The position numbers and the translations under genes were made by a program. Of a stretch of 64,000 nucleotides of DNA, positions 1 through 64,000 are shown in pieces. The stretch is from Sphingobacteriaceae bacterium (GTDB taxonomy: Bacteria > Bacteroidota > Bacteroidia > Sphingobacteriales > Sphingobacteriaceae), in NCBI GenBank assembly GCA_029266635.1, contig JAQSWM010000009.1, positions 62,001 to 126,000 of the forward strand. The letters run 5' to 3'. The stretch's first letter is position 1, and each line of letters begins with the position of its first letter. Under the pieces are notes generated by a model. It was not told the origin of the DNA. It saw nothing but the letters and a program-made list of their open reading frames with translations, and did no database searches.

Positions 1-26
1 TGATATATGCTTCCTGCATTCTTTGA

Positions 27-104
27 GTATTGGGTATTGTGTAGTGAGTATTGGGACTGGGCTCCTATGCGGCAACCCAATACGCAAATCGCACTACTCA
101 ATAC
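27..104. repeat. imperfect inverted repeat at window start
   Basis: Two 29-base arms (27-55 and 76-104), rich in GTATTG and TATTGGG words, are imperfect reverse complements of each other around a 20-base GC-rich loop. The right arm touches the stop codon of the next gene. It may be a dispersed intergenic element or a weak terminator for the minus-strand gene that ends at 104. No U-tract is seen. Confidence 0.4.
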
Positions 105-2509
105 TAATTCCTTAATGGCTTTCCTTTCGTAACTATACTTTGTATTCTCTCCAGCGTCTTCCGCTCGCCAACCAACGACATAAATGCTTCTCTTTCCAGA
201 TCAAGCAGATATTTTTCGGTTACAAATGTGGGTTGCGACAAATCGCCGCCGCAAAGCACCCAGCCTAATTTTTCTGATATTTTCTTGTCGTGTTCTGAGA
301 TGTAATGCCCGGCGTACATGGAGTTTGCTCCGGCATACACAATCCCCAGCCCTTGCTTCCCGAGCACACGAATGTCTTTCCGCGGCACCGGCTTCACGTA
401 ACCCGCCTCAGCCAGCTCAAGTGCTTTTTCCTTTGCATCCGCGATGAGCCTGCTGCGATTCATGGTGATGCTATATTTATCTTTTTGAAGATAGCCTAGT
501 TCAAAAGCTTCTTCTGCAGATGTCGACACTTTTGCCATCCCGATAGTTAGGAATCGGTCTCTTAAAACCATCTGGTCAATTTGCCCTTCCTTAAATTCAT
601 CCGAAGCACGCAACGCAAACTCCTTAGAGCCGCCACCGCCCGGGATTAGCCCGACGCCAAATTCCACCAGCCCCATGTATGTTTCTGCGCTTAACTGCAC
701 ATGATCAGCGTGAAGCGAAAACTCACATCCGCCGCCAAGGCAAAGATTAAATGGCGCAACCACTACCGGAATAGATGAATACCGGATACGCATTGACGTA
801 TTCTGGAACATCTTCACCGCCATATTCAGCTCATCCCAATCCTGCTCAACAGCCATCATGAAGATCATGCCTACATTCGCCCCGGCGGAGAAATTTGCTC
901 CATCATTTCCGATAACGAGTCCTCGGTAATCCTTTTCAGCAATGTCTATCGCCTTGTTGATGCCCTGCAAAACCTCGCCTCCAATGGTGTTCATCTTGGT
1001 ATGAAACTCCAAATTCAAAATGCCGTCGCCCAAATCTGTGAGCGTTGTTCCTGAATTTTTCCAGACCGTGTTCGTTGGGCGAATGTTATCTAAGATGATG
1101 AAGGCATCCGTTCCCGGGATGGGCTTGTATGTTTTTGATGGGATGTCGTAATATTTCCTGACTCCGTTTTCTACTTTATAAAAGCTTTCATTTCCGCCAG
1201 CAAGCATCTCGTGCACCCAGCGAGCAGCTTCGTTGCCGTAGCTTTTCATAGCCTCAACAGTTTCCTTGACGCCGAGTGCATCCCAGACTTCAAACGGTCC
1301 GAGCTCCCATCCAAAACCTGCCCGCATTGCATCGTCAATACGGTAAAGCTCATCTGATATTTCCGGAATGCGATCAGAAACGTATTCGAACAATCCGTAG
1401 AACGAGGTTCGAAAAAACTCTCCCGCCTTGTCTGTTCCTTTGGCGAAAACCGTCATCCGCTCACGCAGTTTTTCAATAGGCTTCGTTGCTTCCAGCGTAG
1501 CCGACTTTATCTTCTGCTGTGGCTTGTACTCAAGTGTTTTTAGATCAAGGGCGAGGATTTCGCTTGCCCCGTCCGCGTTTTTAATCTTTTTATAAAAACC
1601 CTGCTGCGTTTTATCGCCGAGCCACTTGTTCTCAGCCATCTTCTTCACGTATTCCGGAAGCTGGAAAAGATCATGCGCCTTATCATTCGGCAGGTTATTG
1701 AACAAGCCATTGGCAACGTTGATCATGGTGTCTAAACCCACAACGTCGCTGGTGCGGAAGGTGGCAGATTTGGGGCGGCCAAGTGCCGGACCGGTGAACT
1801 TATCAACTTCCTCTACCGTCAAATCCATTTTCTCAACCAGGTGCAGAAGCGCCATAATGGAATAGACTCCCACCCGATTGGCAATAAACGCCGGCGTATC
1901 CTTACAGAGCACTGTGGCTTTGCCAAGGAACTTATCGCCATAATGCAGCAGGAAATCTACCACTTCGGGCTTTGTGTCGGGAGTTGGAATGATCTCAAGC
2001 AGTCGCAGGTAGCGGGGCGGATTAAAGAAGTGGGTTCCGCAGAAGTGAGCCTTAAAGTCATCGCTCCTGCCTTCTGCCATCAGGTGAATTGGGATGCCGG
2101 ATGTGTTGGACGTGATAAGGGTGCCGGTCTTACGATATTTTTCAACCTGATCATAAACCTGCTGTTTGATATCCAGCCGCTCAATCACCACCTCAATTAC
2201 CCAATCGCACGAAGCGATATCTTTCATATTGTCCTCGAAGTTGCCTGTGGAAATCAGGTTCACCACTTTCTTCGAGTAAACCGGAGACGGATTGCTTTTT
2301 ACAGCTGTTTCAAGAGAGGCATTCACAATTCGGTTACGCACTGCTTTGCTTTCGAGCGATAAACCTTTCGATTGTTCATCGGCTATAAGCTCTTTAGGCA
2401 CAATGTCCAACAGCAAAACCTCCAGCCCGATATTTGCAAAGTGGCAGGCAATGCGGGAACCCATTATTCCCGACCCTAATACCGCAACTTTCTTTATAGT
2501 ACGTTTCAT
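104..2509 (-). CDS. 3-hydroxyacyl-CoA dehydrogenase / enoyl-CoA hydratase fusion (FadN-like)
   Basis: This 801-residue enzyme should catalyse two steps of fatty acid beta-oxidation, hydration of enoyl-CoA and NAD-dependent oxidation of 3-hydroxyacyl-CoA. The N-terminus has a Rossmann loop GSGIMG (12-17), followed by the hydroxyacyl-CoA dehydrogenase core and C-terminal helical domains (to about 450). A crotonase-fold hydratase lies at about 470-690, with the oxyanion-type stretch NFSAGANVG and LGGGCEFSLH. Dehydrogenase first and hydratase second is the order of Bacillus FadN, opposite to E. coli FadB. It is the second gene behind the MarR regulator at 2556-2987, 46 bases away, so the two are probably one operon. 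The thiolase partner would lie upstream of base 1, outside the window. Confidence 0.9.
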   Translation of the reverse strand: MKRTIKKVAVLGSGIMGSRIACHFANIGLEVLLLDIVPKELIADEQSKGLSLESKAVRNRIVNASLETAVKSNPSPVYSKKVVNLISTGNFEDNMKDIASCDWVIEVVIERLDIKQQVYDQVEKYRKTGTLITSNTSGIPIHLMAEGRSDDFKAHFCGTHFFNPPRYLRLLEIIPTPDTKPEVVDFLLHYGDKFLGKATVLCKDTPAFIANRVGVYSIMALLHLVEKMDLTVEEVDKFTGPALGRPKSATFRTSDVVGLDTMINVANGLFNNLPNDKAHDLFQLPEYVKKMAENKWLGDKTQQGFYKKIKNADGASEILALDLKTLEYKPQQKIKSATLEATKPIEKLRERMTVFAKGTDKAGEFFRTSFYGLFEYVSDRIPEISDELYRIDDAMRAGFGWELGPFEVWDALGVKETVEAMKSYGNEAARWVHEMLAGGNESFYKVENGVRKYYDIPSKTYKPIPGTDAFIILDNIRPTNTVWKNSGTTLTDLGDGILNLEFHTKMNTIGGEVLQGINKAIDIAEKDYRGLVIGNDGANFSAGANVGMIFMMAVEQDWDELNMAVKMFQNTSMRIRYSSIPVVVAPFNLCLGGGCEFSLHADHVQLSAETYMGLVEFGVGLIPGGGGSKEFALRASDEFKEGQIDQMVLRDRFLTIGMAKVSTSAEEAFELGYLQKDKYSITMNRSRLIADAKEKALELAEAGYVKPVPRKDIRVLGKQGLGIVYAGANSMYAGHYISEHDKKISEKLGWVLCGGDLSQPTFVTEKYLLDLEREAFMSLVGERKTLERIQSIVTKGKPLRN

Positions 2510-2555
2510 GTTAGATGTGAGATTTTAGATATGAGAGTTGAGACTGCATCGGTCA

Positions 2556-2987
2556 TTAATCAGGATTATAACTTGCGGCAATTTCGTTTACTTTCTTTAA
2601 GGTTTCGGTAAGCTGAAGCCGTTCGCTCTCGCTGATGTGCGTGTTCAAATATTCGTTGAACTTACGAACCACATCTTTAGCAAGCTTGCGTTTCTCTATT
2701 CCGGCAGGCGTTAAAAATATCTTAACAGACCGTTTATCAGATTTATCGCTTTGCCGATAAATGAGCCCTAACTCTTCCATATTGTTGAGCATCCGTGAGA
2801 GGCTGGTTGCTTTTATTCCCAGCAATGCCGCTATCTGCGATACTGCCGTGCCCTCCTCGTGAATATTAATGAGCATATAACCCAGAGCTTGTGTAATCCC
2901 CAAACCCGAGGCTATCTGATTGTACTTATTGGCTACAGTCTGCCAGGAAATCTTCAGGAAATAATCTATAGTCTCTTCCGGCTTCAT
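2556..2987 (-). CDS. MarR family transcriptional regulator
   Basis: This 143-residue winged-helix regulator has the MarR layout: helices 1-2, a helix-turn-helix at about 50-75 (AVSQIAALLGIKATSLSRML), and a beta-wing containing DKRSVKIFLT near 85-95. It precedes the beta-oxidation fusion enzyme on the same strand, so it probably controls fatty acid degradation, perhaps responding to an acyl-CoA. That ligand is an inference from position. Two palindromes, at 2991-3004 and 3028-3041, sit directly before its ATG and suggest autorepression. The start at 2987 gives the usual MarR length. Confidence 0.88.
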   Translation of the reverse strand: MKPEETIDYFLKISWQTVANKYNQIASGLGITQALGYMLINIHEEGTAVSQIAALLGIKATSLSRMLNNMEELGLIYRQSDKSDKRSVKIFLTPAGIEKRKLAKDVVRKFNEYLNTHISESERLQLTETLKKVNEIAASYNPD

Positions 2988-2990
2988 TTA

Positions 2991-3004
2991 TTATGCTTGC
3001 ATAG
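2991..3004. promoter_or_regulatory. palindromic operator candidate, proximal copy
   Basis: The sequence TTATGCTTGCATAG is a near-perfect palindrome (TTATGC, two bases, GCATAA-like) three bases before the marR start codon. A second copy lies exactly 37 bases further upstream. The shared flank ATTTATTATGC extends the match. The MarR protein encoded at 2556-2987 is the obvious candidate ligand. Confidence 0.6.
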
Positions 3005-3027
3005 CAAATTTAGAAATAAAGGATTTA

Positions 3028-3041
3028 TTATGCAAGCATAA
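3028..3041. promoter_or_regulatory. palindromic operator candidate, distal copy
   Basis: The sequence TTATGCAAGCATAA is a perfect palindrome apart from its two-base centre. It matches the proximal copy at 2991-3004 and shares the same left flank. Two such sites before a marR gene usually mean autoregulation. The site also lies 101 bases upstream of the divergent gene at 3143, which might be co-regulated. Confidence 0.6.
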
Positions 3042-3142
3042 TTCTTTTTACTTGTTTGCTGCTTTCGGAAGACTTGAAATAATTCTTAGGCTGTTAAACC
3101 ATTATCAGCAGCCCTTGTCAGATAGGAAAATCAATATTTAAG

Positions 3143-3538
3143 ATGAAAAAATTATCAATTCTATTCGTGTTTTTGTTTAGCATGACAGCCCTGGTAAAAG
3201 CACAGGATGCTAAGCACGCAGGCACTCCTGAAGAAAAGGCAAAAAGACAGGTTAAGCAGATGGCGGCTTTGAACCTGAGCGCTGATCAATCGGCAAAAAT
3301 CACTGCTATTTTGGTTGCGCAGAACAAGTCACAAGATAGCATTCGCACTGCTGCAGGCGAAAACGCTGACATGAAAGCACTTCGTCCGAAGATGATGGCT
3401 GCAAGCAAGCAGGCAAGGGCTCAGGTTCTTGGAATCCTGACTGAAGAGCAAAAAACTGCTTACGCACAAATGGCTGCAGATGCTAAAGCTAAAGGCGGCG
3501 AAGGCAAAGAAAAGAAACCTGCCGCTGGCGGAGAATAA
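3143..3538 (+). CDS. small secreted Spy/LTXXQ- or DUF4890-like protein
   Basis: This 131-residue protein begins with a signal peptide (MKKLSILFVFLFSMTALVKAQ, about 21 residues) and is then almost wholly helical and highly charged. The stretch from about 33 to 110 (KRQVKQMAALNLSADQSAKI and later VLGILTEEQKTAYAQM) has two LT/LS-x-x-Q-type helices like those of periplasmic Spy/CpxP-type proteins and the Bacteroidota DUF4890 family. The tail is Lys/Gly/Glu-rich. A chaperone-like envelope role is possible but not shown. It stands alone, with a strong terminator right after it. Confidence 0.75.
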   Translation: MKKLSILFVFLFSMTALVKAQDAKHAGTPEEKAKRQVKQMAALNLSADQSAKITAILVAQNKSQDSIRTAAGENADMKALRPKMMAASKQARAQVLGILTEEQKTAYAQMAADAKAKGGEGKEKKPAAGGE

Positions 3539-3551
3539 TAGAATTGCCATT

Positions 3552-3590
3552 AACAAGAAAGGCATCTCTGTGGAGATGCCTTTCTTGTTT
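3552..3590. terminator. bidirectional intrinsic terminator
   Basis: A perfect 17 bp stem (3552-3568 paired with 3573-3589, loop TGTG) carries A-rich and T-rich ends on both sides. It lies between the convergent genes ending at 3538 and 3606 and should stop transcription from both. Confidence 0.9.
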
Positions 3591-3605
3591 GTGTATATTT
3601 TACTT

Positions 3606-5297
3606 TCACCAGCCCACTGCCACATCATCCCCTCGCGGATCAGCGCCGCCTTGATAGCCCCATTTAGTTTTCAGAATTGCGTCCACCCGCCCAATGTTGC
3701 CGCCCTCCACAAGCTTATATCCTTTTTGCTGAAGCTTCACTTTCACGAGGCTGTCTAAACCTCCTTTTTCATACCTCACCTCGTCAGGTAACCATTGATG
3801 ATGGAACTTTTTGGCGTTTACAGCGCTTTGCATGCTCTTGTCAAAATCAATCACATTCACTATCGTCTGGAAGACGGAAGTAATAATTGTTGAACCGCCC
3901 GGGGTACCCACAACCATAAACAAGTTGCCATCTTTTTCCACGATAGTTGGTGTCATACAACTCAACATCCGCTTATTTGGAGCGATGGCATTCGCTTCGC
4001 CGCCCACAAGCCCATACATGTTTGGTGCGCCGGGCTTCACTGAGAAATCATCCATTTCATTGTTCAGCAGAAAGCCCGCACCTTTTACAAACACCTTAGA
4101 GCCATAAGAGCCGTTAAGGGTAGTGGTTATGGCAACTGCATTTCCATCGCGATCTACGATGGAAAAATGTGTGGTTTGGTCGCTTTCTGCATAGCCAAAC
4201 TCACCTGCCTTTACCTCCGAACTTAAAGTAGCCCTGTTCCAGTTGAGGTCCCTCATCCGCGAAAGCGAATATTCCGTCTTCAGCAATTGTGCCTGGGGAA
4301 CAGTATAAAAATCCGGATCGCCGAGGTAAGATGCCCGATCCGCGTAAACCCTGCGCTCTGCCTCAACCATTACCTGCACAGAAGAATCCTGATTGAAGCC
4401 CCATCGTTTTAGCGGGTACGGCTCTACCATTTTGAGCAATTGCAATAAGGCAATACCACCACTGGAGGGCGGCGGCATGGTTATAACTTTGTAACCTTTG
4501 TATGTACCGCTCACCGGAGTGCGCCAGATCGCCCGGTAGTTTTTCAGATCTTCTTTCGAAATGAGCCCACCACCTGAAACCATTTCGGAAGCGATGAATT
4601 CTGCTACCGGTCCTTCGTAAAAGCCGGCTCTCCCATTGTCTCTGATCAGTTCCAGTGTTTTAGCAAGATCTTCCTGCACCACATTCTCGCCCGCAGCATA
4701 GCTTGATTTGATAAAATACTGCTTCCCGGGATTGTACTTGCTGAATTCCTTTTGATAGCCGGTAAGCTCTCTCGCCTGCCGCTCGGTGATTGCGAAGCCA
4801 TTTCGGGCTAAGTTGATGGCCGGTTGCACCACCTCAGCCCACTTCAATTTCCCATATTTCTGATGTGCTTCCACCATCCCGGCAACGCTTCCGGGCACAC
4901 CAGCAGCAAGGTGGCCGTATAAACTTTTATCCTCTATCGGATTGCCTGAAGCATCCAGATACATATCTCTGCTCGCTTTTCTAGGTGCTTTTTCCCGGAA
5001 ATCAAGCGATGCAATCTCTCCGTCCTTTGAGCGGTAAACCATAAATCCGCCGCCGCCAATGTTGCCTGCGTTCGGATAGACAACGGCTAAGGCAAACTGC
5101 ACAGCAACAGCAGCATCAACCGCATTGCCGCCTTTTTTTAATATCTCTAAGCCTACTTTGGAAGCTTCGGGATGTGCGGTGACAACCATCCCGTTTCGGA
5201 ATTCGCCGCTGTTGTTCTTGCCCAATTGGCCGCTCACGCACGATGAGATCGCCGGGAGCACGAGGAAATAAAGAAAATAAGGTTTTAGCTTAATCAT
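3606..5297 (-). CDS. ggt: gamma-glutamyltransferase
   Basis: This 563-residue Ntn-hydrolase cleaves gamma-glutamyl bonds, as in glutathione, after self-cleavage into two subunits. The catalytic Thr is seen at 375 in the motif QTTHFSIVD, which becomes the N-terminus of the small subunit. The large-subunit signature GGNAVDAAVAVQFAL is at 56-70, the oxyanion/substrate region PPPSSGG at 275-281, and the small-subunit region GTPGGSTIITS near 470. A lipobox-type N-terminus (AISSC, Cys20) suggests an exported lipoprotein facing the periplasm or the surface. Length is normal. It is a single gene that converges on the gene at 3143-3538. Confidence 0.95.
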   Translation of the reverse strand: MIKLKPYFLYFLVLPAISSCVSGQLGKNNSGEFRNGMVVTAHPEASKVGLEILKKGGNAVDAAVAVQFALAVVYPNAGNIGGGGFMVYRSKDGEIASLDFREKAPRKASRDMYLDASGNPIEDKSLYGHLAAGVPGSVAGMVEAHQKYGKLKWAEVVQPAINLARNGFAITERQARELTGYQKEFSKYNPGKQYFIKSSYAAGENVVQEDLAKTLELIRDNGRAGFYEGPVAEFIASEMVSGGGLISKEDLKNYRAIWRTPVSGTYKGYKVITMPPPSSGGIALLQLLKMVEPYPLKRWGFNQDSSVQVMVEAERRVYADRASYLGDPDFYTVPQAQLLKTEYSLSRMRDLNWNRATLSSEVKAGEFGYAESDQTTHFSIVDRDGNAVAITTTLNGSYGSKVFVKGAGFLLNNEMDDFSVKPGAPNMYGLVGGEANAIAPNKRMLSCMTPTIVEKDGNLFMVVGTPGGSTIITSVFQTIVNVIDFDKSMQSAVNAKKFHHQWLPDEVRYEKGGLDSLVKVKLQQKGYKLVEGGNIGRVDAILKTKWGYQGGADPRGDDVAVGW

Positions 5298-5351
5298 CCG
5301 CTGAAATTTGCAGACAATATCTTCAAAAATTTATAGGGAAGCAAATGAGCG

Positions 5352-7121
5352 CTACTGCGGGTTGGAGGCGGAAGCGTAGATATCTTCTATGATGTCTTTG
5401 TTCTTTTCGAGAATAACTTTGCGTTTGAGGCTGAGTTTGGGAGTCATCTCACCATTGTCGATGGTCCACTCTTTCGGCAGGAGCCGGAACTTTTTGATCT
5501 GCTCCCAATGCCCGAAATTCTCGTTGTAGTGGCTAATTTCCTGCTGAAATTTCGCAATTACCTCCCCGTTCTTGATTGCGTTGTCTATGCCAGTCCACGG
5601 AATATTGTGCCGTGAGCACCATTCTTCCAGAGCCTGCGCAGCGGGAACGATCAGGGCCGAGGGAAATTTCCTGTTTTCGCCAATCACCAGCACTTGTTCT
5701 ATTAGCAGCGATTCTTTGAACTTATTTTCTACCACCTGCGGGGCCACATACTTGCCTCCTGCGGTCTTAAAGATTTCTTTTTTACGATCAGTAATGCATA
5801 AAAATCCTTCGGGGCTAAGATTGCCAATATCGCCCGTATGGAAAAAACCATCCTTATCAATAACTTCTTCTGAAAGATCCGGGCGGTTATAATAGCCTTT
5901 CATCACGTTGGGGCCTTTGCACATGATTTCGCCATCATCAGCTATTTTCACAATCACGTCTTTAAGCGGCTTGCCCACAGATGAAAATGCAACCTGCCCT
6001 TTCTTCAAGCCGTTAACGGCGATAACCGGAGAAGTTTCAGTAAGCCCGTACCCTTCAAGCACCGGTATTCCCGCAGCCCAAAAAACCTTGGCTAACCTTA
6101 ACTGCAATGCCGCTCCACCCGAAACTATCGCCTGGATATTTCCGCCCAAAGCTTCCCGCCATTTTTTGAACACAAGCTTTCTTGCCAGCGACAACTGCAT
6201 TTCGTACCACACGCCGTTCTTGCCATCCAGCTCATAACGGAGCCCGAGATCCAGAGCCCAATAGAATATTTTCTTCTTTATGCCCGTCAGTTCCGCACCT
6301 TTCGCCACAATGCGGTCGTACACCTTTTCAAGCAGACGAGGAACGGTGGTAAATCCATCCGGTTTCACATCATTAATATCGGCAACAATAGTATCCATAC
6401 TCTCAGCATAGTAAACCGAAATGCCGAGATAGAAATACATGTAGATCACCATGCGCTCAAAAATGTGCGACAAAGGCAGAAAGCTAAGCGCCTTTTTGTA
6501 CGATTCCGGATACAGCACTGAAGAAGCTTTTACGTTGCTCATCAGGTTATCGTGGGTGAGCATTACACCTTTCGGCGTGCCGGTTGTGCCGGAGGTATAA
6601 ATGAGGGTAAGCAGGTCGTCGGGCTGGATTTTCTGTTTATAGGATTCGAGATCAATGTGTGAGTTTTTCTTTCCGAGCTCCACGACTTCCAGCCAGTGCG
6701 GAATGCCATCTGTTTTGTCGAAGCAATATATCTTTACGCCCAACTCCCCGCAACAGCCCTGCACCTTATCCGCCAGCTCTTTCCCGGAGACAAACAAAAT
6801 TTTCACCTCCGCATCCTTGAGAATAAAACGGATGTCGTTTTCTGCCAGCGTGGGATGCATGGGCACCTGGGCAGCGCCGGTCTGCATAATTCCAAAATCG
6901 CAAAAGTTCCATTCCGGGCGATTAGCCGACATGATGGCAACTTTCTCTCCGGGGTGGATATTAAGCGCAATCAGCCCGCGGCTAACGTTATCAGAAATTT
7001 CCTTAAAATCAGCAGTTGAATACTTGACCCAAACGCCCGCAACCTTTCCCGCAATTACGTCGTCTCTCCTGAAATTAGCATCAGAATGAGGCAAAAGATC
7101 AAACACTCGGATTAAATTCAT
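5352..7121 (-). CDS. long-chain acyl-CoA synthetase (AMP-forming)
   Basis: This 589-residue adenylate-forming enzyme activates fatty acids to acyl-CoA using ATP. The P-loop-like motif YTSGTTGTPKG (175-185), the GYGLTETSP motif near 355 and the A8 hinge region with TGDIGNLSPEGFLCITDRKK near 430 are all present. The long form with a C-terminal helical tail resembles the FadD/FAA1 long-chain group. It supplies the beta-oxidation enzyme at 104-2509, although gamma-glutamyltransferase lies between them. The gap to ggt on the same strand is 54 bases, so co-transcription is possible but makes no obvious metabolic sense. Confidence 0.92.
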   Translation of the reverse strand: MNLIRVFDLLPHSDANFRRDDVIAGKVAGVWVKYSTADFKEISDNVSRGLIALNIHPGEKVAIMSANRPEWNFCDFGIMQTGAAQVPMHPTLAENDIRFILKDAEVKILFVSGKELADKVQGCCGELGVKIYCFDKTDGIPHWLEVVELGKKNSHIDLESYKQKIQPDDLLTLIYTSGTTGTPKGVMLTHDNLMSNVKASSVLYPESYKKALSFLPLSHIFERMVIYMYFYLGISVYYAESMDTIVADINDVKPDGFTTVPRLLEKVYDRIVAKGAELTGIKKKIFYWALDLGLRYELDGKNGVWYEMQLSLARKLVFKKWREALGGNIQAIVSGGAALQLRLAKVFWAAGIPVLEGYGLTETSPVIAVNGLKKGQVAFSSVGKPLKDVIVKIADDGEIMCKGPNVMKGYYNRPDLSEEVIDKDGFFHTGDIGNLSPEGFLCITDRKKEIFKTAGGKYVAPQVVENKFKESLLIEQVLVIGENRKFPSALIVPAAQALEEWCSRHNIPWTGIDNAIKNGEVIAKFQQEISHYNENFGHWEQIKKFRLLPKEWTIDNGEMTPKLSLKRKVILEKNKDIIEDIYASASNPQ

Positions 7122-7177
7122 GTTATGGAAGCGGTTAGCGGGATGTGGAAATCCTCCAACTAATTAACGAATTTTAA

Positions 7178-7206
7178 TTGAACATTATGTTTCTGCCGTA
7201 ATATTG
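7178..7206 (+). promoter_or_regulatory. Bacteroidota-type promoter for 7232 gene
   Basis: TTG at 7178-7180 is followed after 18 bases by TAATATTG at 7199-7206, one base off the TAnnTTTG consensus. The start codon at 7232 lies 25 bases further on. Spacing fits the known TTG-N17-23-TAnnTTTG pattern. Confidence 0.5.
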
Positions 7207-7231
7207 CGGGACATAAACAGATCACAACATT

Positions 7232-7705
7232 ATGAAAAAGTTATTTATCACATGCCTTGCTGCCGGAATTTTGCTCCTGGTAGGTAAAGAATCGCATGCA
7301 CAGGACTACAACAATGCCATCGGCGTACGGGTTGGCTCTAACACCGGAATTAACTTCAAAACCTTTATTGCTGCGAACAGGGCAATAGATTTGAACCTTT
7401 CTGTGAGGGATAAAAATGATTTCAAGCGGATTTTCTTTACCGCACTTTATGAGGTTCACAATCCGGTTGGCGGAGCTGCCGGACTTAAATGGTACTATGG
7501 TGCGGGCGGTAGCCTTGGCTCCTGGCGTTACAAGAAAGAAGACGGAGATTTATTCCTGAGTGCCGACGGCGTGCTTGGCCTGGATTACAAAATCCCCGGC
7601 GCACCGCTCAACCTCGCTTTAGACTGGCGCCCACGCCTGGAAATTACTCCTGATACTGATGTGCTTACAGACGATGTGGGCCTGGCAATCAGGTTTACCT
7701 TCTAA
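7232..7705 (+). CDS. small outer-membrane beta-barrel-like protein, function unknown
   Basis: The 157-residue product has a clear signal peptide (about 23 residues ending SHAQ). It then shows short alternating hydrophobic strands (IGVRVGSNTGINFKTFI, IDLNLSVRDKND, KWYYGAGGSLGSW) and ends in an aromatic residue (AIRFTF), typical of small outer-membrane beta-barrels. The family is not recognised beyond this. A promoter lies directly upstream and a strong terminator directly downstream, so it is a monocistronic unit. Confidence 0.75.
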   Translation: MKKLFITCLAAGILLLVGKESHAQDYNNAIGVRVGSNTGINFKTFIAANRAIDLNLSVRDKNDFKRIFFTALYEVHNPVGGAAGLKWYYGAGGSLGSWRYKKEDGDLFLSADGVLGLDYKIPGAPLNLALDWRPRLEITPDTDVLTDDVGLAIRFTF

Positions 7706-7740
7706 ACAAAAAAGGCTCCCTCACAGGAGCTTTTTTTGTT
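7706..7740. terminator. bidirectional intrinsic terminator
   Basis: The GCTCC/GGAGC stem (7715-7719 with 7726-7730) is flanked by an A-run on the left and a T-run on the right, so it works in both directions. It sits between convergent genes ending at 7705 and 7746. Confidence 0.85.
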
Positions 7741-7745
7741 ATTTG

Positions 7746-9572
7746 TTACTTCAAACTCAACCACTTTTTCCTGACCGCCAGTTCCTCCGCAGTGGGCGAA
7801 GTATCAGCAACCATTCTGTATTTGACATTCGGGTTTGCTCGCAGAGTAACATCAATTTGCTGCACGAGCCCGTCTCTGGAGATGGTAAACTTCAGCTTAT
7901 TTCCTACTTTTTTATTGAGCAAGGCACGATCAAACTCACCTGCCCGCTGAGCATCAGACTGATAAGCATTGATACGTACGCCATCTATCGCGATTATTTC
8001 GTCGTTGAAGTTGATTCCGTCCACATAAGCTGCGCTGCCCCTTGACACGTTGCTCACCACTACCTTCCCGTTCTTTTCGTCGGTAGCGATACCCAAATAC
8101 GGCTGACTGCTGTTGGCATTGTCGTTCACCACGCTGATACCGGCGTAGCTGAAGTATTTATTATAGTCGATAGTTTTGGTATCGTACACATAATCCTGGT
8201 AAATCTGATCGAATGATTTACCGGCTACTTTCTCCAGCATCGCTTTAAATTCTGCATCGGTGTAGCCACGCTTTTTCTTTTTATAGTATTCCTCATACAT
8301 CGCTTTCATCACATCGTCGAGGTTCTTTTTGGCATTTGTAGCCTGGATGATCTCCAGATCCATCACCAAAGCAATGAGTGAGCCTTTGCTGTAGTATGAG
8401 ATGGTGGTATTCTTGCTGTTTTCCGCAGGGCGATATTGTTTGATCCACGCATCAAAGCTGGCATCGTTTGCCGATTGCACTTTGCTGCCCGGCTGATTAT
8501 CCACCGCAGCCATATCACCTGCCAAGCCTTCCACGAAGCGCTCCGGAGGTGTGAGCCCCGCCCGCTCCAGGATCACTTTCTCATAGTACGAGGTAAAGCC
8601 CTCGGCGATCCACAGATTGGTAGTATAGTTCTCGTTTTCGTAGTCGAACGGCCCTAAAGCAATCGGGCGCAGCCTCTTCACATTCCACAAATGAAAATGT
8701 TCATGCGCAACCAGCTTTAGAAAACCCCAGTAACCGGCTTCTGTATCGTAGCCGTTCCGGGCTACGCCCAAAACTGTTGAGTTTAGATGCTCCAGTCCGC
8801 CGCTCCCAACATTGTAGTTGTGCACTAAGAAAACATAGCGTTTGTTGGGGTTCTCGCCGAAAACAGCTGTTTCCTCTTCAACTATCTTCGTCATATCTTT
8901 CTTTAAGCGCTCTTTATTGTAGTTGCCGCCGCCATACATCGCCACTTCGTAATTCACGCCCGCAGCGTTGAATGCAAACACATCCTGATTGCCAACCTCA
9001 ATTGGCGAATCGAACAGAATATCAAAATCGGGAGCATAGAATGTATTAGCTCTTCCTGCAACAGGCTCAAGCCCGGTAGAGATTTTGCTCCATCCTTTAT
9101 ACGGCTGAACCGTAACAGTAGCCGGATGGTTGATCATCCCATCTACAAACATGAATACGCCTGTAGGCGAGATAAATCCGTGCTTTGTGTCGACGAAAGG
9201 AGTACGTACTGAAATCTCAAAGCAATAAACACGATAGTTCAGTGTAAAATTTCCTTTTGCTGAACGTACACGCCAGGTATTTTTACTGGTCTTTTCTACC
9301 GGGAGGCTTTTTCCCGAAGAGTTCTTTGCACTAACGGCTTCCACATTTCTGGCAAACTCTCTGATTAGATAAGAGCCCGGCGCCCATACCGGCATCTTTA
9401 CATCCACAAAATCTTTTGCTAAGCCATCTACCTGCATGCTTACCTCTACGTAATGTGTTTGCGGCTCGGGAAAGGAAAGGGTAAATTCTATTTTAGAAGC
9501 TGCAAAAGCTCCGGAAGTAACAGACATAAAAAGGAATAAAAATAATGCGTGAAGTGAAATATTAATTTTCAT
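7746..9572 (-). CDS. M61 family metallopeptidase with PDZ domain
   Basis: This 608-residue exported peptidase belongs to the M61 glycyl aminopeptidase family. A signal peptide (1-24) is followed by an N-terminal beta domain. The zinc site has His290, Glu291 and His294 (AHEHFHLW) with the third ligand Glu324 in AEGFTSYYE. A PDZ domain covers roughly 490-575 (YLGIATDEKNGKVVVSNV). It probably trims peptides in the periplasm or at the surface. It is monocistronic, with a promoter candidate at 9581-9607 and a terminator downstream. Confidence 0.93.
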   Translation of the reverse strand: MKINISLHALFLFLFMSVTSGAFAASKIEFTLSFPEPQTHYVEVSMQVDGLAKDFVDVKMPVWAPGSYLIREFARNVEAVSAKNSSGKSLPVEKTSKNTWRVRSAKGNFTLNYRVYCFEISVRTPFVDTKHGFISPTGVFMFVDGMINHPATVTVQPYKGWSKISTGLEPVAGRANTFYAPDFDILFDSPIEVGNQDVFAFNAAGVNYEVAMYGGGNYNKERLKKDMTKIVEEETAVFGENPNKRYVFLVHNYNVGSGGLEHLNSTVLGVARNGYDTEAGYWGFLKLVAHEHFHLWNVKRLRPIALGPFDYENENYTTNLWIAEGFTSYYEKVILERAGLTPPERFVEGLAGDMAAVDNQPGSKVQSANDASFDAWIKQYRPAENSKNTTISYYSKGSLIALVMDLEIIQATNAKKNLDDVMKAMYEEYYKKKKRGYTDAEFKAMLEKVAGKSFDQIYQDYVYDTKTIDYNKYFSYAGISVVNDNANSSQPYLGIATDEKNGKVVVSNVSRGSAAYVDGINFNDEIIAIDGVRINAYQSDAQRAGEFDRALLNKKVGNKLKFTISRDGLVQQIDVTLRANPNVKYRMVADTSPTAEELAVRKKWLSLK

Positions 9573-9580
9573 AATTGGTA

Positions 9581-9607
9581 CAAATGTAATTTTTCAGAAT
9601 ACAGCAA
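9581..9607 (-). promoter_or_regulatory. Bacteroidota-type promoter for the M61 peptidase gene
   Basis: Read on the minus strand, TACATTTG (9588 down to 9581) matches TAnnTTTG exactly. It is preceded, 16 bases upstream, by TTG (9607-9605). Only eight bases separate the element from the ATG at 9572, so the leader would be very short. Confidence 0.5.
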
Positions 9608-9628
9608 GCTCATTTTGAAGGCTGTAAA

Positions 9629-9649
9629 ATAGTTGATACCTCCAACTAT
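9629..9649. promoter_or_regulatory. palindromic operator candidate upstream of marR-RND operon
   Basis: ATAGTTG (9629-9635) and CAACTAT (9643-9649) form a perfect inverted repeat with 7-base arms and a 7-base spacer, typical of a dimeric winged-helix operator. It lies 37 bases before the MarR start codon and overlaps a near-consensus TATCTTTC element, so binding could block transcription of the whole efflux operon. Confidence 0.55.
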
Positions 9650-9685
9650 CTTTCGGCGCAAGCGGTAGTTTTGCTTTTATCTGAA

Positions 9686-10153
9686 ATGAAGTACCTTGAA
9701 GAACCATTGACACGGCCGTTGGTTTCGGTTACGAAGAAATACCTTAGTGCCTTTTCAGAAGAACTGGAAGGATTGGAACTGGAGCGGTATCATTTCGTTT
9801 TGCTCCGTATTGATGAGAATGACGAGCTTACACAAAAGGCATTAGCCAACCTTTTGCATGTAGATAAGTCGTTTATGGTGAACATAATTGATTATCTGGC
9901 AGAACGCGGGTATGTTACCAGAGAAAAGAACGTGAAGGATAGGCGTGAGCAGATTATCAGGCTCACCGATAAAGCCCGTCAGGATATTCCGGTTATAAGA
10001 ACGGCGATTAAACGGTTGAACAAAAAATCGCTGAAAAACGTAAGCGAGGAGCAGCTGGAAACATACAGAGAAGTGCTGAATATGATACAAGCAAACTTGT
10101 CTGATTCGAGGCCCAATATTTTCGTAGAATACAAAAAATTCGAAGTCAAATAA
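9686..10153 (+). CDS. MarR family transcriptional regulator of efflux operon
   Basis: This is a winged-helix MarR regulator of 155 residues from ATG 9686. A TTG five codons upstream (9671) is also in frame but less likely. The recognition region TQKALANLLHVDKSFMVNII and the wing DRREQIIRLT, with its conserved Asp-Arg-Arg, are visible. Its stop is one base before the start of the RND adaptor, so it is the first gene of a four-gene efflux operon. By family precedent it represses the pump and is released by a drug or aromatic compound. The palindrome at 9629-9649 is the probable operator. Confidence 0.88.
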   Translation: MKYLEEPLTRPLVSVTKKYLSAFSEELEGLELERYHFVLLRIDENDELTQKALANLLHVDKSFMVNIIDYLAERGYVTREKNVKDRREQIIRLTDKARQDIPVIRTAIKRLNKKSLKNVSEEQLETYREVLNMIQANLSDSRPNIFVEYKKFEVK

Positions 10154-10154
10154 T

Positions 10155-11243
10155 ATGAAAACAAAGTACATTGTTTATGCTATCCTGGTCATTGCATTTG
10201 GTTCATTGGTTGGCTATCGGATAATAAAAAACAAGTCGGAAGGTGCCGATTCGGCTGGCGGACGCGGAGGCAAGGGCGGCGGAAAAGGCGGTTCGGGAGC
10301 GCCGATGCGTGTAGATGGGGTTGTGGTGCAAGCCCGTCCATTTTCCAATACCCTCTCAGTATCCGGCTCGATAGAAGCCAACGAGCAGGTGGATATCCGC
10401 AGCGAAATATCCGGGTTGGTGCGTTCCATCAACTTTCAGGAAGGCGGCAGTGTGGGCAAGGGACAGGCCTTGGTCCGTATTGACGATTCAGAACTGCGGG
10501 CACAGCTATCGCAAGCACTTACCAAAGAACAACTTTCAGCAGAAAATGAGCGTCGGGCAGCTTTGCTGTTAAAAAAGGAGGCAATTAGCCGCGAAGAATA
10601 TGATACTGCTCTTGCGGATCTGCGCTCTCTCCGTGCACAAACCCAGCTCATCCGGGCGCAACTCGCGAAAGCCACCGTTCGGGCTCCTTTCAGTGGCAAA
10701 ATAGGTTTGCGTTCAATTTCCGTAGGCGAATATGTTACCCCAACCACCGTCATCGCCCGGCTTTTCAGCACCAATCCTGTTAAGATTTCGTTTTCAGTTC
10801 CGGAGAAATATGCAGGGCAGCTTACCCGCAACTCAACCATTCATTTTACCGTTGCCGGATCTCAGAAGCAATACAATGCACAGGTTTATGCCGTAGAGCC
10901 CGGAATTGACGTCACCACACGTACCCTGCAACTGAGAGCGAAGGCTGCAAATCCGGGCGGCGAACTGCGTCCCGGGACTTTTGCCAGGATAGATATGCCT
11001 CTGGCTGATATCGCGGATGCAATCCTGATTCCCACCCAGGCAGTTGTGCCTGTGCAGGATGGCAAGAAAGTTTATGTGTCGCAAAACGGCATCGCAACAG
11101 AAGTTATGATTGAAACTTCAGCACGTACAGATAAAGATGTTCTGGTAGTGTCGGGCCTGAAGCCGGGCGATACTGTGCTTACCACCGGCGTGATGTCTAT
11201 GAAGCCAGAAACTCCTGTAAAAGTTAAAGTGGTACAACACTAA
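10155..11243 (+). CDS. RND efflux periplasmic adaptor (membrane fusion protein)
   Basis: The 362-residue adaptor joins the inner-membrane pump to the outer-membrane channel. It has an N-terminal hydrophobic anchor (about 5-22), a Gly/Lys-rich linker (33-48), then split lipoyl halves (GSIEANEQVDIRSEISGLV and VRAPFSGKIGLRSISVGEYV) around a coiled-coil hairpin (about 110-165). The beta-barrel and membrane-proximal domains follow. The MFP family match is clear. It is translationally coupled to marR (one-base gap) and three bases ahead of the pump gene. Confidence 0.95.
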   Translation: MKTKYIVYAILVIAFGSLVGYRIIKNKSEGADSAGGRGGKGGGKGGSGAPMRVDGVVVQARPFSNTLSVSGSIEANEQVDIRSEISGLVRSINFQEGGSVGKGQALVRIDDSELRAQLSQALTKEQLSAENERRAALLLKKEAISREEYDTALADLRSLRAQTQLIRAQLAKATVRAPFSGKIGLRSISVGEYVTPTTVIARLFSTNPVKISFSVPEKYAGQLTRNSTIHFTVAGSQKQYNAQVYAVEPGIDVTTRTLQLRAKAANPGGELRPGTFARIDMPLADIADAILIPTQAVVPVQDGKKVYVSQNGIATEVMIETSARTDKDVLVVSGLKPGDTVLTTGVMSMKPETPVKVKVVQH

Positions 11244-11246
11244 GGT

Positions 11247-14200
11247 ATGAGTTTATCAACAATCAGCATAAAACGCCCGGTTCTTACCATCGTAATGAAC
11301 CTTATCCTGCTGCTTTTCGGCATCATCGGTTTTACGTTTTTGGGCGTAAGGGAATTTCCGTCTATTGACCCGCCTATTGTTTCGGTGCGCACAAGCTATT
11401 CGGGCGCAAACTCAGACATCATTGAGTCGCAAATCACTGAACCGCTTGAGAAAGCCATCAACTCCATTGACGGCATCAGGAGCATTTCATCTTCCAGCAA
11501 CCAGGGTTCAAGCAGCATAAACGTTGAGTTCAACCTCGACAAAAACCTTGAAGAGGCTGCAAACGACATCCGCGATAAAGTTTCGCAGGCAGCCAGAAAC
11601 CTTCCTGAAGACATTGACTCGCCACCGGTAGTTTCAAAATCTGATGCCGACTCCTCGCCCATCATGATCTTAACTGCTCAAAGCGAAACCCGCGGCCTTT
11701 TGGATTTGAGCGATTATGTAGAAAACGTGATTGCGCAACGACTGCAAACCGTTCCCGGAGTGAGCAGCGTTTCCATTTACGGCGAGAAAAAGTATTCCAT
11801 GCGCTTGTGGATCGACCCAATGAAACTCTCTTCTTATGGCTTGACTACGGCGGATGTGCGCAGTGCCCTGAACAGCCAGAACGTTGATCTGCCTTCGGGA
11901 AAGGTGAGTGGAGCCAACACTGAGCTTACGGTTAAAACAGCCGGAAATTTATCTACCGAAGAACAGTTCAGCAATCTGATTATCAAAAATAGCGGCGACA
12001 ACATTATCCGCCTGAGCGATATTGGCAGAGCGGAGTTTGGGCCTGAAAACCTGGAAAGCAACCTGCTTGAGTCCGGGAAGCCGATGGTGGGAATGGCAAT
12101 CATCCCACAGCCGGGCTCTAATTATCTGGATATTTCAAATTTTGTAATGAAACGTTTTGATCAGCTTCAAAATGAGTTGCCGAAAGACATAACGCTAACC
12201 GTTTCGTTAGACAACACGCTTTTCATCAAGCAGTCGGTGATGGAAGTTGCCGAAACCATCCTGATCTCGCTGGTGCTGGTTATCCTCATTATTTATCTGT
12301 TCTTCCGCGACTGGGGAATTGCGTTCAGGCCTTTGATCGATATTCCTGTATCGCTGGTAGCCACTTTCTTCATCATGTACCTGTTTGGCTTCTCCATTAA
12401 CGTGCTTACGCTGTTGGCCATCGTGCTGGCAACAGGGCTTGTAGTAGACGATGGTATCGTAGTAACGGAGAATATCTTCAAAAAAGTGGAGGAAGGCATG
12501 TCGCCGATTGAGGCTGCAATTAAGGGCTCGAACGAAATTTTCTTTGCTGTTATCTCGATCTCGGTAACGCTGGCAGCGGTGTTTATGCCTGTTATTTTCC
12601 TTGAGGGTTTTGTGGGAAGGCTGTTCCGGGAGTTTGGGGTCGTCATAGCGGCGGCAGTGCTTATCTCCGCCTTTGTTTCCCTTTCGCTTACGCCGATGTT
12701 GAATGCGTATTTGATGAAAGGCGGCGCACATAAACATTCAAAGTTCTACAATATAACAGAGCAATATTTTGTAAAGATGACCACCGGATATGCCGAGTCA
12801 TTGAACAACTTCATGCGAAGAAAGTGGATCAGCTGGCCCATTATCGCTGTCTGTTTTGGGCTTATTGCGCTGTTCTGGACAATTATCCCGAAAGAAACCG
12901 CCCCTTACGATGACCGGAACCAGGTTTCTGCCAGCATCAGTACTGCAGAAGGCGCTTCATTCGAATACACCGATCGTTTTGTGCGTGAATTTGCTGAAGT
13001 GATCAACGATTCCATCCCGGAAAAGAAAGTAAACGTTGTAATTATCGGCTCGGGAAGCAGTAGTTCCACTAACTCAGGCCGGATGTACATCAGGCTCGTG
13101 CCTTCCGAGACACGAAAACGCTCCCAGAAAGAAGTGGCTACCAAACTGAACAAAATAGCCAAGAATTATACTGAAGCACGGGTTTTGGTAACTGAGCAGC
13201 CTACTATTTCCGTAAACAGGCGGGGCGGCTTGCCAATCCAATACGTTATCAAGGCGCCAAACTTTGAGCAGCTGCAACAAAAAGTGCCGAAGTTTATGGA
13301 AGCTGCAAGCAGCGATGCTACGTTCTCGGTAGTAGATGTAAACCTGAAATTTAACAAGCCGGAAATTAACCTGACGATAGACCGCGACAAGGCCCAAAGC
13401 CTCGGGGTCTCAGTGCTTGACGTTGCCCAAACTCTGCAGCTCGCCCTGAGCGGAGGGCGTTTTGCCTACTTCACCATGAACGGCAGGCAATACCAGGTTA
13501 TCGCACAGTTCGACAGAGCAGACCGCGATGATCCCTTAGACCTTACTTCCATTTTTGTGAAGAGCAGTACCGGACAATTGGTTCAGCTAGACAACCTGGT
13601 ACAGCTTCAGGAACAAAGCAGTCCGCCACAGTTGTATCACACAGACCGTTTTCTGTCTGCCACTGTTTCAGCGGGCTTGGCTCCGGGCAAAACTATTGGC
13701 GACGGAATTGCGACAATGGACAAAATTGCCGACAAGGTTCTTGATAAGAATTTCTCAACAGATTTGTCGGGAGAGTCGAGAGACTTTAGAGAAAGCGGAT
13801 CGAATACCCTGTTTGCGTTCGGGCTGGCTCTGCTGCTCGTGTACCTGATTCTTGCGGCACAATTTGAAAGTTTCATAGATCCGATGATCATTATCATCAC
13901 GGTGCCACTGGCAGTAGCCGGAGCCATGCTCTCGCTGTGGCTTTTTGGCCAGACCTGGAATATATTCAGCCAGATTGGAACGGTTATGCTTATTGGCTTG
14001 GTTACCAAAAATGGTATTCTGATCGTAGAGTTTGCCAACCAACTCAAGGAACAGGGAAGATCTGTACAAGAAGCGATTATCGAAGCTGCGGAAGCCAGGC
14101 TGCGCCCGATTCTGATGACCAGTTTAGCCATTGCGCTTGGGGCCATGCCAATCGCGGTAGCATTAGGAGCAGCTTCGAAAAGCCGTATGGGAATGGGGAT

Positions 14201-14351
14201 TGTAATCGTCGGCGGAACCCTTTTTTCACTGATTTTAACCCTGTTTATTATTCCGGCAATCTATTCAATGTGGTCCAGGGAGCATAAAAGGAACATTGAA
14301 CTTGAGAAAGCTGAGCAATATGAAAAAGAGGCATTGGCGGAACATGTCTAA
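11247..14351 (+). CDS. RND efflux transporter permease (AcrB/MexB-like)
   Basis: This 1034-residue inner-membrane pump uses the proton gradient to export drugs or other toxic compounds. It shows the usual twofold RND layout of TM1, a large periplasmic loop, TM2-6, then a repeat of the same. The TM4 proton-relay region LATGLVVDDGIVVTENIF has the adjacent Asp pair, and the corresponding second-half stretch IGLVTKNGILIVEFANQ is present. Length is typical of the hydrophobe/amphiphile-type group (about 1030-1050). Substrate cannot be read from sequence. It is the third gene of the marR-adaptor-pump-channel operon. Confidence 0.96.
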   Translation: MSLSTISIKRPVLTIVMNLILLLFGIIGFTFLGVREFPSIDPPIVSVRTSYSGANSDIIESQITEPLEKAINSIDGIRSISSSSNQGSSSINVEFNLDKNLEEAANDIRDKVSQAARNLPEDIDSPPVVSKSDADSSPIMILTAQSETRGLLDLSDYVENVIAQRLQTVPGVSSVSIYGEKKYSMRLWIDPMKLSSYGLTTADVRSALNSQNVDLPSGKVSGANTELTVKTAGNLSTEEQFSNLIIKNSGDNIIRLSDIGRAEFGPENLESNLLESGKPMVGMAIIPQPGSNYLDISNFVMKRFDQLQNELPKDITLTVSLDNTLFIKQSVMEVAETILISLVLVILIIYLFFRDWGIAFRPLIDIPVSLVATFFIMYLFGFSINVLTLLAIVLATGLVVDDGIVVTENIFKKVEEGMSPIEAAIKGSNEIFFAVISISVTLAAVFMPVIFLEGFVGRLFREFGVVIAAAVLISAFVSLSLTPMLNAYLMKGGAHKHSKFYNITEQYFVKMTTGYAESLNNFMRRKWISWPIIAVCFGLIALFWTIIPKETAPYDDRNQVSASISTAEGASFEYTDRFVREFAEVINDSIPEKKVNVVIIGSGSSSSTNSGRMYIRLVPSETRKRSQKEVATKLNKIAKNYTEARVLVTEQPTISVNRRGGLPIQYVIKAPNFEQLQQKVPKFMEAASSDATFSVVDVNLKFNKPEINLTIDRDKAQSLGVSVLDVAQTLQLALSGGRFAYFTMNGRQYQVIAQFDRADRDDPLDLTSIFVKSSTGQLVQLDNLVQLQEQSSPPQLYHTDRFLSATVSAGLAPGKTIGDGIATMDKIADKVLDKNFSTDLSGESRDFRESGSNTLFAFGLALLLVYLILAAQFESFIDPMIIIITVPLAVAGAMLSLWLFGQTWNIFSQIGTVMLIGLVTKNGILIVEFANQLKEQGRSVQEAIIEAAEARLRPILMTSLAIALGAMPIAVALGAASKSRMGMGIVIVGGTLFSLILTLFIIPAIYSMWSREHKRNIELEKAEQYEKEALAEHV

Positions 14352-14358
14352 GAAATTT

Positions 14359-15666
14359 ATGAGAATAAAAATATTAGCGCTATTGCTGCTATGCTTTAGC
14401 TGCTTCGAATCACAAGCGCAGGAAGTGCTTACGTTAGAACAAGCAATTAACATAGCGCTTGAAAGGAATTATGATATCCGGCTGGTTTCAAATGATGTTG
14501 AGATCAGCAAAAATAACGTCAGCAGGGCTAACGCCGGAATGCTGCCAAGGGTGACGGGCGATTTTTCAACTAACACGACGATTTCAAACACCACGCAAAC
14601 TCAGTCAAGCGGCTTGGAAGTAACGCGAAAAGGCGCCAAAAATTCGAATCTGAATTACGGTCCGAGTTTAAACTGGACCATTTTTGATGGCTTCGGGATG
14701 TTTACTACTTACGATCGCCTGAAGGAACTACAGAATTTAGGCGAAGCCAACTTGAAAACAACGGTGCTAAGTACTGTTTTCACCGTAGTTAATACGTATT
14801 ACGAAATTATGCGGCAACAAAAAAGCCTGGTATCGTCAAAAACTGCTGTGGAACTATCGCGACTGCGCCTCAACACTGCTCAGAATAGATACGAGATCGG
14901 GAAGGCCGCAAAGCTGGAAGTTTTAGCTGCAACAGTAGATTTAAATACCGATACCACTACTTATTTGCGCCAAATAGACCTGATTAAAAATACAAAAATT
15001 CAACTGAATACACTGTTGGCACGCGATGTAAACACGGACTTCTCGGTTTCCGACAATCTCTCAATCGACAGTACCCTAAACATCCAAAAACTCACAGAAG
15101 CGGGTTCACAACAAAATCCCGCCCTTCAGTCGGCACTCATCAACCAGCGCATCGCGGAGCTAAACTTAAAACAGGTTAAATCTCTCCGGTATCCCGTTGT
15201 TGGAATTAATACCGGCTATAATTTTAGTAAATCAGAGTCGGAGCTGGGCTTTGCCCGACAGTCCAACGGCCGCGGTTTCAATTACGGGCTAACCGCATCT
15301 GTAAATATCTTCAATGGATTTCTTCAGAAGAAAAACGAACGAAATGCTGCTATTGAAATTGAAAGCGCCCGCCTTGACTATAGCCGCATCAGCGAAAGCA
15401 TTCAATCGCAACTTGCATCTGCATACCAAACTTATCTTACCAGCCTTCATCTTGTAAGCCTTGAAGAATCAAACCTGAATGTGGCGAAACAAAATCTCGA
15501 CATCACTTTAGAAAAATTCAGGCTCGGCAGCATTGCACCACTTGAGTTCAGAGAAGCACAGAGGAATTATGTGGACGCAAGCGTTCGGCTTAACAATGCG
15601 CAATACGACGCCAAGTTAGCAGAAGTGCTGTTAAAGGAATTATCAGGAACCCTGAACGTCAGATAG
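14359..15666 (+). CDS. TolC-family outer membrane efflux channel
   Basis: This protein completes the tripartite pump. From ATG 14359 it has 435 residues with a signal peptide ending near SQAQ, followed by two OEP repeats of long amphipathic helices (LTLEQAINIALERNYDI near the start, VKSLRYPVVGINTGYNF in the second half) typical of TolC. ATG 14344 and 14296 are in frame but would overlap the permease gene. The 14359 start gives the cleanest signal peptide. Spacing of seven bases from the pump gene shows co-transcription. Confidence 0.92.
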   Translation: MRIKILALLLLCFSCFESQAQEVLTLEQAINIALERNYDIRLVSNDVEISKNNVSRANAGMLPRVTGDFSTNTTISNTTQTQSSGLEVTRKGAKNSNLNYGPSLNWTIFDGFGMFTTYDRLKELQNLGEANLKTTVLSTVFTVVNTYYEIMRQQKSLVSSKTAVELSRLRLNTAQNRYEIGKAAKLEVLAATVDLNTDTTTYLRQIDLIKNTKIQLNTLLARDVNTDFSVSDNLSIDSTLNIQKLTEAGSQQNPALQSALINQRIAELNLKQVKSLRYPVVGINTGYNFSKSESELGFARQSNGRGFNYGLTASVNIFNGFLQKKNERNAAIEIESARLDYSRISESIQSQLASAYQTYLTSLHLVSLEESNLNVAKQNLDITLEKFRLGSIAPLEFREAQRNYVDASVRLNNAQYDAKLAEVLLKELSGTLNVR

Positions 15667-15742
15667 ATTGTTGTTAAGTGGGAGTTTGGAAGCTTGGCAC
15701 AGGATTTTCTGCATACCGGAAAAATGTTATTTTTGACAGCTA

Positions 15743-16135
15743 ATGAATCAATACAGATACAAATCAGCTTTATTGATTGATGACAGTTACATAGATAACC
15801 TGATCAGCCGGAAAATACTGGAAAATAATTCCTTTGCTGAAAAGATTACTGTTATTGATTCGCCCCAACAGGCAATTGACTACATACGTCAATGCCTCGA
15901 CAAAAACCTTGACATTCCTGAAGTGATTTTCCTTGACATCCGAATGCCCGAAATGAACGGATTTGATTTTCTATCAGAAATCAAAAACATCAATGGCCTG
16001 GCAGAACAAAAGATCAAAATTTATGTCTTGTCTTCATCACTTGATCCAAATGACCTGAAGCGGATAGACGATCACCAGCTTGTAACCAAGTTCATCGGCA
16101 AACCACTTTCTTCCCAGGCGCTGGAAGGTATTTAA
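15743..16135 (+). CDS. stand-alone response regulator receiver protein
   Basis: This 130-residue CheY-like protein has only a receiver domain. The acidic pair LLIDDS (11-16), the phosphoacceptor Asp in FLDIRMPEMNGF, the switch Ser in VLSSSLDPND and the conserved Lys in GKPLS are all present. There is no output domain, so it works by protein contact or in a phosphorelay. No kinase adjoins it. A TATTTTTG element (15728-15735) lies seven bases before the ATG. One base separates it from the next gene, 16137. Confidence 0.88.
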   Translation: MNQYRYKSALLIDDSYIDNLISRKILENNSFAEKITVIDSPQQAIDYIRQCLDKNLDIPEVIFLDIRMPEMNGFDFLSEIKNINGLAEQKIKIYVLSSSLDPNDLKRIDDHQLVTKFIGKPLSSQALEGI

Positions 16136-16136
16136 C

Positions 16137-16991
16137 ATGATTTTAGTAGCAGATAGCGGCTCTTCAAAAACCGACTGGATATTATCGCTTCCCGGCGCCA
16201 AGCGTCTGGCATTCCGCACCCCCGGAATTAACCCTTATTTCCTTTCTGAGAAGGACATAGTAAAGATATTTCATCAGGTTGCTGAAATTCAGCCTTACGC
16301 CGATAAAGTAAAAGAGATCTATTTTTTCGGTGCCGGGTGCTCCAGCCCCGATAAGCATGAAGTAGTTTCCAACGGTTTGTCGGCGTTTTTCAAAAAGGCG
16401 TTCGTGAGCGTGGATAACGATATGATTGGCTGCGCTTACGCCACTTGCGGCGAGTACAAAGGGCTTACCTGCATACTTGGCACCGGCTCAAACATTGCCT
16501 TTTTTGACGGAAAAGATATCTACCAGAGTAATCACGGGTTGGGCTTTATCCTGGGCGATGAGGGCTCTGGCACTTATCTTGGCAAAAAGCTGCTAACTGA
16601 TTACTTATACGGCAGAATGCCCGACAACTTAAAAAAGCTGTTTATCAAAAGCCACAAAGTAGATAAAGAAACAGTAATTCAGCATGTGTATATGATGCCT
16701 TCAGCTAACCTTTATCTCGCTTCATTTGCCAGGTTTTTGAGCGAGCAACGGGGCAACAAGTATATAGATGGTTTACTGTACCAAAGCTTTGACGATTTCA
16801 TCAAAACCTGCGTTCTCACCTACCCCAAACACCAGGAGTTTGCCTGCCATTTTGTGGGGTCAATAGCATTCCACTTCAAGGACATTTTATCCCAAGCCTG
16901 CAAAGATAATGGCGTTCAGGTAGGTAAAATACTGAAACACCCGATTGACGAGCTGTTTCAGTTTATCTTGAAGCGGGAAAAGGCTGGGTAA
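16137..16991 (+). CDS. BadF/BadG-type ATPase, N-acetylglucosamine kinase-like
   Basis: The 284-residue product has the ASKHA kinase fold. The phosphate-1 loop LVADSGSSKTDW is at the N-terminus, the phosphate-2 region TCILGTGSNIAFFDG is near 115-130, and GFILGDEGSGTYLGKKLL is the adenosine/GlcNAc-kinase signature. Proteins of this form in Bacteroidota are annotated as N-acetylglucosamine kinases. It may phosphorylate amino sugars recycled from peptidoglycan. It follows the receiver protein by one base, an association with no obvious meaning, and its 3' end abuts the convergent gene at 16992. Confidence 0.85.
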   Translation: MILVADSGSSKTDWILSLPGAKRLAFRTPGINPYFLSEKDIVKIFHQVAEIQPYADKVKEIYFFGAGCSSPDKHEVVSNGLSAFFKKAFVSVDNDMIGCAYATCGEYKGLTCILGTGSNIAFFDGKDIYQSNHGLGFILGDEGSGTYLGKKLLTDYLYGRMPDNLKKLFIKSHKVDKETVIQHVYMMPSANLYLASFARFLSEQRGNKYIDGLLYQSFDDFIKTCVLTYPKHQEFACHFVGSIAFHFKDILSQACKDNGVQVGKILKHPIDELFQFILKREKAG

Positions 16992-17231
16992 TCAGCTAAT
17001 TTCTGCGGAATCCTGCTTGTTATCTCTGATTTTCTTTGCGCCATAGGCTGCGCCTGCGGCAAGGAGGAAGAGGACGCCACCGTCGAGGGGTACTGGGCAT
17101 GCGTCATCTTCATCTGCTAAAACGGTTCCATCTTCACACACTGTGGGCGGATTTTGTTGAGCGACAGCCTCTAAACAACAAACATATAACACCGCCACTA
17201 ACCCTATACCTCTCCTAATAGTTCTTAACAT
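16992..17231 (-). CDS. small PID-CTERM-like membrane/sorting-signal protein
   Basis: This 79-residue protein has an N-terminal signal segment (LRTIRRGIGLVAVLYVCCLE), a short Cys-containing middle (PPTVCEDGTVLADEDDACP), then VPLDGG followed by a hydrophobic helix (VLFLLAAGAAYGAKKIR) and a basic/polar tail. Pro-hydrophobic-Asp-Gly-Gly before a C-terminal helix is the pattern of the PID-CTERM protein-sorting domain found in Bacteroidota. Its processing enzyme is not in the window. It lies next to a T9SS cargo gene. The family call rests on motif shape only. Confidence 0.65.
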   Translation of the reverse strand: MLRTIRRGIGLVAVLYVCCLEAVAQQNPPTVCEDGTVLADEDDACPVPLDGGVLFLLAAGAAYGAKKIRDNKQDSAEIS

Positions 17232-17303
17232 ACGAAATCCTTCTCTCTTTATCTCTGATATACTGCAAAATTATGAAAAAAGTTTTACCGGGTTTACACT
17301 TTC

Positions 17304-20300
17304 CTAGTTCTTAATGAACTTAGTTTTGCCAATTATATTATTTGTAGTAGCTTCAACCATTTGAAGAATGTAAATCCCCTTTTCTAACGAAGTAACATTT
17401 TGCTTTAGTGGTTGCCCGTGTTCTACCAAGGAATGGGTCATTTCGCGACCATCTTTATCGTAAACCATTAACTTATATGATTGAGGATCGTTGCACTCGC
17501 TGTCGTAATCGACGTATACCTCGTTAACTACCGGATTAGGATACAGCACAAAAACTGGTGCAGCAACGTCTCGTTCAAAGTCGACTGAAATAAGGTTTGA
17601 GAACACATAGTCGCCATTCAGGTCTACCTGCTTCAAGCGATAGTAAGTAGTACCTTTTGTGGGATCTTTGTCCAAATAAGTATAAGATGCGGCCGAATTA
17701 GATGTTCCTTTTGCTTTCAACACGGAAAGAAGTTTAAAGTTCCTTCCATCCTGAGAACTCTCCAATTCAAAACGATCATTGTTCTGTTCGGTCGCTGTTT
17801 TCCAGGTGATCAAAGCTCCGATACCTACTTTCTTAGCCGAGAACGAGAGCAGAGTAACGGGCAAATTTGTGGGTGGTTGGAACAGTAGTTTAAAACGATT
17901 GGGACCATATGTATTTGCATCAGACTTGTTAATTGTGAAGGAGTAAACCGGATTAGCTTTTACATCTAACAGGTTACCGGTGAATTCATCTTTAAGCAAA
18001 GTAGTATAGTTGCGAGTAGCGGAAAGATCAGCGAAGTTCAAGGTTAAATTGCCCGATGTGGTAGCGTTAACATTTAACTTAAGTTCAGAAACTTGGCTAA
18101 TGTTGGGCATGAAATTGATCACCAAGTCTTTGTCGTCACTTGAGCGAGTGGTCAGAGTTACGCTGCTACCTTCCATAAAAGTAGCGTCCTCGAAACCTGC
18201 ATTAGGATTACTTCCATCATTGAAAACCACCACCGCCTCTTCTTTATTGATGCCATTCTGAAGGTTTATGCGAAGCTGCTTCCAGGATGGCGCACCACTC
18301 GTTGTTGCGGGAATAGAACCCTTGGTACCTGCTAGCAGTTTATCTGTAGGAGCAGAAAGGAAGCGTGCCGGCGAACTGTTTACAGATTTCGAGCTCTCTT
18401 TGAACGTTATGGAAGCACCCGATGCATTTGCTCGCACCCAGAAGCCTTGACCTGCTTGTATAAGGTTAACATTGCTGCCGTTTGTTGAGATGCCGTTCAG
18501 ATATGTAGCATAGCCACCGCCGGGCTTGTAAACGCTAACCTGATCAACAGTGTTGGCTTTATCCATCAAGGTCCAATCTATAGTGCCTGGATATGGATTT
18601 CCTACTAAATTATATCCGTTATATGTAGCGTCATCGGGACCGGAATTTTCCGTATATGACAATGGAATAGTAATATCACCTTGATTTATCGGACCAACAT
18701 ACTGCATCAACACGTCCTCAGGTGCAAGATATGGGGAGTTTACCTTTTTAGATGTGGTAGCAGTTGCCGGAGTATAATTGCTTCTGTCCCCCCGGAAGTA
18801 CAAAAATATACCCTTTCCCGGTTCAAGGCTTTCGTAGATGTTTGATGGAGTAAGGAATTGATGTTGTGCATCTGACGAAGGAGCAGACTCGTTATAGCGC
18901 TTTAAGGTTGTGCTAAATGGGGAGGCATTGCCGCCAGGGTCAAAACCGTTAGTAGACCCACCGTTTCCCGTGATAATCATGTATCCTTTTAATTGCTCCA
19001 GCGTTTTGTTAGAAGAAAGCAGATTATCGTTTATTGGTGATGAAATACTTCTGAAACTTCTATTAGCTGAGTTCAGTCCACCAGTGAAAAACGATTGCAC
19101 AATCACATTTCCGGTTATACTGGCTCCATTTGCAAGCGGAGCAATGTTGGCATTATCGTGAGCATCAGCCAATAAATACAGCTTACCATTTGCATCCAAG
19201 GTTGTATTTGCATCAACTGTAACAATACCTTCAGGATCAATGGTGGCGGAATATGGAGAGGAGATCTTCTTGATGCCGCCGCCGGTAAGGACAAGATTGG
19301 TATATGCCAGGGCACCGACAATCTGATCACCGGAACCATTATAGGTAAATGTTCCTCTGATAGGCTGTACTGCTGTATCAAGCCAGTCGCCAGCCATATA
19401 AACCGGACGGGTTTCAGGATTTAGCAACTGCGTGGAAGGCATATAATCACCGGCAATCGAAATTGAGCTTATCCTTGTTGTTAACACAATTTGAGAGTTA
19501 ACAGTAAGATTTCCTCCTATTGAAAGTGGCCTTGTTACGTTTCCGTCTATAGTCTTGACACCGGTGCCGTTGATAGATAGATTTTGAAATTTTGTATTGT
19601 CGTCTATGAATATCGAAAAATCGCCCGTGTTGCTAATTTCTATAGTAGTGTTTGCATCAATCACGTCACTCGCCCTGAACTTGAAAGGATCAGGTGTATT
19701 GCTCCGGTAAACATATTTTGCTGCATTGCTCATCTTAAGCGAACCTGCAGCATTAATAATTATAGGGTTAGAACCATCATCCAGTACAGCCGAGGCCCTT
19801 TCATCCCCAATTATCAGGTTGGTAACGCTTAGTGAAGATGATAAACTTACCGGTGCATTGATCTTAAGTGTTTTGAAGGTTGTCGTTGATACTGTAGGAT
19901 TTGCAACACTAACCCATGTAGTCCCAAAACCAGAAGGGAAATTTACTGGTGAAACCGAGTTTACATCTACAATAGTTGCAGTAATATCAAAAGCTACCAC
20001 ACCTCCGCTAATTGATCCGAAACGGAATGTTGATGCCCCATTAAATACAAGCTTATCGGCATTAGAGCCATTGGAGCCTAAAGTGACATCTCCGTACACC
20101 AACAGGGATGCACCACTGCTTACAGTTATTTGAGCAATAGCCGATGAATTGCTTATCGGTGCGTTTAACTTTAAATCTGCGCACTCTGCCGTGCCGGACG
20201 TAATTACAACAGTAGTTCCACTAGTTATTATTACATTATCAGCAGATGTTGGAATGGAATGGCTGCTTACAGTCGTCCAGGTACTCGCCGCGTTCCAGTC

Positions 20301-20426
20301 AAGTGAAGTACCGCTGTTGCTTACAAATGTGTCTGCTTGTACAGATTTCGATACAAGCAGAATAAAGCCCAGCATAACCGGGACCTTTAAGTAATTATAA
20401 TATGAGTTGGATAGAAGTGCTTTCAT
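17304..20426 (-). CDS. large secreted protein with T9SS type A sorting domain
   Basis: From ATG 20426 the product has 1040 residues, and the in-frame extension to 20537 lacks a plausible start. A signal peptide (through about SVQA) is followed by repetitive beta-rich sequence with many Ser/Thr/Asn residues and parallel-beta-like repeats. A late domain, TLLSFSAKKVGIGALITWKT, is typical of the region before the sorting tail. The C-terminal 80 residues (VLYPNPVVNEVYVDYD ... GKTKFIKN) are a type A T9SS signal, so the protein should cross the outer membrane and be anchored or released at the surface. No enzyme motif was recognised; adhesion is possible. Confidence 0.88.
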   Translation of the reverse strand: MKALLSNSYYNYLKVPVMLGFILLVSKSVQADTFVSNSGTSLDWNAASTWTTVSSHSIPTSADNVIITSGTTVVITSGTAECADLKLNAPISNSSAIAQITVSSGASLLVYGDVTLGSNGSNADKLVFNGASTFRFGSISGGVVAFDITATIVDVNSVSPVNFPSGFGTTWVSVANPTVSTTTFKTLKINAPVSLSSSLSVTNLIIGDERASAVLDDGSNPIIINAAGSLKMSNAAKYVYRSNTPDPFKFRASDVIDANTTIEISNTGDFSIFIDDNTKFQNLSINGTGVKTIDGNVTRPLSIGGNLTVNSQIVLTTRISSISIAGDYMPSTQLLNPETRPVYMAGDWLDTAVQPIRGTFTYNGSGDQIVGALAYTNLVLTGGGIKKISSPYSATIDPEGIVTVDANTTLDANGKLYLLADAHDNANIAPLANGASITGNVIVQSFFTGGLNSANRSFRSISSPINDNLLSSNKTLEQLKGYMIITGNGGSTNGFDPGGNASPFSTTLKRYNESAPSSDAQHQFLTPSNIYESLEPGKGIFLYFRGDRSNYTPATATTSKKVNSPYLAPEDVLMQYVGPINQGDITIPLSYTENSGPDDATYNGYNLVGNPYPGTIDWTLMDKANTVDQVSVYKPGGGYATYLNGISTNGSNVNLIQAGQGFWVRANASGASITFKESSKSVNSSPARFLSAPTDKLLAGTKGSIPATTSGAPSWKQLRINLQNGINKEEAVVVFNDGSNPNAGFEDATFMEGSSVTLTTRSSDDKDLVINFMPNISQVSELKLNVNATTSGNLTLNFADLSATRNYTTLLKDEFTGNLLDVKANPVYSFTINKSDANTYGPNRFKLLFQPPTNLPVTLLSFSAKKVGIGALITWKTATEQNNDRFELESSQDGRNFKLLSVLKAKGTSNSAASYTYLDKDPTKGTTYYRLKQVDLNGDYVFSNLISVDFERDVAAPVFVLYPNPVVNEVYVDYDSECNDPQSYKLMVYDKDGREMTHSLVEHGQPLKQNVTSLEKGIYILQMVEATTNNIIGKTKFIKN

Positions 20427-20632
20427 AGTACCAGTATTGTAGATAATACCAGTCATCCAAAAACCATACCAACAGAATAAATTACTAATATAAGGACCTG
20501 GTAGTAAGAACGTTATGGCAAAAATGGGTATAGCCAAAGAAGGAATCTTCGGCTTTTAAAGAAGTGTGATATTGTTGCAATAACCTCCTCCGCACAAAAT
20601 TGTTTTGCACGTCGTAGAAAAGGTGAACGAGG

Positions 20633-20938
20633 TTAATATTCTAACCTCACATCTGGATTGTACTTCAAAAATTCCTGGTAGGCACCGCTCAGATCCCGCA
20701 CGGAATTGATCTCAAACCTCTCGCCCCATGGCGTCCATGAAATAAACTTCTTGTTCTTTTCAGATATTGAAGCCTTGCCGTCTGTTTTTCTCAACGGTAT
20801 CTCTTCGTAAACACCGAAGTTATCAAGTATGTAGTACTTGATCTTTTTAGAACTGCTTTTCAAAGTATGGGATCCTTCTAACTTAAATCCCATCGACTTG
20901 ATCCAGCTTTTAATAGATGATACCTGTTTTGGTGCCAT
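20633..20938 (-). CDS. hypothetical protein, 101 residues
   Basis: A basic soluble protein with no signal peptide or membrane helix. It begins MAPKQVSSIKSWIKSMGFKL and carries Lys-rich then Trp/Glu-containing segments (FISWTPWGERFEINSVRDL). I do not recognise the family. Amino acid composition and uninterrupted frame support a real gene. It stands alone between the T9SS cargo gene and the divergent pruA, with 198 bases to the pruA start. Confidence 0.6.
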   Translation of the reverse strand: MAPKQVSSIKSWIKSMGFKLEGSHTLKSSSKKIKYYILDNFGVYEEIPLRKTDGKASISEKNKKFISWTPWGERFEINSVRDLSGAYQEFLKYNPDVRLEY

Positions 20939-21124
20939 AACGAGCGTTTTTTAATGTTTTTCACTAGGTTGATTTACAATATCTTAACATCCTGCATAAT
21001 GTATAGTTTACACTATCTGAATTTTTAGTTAACAAGTGTGGAAAACCGCTGTGAATAAACCTGACACAGTCTCATATCCAGGTAAGTTTTGTTTTCGCTC
21101 ATGAGTTTTGTTTCTCACTATTGG

Positions 21125-21132
21125 TATCTTTG
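21125..21132 (+). promoter_or_regulatory. candidate -7 element for pruA
   Basis: TATCTTTG matches TAnnTTTG exactly and ends four bases before the preferred pruA ATG at 21137. A TTTG lies upstream at 21107-21110, but with a spacing of 14 bases, shorter than usual. If this is the promoter, the transcript is nearly leaderless. Confidence 0.35.
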
Positions 21133-21136
21133 GCAC

Positions 21137-22771
21137 ATGATAAAAGGATTCTTCAATGTGCCTGCGCCTGTTAATGAAACAGTTTTAAACTACGCTCCTG
21201 GAAGCAAAGAACGCCAGTTGCTAAAACAAGCTGTAGCCGACGCACGCTCAACTCAACTGGATATCCCGATGTATATTGGAGGACAGGAAGTACGTTCCGA
21301 AAAGAAGGTAGCCATCCGCCCGCCACACGATCATCAGCACATTCTTGGCTATTATCACCAAGGCGAGAAAAGCCATGTGGAGCAAGCCATCAGCGCAGCC
21401 TTGTCCGCAAAATCAGCCTGGGAAAATCTTGCCTGGGAACATCGTGCAGCAATCTTCCTGAAAGCCGCTGACCTTATCGCCGGTCCTTATCGCTATAAAT
21501 TGAACGCAGCAACTATGCTCGGGCAATCAAAAAATGCTTATCAGGCGGAGATTGATTCGGCATGCGAACTCATAGATTTCCTGCGGTTCAACGTAAAATA
21601 CATGAGCGACATCTATGCTCAGCAGCCGCCTGTGTCGCCCCGCGGCACATGGAACCGTGTGGAACAGCGCCCTCTCGAAGGCTTCGTCTTTGCCCTCACT
21701 CCTTTCAACTTCACGGCCATAGCCGGAAATCTGCCCACCTCTGCTGCCATGATGGGAAATGTTGTGGTTTGGAAACCAGCAAACACACAGATTTATTCAG
21801 CTAATGTGCTGATGCAGATTTTCAAAGAAGCGGGTTTGCCTGATGGCGTCATCAACCTTGTTTATGTTTCTGGCCCTGATGCTGGCGAAGTAATTTTTAA
21901 CAATCCAGATTTTGCGGGCATCCACTTCACCGGCTCAACTTCGGTATTTCAGGATATCTGGAAAACGATTGGCAACAACATCCATAAGTACAAAACCTAC
22001 CCGCGTATTGTAGGCGAAACAGGAGGAAAAGACTTTATTTTAGTACACGGTTCGGCAGATGTGAAAGCTTCGGCTACCGCGATTGTGCGTGGTGCATTCG
22101 AGTATCAGGGACAGAAATGTTCCGCTGCTTCGCGGATTTATGTAGCCGCTTCTATTTGGACTGAACTGAAAGAACTAATCTTGAAAGGCCTGGCGTCGAT
22201 AAAAATGGGCCCAACTGAAGATTTCAGCAACTTCATCAATGCTGTGATTGATGAGAAGTCGTTCGATAAACTTTCAAAAGCAATTGATGCAGCTAAGAGC
22301 GATGCATCGCTTGAGATTATTGCAGGCGGGGCTTACGATAAGACTAAAGGCTATTTTATTGAGCCAACTATCATTGTAACCAAAGATCCTTACTACACAA
22401 CCATGTGCGAAGAGTTGTTCGGTCCGGTGCTCACAGTGCACGTATACGAAGACACCGAATTTGACCAGATTCTCAAAACAATAGATAAAACCTCGATTTA
22501 CGCGTTGACTGGTGCGGTGCTTGCGCAAGACAGATATGCGATTGAAAAGGCTTCGCAGGCTTTGCGCAATGCTGCAGGGAACTTTTACATCAATGACAAA
22601 TGTACCGGAGCGGTGGTTGGGCAACAGCCTTTTGGTGGTGCCAGAGGTTCTGGGACAAATGATAAAGCAGGTTCGATGATCAACTTATTGCGCTGGGTTT
22701 CGCCACGGGCAATTAAAGAAACTTTTGATCCGCCGAAGGATTACAGGTATCCGTTTTTGGAACAGGAATAA
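21137..22771 (+). CDS. pruA: L-glutamate gamma-semialdehyde dehydrogenase (1-pyrroline-5-carboxylate dehydrogenase)
   Basis: This 544-residue aldehyde dehydrogenase oxidises glutamate semialdehyde to glutamate with NAD, the second step of proline breakdown. The NAD-site stretch FTGSTSVF, the catalytic Glu region VGETGGKDF and the catalytic Cys in GQKCSAASRIY are all visible, and the N-terminal lead MIKGFFNVPAPVNE matches P5C dehydrogenases. ATG 21137 is chosen over in-frame starts at 21089 and 21101 because it gives the family N-terminus. It is monocistronic and ends at a strong terminator. No proline dehydrogenase gene adjoins it. Confidence 0.93.
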   Translation: MIKGFFNVPAPVNETVLNYAPGSKERQLLKQAVADARSTQLDIPMYIGGQEVRSEKKVAIRPPHDHQHILGYYHQGEKSHVEQAISAALSAKSAWENLAWEHRAAIFLKAADLIAGPYRYKLNAATMLGQSKNAYQAEIDSACELIDFLRFNVKYMSDIYAQQPPVSPRGTWNRVEQRPLEGFVFALTPFNFTAIAGNLPTSAAMMGNVVVWKPANTQIYSANVLMQIFKEAGLPDGVINLVYVSGPDAGEVIFNNPDFAGIHFTGSTSVFQDIWKTIGNNIHKYKTYPRIVGETGGKDFILVHGSADVKASATAIVRGAFEYQGQKCSAASRIYVAASIWTELKELILKGLASIKMGPTEDFSNFINAVIDEKSFDKLSKAIDAAKSDASLEIIAGGAYDKTKGYFIEPTIIVTKDPYYTTMCEELFGPVLTVHVYEDTEFDQILKTIDKTSIYALTGAVLAQDRYAIEKASQALRNAAGNFYINDKCTGAVVGQQPFGGARGSGTNDKAGSMINLLRWVSPRAIKETFDPPKDYRYPFLEQE

Positions 22772-22777
22772 AAGATT

Positions 22778-22801
22778 AAGGCAGCCACAAGCTGCCTTTT
22801 T
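22778..22801. terminator. bidirectional intrinsic terminator
   Basis: AAGGCAGC (22778-22785) pairs with GCTGCCTT (22791-22798) around the loop CACAA, followed by a T-run. It lies between convergent pruA and the flavin reductase gene. Confidence 0.85.
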
Positions 22802-22803
22802 CA

Positions 22804-23694
22804 TTATCCCGCTAGCAGAACTTTCCAGGCAAGGTTCACGTCGCCATTATCCAGAAGCTGCTTTGCCAGTAAATGTAGTTGCTGGTTGCGGTTATGGCTG
22901 TCGCCGATGGTAGCGTCAAGTATATCCTTTACGGGATTCGTGTGGCTCATTTCATCAATCTCCTCATCGCTCGGCAAAGACTCCACGTTGCCTAACTGCC
23001 CGAGATTATTTCCGGTAAGAATATTAGAATTCCGGATGTGCGCTGGAAGCCTATCTACACCAATCCCTTTGGTTGTAAGCGGCTTGGCAACTTTAAACAG
23101 GTTTTCTTTAGTAACACGGCAATACCAGTCGCCGCCTAGACGTGCTACCAGATCAATCTTTTCCTGATCTATTTTTCCATCGCCCCCCAAGATCTCTTCG
23201 TTAATATGGACCAGCTTTATTTCTGCAAGCACAATATTTCCCGCACCCGGAGTTTCGCCCAGCGAGATAATCTCCCGCACGGTACACTCAAACTGCACCG
23301 GCGACTCAGCCACCCGAGGCGGCCGCACCAACTCCGACTTCAACTCGGTTAATCCGGCTTTTACGAACTCATTTTCGCCCTTCGCATATTCCGTGCTTGC
23401 CAACGATGTTTGCTGCACCATGTCATAATTCACGATGTTGATCACCACCTCTGGCACCTCAAGCAAGTTTTCCAAAGTATGCTTGGTGGTATTGTCCCGC
23501 ACCCTCCGCGACGGCGAAAAAACGCACACAGGTGGACTGGTGCTCACCATATTAAAAAAGCTGAACGGGCTGAGATTTACATTACCTGCTTTATCAATAG
23601 TGGAAGCAAAACAGATTGGTCGCGGAGCAATTGCCGCCTGCATGTAAGTTTGAAGCTCGGCGGTAGGGATTTCTGAGGGGTTGAGAGTTTTCAA
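22804..23694 (-). CDS. flavin reductase family protein
   Basis: This 296-residue protein has an FMN-binding split-barrel domain in its first 200 residues (APRPICFASTIDKAGNVNLS and PFSFFNMVSTSPPVCVFSPS), as in flavin reductases and related flavoproteins. A helical C-terminal extension of about 90 residues includes ILDATIGDSHNRNQQL. It follows the fumarylacetoacetase-family gene by 12 bases in the same operon, which suggests a role in aromatic or tyrosine catabolism. That pathway assignment is inference from context. Confidence 0.85.
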   Translation of the reverse strand: MKTLNPSEIPTAELQTYMQAAIAPRPICFASTIDKAGNVNLSPFSFFNMVSTSPPVCVFSPSRRVRDNTTKHTLENLLEVPEVVINIVNYDMVQQTSLASTEYAKGENEFVKAGLTELKSELVRPPRVAESPVQFECTVREIISLGETPGAGNIVLAEIKLVHINEEILGGDGKIDQEKIDLVARLGGDWYCRVTKENLFKVAKPLTTKGIGVDRLPAHIRNSNILTGNNLGQLGNVESLPSDEEIDEMSHTNPVKDILDATIGDSHNRNQQLHLLAKQLLDNGDVNLAWKVLLAG

Positions 23695-23706
23695 GATTTG
23701 GAAGGT

Positions 23707-24711
23707 TTAAAGGTTTCCCTTCTTTAATCCCAAAATTGAAAAATCGGTGTCAGCTTTCCGAATCGTGTTGCTCAAAATCCCGAGCCCTGTAATTTCCATC
23801 TCAACTATATCGCCTTCTTTCAGCCACTGAACTTTGTAATCGGGATCATTCAGTAAGCCCGTGCCGTTCAGTTCCAGAAAACATCCCGTACCAACGGTGC
23901 CCGAGCCGATCACATCCCCCGGAAGGATATCCACCCCATACGCACACCGTTCAATGATCTCCGCGAAAGTCCAGTCCATATCGGCCACAGACCCGCTCGA
24001 CACTTCCACGCCGTTCACCAGGCATTTCATTTTCAAATCATACGCATTTCCTACATGCCCGGGCTTTGGCGAAGTTTTATATTGCTCAAGCTCATCAGGT
24101 GTAACCAACCAAGGACCAATAACGGTAGAGAAGTCCTTCCCTTTTGCAGGACCGAGGTTCAGTTTCATTTCTTCCATCTGCAAGGCACGGGCGCTCATAT
24201 CATTCATGATCATATAACCGGCGATATAGGTGTCGGCTTCCTCTGCCCTGATATTCCTCCCCTTCTTTCCTATTACTATAGCGGCTTCTAATTCAAAGTC
24301 CAGCTTTTCAAAATGATCCGGCATACACTCAATCTCTCCCGGACCCTGAACAGCATTGTGATTTGTGAAGTAAAAAATCGGATACTGATCAAACTCCGGG
24401 ATCATCTCCACCTTGCGGTTGCGGCGTGCGGCTGCCACATGCTGGCGGAAAGCGTAACCATCTCGGCAGGAAGTTGGATGTGGCACCGGCGCAAGAAGTT
24501 CGAAAAACGCCTCCTCTTTAGCTTCAAGCTGTCGTGATCGAATAGAATCATTGATCTTTTTTGCCCGTTCCATCAGCTCTTCTCCGCCCCATAGAAACTC
24601 GTTCATGTTATCAGGAATTAGCTTATCGCACGAATTGAGATTGTAAATATGCCCGCGGGCGAAAATGCCCAGATGCTCCTGGCCTTCAGTTTTGTAGGAT
24701 ACTAATTTCAT
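23707..24711 (-). CDS. fumarylacetoacetate hydrolase family protein
   Basis: The 334-residue enzyme has the FAH fold. The acidic metal ligands are visible in LDFELEAAIVIGKKGRNI and MIMNDMSARALQ, and the C-terminal half has GDVIGSGTVGTGCFLELNG. Family members hydrolyse C-C bonds of 1,3-diketo acids, for example fumarylacetoacetate in tyrosine breakdown. The neighbouring flavin reductase-like gene on the same transcript supports a catabolic role. Upstream, an inverted repeat at 24731-24764 could be an operator or leader hairpin. Confidence 0.88.
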   Translation of the reverse strand: MKLVSYKTEGQEHLGIFARGHIYNLNSCDKLIPDNMNEFLWGGEELMERAKKINDSIRSRQLEAKEEAFFELLAPVPHPTSCRDGYAFRQHVAAARRNRKVEMIPEFDQYPIFYFTNHNAVQGPGEIECMPDHFEKLDFELEAAIVIGKKGRNIRAEEADTYIAGYMIMNDMSARALQMEEMKLNLGPAKGKDFSTVIGPWLVTPDELEQYKTSPKPGHVGNAYDLKMKCLVNGVEVSSGSVADMDWTFAEIIERCAYGVDILPGDVIGSGTVGTGCFLELNGTGLLNDPDYKVQWLKEGDIVEMEITGLGILSNTIRKADTDFSILGLKKGNL

Positions 24712-24730
24712 AGCGTTTTGCGGTTAGCTG

Positions 24731-24764
24731 TTTATCAGAACACGGCAGCGCCGTTGCTGATAAA
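24731..24764. promoter_or_regulatory. inverted repeat upstream of FAH operon
   Basis: TTTATCAG (24731-24738) and CTGATAAA (24757-24764) form outer arms. Inside them CGGC and GCCG pair as well. It lies 20 bases before the start codon of the FAH-family gene, so it could be an operator or an mRNA leader hairpin. Confidence 0.4.
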
Positions 24765-24941
24765 AGTAGTACATTATTAAGTTGTATAACACACCGGCAG
24801 CGAAAAAGCTTTGCTTCATTTGCATCATTTATACCAATTATTAGCCTTAATCGTTAAATTCGAGGCTTTTCAACAGATGTTGGTTTCTATTGTAGATTTG
24901 CCCTTTCATAAGCTTTAATTTAGCCCCATCACACTTGACAC

Positions 24942-27900
24942 ATGCTCAAAAAATATTTTCTTGTTATCCCGATATTTCTCCTTTCTACCTTTTTTGCCAT
25001 TGGCCAAAGCACAGCCTGGTACGAAATAAATCAATCATACAAAAGCGGCATTGAGCTATTCGAAAAGGGCAAGTTCGCCGCAGCAAGTGCACAGTTCGGC
25101 CATGTTGATGAACTTAGGCTAGCACCCTCTGCGCAAGCAGCCGACCAACAACAATATTCACTTTTAAAGGAAAATGCCCGCTATTATCAAGCTGTTTGCG
25201 CTTTGGAGTTGGGCAATGAAGATGCTGAGAGCCTTTTTCTGAAGTTTATCAGAGAGTTCCCTGCTAGTGCCAATGCCAAGGGAGCTTATTTTCAAGTTGG
25301 GAAATCCTACTTCAACCAGAAGAACTATTTAAAAGCTATAGAATGGTTTACTAAGCTTGATGCAAACAGCCTGTCGGGGAAAGAGAGCTCAGAATACCGG
25401 TTTAAGTTGGGATACTCCTACTTTATGCAAAAAGACTATCGCTCTGCGGAACCGCTTTTTGCCAAGCTGAAAGATGAACGGAGTGAATTCTCCGAAGCCT
25501 CCATTTACTATTACGCCTACATCAACTACCTGGATAAAGATTATAAAACAGCTCTTACAGAATTCGAAAAGCTAAAAGGATCAAAAACATACGAGAACAG
25601 CTATCCTTATTATTTAACTGCATTGTACTTTTTAGACAAGCGCTATGATGTGGTCTTGAGTTATGGCATTCCTGCCCTTCAAACTATTGATGAGCAGTAC
25701 AAAGCAGAGATGTACCGCATTATTGCAGCTACTTATTTTGCCCGTTCAGATTACAAAACAGCAGCATCGTATTACCAGCGTTTCCAAGCTAAAGATGCCG
25801 GTAAAACCCAAAACAATCAGGACAGCTACCAGATAGGTTATACCTATTTTAAACTGGGCGATTACGTCAAAGCCATCACCGAACTGGAGAAAATGAATAT
25901 TGCCGACGTGTATTACCAGAATGGGATGATCACGTTGGGCAACGCATTTCTGAAAACCAACAACAAACAAGGTGCACGAAATGCGTTTTTCAGGGCTTCT
26001 AAACTTACATTCGATAAAGCTTTACAGGAAGAGGGGCTTTTTAATTATGCGAAACTTTCCTATGAGCTACAGTTCCACTCGGTAGCGCTCGATGCCACCC
26101 AGGAGTTCCTGAAAACCTACCCACGCACAACCAAACTGAACGAAGCAAAAACCCTGCTCGCCGAAGTTCTGCTCAGCACCAAGAACTACAAAGAAGCTGT
26201 TAACGTATTGGAAACCGTCAGCAACAAAAACGCCGAAGCAAGGGAAGCTTATCAAAAAGTTACTTACTACCGCGGGCTGGAATTCTATAATGAACGTGCA
26301 TTTGAAAACGGTATTTCTATGTTCATGCGCTCCATCAATAATCCGGTTGATGATGAGATTGAAGCGCTTGCCACTTACTGGCTCGCCGAGGCGATGTTTG
26401 AAGTTCGTAAATATGGCGAGTCTGTTACGCAGTTTGAAAAGTTCCTCTCACTTCCGGCGGCAAAAAACACCGACGTTTACAACTTTGCGAATTATGCGCT
26501 CGGGTACTCCGCGTATCGGAATGACAATTACCAGAAAGCCGCAAACTATTTTGAACGCTTTTTGAGAGGATCTGAAAAAGACAAGAACACCATTAACGAC
26601 GCTACTCTACGGCTTGCAGACTCATATTTTGTGCTGAAAGCTTACGATCAGGCAATGGTTCAGTACAACAAAATCATTGCATGGAATGCGCAAGGCGAGG
26701 ACTATGCCCTTTTTCAGCGTGGGATGATCCAGGGCTTGCAGGGCAATAACGATGCAAAAATTGCAACACACCAATCGCTGCTGCAACAGTATCCGAAATC
26801 CAATTACGCGGACGATGCAAGCTTCGAAATTGCTTACACCTATTTCGTTAAAAACGATTACGATAAAGCAAAAACAGGGCTTAGTGCGATGGTTGAAAAA
26901 TATCCGAGGAGCAGCTATGTGCCCCGGGCGCTTGTGACTATCGGTTTGGTACAGTACAATCAGGATGATGACAATGCCGCACTGGAGACTTTTGGGCGTG
27001 TGGTAAAGGATTATTCTACTACCGAAGAAGCTAATCAGGCTTTGGAATCGATTAAAAATATCTACGTTGACCGTGGCGATGCAAGTGGCTTTCTCACTTA
27101 CGCCAACGGCACCAACATCGGTAATATCAGCACATCGGAGCAGGACAACATTACCTTCCAGGCTGCTAACAACCGCTTTTTACGTGGAGAATATCAGGGA
27201 ACTGTGGAAGCGATCAATGCTTACTACGACAAGTTCCCCCGCCCTATCCACGACAAGCAAGCTAAATTTATCCGTGCTGAAAGCCTTGTGAAACTTGGCC
27301 GGCCTGATGAAGCCATTCCGGATTATACGTTTATTCTAAACGACTGGACAAGCGAATACACAGAGCGTGCGCTCATCAGCATCACCAACATCTACCTGAA
27401 GCAGAAGAAGTACAATGAAGCTATTGTTTATTTGAAAAAACTGGAGCTTACTTCAGAATACAAGGCTAACTATGGCTTCGCAATAAGCAACTTACTGGAA
27501 GCCTATAGTAATATGGGAATGCCGGATGACGTGCTTAAATACGTGGATATTATCAACAAATTCGAGAAGTCATCTACTGAAGACAAAAACCACGCAACGC
27601 TCTATGCCGGCAAGGCTTACCTCGCTAAAGGCGATACATCAATGGCTGTTAAGCAGTTTACAGATGTCGTAAATAAATCAAAAACCGTCAGCGCTGCCGA
27701 GGCTAAATATAATATCGCCGAGATTCAGCATCGAAAAGGAGACTTTAAAGCAGCAGAAAAAACTGCCTTTGACCTGATCAACAAAATGGCGTCGTATGAT
27801 TACTGGGTGGCAAAAACCTTTATTCTCCTCGCTGATAACTATGTCGCCCAAAAGGATGAATTTCAGGCAAAAAGCACACTACAAAGCCTCATAGATAATT

Positions 27901-27971
27901 ATAAAGGCGATGATGATATTCTGCCTACCGCAAAAGAGAAACTCGAAGCACTTAACAACAAAAAGAACTAG
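24942..27971 (+). CDS. large TPR-repeat envelope protein
   Basis: The 1009-residue protein has a signal peptide (about 1-21, ending FAIGQ) and then many tetratricopeptide-type helical repeats nearly to the C-terminus, such as AYFQVGKSYFNQKNYLKAIE and YQIGYTYFKLGDYVKAITEL. It is probably periplasmic or outer-membrane attached and scaffolds protein contacts. It opens a six-gene cluster (TPR, beta-barrel, HU/SPOR, ExbB, ExbD, TonB-like) conserved in many Bacteroidota by my recollection. Its stop is four bases before the next gene's ATG, showing an operon. Confidence 0.85.
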   Translation: MLKKYFLVIPIFLLSTFFAIGQSTAWYEINQSYKSGIELFEKGKFAAASAQFGHVDELRLAPSAQAADQQQYSLLKENARYYQAVCALELGNEDAESLFLKFIREFPASANAKGAYFQVGKSYFNQKNYLKAIEWFTKLDANSLSGKESSEYRFKLGYSYFMQKDYRSAEPLFAKLKDERSEFSEASIYYYAYINYLDKDYKTALTEFEKLKGSKTYENSYPYYLTALYFLDKRYDVVLSYGIPALQTIDEQYKAEMYRIIAATYFARSDYKTAASYYQRFQAKDAGKTQNNQDSYQIGYTYFKLGDYVKAITELEKMNIADVYYQNGMITLGNAFLKTNNKQGARNAFFRASKLTFDKALQEEGLFNYAKLSYELQFHSVALDATQEFLKTYPRTTKLNEAKTLLAEVLLSTKNYKEAVNVLETVSNKNAEAREAYQKVTYYRGLEFYNERAFENGISMFMRSINNPVDDEIEALATYWLAEAMFEVRKYGESVTQFEKFLSLPAAKNTDVYNFANYALGYSAYRNDNYQKAANYFERFLRGSEKDKNTINDATLRLADSYFVLKAYDQAMVQYNKIIAWNAQGEDYALFQRGMIQGLQGNNDAKIATHQSLLQQYPKSNYADDASFEIAYTYFVKNDYDKAKTGLSAMVEKYPRSSYVPRALVTIGLVQYNQDDDNAALETFGRVVKDYSTTEEANQALESIKNIYVDRGDASGFLTYANGTNIGNISTSEQDNITFQAANNRFLRGEYQGTVEAINAYYDKFPRPIHDKQAKFIRAESLVKLGRPDEAIPDYTFILNDWTSEYTERALISITNIYLKQKKYNEAIVYLKKLELTSEYKANYGFAISNLLEAYSNMGMPDDVLKYVDIINKFEKSSTEDKNHATLYAGKAYLAKGDTSMAVKQFTDVVNKSKTVSAAEAKYNIAEIQHRKGDFKAAEKTAFDLINKMASYDYWVAKTFILLADNYVAQKDEFQAKSTLQSLIDNYKGDDDILPTAKEKLEALNNKKN

Positions 27972-27975
27972 ACTG

Positions 27976-29658
27976 ATGCAAATCCAACTTACATTCAAGC
28001 ATATTCTGAGCTTCGGATTGATCTTTTCTGCCCTTAGCACATTTGCGCAGGTAAAACCAGACGATAAGAAACCTGAGCCCGAAAAAAAACCTGGTATAAC
28101 AGAGGAAATCGAGGTAGTGCGCCCTTATAAGCCAGTGCTGGCGGACGCGGTAAAAATCCGCAGGAGCCCTAATCTCGATAATACAAAGCCGTTTAAACCC
28201 AACCTTAGTTACAGCATAATTGACAAAAGGCTTGAGCTGAACACGGATATCCGCCAGCTACAGGCGCAGCAATTAGCAGATCAGAAAGAAGTTGTGCTAC
28301 AAAACAACTATGTCAAAGTTGGCGCCGGCACTATGAATAGCAGCCTCGGCGAGTTGTATCTGAACACCGGGCAAGACCCGGCTCTACAGGCTGGTTTCTT
28401 TGCTAAACACCTTGCTCAAAAGGGCGATTTTAACAGTCAAAGAATATCCCGTCAGCAGTTTGGTGTATTTGGCAGAAGCATACAAGATCAGGTTAGCCTG
28501 AATGGCGAGCTGAACTATGATCGCTTAGGCACCAATTTCTATGGCTTCCAACCAATGCTGCCCGCCATCAATATTCAGCCTGCAAACCAGCGCTACAATG
28601 TAGTTCACCTCAAAGGCGAGGTACTGAAAAACTATACCGAAGACGAATCTCAGTTTGATTTTGCCGGCAAAGCCGATGCTTACTTGCTGAGAGACATCAA
28701 TGAAAAAAGGGAAAACTCACTGGCGTTAAGCGGATTCTTAAACAAAGCCTGGAACCAATTCAATTTTGGCGTTAACGCTTCCGCAGATTTCACAACCGCA
28801 AAAGATTCAAGCATAAACAGGAACAACAACATATTCAAAGCTAACCCTTACGTGAAATTACAGGGAGCAAACTACAAGCTGATTGTAGGTTTAAACTTTG
28901 TGAGCGAGGTTGGAGATTTCTCCAAAACAAACCTGCTGCCTGCGGTTACTGCCGAGTTCCCGATAGTTCCGGGATATGCCACCATTTTTGGCGGCTACAC
29001 CGGCGACGTTATGAAAACTTCATTGCTTGAGCTGAGCCGCGAAAATCCTTACCTAAACAAAAACACAGCGCTTATCAATGCCGTTGAACGATCTCATATT
29101 TATGGTGGTGTAAAAGGCAATGCAGGCTCAGGCTTTGGGTACAAGGTTTCGGCACACTATAAAACAATAGAAAACATGCCGCTTTTCGTGAACAACTATC
29201 CTAAATTTCAGAAATTCGATGTTATTTACGATGATGCAAAAGTGTTCGGAATTGAAGGCGAAATCAGCCTGAACGCCTCAGAGACATTTACCTGGACGGG
29301 GAAAGTGCTTGCCAATTCCTATAAAATGGATTCCGAAGAGCAAGCATGGTTTAAACCGGGATTAGAGGTGATCTCCAATGCCCGGATTTCTATCAACAAG
29401 CGTTTTATAGTAGATGGAGATGTGCATATCTACGGCGACTCAAAGGGGAGGGAATTTGTTGCAAGCCCAATTTTTGAACAACGTACTGTTTCGCTAAACA
29501 GCTTTGTTGACCTGAGCGCAGGTGCCGAGTATCAGCTAAAAAATAAAATCGGCGTGTACATCAGAGCCAACAACCTCTTTGGAACTGCTTATGAAAAATA
29601 TCTCTACTATCCGAAGTTAGGATTGAACGTTTTGGGAGGCTTTAACTATTCGTTTTAA
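27976..29658 (+). CDS. outer-membrane beta-barrel protein (TonB-dependent receptor-like)
   Basis: From ATG 27976 the product has 560 residues. The in-frame extension to 27910 overlaps the TPR gene and spoils the signal peptide. A signal peptide (ending FAQ) is followed by a Lys/Glu/Pro-rich stretch (DDKKPEPEKKPGITEEIEVV), then many amphipathic beta strands and an aromatic C-terminus (GGFNYSF), as outer-membrane barrels have. The plug domain of a full TonB receptor is not clearly present. With the ExbB/ExbD/TonB-like genes downstream, it may be an energised outer-membrane partner. Confidence 0.78.
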   Translation: MQIQLTFKHILSFGLIFSALSTFAQVKPDDKKPEPEKKPGITEEIEVVRPYKPVLADAVKIRRSPNLDNTKPFKPNLSYSIIDKRLELNTDIRQLQAQQLADQKEVVLQNNYVKVGAGTMNSSLGELYLNTGQDPALQAGFFAKHLAQKGDFNSQRISRQQFGVFGRSIQDQVSLNGELNYDRLGTNFYGFQPMLPAINIQPANQRYNVVHLKGEVLKNYTEDESQFDFAGKADAYLLRDINEKRENSLALSGFLNKAWNQFNFGVNASADFTTAKDSSINRNNNIFKANPYVKLQGANYKLIVGLNFVSEVGDFSKTNLLPAVTAEFPIVPGYATIFGGYTGDVMKTSLLELSRENPYLNKNTALINAVERSHIYGGVKGNAGSGFGYKVSAHYKTIENMPLFVNNYPKFQKFDVIYDDAKVFGIEGEISLNASETFTWTGKVLANSYKMDSEEQAWFKPGLEVISNARISINKRFIVDGDVHIYGDSKGREFVASPIFEQRTVSLNSFVDLSAGAEYQLKNKIGVYIRANNLFGTAYEKYLYYPKLGLNVLGGFNYSF

Positions 29659-29665
29659 GCGGCTT

Positions 29666-29695
29666 TTGCCGATTTAGATTTAAAAACTACCTTTG
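29666..29695 (+). promoter_or_regulatory. Bacteroidota-type promoter for the HU/SPOR gene
   Basis: TTG (29666-29668), 19 bases, then TACCTTTG (29688-29695) is a full match to TTG-N17-23-TAnnTTTG. The ATG at 29701 follows after five bases, which implies an almost leaderless transcript starting a sub-operon inside the envelope cluster. Confidence 0.55.
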
Positions 29696-29700
29696 CGGGA

Positions 29701-30978
29701 ATGGATATTGCGCTTTACATTTCAACAATTTTGCAGGAGCAAGATGAAGTAAGCGTACCCGGTTTAGGTACATTTTTCAAGGAAAATGCAATAGCCCGAT
29801 TCGACGCGTTCGACCACGCTTTCAGGCCGCCCGGCACTCAGATTGCGTTTCGTGAGGAGGTGTCAGAAAACAAGGCTCTAGTTGAGTATATCAGTAAAAT
29901 CAAAAATATTTCTCCAGCGTCTGCAGACTACTTTGCAGAGAAATTTGGCAGAGAAATAAATAAAGAACTTCAGTCAAGTGGCTCCGTTAATTTCGGCGAA
30001 CTTGGTGTTTTGCAAAAAACCAGGATGGGTTTGCGCCTCAATGCCAAAACAGCTTCGTTCAGTCCTGCAAATTTTGGCTTGATAGCTGTTCCTGAACCTG
30101 ATTATATCCCCGAGACGCCCGTTGCTGAAGATATTCCTTCAGACAATCCCGACGAGCTACAAGCCACAGCCGAACAGGATACCGTTCCACAAATCGAACC
30201 GCCAATTCATCAGCCGCCCGCCCCGGCGAGTGAAGATATGCTTGTGGACACCCCACCCGTTGCTGAGCATCTTTCCCATCAGGAGGAAACCGATTCAGTT
30301 GCTGAGCAGCCTAAAAAATCCGCAGCAGATCCGGGGGCTCGGTTTTACTCCAATATTTTCGATAATTCAGATTTGCCGCCCGTCCCGCCGGATACAGATG
30401 AAGCGGTACCGCCAACAGAGGACGAAGAAACTATTGAAGAAGAAGCTCCAAGAAAAAGGTGGATAAAAGAAATTGTTGCCGTATTGCTCGTAGCGGGGCT
30501 AACCTTTGCCGGATATTTTTATCGGCATCAGCTAAATGAGCTCTTCATCAACTGGAATAATAAACCGGCAGCAACAAAAGCCGTCAGGAAACCTGCGCCG
30601 CCAGCCCAGCCAAAAACTTTGTCCGACAGCCTTTCTTCAGCAGATAGTATTGTAGAAGCTCTTAAAAGACAGGGCCTACAAGCCGAAAAACCGCTCGACA
30701 CAGTAAACGTAAGCACAAAAGCCGAAGATTTAAATGCTCCCGGCACAGTGAAATCTTACGAGATTGTGGGGCCATCCTTTGCAAAAATGTCGCAGGCTAC
30801 GGCTTTCATAAAAAATATGCACAGCAAAGGCGTTTACGCATACATAATCCAGGGTTTGCCGGGCACACGGATCAAGGTTGGGCTCGGCTCATTCAAAGAT
30901 CTGGAGTCCGCTGCATTGGAATTACCCCGGATCCAAAAAGATATTTATCCTAACGCTTCCATTTTACCCATAAAATAA
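29701..30978 (+). CDS. HU-CCDC81/SPOR-domain inner membrane protein
   Basis: This 425-residue protein joins three parts. Residues 1-125 resemble the tandem HU-like (CCDC81-type) domain of Bacteroidota (VPGLGTFF, GSVNFGELGVL). A long acidic, Pro-rich linker (130-250) follows. One membrane helix lies at 257-273, preceded by RKRWIK, and the C-terminal SPOR domain at about 350-425 would bind denuded peptidoglycan. By the positive-inside rule the HU part is cytoplasmic and SPOR periplasmic. It may link the chromosome or cytoplasm to septal wall and to the ExbB-type motor encoded next. Confidence 0.85.
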   Translation: MDIALYISTILQEQDEVSVPGLGTFFKENAIARFDAFDHAFRPPGTQIAFREEVSENKALVEYISKIKNISPASADYFAEKFGREINKELQSSGSVNFGELGVLQKTRMGLRLNAKTASFSPANFGLIAVPEPDYIPETPVAEDIPSDNPDELQATAEQDTVPQIEPPIHQPPAPASEDMLVDTPPVAEHLSHQEETDSVAEQPKKSAADPGARFYSNIFDNSDLPPVPPDTDEAVPPTEDEETIEEEAPRKRWIKEIVAVLLVAGLTFAGYFYRHQLNELFINWNNKPAATKAVRKPAPPAQPKTLSDSLSSADSIVEALKRQGLQAEKPLDTVNVSTKAEDLNAPGTVKSYEIVGPSFAKMSQATAFIKNMHSKGVYAYIIQGLPGTRIKVGLGSFKDLESAALELPRIQKDIYPNASILPIK

Positions 30979-30991
30979 TCAATATTTAAAC

Positions 30992-31699
30992 ATGCTCTTA
31001 TTGCAAATAGACTCTCCCGTTAATACTCTTCCAACAGATACTTTGCACGCCGCAGCAAGCCAGACTGTGCAAATTGCACAGGAGCTTCGCTTTATAGACC
31101 TTCTTTTTAAAGGCGGTTGGGTGATGATTCCCATTGCATTGCTTGCCTTTATCGGTCTGGTGATTTTTGTGGAACGGTACATCACCATCAGAAAAGCATC
31201 AAGAGATGAAACTAACCTGCTTTCTCAGGTAAAGCAAAGCATTTTGTCGGGCAAACTTGATTCTGCAATCGCCATTTGCCGTAACAGCAACACGCCACTC
31301 GGCCGGATGCTTCAAAAAGGGCTTCTGCGCATTGGCCGCCCAATCAAAGACATTGAGGCTGCAATAGAGAATGTGGGCAAACTTGAGGTGTCAAAGCTCG
31401 AGAAAAACATCAGCCTTTTGGGGATTATCGCGGGTATTGCACCCATGCTGGGTTTCGTTGGTACGATCATCGGGGTAATTACCATTTTCCATGATGTTTC
31501 TATTAAAGGTGTTATTGAAATCGGAACTATTTCCGGCGGTTTGTACACCAAAATGATCACCTCTGCTGCTGGTTTGATTATTGGAATCATCGCTTATGTG
31601 CTGTATCACATCCTGAACATCATGGTTGACAGGATCATCCTGAAAATGGAGACCGACGCGATTGAATTTATTGACTTGTTAGAGGAGCCGGGCAAATGA
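30992..31699 (+). CDS. MotA/TolQ/ExbB family proton channel
   Basis: This 235-residue inner-membrane protein has three membrane helices: one near the N-terminus (VMIPIALLAFIGLVIFVERY) and two in the C-terminal half (GIIAGIAPMLGFVGTIIGVI and MITSAAGLIIGIIAYVLYHI). The Pro/Gly-rich signature LGIIAGIAPMLGFVGTI is diagnostic of TolQ/ExbB. With ExbD it forms the proton-driven motor that powers an envelope-spanning partner. Its stop overlaps the ExbD start by four bases. Confidence 0.93.
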   Translation: MLLLQIDSPVNTLPTDTLHAAASQTVQIAQELRFIDLLFKGGWVMIPIALLAFIGLVIFVERYITIRKASRDETNLLSQVKQSILSGKLDSAIAICRNSNTPLGRMLQKGLLRIGRPIKDIEAAIENVGKLEVSKLEKNISLLGIIAGIAPMLGFVGTIIGVITIFHDVSIKGVIEIGTISGGLYTKMITSAAGLIIGIIAYVLYHILNIMVDRIILKMETDAIEFIDLLEEPGK

Positions 31700-32094
31700 A
31701 TTTAAGAAAGAGAAAACGAGGCAATGTAGAAGTGCATACGTCGGCATTGAACGACATTATGTTCTTCCTGCTGCTGTTCTTCCTGTTGGCTTCGGCGGTG
31801 GTTAACCCGAATGTGGTCAAGCTTTTCCTTCCGCGATCAAGCTCAGGGCAGGCGATGCCACAAAAAACCATTAACGTTTCTATTACTAAAAATCTGGAAT
31901 ATTTTGTGGAGAAGGAGCCGGTAGCGGCTGATCAATTGTATCAGCGGATCGAAGCTTATCAGAAAGCCTCTCCGGATCTGACAATAATTTTGTACGCTGA
32001 TCGTACTATAGCAATTGAGAATGTTATAAATTTAACAGACATCGCGAACAAGCTGAAGATAAAGCTGGTATTAGCTACTGAAACAAAACAATGA
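31696..32094 (+). CDS. ExbD/TolR family biopolymer transporter
   Basis: The 132-residue protein has a basic N-terminus and one membrane helix (about 20-38). The key protonatable residue Asp20 is in LNDIMFF, as in ExbD/TolR. A periplasmic domain follows (TINVSITKNLEYFVEKEPVA, DLTIILYADRTIAIENVI). It pairs with the ExbB-type channel before it and overlaps the TonB-like gene after it by four bases, giving tight translational coupling of three motor parts. Confidence 0.92.
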   Translation: MNLRKRKRGNVEVHTSALNDIMFFLLLFFLLASAVVNPNVVKLFLPRSSSGQAMPQKTINVSITKNLEYFVEKEPVAADQLYQRIEAYQKASPDLTIILYADRTIAIENVINLTDIANKLKIKLVLATETKQ

Positions 32095-32918
32095 CGGTTC
32101 CCGACAGATACGGCGAGAATAATTACCCAAAGGCAATCATCATCTCTTTTGTGATTATGACTGCTTTGGTGCTGCTCAGCTTCTGGTGGATTGTGAGCAG
32201 GCCAGAGCCGATTGAGGAGGTTGGAACTGGCGGCATTATTGTGAATTACGGCACGTCGCTTACGGGTATGGGAGATGATTACATGAGCGTTGAGGAGCCT
32301 TCAATGGATCCAAACGCCAACGGAAAAGCTCCAGATAAAGTTGTTCCCAACACTAACCCGCAGCAAAATCCCACCTCCGAAACGACAGATAAAAACATTG
32401 TCACACAGAATGTGGAGGATGCGCCAGCGGTAACAACTACTGCTAAACAAACGAATGCAAGTCCGTCGGTATCGCCTGAAACAAAGATCAGCAAACCCAC
32501 TATCAACCCCAACGCGTTATATAAAGGCAATAAAAATAACGCCACCGGCCAGGGTGATGGAACCGGCAGCACTCCCGGGAATCAAGGTGATAAGGATGGT
32601 GATCCGCTCTCTAACAATTATGGAGAAGGTGGCTCAGGAAACGGCGGCGTAAGCCTTTCACTGGCAAGCCGAAAATTTGTGAGTATCCCCAGCATACAGG
32701 ACGAAGGCCAGAGCCAGGGGAGAATCGCGGTAGAAATTCGTGTAAACAAGAGCGGTGTAGTTCAGTATGCCCGTGCTGGCGCTAAAGGCACAACGTTGGC
32801 TAATCAGGAGTTGTGGCGAAAATGCGAGCAGGCGGTGCTTGGCGCACGGCTAAATCAGCTTGAATCTGCACCTGATCTGCAAATCGGAACTGTAGTGTTC
32901 AATTTCAAAGTGCGCTAA
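32091..32918 (+). CDS. TonB-like energy transducer
   Basis: The 275-residue protein has a short cytoplasmic tail, one membrane helix (about 14-35, AIIISFVIMTALVLLSFWWI), a long Asn/Pro/Gly/Thr-rich linker (60-190) that could span the periplasm, and a C-terminal TonB/TolA-like domain (about 195-275) with SQGRIAVEIRVNKSGVVQYA. In the ExbB-ExbD-TonB trio it would carry motor force to an outer-membrane partner, possibly the beta-barrel at 27976-29658. TolA versus TonB cannot be decided here. Confidence 0.85.
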   Translation: MTVPDRYGENNYPKAIIISFVIMTALVLLSFWWIVSRPEPIEEVGTGGIIVNYGTSLTGMGDDYMSVEEPSMDPNANGKAPDKVVPNTNPQQNPTSETTDKNIVTQNVEDAPAVTTTAKQTNASPSVSPETKISKPTINPNALYKGNKNNATGQGDGTGSTPGNQGDKDGDPLSNNYGEGGSGNGGVSLSLASRKFVSIPSIQDEGQSQGRIAVEIRVNKSGVVQYARAGAKGTTLANQELWRKCEQAVLGARLNQLESAPDLQIGTVVFNFKVR

Positions 32919-32955
32919 ACAAGCACAACACTCGAGCCAGCCATGGACGATTGCT

Positions 32956-34230
32956 ATGGACTACAACCAAACACTTGATTATCTCTATTCCCGCCTGCCC
33001 ATGTTCAATCGTGTGGGCGCATCTGCATACAAAAAAGACCTCCACAATACCATAGAGTTGTGCAAGCGGCTCGGCAACCCTGAAAACCGGTTTAAGTCTA
33101 TACACGTAGCCGGCACAAATGGAAAAGGTTCTACTTCGCACATGCTGGCTGCTATCTTACAAACTGCAGGCTACAAAACTGGGCTTTATACATCACCTCA
33201 TTTGCTGGACTTTCGTGAACGCATCCGCATAAACGGAGAAATGATTCCTGAAAATTATGTGGTGGACTTTGTAGGAGCACAGCAGGAAAGCATCGAAGAA
33301 ATTGAGCCTTCATTTTTTGAAGCAACTGTAGCGATGGCGTTTCAGTACTTTGCTGATGAACAGGTTGACATCGCCGTAATTGAGGTTGGCTTAGGTGGCA
33401 GGCTGGATTCTACAAACGTGATAACTCCTCTCCTTTCGGTAATCACCAATATCGGATACGATCATATGAACTTGCTGGGCAATACCCTCGGTGAAATTGC
33501 ATCCGAAAAAGCCGGAATCATCAAGCCGGGCATTTCGGCTGTAATTGGTGAAAAGCAGGAGGCAAGTGCCGGAGTATTCCTAAACAAAGCTAAAGAAGCC
33601 GGTTCTGAGCTAGTATTTGCATCCGAGATGTACACGGTTGAGGGCGTCACTCGCGACGAGGAACAAAGATTTCTTCAAGTAAGCCTAAATGACCAGCTCT
33701 TCGAGCTAGATTTAACCGGCAGCTATCAGGCGAAAAATGTTTGCACCGTCCTGGCATCTGTGGAGCAGCTTAGGAAGCAGGGCTATCGCTTACCAAATGA
33801 TATTGTGAAATCTGCTTTGAAAAAGGTTAAAAGCTTAACAGGATTGATGGGCAGGTGGCAAACAATAAATGAAAGTCCGCTTATTATTTGTGATACGGGC
33901 CACAATGAAGATGGGATTCGTGAAGTATTGAAAAACATCGAATCAACGCCGCACAAAAAGTTGCACGTGGTGCTTGGGATGGTAAATGATAAAGACAGCG
34001 GCAAAATTCTATCACTCCTGCCCCGATCTGCCACCTATTACTTTTGCCAGCCTGATCTGGAACGTGCCAAGCCGGTGCAGCAGCTAAGAGATGAAGCAGC
34101 TACGTGCGGATTGGAGGGAAGGGTTTTTGATTCGGTTAAAAGTGCCCTTAATGCGGCAAAAGCCAATGCCCCGACAGACGATCTGATTTTTGTTGGCGGC
34201 AGCACTTTTGTGGTAGCGGAGGTTTTGTAG
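32956..34230 (+). CDS. folC: bifunctional folylpolyglutamate synthase / dihydrofolate synthase
   Basis: This 424-residue ligase adds glutamate to dihydropteroate or folates using ATP. The Mur-ligase-like P-loop HVAGTNGKGSTSHML is near 53-66, the motif TSPHLLDFRERIRING follows at about 80, and the central-domain signature VIEVGLGGRLDSTNVITP is near 140. A C-terminal domain with PLIICDTGHNEDGI completes the fold. Length is normal. It lies 37 bases after the TonB-like gene and may be read through from the envelope operon. Confidence 0.95.
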   Translation: MDYNQTLDYLYSRLPMFNRVGASAYKKDLHNTIELCKRLGNPENRFKSIHVAGTNGKGSTSHMLAAILQTAGYKTGLYTSPHLLDFRERIRINGEMIPENYVVDFVGAQQESIEEIEPSFFEATVAMAFQYFADEQVDIAVIEVGLGGRLDSTNVITPLLSVITNIGYDHMNLLGNTLGEIASEKAGIIKPGISAVIGEKQEASAGVFLNKAKEAGSELVFASEMYTVEGVTRDEEQRFLQVSLNDQLFELDLTGSYQAKNVCTVLASVEQLRKQGYRLPNDIVKSALKKVKSLTGLMGRWQTINESPLIICDTGHNEDGIREVLKNIESTPHKKLHVVLGMVNDKDSGKILSLLPRSATYYFCQPDLERAKPVQQLRDEAATCGLEGRVFDSVKSALNAAKANAPTDDLIFVGGSTFVVAEVL

Positions 34231-34271
34231 AAATAACGGCAGAATAACTTATTTCAGCTTAAATTAGCGTT

Positions 34272-35294
34272 ATGAACGACAACCTGGACCCAAACCTCGA
34301 CCGCCTTTCTACTACAGAACGCGAAATCGAAAAGGTCCTGCGCCCTCAGGCTTTTGAAGACTTTACAGGACAGCACAAAATCCTGGAAAACCTTCGCGTG
34401 TTTGTTCAGGCAGCAAAACTCAGGGGCGAAGCGCTCGACCATGTGCTGCTGCACGGCCCTCCTGGACTCGGCAAAACTACCCTCTCCAACATCATTGCCA
34501 ATGAGATGGGCGTTGGAATTAAAATCACATCCGGTCCGGTACTAGACAAGCCAGGTGACTTGGCTGGCCTCCTCACCAACCTCGATACAGGCGATATCCT
34601 TTTCATAGACGAAATCCACCGCTTGAGCCCGCTGGTAGAAGAATATTTGTACTCGGCAATGGAAGACTTCCGAATCGACATCATGCTCGAAACCGGACCG
34701 AATGCACGCTCGGTCCAGATTTCGTTGAATCCGTTTACATTGATTGGCGCTACCACCCGCTCCGGTCTGCTCACCTCTCCTCTCCGTGCCCGCTTCGGCA
34801 TCAACTCGCGGTTGGAATATTACGACTCCAAGCTGCTCACCACCATTGTCCTTCGCTCTGCATCTATTTTAAATACGCCCATCAGCGATGAGGGCGCTTA
34901 TGAGATTGCCCGCCGTAGCCGTGGCACGCCGCGTATTGCCAACGCACTTTTACGGCGTACACGCGATTTTGCCCAGATAAAAGGGAACGGAACAATTGAT
35001 ACCGAGATCGCTAAGTATGCATTGAATGCATTAAACGTTGATGAGCACGGGCTGGACGAGATGGACAACAAAATCCTCGCTACGATTATTGACAAGTTTA
35101 AAGGCGGGCCGGTTGGCGTAAAAACCATCGCAACAGCGGTAAGCGAAGACGAAGGAACTATCGAGGAAGTTTATGAACCATTTTTGATAAAGGAAGGCTA
35201 TCTGATGCGGACATCCCGCGGCCGCGAATGCACTGAACTTGCATATAAGCATCTCGGCAGGATAAAAACCGGAGGAAACCCTTCGCTCTTTTAA
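34272..35294 (+). CDS. ruvB: Holliday junction branch migration helicase RuvB
   Basis: This 340-residue AAA+ motor drives branch migration with RuvA. The N-terminal signature [15 protein letters not shown], Walker [11 protein letters not shown], Walker [10 protein letters not shown], sensor 1 GATTRSGLL and the arginine-finger region PLRARFGI are all intact, with the winged-helix C-terminal domain ending the protein. Its stop overlaps the stop of the convergent SemiSWEET gene within the palindrome TTAA at 35291-35294. Confidence 0.97.
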
Positions 35295-35557
35295 GATTTC
35301 CCTTTTCCACGAAACTTAAATTTCAGGATCAGCATGGTGATGCTGATCAGCGATGAAAACGCATTGGTTATGATGATCGGCCAATCTTCCCGCAGCACGC
35401 CATAGTATGCCCAAAGGCTCGTGCCGATACACAGCACCAAAAACATCACGGTAGAGATTTCATCTGCTTTGCGCTCTTTAAATGTTTTAACCAGCTGAGG
35501 GATGGCGGAGGTAGAGGTTAGCACTCCGGCAACAATGCCAATTATGGTTTCTTTCAT
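35291..35557 (-). CDS. SemiSWEET-type sugar transporter
   Basis: This 88-residue membrane protein has three helices and the PQ-loop sequence [10 protein letters not shown] in helix 1, with the family residues SLWAYYGVL in helix 2 and [14 protein letters not shown] in helix 3. SemiSWEETs dimerise to form a sugar facilitator. The gene is convergent with ruvB and shares four bases with it. Confidence 0.9.
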
Positions 35558-35641
35558 GTATTGCTGCCTTTTTCTTATTAGGAATATCTTTCAACCTAAA
35601 CAAAAGAATGCCTTTTCAGTTTCCATTAAGAAAGACGGTCA

Positions 35642-36307
35642 ATGGACAAAAAGCGCTATTCATACTTCTATCGCAACGGGCTTACCATAGTTTTCATGCT
35701 TCTTTTTATCATCACGCTTGCTGCCCAGGCGTTTACCGGATGGAAAGAGCACAACCAGGATCTGGCTGACGAGCACGTGCGAGAGATCGGCTTTTCGGCC
35801 TATCTCACTACGGGTCATTTTATTTCTTCAACGTTTGAAAACTTTCAAAGCGAGTTTTTGCAAATGGCGCTGTATGTTGTTTTAACCATACATCTGCGAC
35901 AGGCTGGCTCTGCTGAATCAAAGAAACTAGGCGAGCAGGAAGAAGTAGATAGAAAGCCTAAAGCCTCAAAGATGGCTCCGTCCCCGGTGAAAAAAGGTGG
36001 CTGGATATTGAAACTATACAGTCAGTCGCTTTCAATTTGCTTTACCATTTTATTTCTGGTGAGCTGGGCGCTTCACATGCTTGGTAGCTGGAAAGAGTTC
36101 AATGTTCAACAAGTTATCAGGCATAAGCCCTCAGAAACACTCTTGCAATATCTCGGTGAGCCGGGCTTTTGGTTCGAGACTTTCCAGAACTGGCAAAGCG
36201 AATTCATGTCCGTAGCCGCTATCGTATTCCTGAGTATTTACCTGCGCCAACAGGGTTCGCCAGAATCAAAACCTGTTGATGCGCCTCATTTTCAAACCGG
36301 CAAATAA
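35642..36307 (+). CDS. DUF6766-type integral membrane protein with internal duplication
   Basis: The 221-residue protein has four predicted membrane helices in two similar halves. The stretch GWKEHN...FENFQSEFLQMALYVVL in half one lines up with SWKEFN...FQNWQSEFMSVAAIVFL in half two, and both end in an RQ-GS-ESK motif after the last helix. It fits the DUF6766 family by pattern. Function is unknown. It is followed after eight bases by the cyanophycinase gene. Confidence 0.8.
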   Translation: MDKKRYSYFYRNGLTIVFMLLFIITLAAQAFTGWKEHNQDLADEHVREIGFSAYLTTGHFISSTFENFQSEFLQMALYVVLTIHLRQAGSAESKKLGEQEEVDRKPKASKMAPSPVKKGGWILKLYSQSLSICFTILFLVSWALHMLGSWKEFNVQQVIRHKPSETLLQYLGEPGFWFETFQNWQSEFMSVAAIVFLSIYLRQQGSPESKPVDAPHFQTGK

Positions 36308-36315
36308 TGAGATAG

Positions 36316-37182
36316 ATGAAAAATAAGCATTTAAAAGATGATACTGAATGCCCTGCACCAACGGGAGTTTTGGTTTTGGTTGGAGGAGCTGAAGAGAAAA
36401 ATGGAGATGCAGATAAGAAAGAATCAACCCAAATGGAGGTGCTTGAGGCATACGTTAAAACCATTAAAGTTCAAAAACCTACGATAGAAGTTATTACCAG
36501 TGCGGGCACAGCTGATCCTGAAGCTTCGTTCAGAGCATATGAGGCGTCGTTTAAAAGCCTGGGCGCTGCCAAAGTAAATCACATTCGGCATGATGCACGC
36601 GAACAAGTAGATATTAATGAATTGAAGGAACGTATAAATTCCGCAGACGGTGTCTTTTTTGCCGGCGGAGACCAGCTGAAGTTGACCTCCATATATGGCG
36701 GCACTGAGTTGATGTACCTGATAAAGCAACGTTACATCCATAATAATCTCGTTGTGGGCGGCACCAGTGCCGGAGCAATGGCGATGTCAACCCCCATGAT
36801 CTATGCAGGGGTAGGCCGCGACGAAATGATTGCAGGCAATGTGAAGATCACAACAGGTTTGGAGTTTTTACGCGATGTGTGTGTAGATACACACTTTGTA
36901 AACCGCGGGCGCTTTGTGCGCATGGCCCAGGTTATTGCTACAAATCCTTCGGCGATTGGGCTCGGCATTGAAGAAAATACTGCTTTGGTTGTACGCAACG
37001 GCACAGATGCAGAAGTTGTTGGCTGCGGCGTTGTGATTGTAATTGATGGAAAACATAGCCACGGCTCAAACATCACCAACTTCAACGACGAAGAACTTGT
37101 ATCCATAAGAGGCTTACAGGTTGACATCCTTTCTAAAGGAGAGAAATACACTATTCCGCAAATGAACCCTCCACATAAATAA
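36316..37182 (+). CDS. cyanophycinase (S51 family serine peptidase)
   Basis: This 288-residue peptidase is of the cyanophycinase type, which breaks the storage polymer multi-L-arginyl-poly-aspartate to dipeptides. The catalytic-Ser region VVGGTSAGAMAMS, the motif GVFFAGGDQLKL and the glycine-rich opening GVLVLVGGAEE are present. No cyanophycin synthetase gene is in this window, so it may act on polymer from elsewhere or on a related peptide. CinA-type gene 37184 follows after one base. Confidence 0.88.
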   Translation: MKNKHLKDDTECPAPTGVLVLVGGAEEKNGDADKKESTQMEVLEAYVKTIKVQKPTIEVITSAGTADPEASFRAYEASFKSLGAAKVNHIRHDAREQVDINELKERINSADGVFFAGGDQLKLTSIYGGTELMYLIKQRYIHNNLVVGGTSAGAMAMSTPMIYAGVGRDEMIAGNVKITTGLEFLRDVCVDTHFVNRGRFVRMAQVIATNPSAIGLGIEENTALVVRNGTDAEVVGCGVVIVIDGKHSHGSNITNFNDEELVSIRGLQVDILSKGEKYTIPQMNPPHK

Positions 37183-37183
37183 A

Positions 37184-37675
37184 ATGCCTTCAAAAGTAGT
37201 ACTGGATTGCAGTCAATTATTGGCTGATAAACATCTGACCATTGCATTTGCAGAAAGCGCCACCGCTGGGCGGCTTGCCGCTGAGTTTTCGCTAACGCCA
37301 ACATCAGGCAAGGTGCTGATTGGCGGATTGGTTTGTTACGATGCGAACGTGAAGAAGGATATCTTAGGTGTGCCGGAAGAACTAGTCGAAAAATTCACGC
37401 CCGAATCGGCAGAAATAACTGAAGAACTTGCCCGCAGGCTGCAGAAGTTCATTAAAGCAGATATTCATATTGGTATTACCGGACTTACGACTCCCGGCGG
37501 AAGCGAAACGCCTGAAAAGCCTGTTGGAAGCATGTTTATACATGCTATGATCGGGGCAAGATCAGTACCTGTCTATCAGGTTTTCCAAGGTAAAGACGAA
37601 GAGATAGTTTTAAATACTATAGATCGTGTAGTGGATGATATAGTTATAAACAGCTTCCTTCATCAAATGGCCTAA
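37184..37675 (+). CDS. CinA family protein (nicotinamide-nucleotide amidohydrolase-like)
   Basis: The 163-residue protein corresponds to the C-terminal CinA/PncC domain, which deamidates NMN. The expected nucleophile Ser25 is in AESATAGRLAAEFS, where the usual Cys and Gly after it are replaced by Ala. The family stretches GGLVCYDANVKKDILGV and GITGLTTPGGSETPEKPVG are clear. The altered active-site loop leaves doubt over activity. It is probably co-transcribed with the cyanophycinase. Confidence 0.8.
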   Translation: MPSKVVLDCSQLLADKHLTIAFAESATAGRLAAEFSLTPTSGKVLIGGLVCYDANVKKDILGVPEELVEKFTPESAEITEELARRLQKFIKADIHIGITGLTTPGGSETPEKPVGSMFIHAMIGARSVPVYQVFQGKDEEIVLNTIDRVVDDIVINSFLHQMA

Positions 37676-37768
37676 ATTCTTAACTTCCGGCTGCGCCATC
37701 CCATATAAGTATTTAACTGTAGTGCCGTCTGGATAAGCTGTTTGTTTTATTTTCAAAGTAGTTTTCAT
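37610..37768 (-). CDS. doubtful small ORF antisense to the cinA end
   Basis: From ATG 37768 a 52-residue frame begins MKTTLKIKQTAYPDGTTVKY and reads like a soluble basic peptide for about 32 residues. Its last 22 codons run antisense into the CinA-type gene, so it may be spurious. No promoter or family was recognised. Confidence 0.2.
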   Translation of the reverse strand: MKTTLKIKQTAYPDGTTVKYLYGMAQPEVKNLGHLMKEAVYNYIIHYTIYSI

Positions 37769-38095
37769 GACAATCTTTTTTACATTTTCAACAAGCCGTT
37801 CATGCAATCAATTTCTAAGCAGTTGGTTGCTATATACTTGTATGCTAATGTTATGCCAATATTGTAAATCCTGCTTTTATGGCTAATTTTTGGGCACTTA
37901 GTGTGTTTGGCTGTATATTTCTCCATCCATATCAGTAGCTTTTTGGTAACAAAAGCAGTTAAAAGCCGTCGATGTTATTCCCTTTGATGACGAATAAAGC
38001 TTGGGAGAGATTAGCAGAGAAATCTTAAAAAGATAGCCGATTGAAAATTTGTGGCATCGCGATTGCAATCTGATACGAAACTAAAACTTTTACCT
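37676..38095. other. 420-base intergenic stretch without a confident gene
   Basis: AT-rich sequence between the CinA-type gene and the small protein at 38096. It holds only the doubtful minus-strand ORF that starts at 37768. I see no tRNA, repeat or clear promoter in it. Confidence 0.5.
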
Positions 38096-38311
38096 ATGGG
38101 AATGTTAAAACTAATGGTTGTAGGTGCTGCGGTAGCCGCGGGCATCCACCATATTACAAAGAAACGTGAGGATGGAACATCAATCATGGATGATATTAAA
38201 GAAAAAGCGCCTCAGTGGATGGATAAAGCCAAGCCACTGATGGATGAGGTAAAGAATCGATTCAGTGGCAACAACATGTCGCATGATATGAGTATGAACC
38301 ATCCGATGTAA
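38096..38311 (+). CDS. small membrane-anchored protein with amphipathic tail
   Basis: From ATG 38096 the product has 71 residues: a hydrophobic N-terminal helix (MGMLKLMVVGAAVAAGIHHI) and a charged amphipathic stretch (DDIKEKAPQWMDKAKPLMDE) ending in Met/His-rich sequence (MSHDMSMNHPM). It resembles small YtxH-like stress proteins, but this is only a resemblance. The GTG at 38051 is in frame but adds an unlikely extension. A strong terminator follows. Confidence 0.65.
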   Translation: MGMLKLMVVGAAVAAGIHHITKKREDGTSIMDDIKEKAPQWMDKAKPLMDEVKNRFSGNNMSHDMSMNHPM

Positions 38312-38316
38312 AAATC

Positions 38317-38342
38317 AAAGCCCGGCTCTGCCGGGTTTTTTT
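38317..38342 (+). terminator. intrinsic terminator
   Basis: CCCGG (38321-38325) pairs with CCGGG (38331-38335) around the loop CTCTG, extended by A-U pairs and followed by seven T residues. Confidence 0.85.
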
Positions 38343-38409
38343 ATGCCTCATATCTCCAAACCATTTCATCTGTTTATGGGTTTAATATCAAACCTATAAA
38401 AGACAAACC

Positions 38410-38550
38410 ATGAACAACTTCTTCAGAGGCATTATTGCAGCCTACGGCGCAAAGAAATTAGGCGGCGGCTGTTTTTCTACAATAATCGTATTCGTAATAA
38501 TATATTTCCTTTTGGGCCAGTGTAACGGAGGCGGCAATGGAGGCTATTAA
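38410..38550 (+). CDS. 46-residue membrane peptide
   Basis: ATG 38410 opens a 46-codon frame: MNNFFRGIIAAYGAKKLGGG, a membrane helix around IIVFVIIYFLLG, and a Gly/Asn-rich tail ending GGGNGGY before TAA. Its last 14 bases overlap the next gene's start (38537) in another frame, which supports a coupled pair. I do not recognise the family; the Gly-rich C-terminus after one helix is typical of small Bacteroidota membrane peptides. Confidence 0.6.
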   Translation: MNNFFRGIIAAYGAKKLGGGCFSTIIVFVIIYFLLGQCNGGGNGGY

Positions 38551-38980
38551 GAATCTGACTGGCGGCTTTCTTGGAGCTCTAGCCCTGAGCCTTTTGCATG
38601 AAACTTACCGCAAGATAGATAGTGATGCACCACGTGTAGCCCTGGTCGGCGAAGAGGCTCTGTCCAAATCACTGGAGTCCGCGGGTGTCAGCCCGCCCAC
38701 GGGCAATGATCTCTATCTTGCCACGCTTGCCGGAGATGTTTTCAGCAACACACTTTATTATAGCCTGATCGGTGCATCAGGAAACAAGAGAATCCTGTAC
38801 CGCGGAGCCGCTTATGGGCTCGCCGCCGGCATTGGTGCGGTTGCCCTGCCCAAGCCGATGGGATTAAATGATGCACCTGTTACCCGAAGCACGAAGACCA
38901 GGATCCTAACCGTTGCCTGGTACCTTGTGGGCGGACTTGCAGCGGCAACCGCAATAAAGCAGTTGAAAAAAGCATCCTAA
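38537..38980 (+). CDS. hypothetical membrane protein, 147 residues
   Basis: The product has an N-terminal amphipathic/hydrophobic segment (LTGGFLGALALSLLHE), a Gly/Ala-rich central helix pair (AAYGLAAGIGAVALP) and a C-terminal membrane helix (ILTVAWYLVGGLAAATAIKQ). It overlaps the preceding small gene by 14 bases. The family is not recognised; the layout suggests a bilayer protein of stress or envelope function. Confidence 0.65.
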   Translation: MEAIKNLTGGFLGALALSLLHETYRKIDSDAPRVALVGEEALSKSLESAGVSPPTGNDLYLATLAGDVFSNTLYYSLIGASGNKRILYRGAAYGLAAGIGAVALPKPMGLNDAPVTRSTKTRILTVAWYLVGGLAAATAIKQLKKAS

Positions 38981-39021
38981 ACCAAAACTTGTTGTTACTT
39001 TAACCGCAACAATAGCCTCAC

Positions 39022-39222
39022 GTGGAAAGCAACAATGACCTGTTCGAATTAGGAAAGATCGCATTGCAAAAGCAATCTGATTATCTAAAGCTGAAGATTG
39101 AGAAAGAATCAGCTAATGATGGCACTTTTGAAAAGGACGAACAGTTGTTGCAAGCCCACGCTGATTGGCAGGAAGCATCAAAGATCTACCGTACTGCATG
39201 CGAATCTTCCGACAATCCGTAG
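39022..39222 (+). CDS. small soluble hypothetical protein, 66 residues
   Basis: GTG 39022 opens a 66-codon frame of highly charged, helical sequence (LGKIALQKQSDYLKLKIEKE, EQLLQAHADWQEASKIYRTA). No signal peptide, helix for membranes or known family is seen. GTG is the only plausible start. It lies 41 bases after the membrane protein gene on the same strand. Confidence 0.5.
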   Translation: MESNNDLFELGKIALQKQSDYLKLKIEKESANDGTFEKDEQLLQAHADWQEASKIYRTACESSDNP

Positions 39223-39380
39223 ACTAAAAAGCTCAGCCTAAGGCACCCTTGTAATAAGCTTAATACATTTCTTTTCGGATCTGTATTTCTTTGCATATCT
39301 CCATCCAAATTATAGAATTGTGCTTATTTTCGATGCGCAGATATTCTGCCGTTAATCTTCGAATTCTTAAGTCAAAAAAC

Positions 39381-40295
39381 ATGAAAATTAGTAAAAAAGG
39401 AGCACTGGCACTTGTTGCATCAGCGTTTGTTTATGCCTCTTGCAGTACCCTGCAACATACGGCAATCCCATCCAGCTTTCCCTCATTTTTTAAAGTGGGT
39501 CACAGAGGCACACGTGGCTTGATGCCCGAAAACTCTATCCAGGCAATGGAAAAAGCAATGGAAGTGGGAGCCAACATAATTGAAACAGATGTGTACACTT
39601 CAAAAGACGGACAGGTTTTCGTCTCTCACGACCCAACTCCAAACAGTACGCACATGCTTTACGCAGATGGAAGCGAGATAAAAAAAGCCGACGAAAAAAA
39701 ATACATCCTGCACCAAATGAATTATGCCGACATCCGGAAATTTGATACAGGAACTAAGTATTATCCGCAATTTCCGCAACAGGCAAAAATTAAAACTTAT
39801 CTGCCCCTACTGTCTGAAATGATAGACTCAGTGGAGAACTACACAGCCAAACACAATCTCCCAAAACCTATTTACCTGATCGAGCTGAAAAACCGGGAAG
39901 ATTATGACAACAAGTTTAATGCTGTTCCTGCGGAGCTTTCGGACGCGGTGATGGAAGTTGTCAATAAAAGCAACATCGGTAACCGTTATTATATCCAATC
40001 CTTTGATGTCCGGCCATTGCAGCACATCCGTAAAAAATATCCTAAAGTGCCGCTTGGCTACCTGGTGAGCACTCCTAAGTTTGATGAAAACATTAAGCTG
40101 CTTGGGTTTAATCCTGATGTTTACAGCCCTAATGCTGCCTCTGTAACCCAGGAATCAATTGACAAGTGCAAAAAAGATCACATCGGCTTTGTTCCATGGA
40201 CAGTTAACACCATCGACGAAATGCAGAAATTCAAAAACATGGGCGTAACCGGAATCATTACAGATTATCCAAATCTGTTTAAAGATTTAAAGTAG
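39381..40295 (+). CDS. glycerophosphodiester phosphodiesterase family lipoprotein
   Basis: From ATG 39381 the product has 304 residues. The N-terminus ends in a lipobox-like SAFVYASC, so it is probably a lipoprotein. The GDPD fold is clear: GHRGTRGLMPENSIQAM near the start, then IIETDVYTSKDGQVFVSHDP, with the catalytic His pair and the acidic metal ligands. Such enzymes cleave glycerophosphodiesters to glycerol-3-phosphate. The next gene, a phosphoesterase fusion, follows after three bases. An upstream in-frame extension to 39291 has no support. Confidence 0.9.
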   Translation: MKISKKGALALVASAFVYASCSTLQHTAIPSSFPSFFKVGHRGTRGLMPENSIQAMEKAMEVGANIIETDVYTSKDGQVFVSHDPTPNSTHMLYADGSEIKKADEKKYILHQMNYADIRKFDTGTKYYPQFPQQAKIKTYLPLLSEMIDSVENYTAKHNLPKPIYLIELKNREDYDNKFNAVPAELSDAVMEVVNKSNIGNRYYIQSFDVRPLQHIRKKYPKVPLGYLVSTPKFDENIKLLGFNPDVYSPNAASVTQESIDKCKKDHIGFVPWTVNTIDEMQKFKNMGVTGIITDYPNLFKDLK

Positions 40296-40298
40296 CCG

Positions 40299-42974
40299 AT
40301 GCGCATGCCCCTTCGCCTGAATTCACTGAAGGCTTGTACCCTGCTTGGCCTTGTTGTTGCCTCGTGTAAAACAACCCAGTACAAAACTTCGGTAAGCACC
40401 AAAACCAGTTATCACAGCAGCTACGATGATACTACGCTTGCGGTAAATAATGCATCTATCCTGATGCCTTATAATCGCTTTATTGATCCGGCGGGAGTGG
40501 TTGTGCGTTTTGGCGATCCGAGCCAGGAGAACCACAGCCTCGACTGCGCCTTATTGCCCGACAAGAAAGTACTGGTGATCGAAGACCGCGTTGGACTTGC
40601 CTTTTTGAATCTGGAAACAAATAAGATCATTTATCATCTTGATTATACGGGCGCTTACAAGGCTTTGATGAGTACGTATTCCGGTATCAAAGTTTTTGAT
40701 GATGGTAAATCCGTGCATATTATCTGGGGCGCCGCTGATCCGAAGAAAACAGCTTCTTACGTGATGGATGCGGTGTGGGATGGCAAAAAAGCCAGCATTG
40801 CTGAACCCGTAAAGCTTGCCGCTGTAGCACCTTCGCCCATGGCGCTGCCTAACGATGTAGCAATCAACATCGAAAATGGCGAGAATTACTTGTACGTGGT
40901 TTTAAATGGCAATAGCCAGTTAACCAAGTTGCGATTGAGCAACAAAAAAGTGATCTGGACCACCGCTACGGGCATGGCTCCTTTCGGGATAGCTATCGCA
41001 GATTCCAAAGCCTACGTAAGCAACTGGGCAGGTCCGGTCCCTGCGGATGCAAAGAAAGAAACCGCAGGCATTCCGTACGCAAATGTGTACATAGACCCAC
41101 GAACAGGTGCTACCGCGATGGGCACTGTAAGTGTGATAGATTTACAAACCGGCAAACTTGAAACCGAAATTGAAGTGGGTTTACATCCCAACGCCATTAT
41201 CGCCAGCAGCGACAAAAACTTTGTATACGTGGCAAACGGCAACAGCGATAAAGTTTCAGTAATTAGTACCGAGAAAAACAAGGTTGTGGATGATATCTCC
41301 GTTAAACTGATGGAAGATGGAGGTGCGCTCGTAGGCGATTCGCCAAATGCACTTGCCATAGCCGCAGACGGGAAGATTTTGTATGTTTCAAATGGAATGG
41401 ACAATGCCATCGCGGTGGTGAAACTTGGTTCGGCAGCCTCTTCATCGGGAAACGGCAAATCGGCAATCAAAGGCTTTATTCCTACAGAAGCCTACCCTTC
41501 CGGTCTGGTGCTTACGGATCAAACGCTTTTCGTTGCAAATCTGGAAGGCGAAGGTGCCAGATCGCCAAAAGATGGCAACTACACCAGCCACAATCAGCAG
41601 GCAACAGTTTCTATCATTCCATTACCGGATAAAAGCACTTTAGACGCATACACCAAACGAGTGCAGGCGGCAAACCTGGTGTTTCGGTCGAAGGTTTCGC
41701 AGCTCTTGCCGAGAAAAGGCATCGCCCCAAAGCCCGTACCTGAGCGGATTGGCGAGCCTTCCGTCTTCAAGCATGTTGTTTACATGATCAAGGAAAATAA
41801 AACGTACGATCAGGTGCTTGGCGATATGCCACAAGGCGACGGGCTGAAATCTCTGTGCATTTACGGCAATGAAGTGACTCCGAACGAGCATAAGCTTGCT
41901 AAAGAGTACATGCTTCTAGATAATTATTATGCAGCCGGAAAGGCTTCCGCCGAAGGGCACTCCTGGACCGATGCAGCTATAGTAACTGATTATGTGGAGA
42001 AGAATGTGAGAGCCTGGTTCAGGAGCTATCCGCATGTTTTGGCTGATGCTCTCGTTTACAACAAGCAGGGCTTTATCTGGAACAATGCGCTCGATCACGG
42101 GAAATCTGTACGCATTTACGGTGAGGCTTGTACCCCAACCTGGCAGAAAGGCTTGGGCTGGAAAGATTTTTACGCTAAATACCAGCAGGGAAAGCCGATT
42201 GAATTTACCAACGAGAGCACGATCTCACGAGTTACGCCAATCCTTTCTCAAACTTACCCTTGTTACGAGAGCCAGAACTTCAACGACCAGATACGTGCAG
42301 ATGCATTCATAAAAGAACTAAATGAATATGAAAGCAAGCCCGGCGACGAGTTGCCGAACCTTATGATCCTGGCGCTTCCGGCTGATCACACGGCTGGAAT
42401 GAGAGAAGGTTTTCCAACGCCGCGTGCTATGGTTGCCGATAATGACCTGGCGCTCGGCCGCATTATTGAGGCGCTTACTAAAAGCAAGTTTTGGGATTCC
42501 ACAGCTGTATTTGTAACCGAAGACGATTCGCAGTCTGGCTACGACCATGTCTCTGCCTACCGCACCACCGGATTTGTAATAAGCCCCTATTCTCACTTAG
42601 AAAAAACGGTTCATACCAATTACAATCAAACCTATATCGTGCGCACAATTGAGCAGATTTTAGGCTTGCCGCCGATGAATGTGATTGATGCGACAGCGTT
42701 GCCCATGTTCGATTGCTTTACTGATAAGGCAAACACCGTAGCGTATACGACTCTAAAAAACAATATTCCTTTAGATGAGATGAACAAGAAAACATCTTCA
42801 CTTACAGGAAAAGCTAAAAAATACGCGATGTTATCAGCCTCACCTCAGTTTGACCACATTGACGGCGGCAACGATGATCTTTTAAACCGGATTTTATGGT
42901 TTGCTTCGAAAGGAAATCAGCCATATCCAAAAGACATGACTTTGCCTAAACGGGAAAAAGACGATGACGATTAA
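40299..42974 (+). CDS. YncE-type beta-propeller / alkaline phosphatase-like phosphoesterase fusion
   Basis: This 891-residue protein has a lipobox (VVASC) near residue 22. An N-terminal seven-bladed propeller follows (repeats such as NFVYVANGNSDKVSVIST and ILYVSNGMDNAIAVVKLG, to about 430). The C-terminal half is a phospholipase C/alkaline phosphatase-like domain: FKHVVYMIKENKTYDQVLGD, metal-ligand-like AEGHSWTDA, and FVTEDDSQSGYDHVSAY. It should be an exported phosphoesterase. It pairs with the GDPD gene three bases upstream, suggesting phosphate scavenging from phosphodiesters. Confidence 0.88.
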   Translation: MRMPLRLNSLKACTLLGLVVASCKTTQYKTSVSTKTSYHSSYDDTTLAVNNASILMPYNRFIDPAGVVVRFGDPSQENHSLDCALLPDKKVLVIEDRVGLAFLNLETNKIIYHLDYTGAYKALMSTYSGIKVFDDGKSVHIIWGAADPKKTASYVMDAVWDGKKASIAEPVKLAAVAPSPMALPNDVAINIENGENYLYVVLNGNSQLTKLRLSNKKVIWTTATGMAPFGIAIADSKAYVSNWAGPVPADAKKETAGIPYANVYIDPRTGATAMGTVSVIDLQTGKLETEIEVGLHPNAIIASSDKNFVYVANGNSDKVSVISTEKNKVVDDISVKLMEDGGALVGDSPNALAIAADGKILYVSNGMDNAIAVVKLGSAASSSGNGKSAIKGFIPTEAYPSGLVLTDQTLFVANLEGEGARSPKDGNYTSHNQQATVSIIPLPDKSTLDAYTKRVQAANLVFRSKVSQLLPRKGIAPKPVPERIGEPSVFKHVVYMIKENKTYDQVLGDMPQGDGLKSLCIYGNEVTPNEHKLAKEYMLLDNYYAAGKASAEGHSWTDAAIVTDYVEKNVRAWFRSYPHVLADALVYNKQGFIWNNALDHGKSVRIYGEACTPTWQKGLGWKDFYAKYQQGKPIEFTNESTISRVTPILSQTYPCYESQNFNDQIRADAFIKELNEYESKPGDELPNLMILALPADHTAGMREGFPTPRAMVADNDLALGRIIEALTKSKFWDSTAVFVTEDDSQSGYDHVSAYRTTGFVISPYSHLEKTVHTNYNQTYIVRTIEQILGLPPMNVIDATALPMFDCFTDKANTVAYTTLKNNIPLDEMNKKTSSLTGKAKKYAMLSASPQFDHIDGGNDDLLNRILWFASKGNQPYPKDMTLPKREKDDDD

Positions 42975-42978
42975 AAGC

Positions 42979-43008
42979 CAAAAAGCCTCAATAATTTGAG
43001 GCTTTTTG
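42979..43008. terminator. bidirectional intrinsic terminator
   Basis: A perfect 13 bp stem (42979-42991 with 42996-43008) with loop TAAT has A/T-runs on both flanks. It separates the convergent genes ending at 42974 and 43023. Confidence 0.9.
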
Positions 43009-43022
43009 TTGAAGAACAATAC

Positions 43023-44225
43023 TTAAAGTTTTTCCAGGCGGGCAACGTAGCCACCGTTCATCACCATGGAAATTGACAGCTTATCTGTTGCGCTTACAAT
43101 CCTTTCCTCCATTTCCAGATGTTCAGCATTTATGTTGCTGTCTTTGGCATCTTTCCAAACTTTTAGCTTGTACTTACCTTTTGGCAGGAAGTTAAGCGGA
43201 ATATTGAAATTACGGGCTGTATTGTCGGTAAATGCACCGATAAACCAGTTGTCACCGCTCCTTCTTGCTTCAACGATATAATCTGAAACGGAGGCGTCTA
43301 TCACCTTCGTCTCATCCCAAACGGTTGGGACTATCTTGAGGAAATCTGCGCCGGACTGGTTCCTGTAATGATCAGGAAGATCGCAGGCTACAGTAATCGG
43401 GCTGTTGTAAACTACAAATAATGCAAATTCCTGCGCCCGCGTACCCTGAACCTGTGCAGCGGCTGTATCAATTTTAAATTGTTCCGGCTGGCGGTTCAGG
43501 AATCCTCCCGGAGTGAAGTCGGCAGGTCCGGTGAGAAAGCGGGTGAAAGGCAGCGTGAGCTTATGCTCTGTCGTTACACGTTTGCTCCAGCGATTGTATT
43601 CGTTACCCAATATTCCTTCACGGGTTATCTGGTTAGGATAGGTGCGCTCAAGTCCGGTTGGCTTGTAAGCGCCGTGGAATATCAACATCAAATGATGATC
43701 GGCAGCGGCTTTCGCGATCTTTTCATACCAGTTCACAATTTCCTGATCATCGCGATCCATAAAGTCAATCTTCACCCCTGCTATGCCCCACTTCTCGTAA
43801 AGCGCAAAAGCCTTTGCATAGGCCTGATTCCGCTCCACATCTGCCCAATGCATCCAAAGAAATAACTTGACGTTTTTATCCTTTGCAAACTGCCTCACTT
43901 CGTCCATGTTGACGTCGGGGTTTACAGCGGTGATATTAGCCTCAGGCTTATTAAACGGACCGTACCATTGCCAGTCGATTAGCTGGTAAGGCCAGCCCAT
44001 ATCAGAAGCTAGCTGGATATAATCTTTGATGGTTGCAGTATTCATACGGACGTTGCCCGTCCACCAGTGATCCCAAGCCATCATCCCGGGCTTCACCCAC
44101 GACGCATCTCCGATCTTAGAAGGTGTGCTGAGATTTTCGATGATATCACTTTCCATCAGCCTGCCCGGCTGTCTTCCAACCATCAATACACGCCACGGCG
44201 AATGCTTTTGGTCGCCTATCTTCAC
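43023..44225 (-). CDS. GH97 C-terminal part (catalytic barrel)
   Basis: This 400-residue frame holds the TIM-barrel and C-terminal beta domain of a GH97 alpha-glycosidase. Visible family stretches are PGMMAWDHWWTGNVRMNT, YQLIDWQWYGPFN, GVKIDFMDRDDQE and REGILGNEYNRWS. An Asp in the KIDF position suggests the retaining, alpha-galactosidase-like branch of GH97 rather than inverting SusB-type enzymes; this is inference. The only available start is a GTG overlapping the stop of the upstream frame (GTGA), so a separate polypeptide is possible but improbable. Confidence 0.7.
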   Translation of the reverse strand: MKIGDQKHSPWRVLMVGRQPGRLMESDIIENLSTPSKIGDASWVKPGMMAWDHWWTGNVRMNTATIKDYIQLASDMGWPYQLIDWQWYGPFNKPEANITAVNPDVNMDEVRQFAKDKNVKLFLWMHWADVERNQAYAKAFALYEKWGIAGVKIDFMDRDDQEIVNWYEKIAKAAADHHLMLIFHGAYKPTGLERTYPNQITREGILGNEYNRWSKRVTTEHKLTLPFTRFLTGPADFTPGGFLNRQPEQFKIDTAAAQVQGTRAQEFALFVVYNSPITVACDLPDHYRNQSGADFLKIVPTVWDETKVIDASVSDYIVEARRSGDNWFIGAFTDNTARNFNIPLNFLPKGKYKLKVWKDAKDSNINAEHLEMEERIVSATDKLSISMVMNGGYVARLEKL

Positions 44226-45013
44226 CAGCCCCTGTCCTCAAGCCTCGGCGCAAGCTGAACTCCTACCTTGGTGGATGCTGATGAATTTGCAGGTTTAGAA
44301 AGCCACATGCCCGACCAATCTAAGAGATCAGCCTCGGCAATTGCCACCCAGGCTGCAGGAGTTTGTACAAGCAGTGGAATACCTAAAACTTGTCCGCCTT
44401 TTAATTCCGACAATTTCCCGGGCAGATACTCCCACTCGTAAGCATGCTTACCGTTGAAAACATTTTTCGGAAGGTTGCCGCTGTAGCACGGATAGTCGCC
44501 GCTGAAGGCAAATTCCGTTTGCTCGGCGGTCAAAGTGCTAAGAGCAGCGGACTTATCCTCCGGTAACACATATCGAAAGGCAAGCCCGTCATTGTAAGCC
44601 CGCAATATAATCGCAAACTTTCCACCTGCACTCTCTTTAAACTCAATATTAGCTTCGTTATAACGATCAACAACGTTGCTGTTCTTGCCCAGCGGGTTTG
44701 TCCACGTGGAGTCATTGCTTCGGGTATCAACATCTGCTATCGTTGACGCCTCTCCCCATGTGGCACCCTGAAACTGTAGTCCCATTCTCGAATGTTCAAG
44801 CACAGCCTTGCCATCAATCAACACTGCGTAGGAGATGCCCTTTCCTGCACAGTCAAGCTTGATCTGTAACTTCTTGTCAGGGGAACTGACGGTTACCTGC
44901 TTTACAGCATCGCCATACGAGTTGAATACAAAAATCTGCATCAGGACAAAGAGGAAAAATTGCTTCCGGCCCGACACAGCTTTACCTTTAAGTTTCATTT
45001 GTATATTTTTCAT
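44222..45013 (-). CDS. GH97 N-terminal part (signal peptide and beta-sandwich)
   Basis: This 263-residue frame has an export signal (KQFFLFVLMQIFVFNSYG) and then the GH97 N-terminal beta-supersandwich, with SSPDKKLQIKLDC, KLILSLKR-type strands shifted into AIILRAYNDGLAFRYVLPE and the late stretch LLVQTPAAWVAIAEADLLDW. It stops at TGA 44222-44224 just where the barrel should begin. Alone it lacks catalytic residues. Confidence 0.7.
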   Translation of the reverse strand: MKNIQMKLKGKAVSGRKQFFLFVLMQIFVFNSYGDAVKQVTVSSPDKKLQIKLDCAGKGISYAVLIDGKAVLEHSRMGLQFQGATWGEASTIADVDTRSNDSTWTNPLGKNSNVVDRYNEANIEFKESAGGKFAIILRAYNDGLAFRYVLPEDKSAALSTLTAEQTEFAFSGDYPCYSGNLPKNVFNGKHAYEWEYLPGKLSELKGGQVLGIPLLVQTPAAWVAIAEADLLDWSGMWLSKPANSSASTKVGVQLAPRLEDRGW

Positions 45014-45052
45014 GTTCCTGAAAATATTTGATAGAAGATGGCACTAGTCTCT

Positions 45053-45742
45053 TTAAATAAATTTTATCCCTTCATGTTCTAAGCGCTTATAATTCTCTTC
45101 ATCGAAGATGTAGTAAAATGCCCCTTTCTTCGAGGAAGCTTTATCTTTTTCGTTCAACTTGATCAGGATATTCAGTGAAAGAAGCTTTCGGCTGAAATTC
45201 CGTTTGTCCATCTTGGAATCGTAAATAGCTTCATATAAGTTCTGCAATTGTGGCAAAGTAAATTTCGCTGGCAATAGTGCGAAGCCGACCGGATGGTTGG
45301 CAGCTTTGCTCCTGATATGCTCAAGTGCAGCTTTCATCATTGTATTATGGTCGAATATGAGCTCCGGCACATCCTTGAGGCTGTACCATTGCGCATTATG
45401 GGTAAACATAAGCTGCTGACTATAATCATTGATGTTTATCAAAGCGAAATAAGCAATCGACAGCACACGCCCGCCCGGATCCCTATTAACGTCTGCAAAG
45501 CAATGTAACTGCTCCATGTAAATATTATCAAGCCCGGTAAGCCTGTTCAATATCCGCACAGCTGCATCATCAGCGCTTTCGTCTTGGTGAATGAAGCCTC
45601 CCATCAACGACCATTTCCCAATCTGCGGTTCAAAATCCCGCTTTATCAGTAAAGCTTTCAGTTCCGATCCATCAAACCCAAACACAATGCAATCTACTGC
45701 TACCAGTAGGCTATCATATTTTTCATAATGGACAATCGACAT
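45053..45742 (-). CDS. araR: Nudix-fold transcriptional regulator of arabinose use (AraR type)
   Basis: This 229-residue protein has a Nudix-like domain (1-150) and a C-terminal winged-helix-like domain (about 160-229, LPQLQNLYEAIYDSKMDKRN). The Nudix box at 49-71 keeps Gly49, Glu55, Arg63 and Gly70, but the metal-binding glutamates are replaced by Ile64, Arg67 and Leu68, so hydrolysis is unlikely. That pattern and the position behind araBDA match the Bacteroides AraR regulators, which bind L-arabinose and repress ara genes. It follows araA by 12 bases. Confidence 0.85.
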   Translation of the reverse strand: MSIVHYEKYDSLLVAVDCIVFGFDGSELKALLIKRDFEPQIGKWSLMGGFIHQDESADDAAVRILNRLTGLDNIYMEQLHCFADVNRDPGGRVLSIAYFALININDYSQQLMFTHNAQWYSLKDVPELIFDHNTMMKAALEHIRSKAANHPVGFALLPAKFTLPQLQNLYEAIYDSKMDKRNFSRKLLSLNILIKLNEKDKASSKKGAFYYIFDEENYKRLEHEGIKFI

Positions 45743-45754
45743 GGAAGCGGCTGA

Positions 45755-47242
45755 TTAACGATAATAGATTTCGTTCCACCTCAGTTCATTCTTGAAGTGA
45801 TAAATATCTGTGCCCTTTCCGATGCGCAGGAACTCAATTCCGGCTATGTCGGCGAAATCATTCATGTGCTGCCAGGTAAGGTTCTGACTGTAGCAGGTGT
45901 GATGTGCGCCGCCCGCCAAAATCCAGGCTGTGCAAGCGGTGTTCATATCAGGCTGGGGTTTCCAGAGCACGCGGGCAACGGGAAGCTTTGGCAACTCATG
46001 CTCGGGAGCGATGGCATCCACTTCGTTTACCAGTATCCTGAAATGATTTCCCATATCTACTACAGATGCATTGATCGCGGGTCCCGCTGCCGAATTAAAC
46101 ACCAGCCTTACCGGATCTTCCTTCCCGCCAATCCCCAACGGATGCACTTCGCACGATGGCTTTCCATCAGCAATAGATTCACATATCTCAAGCATGTGAG
46201 CGCCTAAAACCATGTTATTTTGCGGCTCAAAGTGATAGGTATAATCTTCCATGAACGAGTTTCCTCCGCTCAGACCCGCTCCCATCATTTTCATGGTGCG
46301 CACCAAAGCAGCGGTTTTCCAGTCACCTTCCCCGGCAAAGCCATAACCTTTTGCCATCAGCCTTTGAACTGCCAAGCCAGGCAATTGCACCATTCCGTGT
46401 AAATCTTCAAATGTGTCAGTGAACGCCTTAAATCCGCCATCGTGTAAAAAGGCAAGCAGCCCCGCCTCAATCTTTGCAGCCTCAACTAACGACTGACGCT
46501 TCTCTCCGCTCTTCAATAGAGCAGGTGTAAGCGTATAACTATCTTCGTATTCCTGTAGCAGTTGGTTCACGGCACTTTCAGGCACATCATTGATCACTTT
46601 CACCAGATCTCCGACTCCGTAGCCATTTACGGAATAGCCAAATTTCATTTCAGCTTCAACCTTATCGCCTTCCGTAACTGCTACAAAGCGCATGTTATCG
46701 CCAAAGCGAGCGACTTTTGCCCCTTGCAAATCATGCCAGCCGAGAGCAGCCCTGCACCACGTGCCGATTTGCTCCAGAGCCTGTGGATCCTGCCAATGAC
46801 CCACAACCACTTTCCTGTTCATTCTCATCCGCGAAACCATAAATCCGAACTCGCGGTCGCCGTGAGCGCTCTGGTTCAGGTTCATGAAATTCATATCAAT
46901 ACTGTTCCACGGAATGTCTCTGTTGAATTGCGTGTGGAAGTGGAGCATAGGTTTCTGCAGCACTTTCAGCCCCGAAATCCACATCTTGGCAGGAGAAAAC
47001 GTATGCATCCAGGCGATAATGCCAATGCAATTGCCTGTAGAATTAGCCTCCTGAACAACGCTATAGATTTCTTCCGTACTTTTTACTACAGGCTTGAAGA
47101 CCACCTTCACGGGGATAGCCTGCGACTTGCCCAGTGCCCCCGCTATGGCTGTAGAATCTTCAGCAACCTGCCTGAGTATTTCATCGCCATACAGATGCTG
47201 GCTGCCAGTAACAAACCATACCTCAAAGTTTTTCAGTTCCAT
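45755..47242 (-). CDS. araA: L-arabinose isomerase
   Basis: The 495-residue enzyme converts L-arabinose to L-ribulose. The N-terminus [16 protein letters not shown] is diagnostic, and the stretches [29 protein letters not shown] and [20 protein letters not shown] cover the active-site region, with HHTCYSQNL near the C-terminus. Length and all key blocks are normal. It is the third gene of araB-araD-araA, six bases after araD. Confidence 0.97.
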
Positions 47243-47248
47243 AATATG

Positions 47249-47947
47249 TTATTGGCCGTAGTAAGAATTTGGACCATGTTTTCGTTCAAAATGCTTGTTT
47301 ATCAATGCATCCTTCAGCCTTAAAGCGGAAGGATTGATTTGTTCTGTGAGATAAGCCATACGGGCGATTTCTTCAAGCACCTTGGCATTATAAACCGCCT
47401 TCTTTGCTGTTGCTCCCCAGGTAAATGGCGCATGATTTCCAACCAACACCATTTCTATTTCCTGGTAAGAAATACTGCTCTCTTGCAGGCAATTAATGAT
47501 CTGGAAACCGGTTTGATATTCATAATCTCCTTTGATCATCTCGTCGCTCATGGGCGGCGCACAGGGTATGTCGGAAGTGGAATGATCAGCATGCGTAGTG
47601 CCGTAGATCGGGATATTCCGGTTGGCCTGCGCCCAGGCAGTAGCATAAGTTGAGTGTGTATGCACAATGCCGCCTATGTTTTCCCAATTTTTGTATAAGA
47701 CAGCGTGGGTGTTGGTGTCGGAGGAAGGACGGAGATCGCCCTCTACTATTTTGCCTTCAAAATCAAGGATCACCATTTTATCCGCAGAAAGTTCCTCGTA
47801 CGGAACACCGCTCGGCTTTATGGCAAAAACTCCATTCTGATGATCAGCCACGCTCACATTCCCAAACGTAAAAACCACCAGCCCGAGCGCTGGCAACTGC
47901 ATGTTTGCCTCGAAAGCTTCTTCTTTAACTGATGCGTATTTACTCAT
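47249..47947 (-). CDS. araD: L-ribulose-5-phosphate 4-epimerase
   Basis: From ATG 47947 the enzyme has 232 residues and makes D-xylulose-5-phosphate, the last step of the arabinose pathway. The class II aldolase-type motifs VVFTFGNVSVAD, IKPSGVPYEEL, GGIVHTHSTYATAWAQ (zinc His pair) and PIYGTTHADH are seen. An in-frame extension to 48037 would overlap araB and is not supported. The chosen start overlaps the araB stop by eight bases, showing coupling. Confidence 0.95.
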   Translation of the reverse strand: MSKYASVKEEAFEANMQLPALGLVVFTFGNVSVADHQNGVFAIKPSGVPYEELSADKMVILDFEGKIVEGDLRPSSDTNTHAVLYKNWENIGGIVHTHSTYATAWAQANRNIPIYGTTHADHSTSDIPCAPPMSDEMIKGDYEYQTGFQIINCLQESSISYQEIEMVLVGNHAPFTWGATAKKAVYNAKVLEEIARMAYLTEQINPSALRLKDALINKHFERKHGPNSYYGQ

Positions 47948-49628
47948 GGCCGGCTGATGGAGTTTGGCTTTCGATGAACTGGCCAAAGGCGATGTATTTT
48001 TTATAGCGGGTCTCGTAAATCCTGGCTCTGTTCGCATCGGGGTAATATTTTTTCTCGAACCCGCTGCCCATCGCTTTCATTGCATCTTCAACTTTTGGAT
48101 AAATGCCTGCCACAGTAGCTGCAAACATCGCCGCCCCCATCGCGGAAGCCTGATCACATTTTTGTATGCATATAGGCATATTCATCACATCCGCCATTAC
48201 CTGCATGATGTAAGGCGACTTTTTAGAAACCCCACCCGAGCCGATCAATCCTTTTATTTTAATTCCCTGCTCAACATACCTGTCAGCGATGCGTTTTGCG
48301 CCAAAGCAGGTTGCCTCAACCAGCGCCCTGAACAAACGCGGGGCATCTGTAGCGAGATTCAGGTTTATCAATCCTCCTTTCAACAACTGATTTCCATCAG
48401 GAGTGCGCCTGCCATTCAGCCAGTCAACAGCAAATTCAGCATTCTCTTCCAGGGGGAGAAATTTAGCTGCTTCGCTCAGCGCAGCTATAATCCTGCCTTT
48501 CATCTCGTCCTGAAGCGCAGTAGCAGTTTCAGTGTCTATGATTGACGATTGCTGCAATAATGTGTTAACAGGCCAGGAGATCAGATTTTGAAACCAAGCA
48601 TATACATCGCCGAAAGCAGATTGCCCCGCTTCAAACCCAATCATTCCTGGCACGATAGAACCCGGAACCTGTCCGCAAATGCCTTTCACGAGTGTGTCTT
48701 TGACCTCGCTAATTGGAGCAACAACCATATCGCAGGTAGAAGTGCCCATTACTTTGCTGAGATAATAAGGTTCAATCTGAGCGCCCACAGCTCCGAAATG
48801 AGCATCCAGAGCTCCAACTCCAATTAAAACATCGGTACTTAAACCAGTCTTGGCTGCCCACTCTGCAGACAAATGCCCGGCGGGCTGGTCGGCGGTGAAA
48901 GTTTCTGTATAAAGCCGGGAGGTAATGCCGCCAAGAAGCGGATCGAGGGAGGAGAAGAGCTCATCCGGCGGAAAGCCATTAAACTCTTCTGCCCATAAAC
49001 ACTTATGCCCGGCAGCGCAGATGCCTGTTTTTATTTTGCTGATGTCGTTTCCGCCAGTCAGCAGGAATGGTATCCAATCGCAATGTTCAACCCACGAAAC
49101 AGCTGCTTTGCGTACTGCTTCATCTTTACGCAAGACGTGCAATATCTTGGCCCAAAACCATTCGGATGAATAAATCCCACCGACAAATTCCAGGTAACTT
49201 ACATCCTGCGAAGCAGCGTGGTCGTTTATTTCCTGAGCTTCCTTTATCGCAGTGTGGTCTTTCCAGAGCACAAACATGGCGTTTGGGTTTTCCGCAAATT
49301 GAGGCAACATGGCCAGTGGCGTGCCGGATTGATCTACTGCCACGGGAGTTGAGCCCGTGGTATCAACCGAAATAGCTTTGATGTTTTTGGCAACCTCCGG
49401 ACCGGCTTTCTGGACGCAATCCCGCAAGGTATGCTCTAAGCCTTCCACATAATCAAGCGGGTGCTGACGGAACTGGTTTTGCGAAACATTGCAATAAAGC
49501 TGCTTCTTCCACCGGGGATAATAGAACACAGACGAACAGACCTCGCTTCCATTGATGGCATTTACAACAATGGAACGCACAGAGTCGGTGCCGAAATCGA
49601 CACCAATAACAAAAGCATCAGCAGGCAT
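47940..49628 (-). CDS. araB: ribulokinase
   Basis: This 562-residue FGGY-type kinase phosphorylates L-ribulose. The ATP-site loop VIGVDFGTDSVRSIVVNA at the N-terminus, the sugar-binding region AISVDTTGSTPVAVDQ and the C-terminal LIGSGGVSKKSPYIMQVMAD are all intact. It is the first gene of araBDA-araR. The likely promoter and operator zone is 49629-49700, with a TGTAAA/TTTACA palindrome at 49679-49691. Confidence 0.96.
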   Translation of the reverse strand: MPADAFVIGVDFGTDSVRSIVVNAINGSEVCSSVFYYPRWKKQLYCNVSQNQFRQHPLDYVEGLEHTLRDCVQKAGPEVAKNIKAISVDTTGSTPVAVDQSGTPLAMLPQFAENPNAMFVLWKDHTAIKEAQEINDHAASQDVSYLEFVGGIYSSEWFWAKILHVLRKDEAVRKAAVSWVEHCDWIPFLLTGGNDISKIKTGICAAGHKCLWAEEFNGFPPDELFSSLDPLLGGITSRLYTETFTADQPAGHLSAEWAAKTGLSTDVLIGVGALDAHFGAVGAQIEPYYLSKVMGTSTCDMVVAPISEVKDTLVKGICGQVPGSIVPGMIGFEAGQSAFGDVYAWFQNLISWPVNTLLQQSSIIDTETATALQDEMKGRIIAALSEAAKFLPLEENAEFAVDWLNGRRTPDGNQLLKGGLINLNLATDAPRLFRALVEATCFGAKRIADRYVEQGIKIKGLIGSGGVSKKSPYIMQVMADVMNMPICIQKCDQASAMGAAMFAATVAGIYPKVEDAMKAMGSGFEKKYYPDANRARIYETRYKKYIAFGQFIESQTPSAGHE

Positions 49629-49678
49629 AATAATTCAGGTATAATTGGTCTGCCCAAAATACAATATTTTCCAATAAG

Positions 49679-49691
49679 TGTAAATTTTACA
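49679..49691. promoter_or_regulatory. palindrome upstream of araB, AraR operator candidate
   Basis: TGTAAATTTTACA is a 13-base palindrome (TGTAAA, T, TTTACA) 51 bases before the araB start codon in an AT-rich leader. AraR, encoded at the end of the operon, is the natural candidate ligand, but AT-rich palindromes also arise by chance. Confidence 0.35.
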
Positions 49692-49827
49692 ATTATATAA
49701 AACCGTATATGTGAGGCTCGGTCAAAAGGTACTTTAGATACCTCAGCGAAAAGATCAATTATCATGAATCAACTCCAACAAATCTTGTGCTCATGGGTTT
49801 AGCTGATGTATCCTAACACCCTAAACC

Positions 49828-50244
49828 ATGGACAAGAGAGTTTTGATTATTGAAGATGATGACGATTTATCAGAGCTTCTCTTTGTAATTCTCGATGACT
49901 CAGGTTGCGAAACACTCCTCATTCACGAGAGTAATTACAAGCAGACTTTAATTGAGTACAAGCCCACGGTTATTTTGCTCGATTACTGGATGGATGAAAT
50001 TGATGGAGACATGATTTGCGCTGACCTCAAAAACGATGAGCGCACGAGGCACATCCCCATAATTCTAGTTTCGGCTGTTCCCGAGCTGGATCACAAGGCC
50101 CTTAAATGTGGTGCAGATGCCTGGATCTCTAAACCTTTTGACATAGCCTCGCTGGAAGTGACTGCCTTTGAATGGATAAAATATGCGAACCAGCAAACTG
50201 CTGAAGCGGAAGAGAATTTACAGGTTCTCCGGAAAGTAGCATAG
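49828..50244 (+). CDS. response regulator receiver protein next to stressosome genes
   Basis: This 138-residue CheY-like protein has the acidic cluster LIIEDDDDLSELL, the phosphoacceptor Asp in VILLDYWMDEIDGD, the switch Ser in IILVSAVPEL and Lys in WISKPFD. No output domain follows. It lies 142 bases ahead of rsbR on the same strand, and a histidine kinase closes the set at 53073-54275, so it is a plausible phosphoacceptor of that kinase. Separate promoter possible. Confidence 0.9.
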   Translation: MDKRVLIIEDDDDLSELLFVILDDSGCETLLIHESNYKQTLIEYKPTVILLDYWMDEIDGDMICADLKNDERTRHIPIILVSAVPELDHKALKCGADAWISKPFDIASLEVTAFEWIKYANQQTAEAEENLQVLRKVA

Positions 50245-50386
50245 TCGCTTTCAGCGGCTTTTAAGCTCAAACGTTATTCTTCCGAATGAATCAATATGCA
50301 TGCAGAGTTGATTTTCAAATCAAGAAAAGGATTGTTACCTTTCCACTTTAGTTATTAATATAGAATCAGTAACCTGTATTTATCAC

Positions 50387-51259
50387 ATGTCATCTAATAA
50401 TTACAAATTGCTACAAAAAAAGAAAAAAGAGGTCCTGGAACTCTGGATGAAAAACCAGCTTGCGGACGAAGGGCTCCGTGAAGACCTCATAAGCAATGAT
50501 GAGCTTCGCAGCCAGTCGGAAGAACTGATTGAGGCGCTAATTGGAAATCTCAGCTCGAACAGCGTTGAAGACATTAACTCAGATGAATGGAGCCCGGTGA
50601 TCGAGATTTTGGGCGGTATAGCCATCACGCGTGCGAGGCAAGGGTTTAGCCCCCGGGAAACGGGAAACTTTGTGTTCTCTTTGAAAGAAGCCTTAATTGA
50701 AGTATTACAAAAAGAACTGAAGAACGATATCCAGGCATTATTTTCAGAAACATTGAAGATAGGCCGGATTATGGATAATCTGAGCGTAGTCACTTTTGAA
50801 ACTTTTATTAAAGGCCGTGAAGAAGTCATTCTTCGCCAAACGGACGAGATCACTGATATTTCAACTCCTGTTATCCGTGTTTGGGACGGCATTCTTGCTT
50901 TGCCAATAATCGGAACCTTAGACAGTGCCCGCACACAGGTTGTGATGGAAAACCTGCTTCAGGAAATTGTAGAAACCGGATCAAGTATTGCTATTTTAGA
51001 TATATCGGGCGTGCCCGCAGTAGATTCGCTTGTTGCACAGCACCTGATCAAAACGGTTAGTGCAACAAGGCTGATGGGCGCTGAATGTATTATTAGTGGC
51101 ATCCGCCCGGAAATTGCTCAAACGGTTGTGCATTTAGGAATTGATCTTTCCAACATTATAACCAAATCGAGCTTAGCAAGCGCACTCGCTTACGCATTTA
51201 AGGTGATGAGGCTTGAGGTGAGAAAGGTAAATGCGGTACAAAAATCTAACTTACTGTAA
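50387..51259 (+). CDS. rsbR: RsbR-type stressosome co-antagonist (STAS)
   Basis: The 290-residue protein has an N-terminal helical, globin-like sensory domain (1-150) and a C-terminal STAS domain (about 165-280). By position, Ser180 (GTLDSARTQ) and Ser214 (VPAVDSLVAQ) match the two phosphorylated Thr of B. subtilis RsbRA, with the same 34-residue spacing, though both are Ser here. It should build the stressosome core with RsbS. Its stop overlaps the rsbS ATG by one base. Confidence 0.88.
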   Translation: MSSNNYKLLQKKKKEVLELWMKNQLADEGLREDLISNDELRSQSEELIEALIGNLSSNSVEDINSDEWSPVIEILGGIAITRARQGFSPRETGNFVFSLKEALIEVLQKELKNDIQALFSETLKIGRIMDNLSVVTFETFIKGREEVILRQTDEITDISTPVIRVWDGILALPIIGTLDSARTQVVMENLLQEIVETGSSIAILDISGVPAVDSLVAQHLIKTVSATRLMGAECIISGIRPEIAQTVVHLGIDLSNIITKSSLASALAYAFKVMRLEVRKVNAVQKSNLL

Positions 51260-51666
51260 TGGATAGAATTCCTATTCTCAGAATGGGGAACTTTTTATTG
51301 GTTACTATACAGGTAGACCTGTATGATCGTTTGGCGCTTACCCTGGAAGCAGACCTTGTCCAAATGGTAAAAAAAACCAATGCAAAAGGTGTCCTGATAG
51401 ATATCTCTGCGGTTTCAATTGTAGATTCCTTTATGGGCCGCATTATTGGCAATATTGCCAGTATGTCTAAAATACTTGATTCTGAAACTGTTGTGGTGGG
51501 CATGCAGCCCGCGGTTGCAATAACTCTCATAGAACTCGGCCTTCCTCTAAAAGGCGTTCATACTGCTCTAGATGTAGAAAAAGGCATGCTCTTGTTGAAG
51601 TCGATGATAGATGAAAATGTAGATGATGCTGATTTAGACGAGCAAGATGATGCTTTCGCTGAGTAA
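51259..51666 (+). CDS. rsbS: RsbS-type stressosome scaffold (STAS)
   Basis: This 135-residue protein is a single STAS domain with an acidic tail (DDADLDEQDDAF). The phosphorylation-site Ser57 in VSIVDSFMG lines up with Ser59 of B. subtilis RsbS. It should lock RsbT in the core until phosphorylated. Its 3' end overlaps rsbT by 20 bases. Confidence 0.88.
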   Translation: MDRIPILRMGNFLLVTIQVDLYDRLALTLEADLVQMVKKTNAKGVLIDISAVSIVDSFMGRIIGNIASMSKILDSETVVVGMQPAVAITLIELGLPLKGVHTALDVEKGMLLLKSMIDENVDDADLDEQDDAFAE

Positions 51667-52060
51667 AGAAACCATCAAAGTCTTAAAAGAGCAGGACGTT
51701 GTGCTTCTGCGGAACCGTGTTAAGGAAGTTGCCGTGAAGATTAAAATGGGGCTGGTGAATCAGACACGCCTCATCACAGCAGCCAGCGAACTCCTGCGAA
51801 ACATGCTTCGGTATGCCAACGGTGGCAACTGTATCGTAGAAATCGTATCGAGTGGCCGTAACAACGGCGTCCGTTTAACTTTCATCGATAAAGGACCGGG
51901 AATACCCGACATTGCTCTCGCGATGAAAGATGGCTATTCTACCGGAAAGAGCCTTGGCCTGGGGCTGCCCGGAACCAAGCGCCTGGTAAACGAATTCGAT
52001 ATTAAAAGCAAAGTTGGCGAGGGCACTACTGTTACCATAATAAAATGGGCAAATGGTTGA
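51647..52060 (+). CDS. rsbT: RsbT-type serine kinase / anti-sigma-like ATPase
   Basis: The 137-residue protein is a GHKL ATPase of the RsbT type. The N-box ASELLRNMLRYANGG, the ATP-lid start FIDKGPGIPD and GLGLGLPGTKRLV are intact. RsbT phosphorylates RsbR and RsbS on stress and then leaves the complex to activate a partner. Two ATGs (51647, 51650) are possible. It overlaps the next gene by eight bases. Confidence 0.9.
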   Translation: MMLSLSKETIKVLKEQDVVLLRNRVKEVAVKIKMGLVNQTRLITAASELLRNMLRYANGGNCIVEIVSSGRNNGVRLTFIDKGPGIPDIALAMKDGYSTGKSLGLGLPGTKRLVNEFDIKSKVGEGTTVTIIKWANG

Positions 52061-53063
52061 CGCAACCCACATAAGCTTTGCAGCAACTGACCGTAGCTAT
52101 TTCTCTTTATTAAAAAAAGAAATACACCGTCGGGCAGAAGAAGTTGGCATTAACAATACGCGGCTCAATGAAATAGACCTGATTGTAGCCGAAATGACAT
52201 CCAATCTTTTTAAGTATGGTCAAAGCGGGGAAATCTTGCTGGGCGTGTTTAGAAATAGCGGTTCGCCGTACATCGAAATCATCAGTATTGACCACGGGCC
52301 GGGCATGGCAAACCCAACCAGAATGATGCAGGATGGAGTTTCCACCACCAACACCATGGGGCACGGCTTGGGGAGCATCAAAAGGTTATCAGACGTATTC
52401 GATCTGTACAGCCTGGTGGGCTGGGGAACCATCGTGTTAAGCAGGGTTTACGATGATCCAAAAGCGGCAAAGGCTAACCAGAAAGTAACAGTAAGGCCGA
52501 TAGTAGTGGCCAAACCCGGCGAAACCCAAAGCGGCGATGGCCTGGTAATAAAGCACAGTGATAAGTATGTTAAAATTATGCTCGCCGACGGGCTTGGGCA
52601 CGGGCCCGAAGCTAATAAAGCCATCAACGAAGCAGCTGCAAGTTTTAAAGTTTTTCCTGAGTTCAGCCCCACGGAAACCTTGCGATTCATTCATGGAAAT
52701 ATTCGGAAAAGCAGGGGCGCTGTAGCAAATGTGATTTGTTTCGATTACGAGAAACGCTCATGGACCTCTACCGGGATCGGCAATATTGCTGTGCGGATGA
52801 TTGGACCGGCTACGTTTCGCAACCATATGTCATACAACGGGATTGTTGGCCACAACATTCCTACATCCATGAATGATCAGCAATATGCTGCGGAACAATA
52901 TAATCAGGTAATTTTGTGCTCGGATGGGATCAAGACACGCTGGGATCTGGTCAAATATCCGCTGATAAGCAAACACGACCTGACAGTGCTGAGCGCTGCG
53001 ATCTATAAAGACCATGCACGAAAGACAGACGATATGTCTGTAGTGGCTATAAAAATTAAATAG
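52053..53063 (+). CDS. ATPase-PP2C fusion phosphatase (RsbX/SpoIIE-like)
   Basis: This 336-residue protein fuses an N-terminal anti-sigma-type ATPase (1-135: LIVAEMTSNLFKYGQSG, ISIDHGPGMANP, TMGHGLGSIKRLSD) to a SpoIIE/PP2C phosphatase (140-336: IMLADGLGHGPEANKA, ILCSDGIKTRWDL, KTDDMSVVAIKI). The metal-binding Asp residues are kept. In stressosome modules, RsbX dephosphorylates RsbR and RsbS, and this fused form probably has that role plus a binding surface. It is followed by the kinase gene after nine bases. Confidence 0.88.
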   Translation: MVDATHISFAATDRSYFSLLKKEIHRRAEEVGINNTRLNEIDLIVAEMTSNLFKYGQSGEILLGVFRNSGSPYIEIISIDHGPGMANPTRMMQDGVSTTNTMGHGLGSIKRLSDVFDLYSLVGWGTIVLSRVYDDPKAAKANQKVTVRPIVVAKPGETQSGDGLVIKHSDKYVKIMLADGLGHGPEANKAINEAAASFKVFPEFSPTETLRFIHGNIRKSRGAVANVICFDYEKRSWTSTGIGNIAVRMIGPATFRNHMSYNGIVGHNIPTSMNDQQYAAEQYNQVILCSDGIKTRWDLVKYPLISKHDLTVLSAAIYKDHARKTDDMSVVAIKIK

Positions 53064-53072
53064 TCAGCATAT

Positions 53073-54275
53073 ATGATTGACATTGTTGCTATATCGCTTG
53101 AGAACGAAATGGACCTTGTTCTTGCGCATAAGCGATCTATGAAGGTTGCCGAGAAACTCGGGCTTACCATCGCTACACAAACAACGTTTGCAACTGCGGT
53201 ATCAGAAATAGCCCGTACCGTTATCGAGCATACCAACAACGGAAATTTAAAGCTTGGGCTGGAACCAAAAACACACGGCTACAACCTGACAGCTTATGTT
53301 TCGTTTGAAAGGGATGTTAGCTTTACCAATGCCGATGAAGGCTATTATTATGCCCAGAAATTGGTGCCGCAGTTTGATACCGGCGAAACAGATGGATTGA
53401 AATTTATCGAGATGAAGATTGGGCTGCCAAGGTCGCTGAATCTCGATTCAAATAAGATCACAGTAATCAAAGACAGCTTCCTGAATGAGCCTCCGATAAA
53501 TGCTTATGAAGAAATTAAAAAGCGCAACGTATCGCTAACTAAAAAAGCTGAAGAACATGAGGAAGAGATCAGGCGCTCCCGCATCATAGATGAACAAAAA
53601 ACAGAATTCATCTCAATTGCCAGCCATGAGATAAAAACACCAATCACTATCATCAAGGCTTACACGCAAATGGTAAAAAAGGTATCGGTTGACCATTGCA
53701 GTGCACACGTAAAAGGTATTCTCGAAAAAGTAGATGAGCAGTCTTCAAAGCTGGTGACATTAGTACAACAGTTATTAGATGTTTCGAAAATGGAAAACGG
53801 GAGCCTGCTTTACTCCCTGGAAGTTATTGAGCTGAATTCTTTTATCACCGAGATGGTTAACATGATGGGCAACATTCTCCCTCATAATGCCTTAACTCTT
53901 AATCTGGGCCAGAATGCATTTGTAAATGCTGACAGGCTGCGCTTGGAGCAAGTATTTTCAAACCTGCTCGGAAATGCTGCAAAGTATTCGAAACCCGAAA
54001 CTGTGGTCAGCGTAGAATCAGCCATTACAGACGGCTTCGTTCAAATTTCTATTGCAGACCAGGGAATGGGAATGTCGTCAAATAGTATTAAATCTATTTT
54101 CAACAAATTTTACCGCGATCACGGTGTGCTTAAAACACATTCTGGCTTGGGAATGGGCCTTTATATCAGTTCTAAAATAATTGCAGAACACGGCGGAAAG
54201 ATATGGGTTGACAGTGCAGAGGGTGTGGGCTCAAAGTTCCACTTCACTATTCCTGTTTACAAGCTGGCAGATTAA
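53073..54275 (+). CDS. hybrid: degenerate RsbT-like domain + histidine kinase
   Basis: The 400-residue protein has an N-terminal RsbT-like GHKL part (1-130) in which the N-box reads AVSEIARTVIEHTNNG, so Thr49 replaces the Mg-binding Asn. A short helix (145-172) leads to HisKA with His185 (SIASHEIKTPIT) and a complete HATPase_c domain (FSNLLGNAAKYSKPETVV, ISIADQGMGM, SGLGMGLYIS). No membrane helix: a soluble kinase. It ends the rsb operon and may sense RsbT release. Confidence 0.88.
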   Translation: MIDIVAISLENEMDLVLAHKRSMKVAEKLGLTIATQTTFATAVSEIARTVIEHTNNGNLKLGLEPKTHGYNLTAYVSFERDVSFTNADEGYYYAQKLVPQFDTGETDGLKFIEMKIGLPRSLNLDSNKITVIKDSFLNEPPINAYEEIKKRNVSLTKKAEEHEEEIRRSRIIDEQKTEFISIASHEIKTPITIIKAYTQMVKKVSVDHCSAHVKGILEKVDEQSSKLVTLVQQLLDVSKMENGSLLYSLEVIELNSFITEMVNMMGNILPHNALTLNLGQNAFVNADRLRLEQVFSNLLGNAAKYSKPETVVSVESAITDGFVQISIADQGMGMSSNSIKSIFNKFYRDHGVLKTHSGLGMGLYISSKIIAEHGGKIWVDSAEGVGSKFHFTIPVYKLAD

Positions 54276-54325
54276 ATTGTTTTCCGGCAAGTAGCTGGAT
54301 GGCTGTGCTTTTTTAGCGGCTTAAA

Positions 54326-54877
54326 TCAATTAAGACACTCTCGCACTTCCCGGCAAACTGATTCGCCTTTATCTTGGTTGTACCAGTTCTGCAAGCCAAT
54401 TTTTATTGCTTCAAAGTCTGAGTTAGCGGCCTTCATCTCATCCATTACATCCTGTGCCCCTTTCGGCCGAGGTCCCCAGTCAAAAATATCGGCTCCTGCC
54501 TGATCTCTTACAATCAGCTTAGGAATGCTCTTGCTGCCGTTGGTTAGATAATTGTTGATCAGGAAAGGTTCGCTGTCGCGAAGTTGAAGTTCGTAACTTA
54601 TGTATTCTGACTGTTGCGCCATTTGGACCAGAAAAGGAACTATGTGCGCAGCATCGCCGCACCAGGGCTCAGTTAGAATGATCCAGTGCTGAGGCTCAGA
54701 TATATTCTTCAGCCCTAGAACCAATTGCTCATCCAAAACCAGCAACTTGTCCCAGCGCTTCATCCTCGATTTGTTGAGCTTGGTATATTCAAAATACATT
54801 GGATCGTCGTAGGGCTGCGGCGGATGCGGATTGTTCAAAATCTTATCAAACAACTGCTGGTAGTCGGTATAGTCCAT
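54326..54877 (-). CDS. thioredoxin-like fold protein with WCGDA motif
   Basis: This 183-residue cytoplasmic protein has a thioredoxin-like core: WIILTEPWCGDAAHIVPFLV then IPKLIVRDQAGADIF. The usual CxxC is reduced to one Cys (Cys73, sequence WCGDAA), so classical disulfide exchange is unlikely. The family appears in many Bacteroidota as 'thioredoxin family protein'. It stands alone, with the opposite-strand rsb operon end 50 bases away. Confidence 0.82.
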   Translation of the reverse strand: MDYTDYQQLFDKILNNPHPPQPYDDPMYFEYTKLNKSRMKRWDKLLVLDEQLVLGLKNISEPQHWIILTEPWCGDAAHIVPFLVQMAQQSEYISYELQLRDSEPFLINNYLTNGSKSIPKLIVRDQAGADIFDWGPRPKGAQDVMDEMKAANSDFEAIKIGLQNWYNQDKGESVCREVRECLN

Positions 54878-55229
54878 TCTTTAGTATACACCAAATTAGG
54901 CCGCGTGGTTTCGCGATTATGGCAATGATAATTAAAGGCCAAATTGGGATTTACAATCGATACTTTTCTCCCACAATTCTCATTTTCGCACGATGAAAAA
55001 GGATGTAGTAAGGCGTTCATTATTCCTGCGAAGGCAGGAACCCTAAAGCGGTTAGCCTTCACTTGCTTTAGGATTCCGCATCAAATGCGGAATGACGAGC
55101 GTGTTGGTAAGGCGCTCATCATTCCTGAGCTAGCCTGCACTGAGCATGGTAAAAGTGAAGGAAGAGCGGGTTAACACAAAAGCAATATATTGATGGTTGG
55201 GAATAATGAGGATTAATTAAATTTACATT
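54878..55229. other. 352-base intergenic stretch with a hairpin/repeat cluster
   Basis: There is no gene here. The central part (55008-55127) holds three consecutive hairpins and a 21-base near-repeat 99 bases apart, a non-coding repetitive element. The outer parts show nothing notable. Confidence 0.55.
55008..55127. repeat. hairpin cluster with direct repeats
   Basis: Hairpins: TTCCTGC/GCAGGAA (55023-55029, 55034-55040), CCTAAAGC/GCTTTAGG (55042-55049, 55065-55072) and ATTCCGCA/TGCGGAAT (55073-55080, 55086-55093). The word GTAAGGCGTTCATTATTCCT and its close copy recur 99 bases apart (55008, 55107). It is typical of a dispersed palindromic intergenic element. Confidence 0.6.
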
Positions 55230-56114
55230 ATGGCAGAATTCGTTCACGGCGATCACTTAAACTTTACACTGAATAATCTTATCAGGAATGCTGATGAGTA
55301 TCTTTTTCTAATCTCGCCGTATATCAAGCTCCATTCTAAGATTACAGACGCTTTAAAGTCAAAGAAGAACAGCCCCAACCTGGCTATCACTGTGGTATTT
55401 GGAAAATCAGAAGCTTATCAGAACAACCGCATTTCAGGAGATGACCTGGAGTTTTTGACCAGCTTTCCGAACATTGAAATAAGATACGAAAAGAACCTCC
55501 ACGCGAAATATTATGCAAGTGAAGATGGTGCCTTGATAACTTCCCTCAATCTGTACGATGTTTCTCAGGATAATAATATAGAGGCTGGAGTTTACCTGGA
55601 AACACCGAAAACACTAGTAGGCAAATTAACCGGATGGGCAAAAGAAACTGACCTGGACGTTAAAGCATTTCATTTTTTCGAAGAAGTAATTGAAAACAGC
55701 AAAGTGCTTTTTAAACGAACTCCGTTGTTTGAAGAAGGCGGTTTTATGGGCCTAAGCAAAAACTATGTTGAATCAAAAATAGAAACAGACCTTCTTACAG
55801 CATTTTTTGACAAACCCAAAGCTGGATTTGCATTCACCGGTTACAAATCTTACGATAAAGATAAAGGCAAGGGAAAGACAGAGAGCCCGGCTGTGCCGTT
55901 AGGCTATTGTATACGCACAGGAAAGCCCATCCCCTTTAACAAAGACAAGCCGCTTTCTGCTGAAGCATATAAAAGCTGGTCGAAGTACGAGAATAAAGAC
56001 TTTCAGGAAAATTTCTGCCACTTTTCAGGAGAGCCGTCTAACGGGCTTACTACTTACGCCACTCCGATATTGAAGAAGAATTGGCAGAAAGCGAAAGAGG
56101 TTTTTAAGTTTTAG
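55230..56114 (+). CDS. phospholipase D-like domain protein with degenerate zinc ribbon
   Basis: The 294-residue protein starts with a PLD-like domain (1-150) that keeps one HxK half-motif: LHAKYYASEDGALITSLNLY. The C-terminal part has GYCIRTGKPIPFNKDKPLS, then KSWSKYENKDF and NFCHFSGEPSNG. That spacing recalls a zinc ribbon of related proteins (CxxCG ... CHxCG), with half of the Cys replaced. It may bind DNA or lipid, but no activity can be claimed. It is isolated between two repeat-rich intergenic regions. Confidence 0.72.
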   Translation: MAEFVHGDHLNFTLNNLIRNADEYLFLISPYIKLHSKITDALKSKKNSPNLAITVVFGKSEAYQNNRISGDDLEFLTSFPNIEIRYEKNLHAKYYASEDGALITSLNLYDVSQDNNIEAGVYLETPKTLVGKLTGWAKETDLDVKAFHFFEEVIENSKVLFKRTPLFEEGGFMGLSKNYVESKIETDLLTAFFDKPKAGFAFTGYKSYDKDKGKGKTESPAVPLGYCIRTGKPIPFNKDKPLSAEAYKSWSKYENKDFQENFCHFSGEPSNGLTTYATPILKKNWQKAKEVFKF

Positions 56115-56115
56115 G

Positions 56116-56175
56116 GACTAGTGAAGATTTACGAAGTTTCAGAAACTTCGTAAATCTCTCCCGCTCCCACTAGTC
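56116..56175. repeat. long two-step hairpin
   Basis: Outer arms GACTAGTG/CACTAGTC (56116-56123, 56168-56175) enclose a perfect 15 bp inner stem (56125-56139, 56143-56157) with loop CAG. It follows the PLD-like gene by one base and could end its transcript, though no T-run follows. Confidence 0.6.
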
Positions 56176-56273
56176 ATAAGCGTCCCGCTACAACTCTTAT
56201 CTGACGAGCTCCCACCCACACTCTTCGACTCCCCGCCAGTAGTCGGGCAGGCTGCTCCGAGTGACAGCAACAC
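56168..56273 (+). repeat. ~107 bp direct repeat, copy 1 (ars-left)
   Basis: The segment from CACTAGT to GACAGCAACAC recurs at 58054-58161 in the same orientation. Its last 63 bases (56211-56273) differ from copy 2 at a single position. The two copies flank the arsRMC operon. It contains short inverted arms (CACTC...GAGTG) like other dispersed Bacteroidota repeats. Confidence 0.75.
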
Positions 56274-56315
56274 ACCGTAGCGAGACGGAATGATAGCCTC
56301 TAGCACTCGTGCCTT

Positions 56316-56729
56316 TTATAAATTCGCTGCAACAAACTCCCGGCTGTACTGCTTAATCATATTACGCACATCTCTGAATTGTTGTTTAACCTGATCTTCT
56401 GTACCTGTTGCTTTTGCAGGGTCGGGAAAGTTGTAGTGGAACTTCCTGGCAGTTGATGGAAAGTTGGGGCAGCGTTCTTTCGCATTGTCGCAAACAGTAA
56501 TCACATAATCAAAATGTTTATCTGCGTATTCATTCACGTTGTTTGAAGTATGCCCTGAAATGTCTATGCCATCTTCCTGCATTATCTCAATGGCTTTTGG
56601 GTTTACGCCATGTGTCTCAACTCCTGCGCTGTAAACCTCCGCCTTGCTGCCTGCAAAATGCCTGAGATATCCTTCTGCTATCTGGCTTCTGCAACTGTTG
56701 CCTGTACATAAAACTAATATCTGCTTCAT
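56316..56729 (-). CDS. arsC: arsenate reductase, thioredoxin-coupled (low-MW phosphatase fold)
   Basis: This 137-residue enzyme reduces arsenate to arsenite. The P-loop CTGNSCRS starts at Cys8, and the redox pair Cys80 and Cys87 (VCDNAKERCPNFP) follows, the same spacing as S. aureus pI258 ArsC (Cys10, Cys82, Cys89). It lies 12 bases after arsM in the operon arsR-arsM-arsC. No efflux pump gene (arsB/acr3) is in the cluster. Confidence 0.95.
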   Translation of the reverse strand: MKQILVLCTGNSCRSQIAEGYLRHFAGSKAEVYSAGVETHGVNPKAIEIMQEDGIDISGHTSNNVNEYADKHFDYVITVCDNAKERCPNFPSTARKFHYNFPDPAKATGTEDQVKQQFRDVRNMIKQYSREFVAANL

Positions 56730-56741
56730 TGTAGTTTTTAG

Positions 56742-57587
56742 TTAACAACAGTCCGGTCCGCAGCAGGCTTTCTTCTCTTCCGTTGGTTTCTCTGCGTAAA
56801 CTGTAATGCTTGTTATTCCTGTTCCTGATTCTTTGAAAGCTGCAAGTTGTTCTGCGGATAGGTAGGTACTTAAAATATCATCAGGGATAATAATTGCTTT
56901 GTCTTTTTGAACCGTGATGTTTGTAAACCCATTCGCTTCAATCAATTCTAAATACACTTGCTTTTGAATAGCGCCTGCAACACATCCTGCATACATTTCA
57001 GCAGCCTCTTTGATTTGCTTCGGCAGTTCTCCTTCTAAAACAATATCTGATATAGAGAAGTGGCCACCCGGCTTGAGCACTCTGTAAATTTCTTTGATAA
57101 CTCCGTCTTTATTCGGCACAAGGTTCAATACACAATTGCTTACAATTACATCGGCAGTGTTCGCCGTAACGGGCATTTTTTCTATATCACCTTGTCTGAA
57201 TTCTACATTGTTAAATCCCCTTACTTCATTGTTCTGCCTGGCTCTCTCAATCATGGCGGGCGTAAAATCTATCCCTATTACTTTGCCGGTTTCTCCAGTT
57301 TCATTACGTGCGATGAAGGCATCATTACCTGCACCGCTACCCAGGTCAATAACTACATCACCTTTCTTGATCTTTGCAAATTGGGTAGGCAAGCCACAGC
57401 CTAAGCCTAAGTCGGCATCAGGGTTGTAACCATCAAGCTGGGTGTAATCATCAGCCATGATGTTGTAAACCTCTGTTGAACAACCACCTGAACCGCAGCA
57501 GGAACTCTGGTTGGTTTCTTTGTCTTGTAAAGCGATTTCAGAATACTTCTGCCTTACCAGTTCTTTTACTTCCTCTTGTGTTTGCAT
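56742..57587 (-). CDS. arsM: arsenite S-adenosylmethionine methyltransferase
   Basis: The 281-residue enzyme methylates arsenite with S-adenosylmethionine. The SAM loop DLGSGAGNDAFIA is at 81-93. The three catalytic Cys are Cys64 (GLGCGLP), Cys152 (SNCVLNL) and Cys202 (AGCVAGA). Extra Cys pairs at the N-terminus (SSCCGSGGC) and C-terminus (ACCGPDCC) may hold arsenic. An ArsR-type palindrome (57608-57623) lies 20 bases before its start. Confidence 0.95.
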   Translation of the reverse strand: MQTQEEVKELVRQKYSEIALQDKETNQSSCCGSGGCSTEVYNIMADDYTQLDGYNPDADLGLGCGLPTQFAKIKKGDVVIDLGSGAGNDAFIARNETGETGKVIGIDFTPAMIERARQNNEVRGFNNVEFRQGDIEKMPVTANTADVIVSNCVLNLVPNKDGVIKEIYRVLKPGGHFSISDIVLEGELPKQIKEAAEMYAGCVAGAIQKQVYLELIEANGFTNITVQKDKAIIIPDDILSTYLSAEQLAAFKESGTGITSITVYAEKPTEEKKACCGPDCC

Positions 57588-57607
57588 GATATTTAATTTG
57601 AATTTTA

Positions 57608-57623
57608 TCGAAATATTACGATG
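57608..57623. promoter_or_regulatory. ArsR-type operator, arsM copy
   Basis: ATCGAAATATTACGAT matches the arsR copy (57978-57993) at 15 of 16 bases and has palindromic ATCG/CGAT ends. It lies 20 bases upstream of arsM, between arsR and arsM, so arsM may have its own controlled promoter. Confidence 0.65.
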
Positions 57624-57641
57624 ACTATTTTCAAAAAAAGG

Positions 57642-57971
57642 TCAGCAACAATTGCTGCCATCTTTGTAGCTGTCAAATAGTTGAATAAGCGAAACCTGTG
57701 CAGCCTTCCATTCTTTTGCATCTATACAATAGCACACTTTAGCCCCTTCAATCTCACCCTGTATAAGCCCTGCTTCTTTCAGTTCTTTCAAATGTTGTGA
57801 AACGGTGCTTTGTGAAAGGGGCAATTCTTCAACTATATCTCCGCACTGGCAAGTTGCTTTGTTTGCCAAAATCTCCAGTATGGCAATTCTTGCCGGATGT
57901 GCCAGGGCTTTAGCATACCTGGCTAACCTGTTTTCCTTTGTGCTGAACTCGTGTGACTTAGTTGCCCCCAT
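57642..57971 (-). CDS. arsR: ArsR/SmtB family repressor
   Basis: The 109-residue winged-helix repressor has the metalloid-site CQCGD (Cys41, Cys43) in the first recognition region, then the [23 protein letters not shown]. It ends in NCC, which could add a ligand. It is the first gene of arsR-arsM-arsC and should leave DNA on binding arsenite. Two near-identical palindromes in the operon are its probable targets. Confidence 0.94.
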
Positions 57972-57977
57972 ATTAAT

Positions 57978-57993
57978 ATCGCAATATTACGAT
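57978..57993. promoter_or_regulatory. ArsR-type operator, arsR copy
   Basis: ATCGCAATATTACGAT lies six bases before the arsR start codon. It differs from the arsM copy by one base. The position at the start of the operon fits autorepression. Confidence 0.65.
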
Positions 57994-58053
57994 TAATTTT
58001 TAAATGCAAAATATTTTAGAAAAAAAATGAAGTAAGAAATAACTTAGAATACT

Positions 58054-58161
58054 CACTAGTTGTGGCTTCTCGCTACGACTCTAACTCATGAACTTCTGCC
58101 CACCCACACTCTTCGACTCCCCGCCAGTAGTCGGGCAGGCTGCTCAGAGTGACAGCAACAC
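58054..58161 (+). repeat. ~107 bp direct repeat, copy 2 (ars-right)
   Basis: This is the second copy of the repeat at 56168-56273, same orientation, 1.9 kb away. The 63-base core (58099-58161) differs at one base from copy 1, and the front part is more diverged. It sits between arsR and the H-NOX gene. Confidence 0.75.
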
Positions 58162-58184
58162 CAAGCAGGACATTCCCCGCAGCA

Positions 58185-58739
58185 CTACAGAAACTGAACC
58201 CTTATTTGCACCCGTTCAGCATCGGGATCACTCATTGGCTTGATATTTATGCGTTCGGACTCGCCGAAATACTTCGCTATACCTTTAATGATGCCTACAG
58301 CAAGAGCGCTCATCCGTCTTTGTGAGTAGTAATCAATTATGAGCAGCTTTTCGTTTACTTTACTAACATATAACACCGGTGGGTTAGCGGCGCTGTTCAA
58401 CTTCCTTACTGCTCCGTGCATCACGTTTTCAGTATGCATGAGAACTTCAAAAGTTTTCCATTCCGGTCGGAGATAGCTTGCGTACAGCTTAAAAAGATCG
58501 GGTACCAGGTATTCTCCAAATCTTTCCTGGATATTATAATGGGATATACCGGTCAACTGAGAAGCTGCCGCCACAATGGAGCCAATTTCCTGAAGGGAAT
58601 AATTGTACGTGAGCTCGTACTCGCCCACAGCGCCCGATAGTTTGATCAGGTTATCCCAAGTGCCGGCTGCGAATTCGGCATTGACATACTTTTTCAGCAA
58701 AAAGAATATAGAGCCGTGAACCTTTGGTGATTCGTCCAT
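58185..58739 (-). CDS. heme-NO-binding (H-NOX) sensor protein
   Basis: This 184-residue protein has the H-NOX fold. The proximal heme ligand is probably His108 (NVMHGAVRKLNSAANPP), and the heme-propionate motif Y-x-S-x-R is at 137-141 (YYSQR) followed by ALAVGIIKGIAKYF, the family tail. It should bind NO through heme. The divergent PAS histidine kinase at 59134 is its likely signalling partner. Confidence 0.88.
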   Translation of the reverse strand: MDESPKVHGSIFFLLKKYVNAEFAAGTWDNLIKLSGAVGEYELTYNYSLQEIGSIVAAASQLTGISHYNIQERFGEYLVPDLFKLYASYLRPEWKTFEVLMHTENVMHGAVRKLNSAANPPVLYVSKVNEKLLIIDYYSQRRMSALAVGIIKGIAKYFGESERINIKPMSDPDAERVQIRVQFL

Positions 58740-59133
58740 TTAAGTATAAGCTACCAGACTATTATGGATAAATCTACAATAAAATAGCACCTTACCAATT
58801 AAATTTATGTTGCATAAAATGACCTGCATAAATACTGAATGGTATGGATGTTGTGGCTTAAGCAGCATGAAATTAGTATACCGGAAATACCAATGGTTGA
58901 AATGCAGGCCAACAGAAAAGCTGATATACAGCATACTCTTCCGTTTGAGGGAAGCGCTTCAGGAGGACAAAGACGAAAGGGCACCCTTGAAAGTCTGGTT
59001 GAACTCTCATTAAGCAGGGCTCGCACAATCGCAGCATTGGCGTATGACCCACCCCACTTTATTTACGTATTACTTTGATTTTCAATAAGGATGCGCTAAG
59101 TTCGTATTATCCTATAACCGGAAGCCTAAAATT
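58740..59133. other. 394-base divergent intergenic region
   Basis: The region separates the divergent H-NOX and kinase genes. Short frames on both strands (for example 58839-59078, 79 codons) look unlike real proteins. It must hold both promoters, but I see no clear TAnnTTTG element with proper spacing. Confidence 0.5.
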
Positions 59134-60783
59134 ATGATTTCTGATATCGGCCAAACCACGAAACCTCTTCCGTTTATCAAAGAGTCTTCAGAGATGGGCC
59201 AAATCATCAAATCGTATGATTGGGAATCAACATCGCTCGGGCCGCCCGAATACTGGTCGGAATCTTTGCTTACTTCTTTAGGAATTGTTCTAAACTCGGC
59301 CTTCCCCATGTTCCTGTTCTGGGGCGAGGATCTGATCTCTTTTTACAACGATGCTTTCCGTCCCAGCCTGGGCGCCTCGGGCAAACACCCTGCAATAGGA
59401 AAGCCGGCGAAAGAGGTATGGCCGGAGATTTGGGAGTTTATAGGCCCATTGATTGAAGGTGTGATGACTACCGGAAAACCGGTTTGGTTTGAAGATCAAC
59501 TAGTACCTTTTTACAGGAACGGGAAAGTAGAAGAAATTTACTGGACATTTAGTTACAGTCCGGCATACAACGGCAAAGGCGAAGTGCAGGGCGTGGTGGT
59601 TACCTGTACCGAAACTACGGCGAGCGTAGTTAACCTGGCACGGCTTACTGAATCGGAAAAGCGTTTCCAAAACCTGGTGAAGAATGCATCGGTGGGAATT
59701 ATTGTGCTTTCGGGCGAAGACCATGTCGTCCAGATTGTAAATCAGGCTTATGCTACGCTGATAGATAAGAATTACCACGAGCTACTTGGAAAGCGAGTAT
59801 TCGACGTAATTCCAGAAACGGAAGCGGATTTCAAGCAACTGATAGAACAGGTGCGCACTACCGGAACGGCGGCTTACCTGACTGAGCATCCCTACTTTGT
59901 ATATGTAAATGGCGAAAAACGTGAGGGCTTTCTTAATCTCGTTTACCAGCCTTATACGGAAGAGGATGGGTCCGTTACCGGGGTAATGGCGCTTTGTCAG
60001 GACGTTACGCCACAGGTTACAGCCAGAAAAAAACTAGAGCATAGCGAACAGCAGCTGTTGCACGCCCAGAAGGAACTAAAAATGGAGCTGGAGGCAGGAA
60101 GGCAATTGCAGCAGCAAAAAGACGACTTTATCGGGATTGCCAGTCACGAGCTTAAAACCCCGCTCACCACCCTCAAAGGCTCTATGCAATTGTTGTCGCA
60201 GTGGATGGCGAATGAAGATGTAAGCCCGAAAGTTCAGAGGCTGATACAGCTTTCCAATAGCAACATTAACAAACTGAGCCATATCCTGAAAGAACTTTTA
60301 AATGATACCAGGATCAACGAGGGGCAGCTTCATCTGAATAAATCTTTATGCAGCATTGCAGAGCTTTTCAACGACTGTTGCGAAAGCTTTAATATCATCT
60401 CGCACCATCAGATATATCAAAAGGGCGACCTGAACCTTTCCGTGTTTGTAGACCGCGACAGGATTATCCAGGTTATCATCAACCTGATAAATAACGCTAT
60501 TAAATATGCTCCGAACTCGCAGGAGATTATTTTATCGGCGAGCGAAGAAGGAAATCAGGTGAAAATATCTGTCCGCGACTTTGGCCCCGGCATCCCCGCT
60601 GAAAAGATCCCGCACCTGTTTAAACGTTACTACCGCGTTGACACCTCGGGAATACAATATTCCGGCCTTGGCTTGGGACTGTTTATTGCATCTGATATGG
60701 TTAGCAGGCACGGAGGCAAGATTGGGGTTGAGAGCGAGGCCGGTGCAGGTGCCACCTTTTGGTTCACCATCCCACTTGCCTGA
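59134..60783 (+). CDS. PAS-domain sensor histidine kinase
   Basis: The 549-residue kinase is soluble, without membrane helices. The first PAS-like region (about 50-165: FPMFLFWGEDLISFYNDAFR) and the second PAS (about 175-295: FQNLVKNASVGIIVLSGEDH) precede a helical linker, HisKA with His338 (GIASHELKTPLTT) and HATPase_c (VIINLINNAIKYAPNSQE, VRDFGPGIP, YSGLGLGLFIA). No receiver gene adjoins. The divergent H-NOX gene is the best input candidate. Confidence 0.93.
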   Translation: MISDIGQTTKPLPFIKESSEMGQIIKSYDWESTSLGPPEYWSESLLTSLGIVLNSAFPMFLFWGEDLISFYNDAFRPSLGASGKHPAIGKPAKEVWPEIWEFIGPLIEGVMTTGKPVWFEDQLVPFYRNGKVEEIYWTFSYSPAYNGKGEVQGVVVTCTETTASVVNLARLTESEKRFQNLVKNASVGIIVLSGEDHVVQIVNQAYATLIDKNYHELLGKRVFDVIPETEADFKQLIEQVRTTGTAAYLTEHPYFVYVNGEKREGFLNLVYQPYTEEDGSVTGVMALCQDVTPQVTARKKLEHSEQQLLHAQKELKMELEAGRQLQQQKDDFIGIASHELKTPLTTLKGSMQLLSQWMANEDVSPKVQRLIQLSNSNINKLSHILKELLNDTRINEGQLHLNKSLCSIAELFNDCCESFNIISHHQIYQKGDLNLSVFVDRDRIIQVIINLINNAIKYAPNSQEIILSASEEGNQVKISVRDFGPGIPAEKIPHLFKRYYRVDTSGIQYSGLGLGLFIASDMVSRHGGKIGVESEAGAGATFWFTIPLA

Positions 60784-60791
60784 GCAGCATC

Positions 60792-61805
60792 CTATTTACT
60801 TCCTGAATTGAACTTGTAAACTGTTGTTTCGTCATACGTCTCTTCGGGCATGAGCAGAGCGGATGGGAAGTTGGCGTGATTAGGCGAATCCGGGTAGTAG
60901 TGCGGCTCCAGGCATATCCCCGAAAACGGTTTAAAGCTCCCACCCAGGTAATTACCGCAATATAATTGCAGCCCGGGACAAGTAGTGCTAACTTCCAAAC
61001 TGTTGCCGGTTTCCGGATCGGTCAATACAGCGGCGAGTTGAAGCTCCCGCTGATTTTCAAGACAGAAGTTCACCGTATCAGCTTCATGCATAAAATCCTT
61101 AACTGCCCTCGCCTGCTGCAAATCGAATGATGTTCCTTCAACAGGCAGTATTTCTCCGTTCGGGATGTATCGCTGGTCGGCGGGTGTATACGAATCAGAT
61201 TTTAAACGCAACATATGGGAGGAAATATCCTGTCTTCCTCCGCTCAGGTTGAAATAGCTATGGTTGGTGAGGTTTACAATGGTGGGCCGGTTCGTGCTTG
61301 CTTTGTAAACCAATATGAGCTGGTTGGCATCTGTGAGGGTGTAGCGAAGTTCCACTTCCAGATTGCCGGGATAGCCTTCCTCGAGGTGCTTGCTAAAGAG
61401 CTTCAACACCAGCTCAGTGCCCAAATCACTCTCGGAAGTGCCTGCCACTGTCCAAACTCTTTTGTTGAAGCCCTTAAAGCCGCCGTGCAGGTGATTGTTC
61501 TTTGCAGGTTCGTTCAAAGAAAGCCGGGCCTGCTCGCCCACCAGGGGAAATGAGCCACCCGAAATCCTGTTGGCATAGCGCCCAACGGTACAACCGATGT
61601 AATACGGATCATCAAAGTAATCTTTTACATCGTTATAACTCAAAACCATGTTTGCGTTTGAGCCATCGGGTTGAGGAAGCAGCACTTCTTTAATCGTAGC
61701 ACCAAAATTAGTGATCGTAACTGTACAGCCTGAAGCATTAGAAAGGCTAATCAGGTAGATATCCTCTCCCCCGTAATTGGCAACCAGTTTCCGGCTAATG
61801 CCCAT
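60792..61805 (-). CDS. galM: aldose 1-epimerase (galactose mutarotase)
   Basis: This 337-residue enzyme interconverts sugar anomers. Family blocks seen: YYIGCTVGRYANRISGG, NNHLHGGFKGFNKRVW (catalytic His), VNLTNHSYFNLSGG and the late SGICLEPHYYPDSPNH (catalytic Glu near 305). No signal peptide, so it is cytoplasmic. It follows the SDR gene by one base, and the GH36 gene lies divergently upstream, all consistent with galactoside use. Confidence 0.93.
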   Translation of the reverse strand: MGISRKLVANYGGEDIYLISLSNASGCTVTITNFGATIKEVLLPQPDGSNANMVLSYNDVKDYFDDPYYIGCTVGRYANRISGGSFPLVGEQARLSLNEPAKNNHLHGGFKGFNKRVWTVAGTSESDLGTELVLKLFSKHLEEGYPGNLEVELRYTLTDANQLILVYKASTNRPTIVNLTNHSYFNLSGGRQDISSHMLRLKSDSYTPADQRYIPNGEILPVEGTSFDLQQARAVKDFMHEADTVNFCLENQRELQLAAVLTDPETGNSLEVSTTCPGLQLYCGNYLGGSFKPFSGICLEPHYYPDSPNHANFPSALLMPEETYDETTVYKFNSGSK

Positions 61806-61806
61806 C

Positions 61807-62595
61807 TTACATCATGATTGCACTTCTTCCGCCATCTACCACATAGGTTTGTCCACCAGCAAACGCTGCGTAAGGACTGGACAAAAACACGAACCATCCG
61901 CCAATTTCTTCGGGAGTTCCTAAACGTTTTAAAGGATACATTTGCTCAGTTCTCAGGCGTTCGGCTTGGGGGTCTGGGAAAGTGTCGAAATATTCCTCCG
62001 CAAGCCGCGTGTTAATGAACCCTGGCGCAAGCCCCACCGTCCGGATGGAAGGTCCCCATTCAATTGTCAGGCTTTGGACTAGCGCTTTCAAGCCGGTTTT
62101 TGCTACGTTGTAAGGGAAGCTTCCCGCCATGGTATTGTTGCTGTGTGCCGAGGAGTTTATAATGATCACTCCGCTCCCACTCTTCTCCAGGTAAGGTTTG
62201 CAAAGCCTTGCCACATTCCAATGCGACTCCAGATTCAGGTTCATATTGAAAAGCCAATCGTCATGGCTGCAGCTTTCTGCTCCGCGAAAAACGTTAGTTC
62301 CGGCGTTCGAAGCGAGGATGTCAATCCCAGAAAAAGCCTCAGCAGCTTTGTGGACGAAATCCTCCAGCTGCTCAACCTTTGTCACGTCCACCTGCACATA
62401 CAAGGGTTTCTTGCCCGATTCTTCTTCCACCACTCTCACGAAACCCTGAGCGTTTGCGTGATCTGTGGGCTCGATGGCACAGCCGGCAATGTTCGCTCCT
62501 GCACGTGCATAAACTTTTGCAATGCCGGCGCCGATACCGGAAGAAGCACCCGTAATTACTACCGTCTTACCGGAAAGGTCAATATTAAGAGGCAT
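61807..62595 (-). CDS. SDR family oxidoreductase
   Basis: The 262-residue dehydrogenase has the NAD(P) loop ITGASSGIGAGIAKVYARAG (14-33) and the active-site triad Ser-Tyr-Lys in IIINSSAHSNN...FPYNVAKTGL. The C-terminus closes with YVVDGGRSAIMM. It probably oxidises a sugar or sugar alcohol, judging by the galM-type gene one base downstream and the divergent alpha-galactosidase. Substrate is not known. Confidence 0.9.
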   Translation of the reverse strand: MPLNIDLSGKTVVITGASSGIGAGIAKVYARAGANIAGCAIEPTDHANAQGFVRVVEEESGKKPLYVQVDVTKVEQLEDFVHKAAEAFSGIDILASNAGTNVFRGAESCSHDDWLFNMNLNLESHWNVARLCKPYLEKSGSGVIIINSSAHSNNTMAGSFPYNVAKTGLKALVQSLTIEWGPSIRTVGLAPGFINTRLAEEYFDTFPDPQAERLRTEQMYPLKRLGTPEEIGGWFVFLSSPYAAFAGGQTYVVDGGRSAIMM

Positions 62596-62664
62596 AGGTT
62601 TTTGTTCGAAAGTAGCATATTTTCATAAAAGTATTGAAGTGTGTGGCTATGGCTGCGCAAACAA

Positions 62665-62693
62665 TTGATTTGTCAAGCTAAAAGTTATATTTG
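62665..62693 (+). promoter_or_regulatory. Bacteroidota-type promoter for the alpha-galactosidase gene
   Basis: TTG (62665-62667), 18 bases, then TATATTTG (62686-62693) fully matches TTG-N17-23-TAnnTTTG. The ATG at 62712 follows after 18 bases. Confidence 0.6.
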
Positions 62694-62711
62694 TTTCGCC
62701 TGAACCTATTC

Positions 62712-64000
62712 ATGAAATCTTTAAAACAGCCAATTTTAGTAAGCCTGAAACTTGCCTTTTGCCTTAGCCTTAGCTTAGTTGTTTTTTCAGCTTCTTCCCA
62801 AACAATAACTGAGACTAGTACGCCAAAGGGTTGGCTGATCAAGACAAAATCCTCCCAATATCAAATTGTGCTTACTCCGGCAGGAAAGGTTAAGCCTCTG
62901 TATTTCGGTGTTGCCGGGCAAACAGACTACGGCAACAAAAACACGCCCTGGTTTGAAGATATAGATGAAGTGCCCGTACGGGGCGAGCTTCCTTTTAAAG
63001 TACCCGTGCTTGAGGTGATCTTTAGCGATCACGTGCGGGATGCTGCACTTGAATTTGTAAGCGCAGAGATCAGCAGCCTTGATAAGCACCCTTTGTTGAA
63101 GATCGTCCAGAAAGATAAAGTTTATCCGCTTCAAGTGACATCCTACATCCGGGTACTGCCTGAGTACGACATTCTTGAAAAATGGATCAGTGTTAGAAAT
63201 ACAGCAAAAAAGGGGAACATCCAGGTGGAAAATCTCTTGTCAGGAAGTATCGTGCTGCCATCCGACGAATACAAACTAACACAGCTTTCCGGACTTCCGA
63301 ACACCGAGTTTCAGATCGTCAAAACTGACGTCACTGCAGGAATGAAAACTATTGATATAAAAGGATCGAAATCTACATTCCATGCGCCATGGTTTTTGGC
63401 AGAGCCCAAGAGTTCCGACGGTTCAAGCGGCAGAGCCTGGTTTGGTTCGGTACATTACAGTGGCAACTGGGCGTTGCATTTCGACAAAGTTTTCAATGGC
63501 ACGCTCCAGATTGTCGGCGGGATTAACTTTTGGGATAGCGCCTTAACCCTTGAACCGCGTGAGTCATTTTCCACTCCGAAATTTTCGGTTGGCTTTACAA
63601 CTAAAGGTGCGGAAGGCGCAGCACGCAGTCATGCAGCTTATATCAGGAACGAGATTCTTCCTGAGCCACACAGAAATGACCTCCGCCCCGTTCTATACAA
63701 CAGCTGGTATGCTACCAAGCAGTATTTGAATGAAGATCAGCAGGTCGAACTGGCAAAAGTTGCGGCGGAAGTTGGCGCAGAATTGTTTATGGTAGATGCC
63801 GGATGGTATAAAGTGAGCGGCACTGACTGGCATGAGATCGGCGACTGGGAGATTGACAACAAAAAGTTTCCGAATGGATTAACTTCGCTAATACAGCGGG
63901 TAAATGCTTTGGGCATGAAATTCGGCCTATGGGTTGAGCCTGAAAACATTTATGTAACAAGCGAAACGTATAAGAAACATCCTGACTGGGCACTTCACTT
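62712..64000 (+). CDS. GH36-type alpha-galactosidase, 5' part (runs off the window)
   Basis: The frame from ATG 62712 stays open to the end of the window: 429 codons of an enzyme usually over 700. A signal peptide (ending SASSQ) is followed by the GH36 N-terminal beta-supersandwich, then the start of the TIM-barrel: LYNSWYATKQYLNEDQQVEL, LFMVDAGWY, IGDWEIDNKKFPNGLTSL and KFGLWVEPENIYV. The catalytic Asp residues lie beyond base 64000. It is exported and should release galactose from alpha-galactosides. Confidence 0.92.
   Translation, partial: MKSLKQPILVSLKLAFCLSLSLVVFSASSQTITETSTPKGWLIKTKSSQYQIVLTPAGKVKPLYFGVAGQTDYGNKNTPWFEDIDEVPVRGELPFKVPVLEVIFSDHVRDAALEFVSAEISSLDKHPLLKIVQKDKVYPLQVTSYIRVLPEYDILEKWISVRNTAKKGNIQVENLLSGSIVLPSDEYKLTQLSGLPNTEFQIVKTDVTAGMKTIDIKGSKSTFHAPWFLAEPKSSDGSSGRAWFGSVHYSGNWALHFDKVFNGTLQIVGGINFWDSALTLEPRESFSTPKFSVGFTTKGAEGAARSHAAYIRNEILPEPHRNDLRPVLYNSWYATKQYLNEDQQVELAKVAAEVGAELFMVDAGWYKVSGTDWHEIGDWEIDNKKFPNGLTSLIQRVNALGMKFGLWVEPENIYVTSETYKKHPDWALH

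Follow-up and report, generated by a model that had tools for sequence, protein, structure and literature searches.

The locus described here raises the question of what a stressosome controls where no sigma factor is encoded beside it. It lies within a window of 64,000 nucleotides, the whole stretch of DNA analysed, from a Sphingobacteriaceae bacterium, and comprises the following features.

49828..50244, + strand: REC, a stand-alone receiver of 138 aa with the putative phospho-acceptor Asp52 (Pfam Response_reg, 7.9e-15)
50387..51259, + strand: RsbR, a sensor domain (RsbRD_N, 7.9e-28) plus STAS (4.1e-15)
51259..51666, + strand: RsbS, a single STAS protein (STAS, 5e-7)
51647..52060, + strand: RsbT, the predicted switch kinase, in which the N, G1 and G2 boxes are all intact (HATPase_c, 1.1e-13)
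52053..53063, + strand: X, an ATPase domain plus an RsbX-type PP2C phosphatase (HATPase_c_2, 1.8e-8; SpoIIE, 7.1e-4, which falls under the family cut-off)
53073..54275, + strand: HK, a pseudo-RsbT domain, a helical linker, HisKA with His185 (3.1e-13) and HATPase_c (3.5e-26)
53073..53432, + strand: the pseudo-RsbT domain of HK, residues 1 to about 120, with a predicted RsbW/SpoIIAB fold (AF2 pLDDT 93.8)

According to gene calls and Pfam, RsbR with its sensor and STAS domains, the single-STAS protein RsbS and RsbT are adjacent and constitute an RsbRST module. The reading frames of RsbR and RsbS overlap by 1 base, those of RsbS and RsbT by 20 and those of RsbT and X by 8, and 9 bases separate X from HK. 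Coordinates and domain matches thus agree with the earlier note, in which RsbR, RsbS, RsbT and a phosphatase had been described as an overlapping operon closed by a histidine kinase. The lone receiver was likewise placed correctly ahead of the operon, but the 142 bases between REC and RsbR mean that it is not tightly packed with the other genes. A sigma-70 promoter scan for the operon returned 17 sites versus 9.6 expected, none of which was used, and between 49601 and 51400 the + strand shows no match to the Bacteroidota-type promoter pattern TTG/TAnnTTTG.

The residues on which a phosphorylation switch would depend are conserved. In alignments of the matches listed, position 214 of RsbR is Ser or Thr in 82 of 82 rows, Thr246 is present in 81 of 82, and Ser57 of RsbS is found in all 82. 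We take the RsbS serine and the RsbR Ser/Thr pair to correspond to the B. subtilis phosphorylation sites, and Ser57 as well as Ser214 and Thr246 are, judged from sequence, likely phospho-sites. RsbT retains the N-box Asn and the G1 Asp in 83/83 rows among the matches listed; these rows take in the C-terminal piece of a frameshifted RsbT from a second copy of the operon in the same genome. In X, residues 1 to about 145 form an RsbW/SpoIIAB-type ATPase domain, and the assignment of the C-terminus as RsbX-type PP2C rests on the PDB chains 3zt9 (5e-17, residues 147-332), presumably Moorella RsbX, and 3w40, RsbX (4.8e-7, residues 147-254). Since the acidic phosphatase motifs are kept across 80 rows (among the matches listed), X resembles the RsbX feedback phosphatase, from which it differs by the extra N-terminal domain. 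His185 and the kinase N, G1 and G2 boxes of HK together with Asp52 of REC provide the elements of a two-component pair. The enzyme activities would accordingly be those of the respective families.

The arrangement recurs widely. It was followed in 80 named loci, which were the highest-ranking RsbS hits in a single scan among the matches listed and hence not a random sample (79 labelled Bacteroidota and one, L081, Actinomycetota). In 78 of them all five genes from RsbR to HK occur in the same order on one strand; the remaining two run into the end of their contig, one of them (L098) with the start of the HK kinase as its last stretch. Contig ends also truncate two of the genes counted in the 78 loci, the L116 kinase and the L130 RsbR, and L088 has a short X of 251 aa. 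Such collinear, same-strand recurrence argues against chance as the origin of the order. A search for this order in other Bacteroidota, as had been proposed, is therefore positive, and what had been taken for an exact wiring peculiar to the window is common to many members of the phylum. Among 395 genomes of the phylum RsbS is found in 14 and the kinase N-domain in eight of these, with no match outside the 14 at E up to 1e-4; three weaker matches within the 14 are RsbT itself, and a ninth genome (G188) carries the kinase in a form with intact boxes. A class search of 395 genomes matched nine, of which four (G649, G668, G686 and G723) were new, and in all four the genes from RsbR to X adjoin the kinase. 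G723 looks like the genome of locus L124. Relatives of the operon are also located on Deinococcus and Sphingomonas plasmids.

With respect to a classical output, the Pfam search gave no Sigma70_r2 match in the window; the genome contains 17, and the sole one on the window's contig (C17:37420) lies ahead of the window start at 62001. STAS matches inside the window are confined to RsbR and RsbS, and the linked RsbU, RsbV, RsbW and SigB of the sigma-B pathway are missing from it. The earlier statement that no sigma factor, anti-sigma or anti-anti-sigma output adjoins the module thus stands for sigma factors and for further STAS proteins, but not entirely for the anti-sigma class, because the RsbW/SpoIIAB-type domain of X amounts to an anti-sigma-like domain, albeit without a sigma factor. 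RsbU_N, the classical target of RsbT, has no match in the genome at E up to 1, a search of weak sensitivity, with a control above the cut-off in one genome out of 14, and it is absent from the Pfam matches of HK and X at E up to 1. An ECF-like gene (L008:5413-5985, Sigma70_r2 match at C12:55526) is positioned convergently to the kinase of the second operon copy and could be regarded as the output. However, a small home-made profile picks up ECF genes within four ORFs on either side in only 5 of the 80 loci listed, and no ECF or Sigma70_r2 gene is present in the window, so that a linked sigma factor was rejected as output and control of an ECF factor is hardly credible. The genome further encodes an unlinked RsbV/RsbW-like pair on contig C13, within a cluster of receiver-PP2C, STAS and RsbW-like proteins (G000:C13; Pfam was run on two of its proteins) that might be the true output by partner switching, like RsbK-RsbY of B. 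cereus. Its receiver-PP2C is found, at E up to 1e-20, in 84 of the 395 phylum genomes. Five of these belong to the 14 RsbS genomes, but just two to the 8 that have the kinase N-domain (3 of 9 including G188). The cluster is therefore not strictly co-conserved and was rejected as a co-conserved output, which renders this explanation very improbable.

The N-terminal domain of HK offers a different connection. Its profile matches the RsbT of the window at 3e-11, which is in line with the RsbT-like domain previously noticed in the kinase, and in a tree of 68 rows, including 21 of 82 kinase domains, the kinase N-domains occupy one side of one branch (support 99/87). The Arg preceding the N-box Asn position in RsbT is present in 80/80 kinase copies listed (78 loci, the window and the second own copy) versus 0/81 X proteins. 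The predicted structure (A3, built from 60 rows) superimposes best on RsbW 6m37_C (Z 14.5, rmsd 2.1 for 109 aligned residues), followed by SpoIIAB with Z of about 13, while the histidine kinases listed reach at most 7.8. A PDB profile search with a 9-row alignment of the domain yielded no match at E up to 10, and only the fold search was informative in this respect. Both sequence and predicted fold relate the domain to RsbT.

Its ATP-binding boxes, in contrast to those of RsbT, are not retained in the window kinase, where the G1 box is deleted and the N-box Asn is replaced by Thr. G1 is deleted in 58 of the 80 copies listed, including that of the window, and in a tree of all 82 kinase domains these copies fall together on one side of a single branch with 100/100 support; eight of the 58 still possess the N-box Asn. 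The other 22 of the 80, together with L145 and L149, keep the boxes as defined by N and G1, with the first G2 Gly replaced in 3 of the 22. Box-kept forms are found in Deinococcus and Hymenobacteraceae, G1-less forms in the Sphingobacteriaceae examined, most Chitinophagaceae and Spirosomataceae. By natural mutation, this series would separate docking from catalysis.

Sequence conservation within the 58 G1-less copies is unevenly distributed. The mean majority fraction is 0.78, 0.72 and 0.61 for helices 1, 2 and 3, respectively, versus 0.42 for strand 1 and 0.26-0.40 for strands 2-5, and Asp14, Glu45 and Arg48 are present in 58/58 copies and Ser44 in 54/58 (among the matches listed). The helix-1 Arg of RsbT, which we presume to be comparable to SpoIIAB Arg20, has given way to His or Tyr in 75 of the 80 kinase copies listed. 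In the RsbV-RsbW crystal structure, RsbW holds the STAS partner by its helices 1-3 together with Ser48 and Glu49 (PMC7340262). As the kinase N-terminus is a relative of RsbT which keeps the STAS-binding helices of RsbW, docking of HK on the core can be inferred no less well than release of RsbT. We therefore favour, with a probability of roughly one half, a sigma-B-free stressosome whose output is HK, docked on the RsbR/RsbS core by its pseudo-RsbT domain and signalling to the lone receiver. Counting against docking are the substitution of the helix-1 Arg, the boxes kept in 22 of 80 copies, which show that the pseudokinase form is not universal, and the role of helix 1 in the RsbW dimer interface, so that its conservation could serve dimerisation.

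In the docking model, RsbR as sensor and RsbS would form the STAS core, RsbT would phosphorylate Ser57 of RsbS and Ser214 and Thr246 of RsbR, and X would take these phosphates off again. The HK N-domain, as an RsbT-family descendant with lost ATP boxes and a retained STAS-binding face, would sit on the core as a non-catalytic look-alike of RsbT, to be loosened upon core phosphorylation as would RsbT itself. The change could travel along the linker to the His185 domain and switch autophosphorylation in one or the other direction, and the His185 phosphate would pass to Asp52 of the receiver and thereby to the receiver's target. A long helix predicted for residues 144-204 indeed connects the N-domain with HisKA, in a full-length model whose pTM of 0.51 and pLDDT of 67-77 for the HisKA helices leave the domain arrangement unsure.

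Alternatively, RsbT freed from the core might bind the kinase or X and switch it on, as it does with RsbU, the kinase N-domain being its partner, perhaps in a hetero-dimer via helix 1 and strand 1. The ATP boxes of RsbT kept in all rows examined are compatible with such a role, B. subtilis RsbT acts by binding the N-terminus and linker of its partner (PMC12143880), and RsbW dimerises via helix 1, the equivalent of the best-conserved part of the kinase domain, and strand 1 (PMC7340262). Strand 1 of the kinase domain, however, is poorly conserved, RsbU_N was matched neither in the kinase nor, by the weak test above, genome-wide, and the domain is related to RsbT rather than to the known receptor of RsbT; we consider this mode of control rather unlikely. 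The degenerate domain could also be a mere dimerisation or folding element, with the kinase subject to RsbT-dependent Ser/Thr phosphorylation, as proposed for a downstream kinase where RsbU_N is absent (PMC9237108), or acting in parallel to the stressosome. Counting against these options are the strong operon linkage and the conservation, beyond helix 1, of helix 2 with its Glu45 and Ser44, a helix that in RsbW contacts the STAS partner; we consider them improbable.

The receiver is more loosely associated. Among the loci listed, the immediate downstream gene is a lone receiver in 40/78 (22 on the same strand and 18 on the opposite one, of which 17 stem from Hymenobacteraceae and are not independent), whereas the next three downstream places hold none (0/75, 0/73 and 0/66); this supports the association of receiver and module suggested earlier. 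The immediate upstream gene is a lone receiver in 6/79 (5 on the same strand), and the upstream position seen in the window is the less common arrangement. Overall, 45 of the 80 loci have a lone receiver as direct neighbour, or 33 (25 downstream, 8 upstream) under a stricter same-strand rule; the 35 without one count against the docking model. REC groups loosely with receivers just downstream of Mucilaginibacter operons (98/93 in a group of six rows and 97/55 in one of three), a join that may be false, as the tree flags the long branch of REC. A single orthologous family of receivers was ruled out, since several distant subfamilies are present. No output domain was found in REC, which, to judge by its adjacency to the operon, may be the partner of HK.

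Somewhat more tentatively than the docking itself, HK can be seen as a client of the stressosome which an RsbT-mimic pseudokinase tethers to the STAS core, such that Ser/Thr switching would gate a His-Asp relay without RsbU or a sigma factor; the pseudokinase may have arisen once from a box-intact RsbT-kinase fusion, and such intact fusions are also present outside Bacteroidota.

Compared to the B. subtilis sigma-B stressosome (rsbRSTUVW-sigB-rsbX), RsbR, RsbS, RsbT and an RsbX-type phosphatase are common to both, whereas in the window the phosphatase directly follows RsbT and linked RsbU, RsbV, RsbW and SigB are lacking. Modules of this kind are already known: sigma-B-free RsbRSTX modules with two-component outputs have been published (PMC9237108), in agreement with the earlier remark that RsbRST occurs outside sigma-B bacteria. 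The rsbRSTX genes of Vibrio vulnificus with VvD1/VvD2 (PMC9237108, PMC10014275) share RsbR, RsbS, RsbT, an RsbX-type phosphatase, two-component genes and the lack of sigma-B with the window. There, however, RsbR carries a haem globin instead of RsbRD_N, X is a single-domain phosphatase, and for VvD1/VvD2 the accessible text of these papers reports that no RsbU_N was found and makes no mention of an RsbT-type domain. In some Proteobacteria, RsbU_N-histidine kinases encoded beside rsbT likewise have a helical linker and serve as stressosome output (PMC12143880, citing Heinz 2022), but these carry the receptor of RsbT whereas the window kinase carries a relative of RsbT. For an RsbT-histidine-kinase fusion no account was recognised among the papers listed by searches of a largely open-access literature; the Pane-Farre 2005 and 2017 reviews may list such operons. 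A further counterpart is located on plasmid MP1 of Deinococcus radiodurans (DR_RS15570-15595), where the kinase after RsbR, RsbS, RsbT and X also begins with an RsbT-type domain. There the domain keeps its boxes and belongs to a hybrid kinase with its own receiver, and a second receiver-kinase comes next. Within the literature searched, this comparison suggests that the novel element is the RsbT-family N-terminus of the kinase, and the fusion of an RsbT relative to a kinase in turn suggests a physical link between stressosome and kinase.

The six genes were read again at the positions that the earlier note had assigned to them, and the coordinates agree:

49828-50244, same strand as RsbR and 142 bases upstream of it: lone receiver
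50387-51259: RsbR, composed of RsbRD_N and STAS
51259-51666: RsbS, a single STAS protein
51647-52060: RsbT, a GHKL switch kinase
52053-53063: X, an ATPase domain fused to an RsbX-type phosphatase
53073-54275: histidine kinase (HK), with HisKA and HATPase preceded by an N-terminal part of about 170 residues

From RsbR through HK neighbouring genes overlap or, between X and HK, lie 9 bases apart, and three ATPase-type domains follow each other along the operon (in RsbT, X and the kinase). The N-terminal 170 or so residues of HK match no Pfam model at E up to 1, and a Pfam scan found no output domain in the lone receiver. Sigma factors were looked for beside the operon and are not conserved there. 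A second R-S-T-X-HK operon is present in the same genome (contig C12, L008:5982-9830), where no lone receiver was found in a 19-kb stretch and an ECF-like sigma gene adjoins the kinase in convergent orientation. Its rsbT frame is broken in the assembly, apparently by one base, either through an assembly error or through real loss.

Among 395 genomes of the phylum, RsbS is found in 14 (E up to 1e-6) and the N-terminal kinase domain in eight of these, with no match outside the 14 at E up to 1e-4. Weaker matches in three of the 14 (G038, G061, G200) are RsbT itself, and a reading of the neighbourhood adds a ninth genome, G188, whose RsbT-domain kinase is of the intact type. In G035, G038, G061, G082 and G200 X is short, without the ATPase domain, and no RsbT-domain kinase was found within the fetched 9 to 16 kb. 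Within this small sample of related, hence not independent, genomes the ATPase domain of X and the RsbT-domain kinase seem to come and go together (9/9 versus 0/5). In deeper Bacteroidota relatives (L150-L154), R-S-T is accompanied by an X of one domain only, and the stretch that was fetched shows no RsbT-domain kinase. A class search with a 9-row profile matched 9 of 395 genomes, four of them new, and in all four R-S-T-X adjoins the kinase. The same gene order in other Bacteroidota, which the earlier note had proposed to look for, was found when named species were scanned with an RsbS alignment, which yielded at least 80 loci: among the matches listed, 78 of 80 have R-S-T-X-HK collinear on one strand, three of them counted despite one gene being cut or short. 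The two exceptions stop after RsbT (L129) or inside a gene that starts out like the same kinase (L098). The operon is real and conserved. In Sediminibacterium roseum (L070:8130-11519) R-S-T occurs twice in tandem, followed by a single X and kinase. A locus labelled Williamsia sp. (Actinomycetota; L081) resembles Chitinophagales operons, its receiver groups with theirs, and it is probably a mislabelled MAG.

Of 106 matching records four, from outside Bacteroidota, were examined. Plasmids of D. radiodurans (MP1), Deinococcus sp. KNUC1210 and Sphingomonas aliaeris carry R-S-T-X and, after it, a kinase with an RsbT domain. The Paraburkholderia aromaticivorans record carries S, X, the kinase and an annotated short RsbT-like gene, and RsbR was not detected among its predicted ORFs.

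One other candidate output was considered in the same genome:

L010:5968-8004 (contig C13): consecutive genes for a receiver-PP2C, a STAS and an RsbW-like protein, together a partner-switching set that is RsbY/V/W-like

As a co-conserved output it was rejected, the receiver-PP2C protein occurring in 84 of 395 phylum genomes and in only two of the eight genomes that have this kinase (three of nine once G188 is counted). Two further features lie in the window:

56316-57971 (-): apparent arsenic cluster, which we take to be ArsR-type regulator, arsenite methyltransferase-like and arsenate reductase-like proteins
58185-58739 (-): haem-NO-binding (HNOB) protein of the stand-alone type; the PAS histidine kinase at 59134-60783 (+) is divergent to it, and the two may form an NO-sensing pair

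Lone receivers (under 175 aa) were counted in the flanking ORFs of the 80 listed loci. Such a receiver is the directly downstream gene in 40 of 78 loci (22 on the same strand, 18 on the opposite one), the directly upstream gene in 6 of 79 (five same-strand) and a direct neighbour in 45 of 80; at places 2-4 it occurs in 0/75, 0/73 and 0/66 loci downstream and in 2/77, 3/75 and 0/70 upstream. A stricter same-strand distance rule gives 33 of 80 loci, 25 downstream and 8 upstream. Clustering of the flanking ORFs places receivers and kinases in one large cluster, and each of the other clusters is limited to at most 11 loci. Since the adjacent receivers fall in several distant subfamilies, the association probably arose more than once. 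The upstream receiver of the window groups loosely with downstream Mucilaginibacter receivers, on a long branch flagged by the tree program, and its highest identity to another operon receiver is 31%.

The claim that the kinase carries an RsbT-like domain (residues 1 to about 120) holds up both in trees and in the predicted fold. In a tree of 68 rows with the three domain types, the kinase domains form one group beside RsbT and X (support 99/87); support for the overall RsbT group is weak (66/0), so that the exact branching order is tentative. The AlphaFold2 model of the domain (pLDDT 93.8) was searched with Foldseek and VIA-align and resembles RsbW (Z 14.5), UsfX (13.5) and SpoIIAB (about 13), followed by the RsbW domain of Rv1364c (12.3), SiaB (11.3) and the Leptospira response regulator LvrC (9.9); among the matches listed, no histidine kinase exceeds Z 7.8.

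The ATP-binding boxes of the three domains have fared differently. RsbT keeps the N-box Asn, the G1 Asp and both G2 Gly in 83/83 rows, and X the Asn and Asp in 80/81, the remaining row being a gap. For the kinase, with 80 copies from 78 named loci among the matches listed, from the window and from the second operon of its genome, every copy retains the N-box Glu and Arg, but 58 carry a deletion of the G1 box. The 22 copies retaining N and G1, three without the first G2 Gly, belong to Hymenobacteraceae, Cesiribacter and relatives, Ferruginibacter and one Chitinophagales MAG; all boxes are present in two deeper relatives (L145, L149). The 58 decayed domains make up one side of a single branch in the tree of all 82 domains (100/100), and the 12 decayed rows of the smaller tree nest inside the kinase group.

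In the RsbV-RsbW crystal structure (PMC7340262), the STAS partner is contacted by RsbW helices 1-3, the named contact residues are Arg23, Asp42, Lys44/Ser48, Glu49 and Tyr118, Glu49 touches the partner's phosphorylated serine, and the dimer is made by helix 1 and strand 1. The mean majority fraction in the 58 decayed domains is 0.78, 0.72, 0.61 and 0.36 for helices 1-4, 0.42, 0.40, 0.39, 0.26 and 0.34 for strands 1-5, and 0.63 for the linker start. Kinase Ser44 (54/58) and Glu45 (58/58) correspond by motif to RsbW Ser48-Glu49. The helix-1 Arg of RsbT is not kept in the kinase domain, where His or Tyr is found in 75/80 copies. Judged from these patterns, retention of the N-box Glu alongside loss of the Asn and the G boxes is not what one would predict for a mere dimeriser or for a freely decaying domain. 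Because this Glu and the STAS-contact helices are conserved in the decayed domains, we infer that the kinase may dock through its N-terminal domain on the RsbR/RsbS STAS core, with a probability of about 0.5.

The full-length kinase model predicts, with modest confidence, a single helix 144-204 running into the HisKA domain, in keeping with the linker-coupled control that is demonstrated for RsbU and proposed for kinases (PMC12143880). That freed RsbT instead acts on the kinase is the less probable of the two mechanisms.

For RsbT and the Vibrio vulnificus two-component protein VvD1, PMC9237108 reports that no positive interaction was obtained; of the downstream proteins considered there, most are without RsbU_N. 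Histidine kinases carrying RsbU_N in stressosome operons are mentioned in PMC12143880.

Operons of this general type are known: rsbRSTX without sigB is widely conserved, Bacteroidetes included, and its downstream modules include HisKA/REC phosphorelays (PMC9237108), Vibrio loci being described in PMC10014275 and PMC4976288. In the literature that could be searched, neither a study of this operon form nor a report of an RsbT-type domain on a kinase was found.
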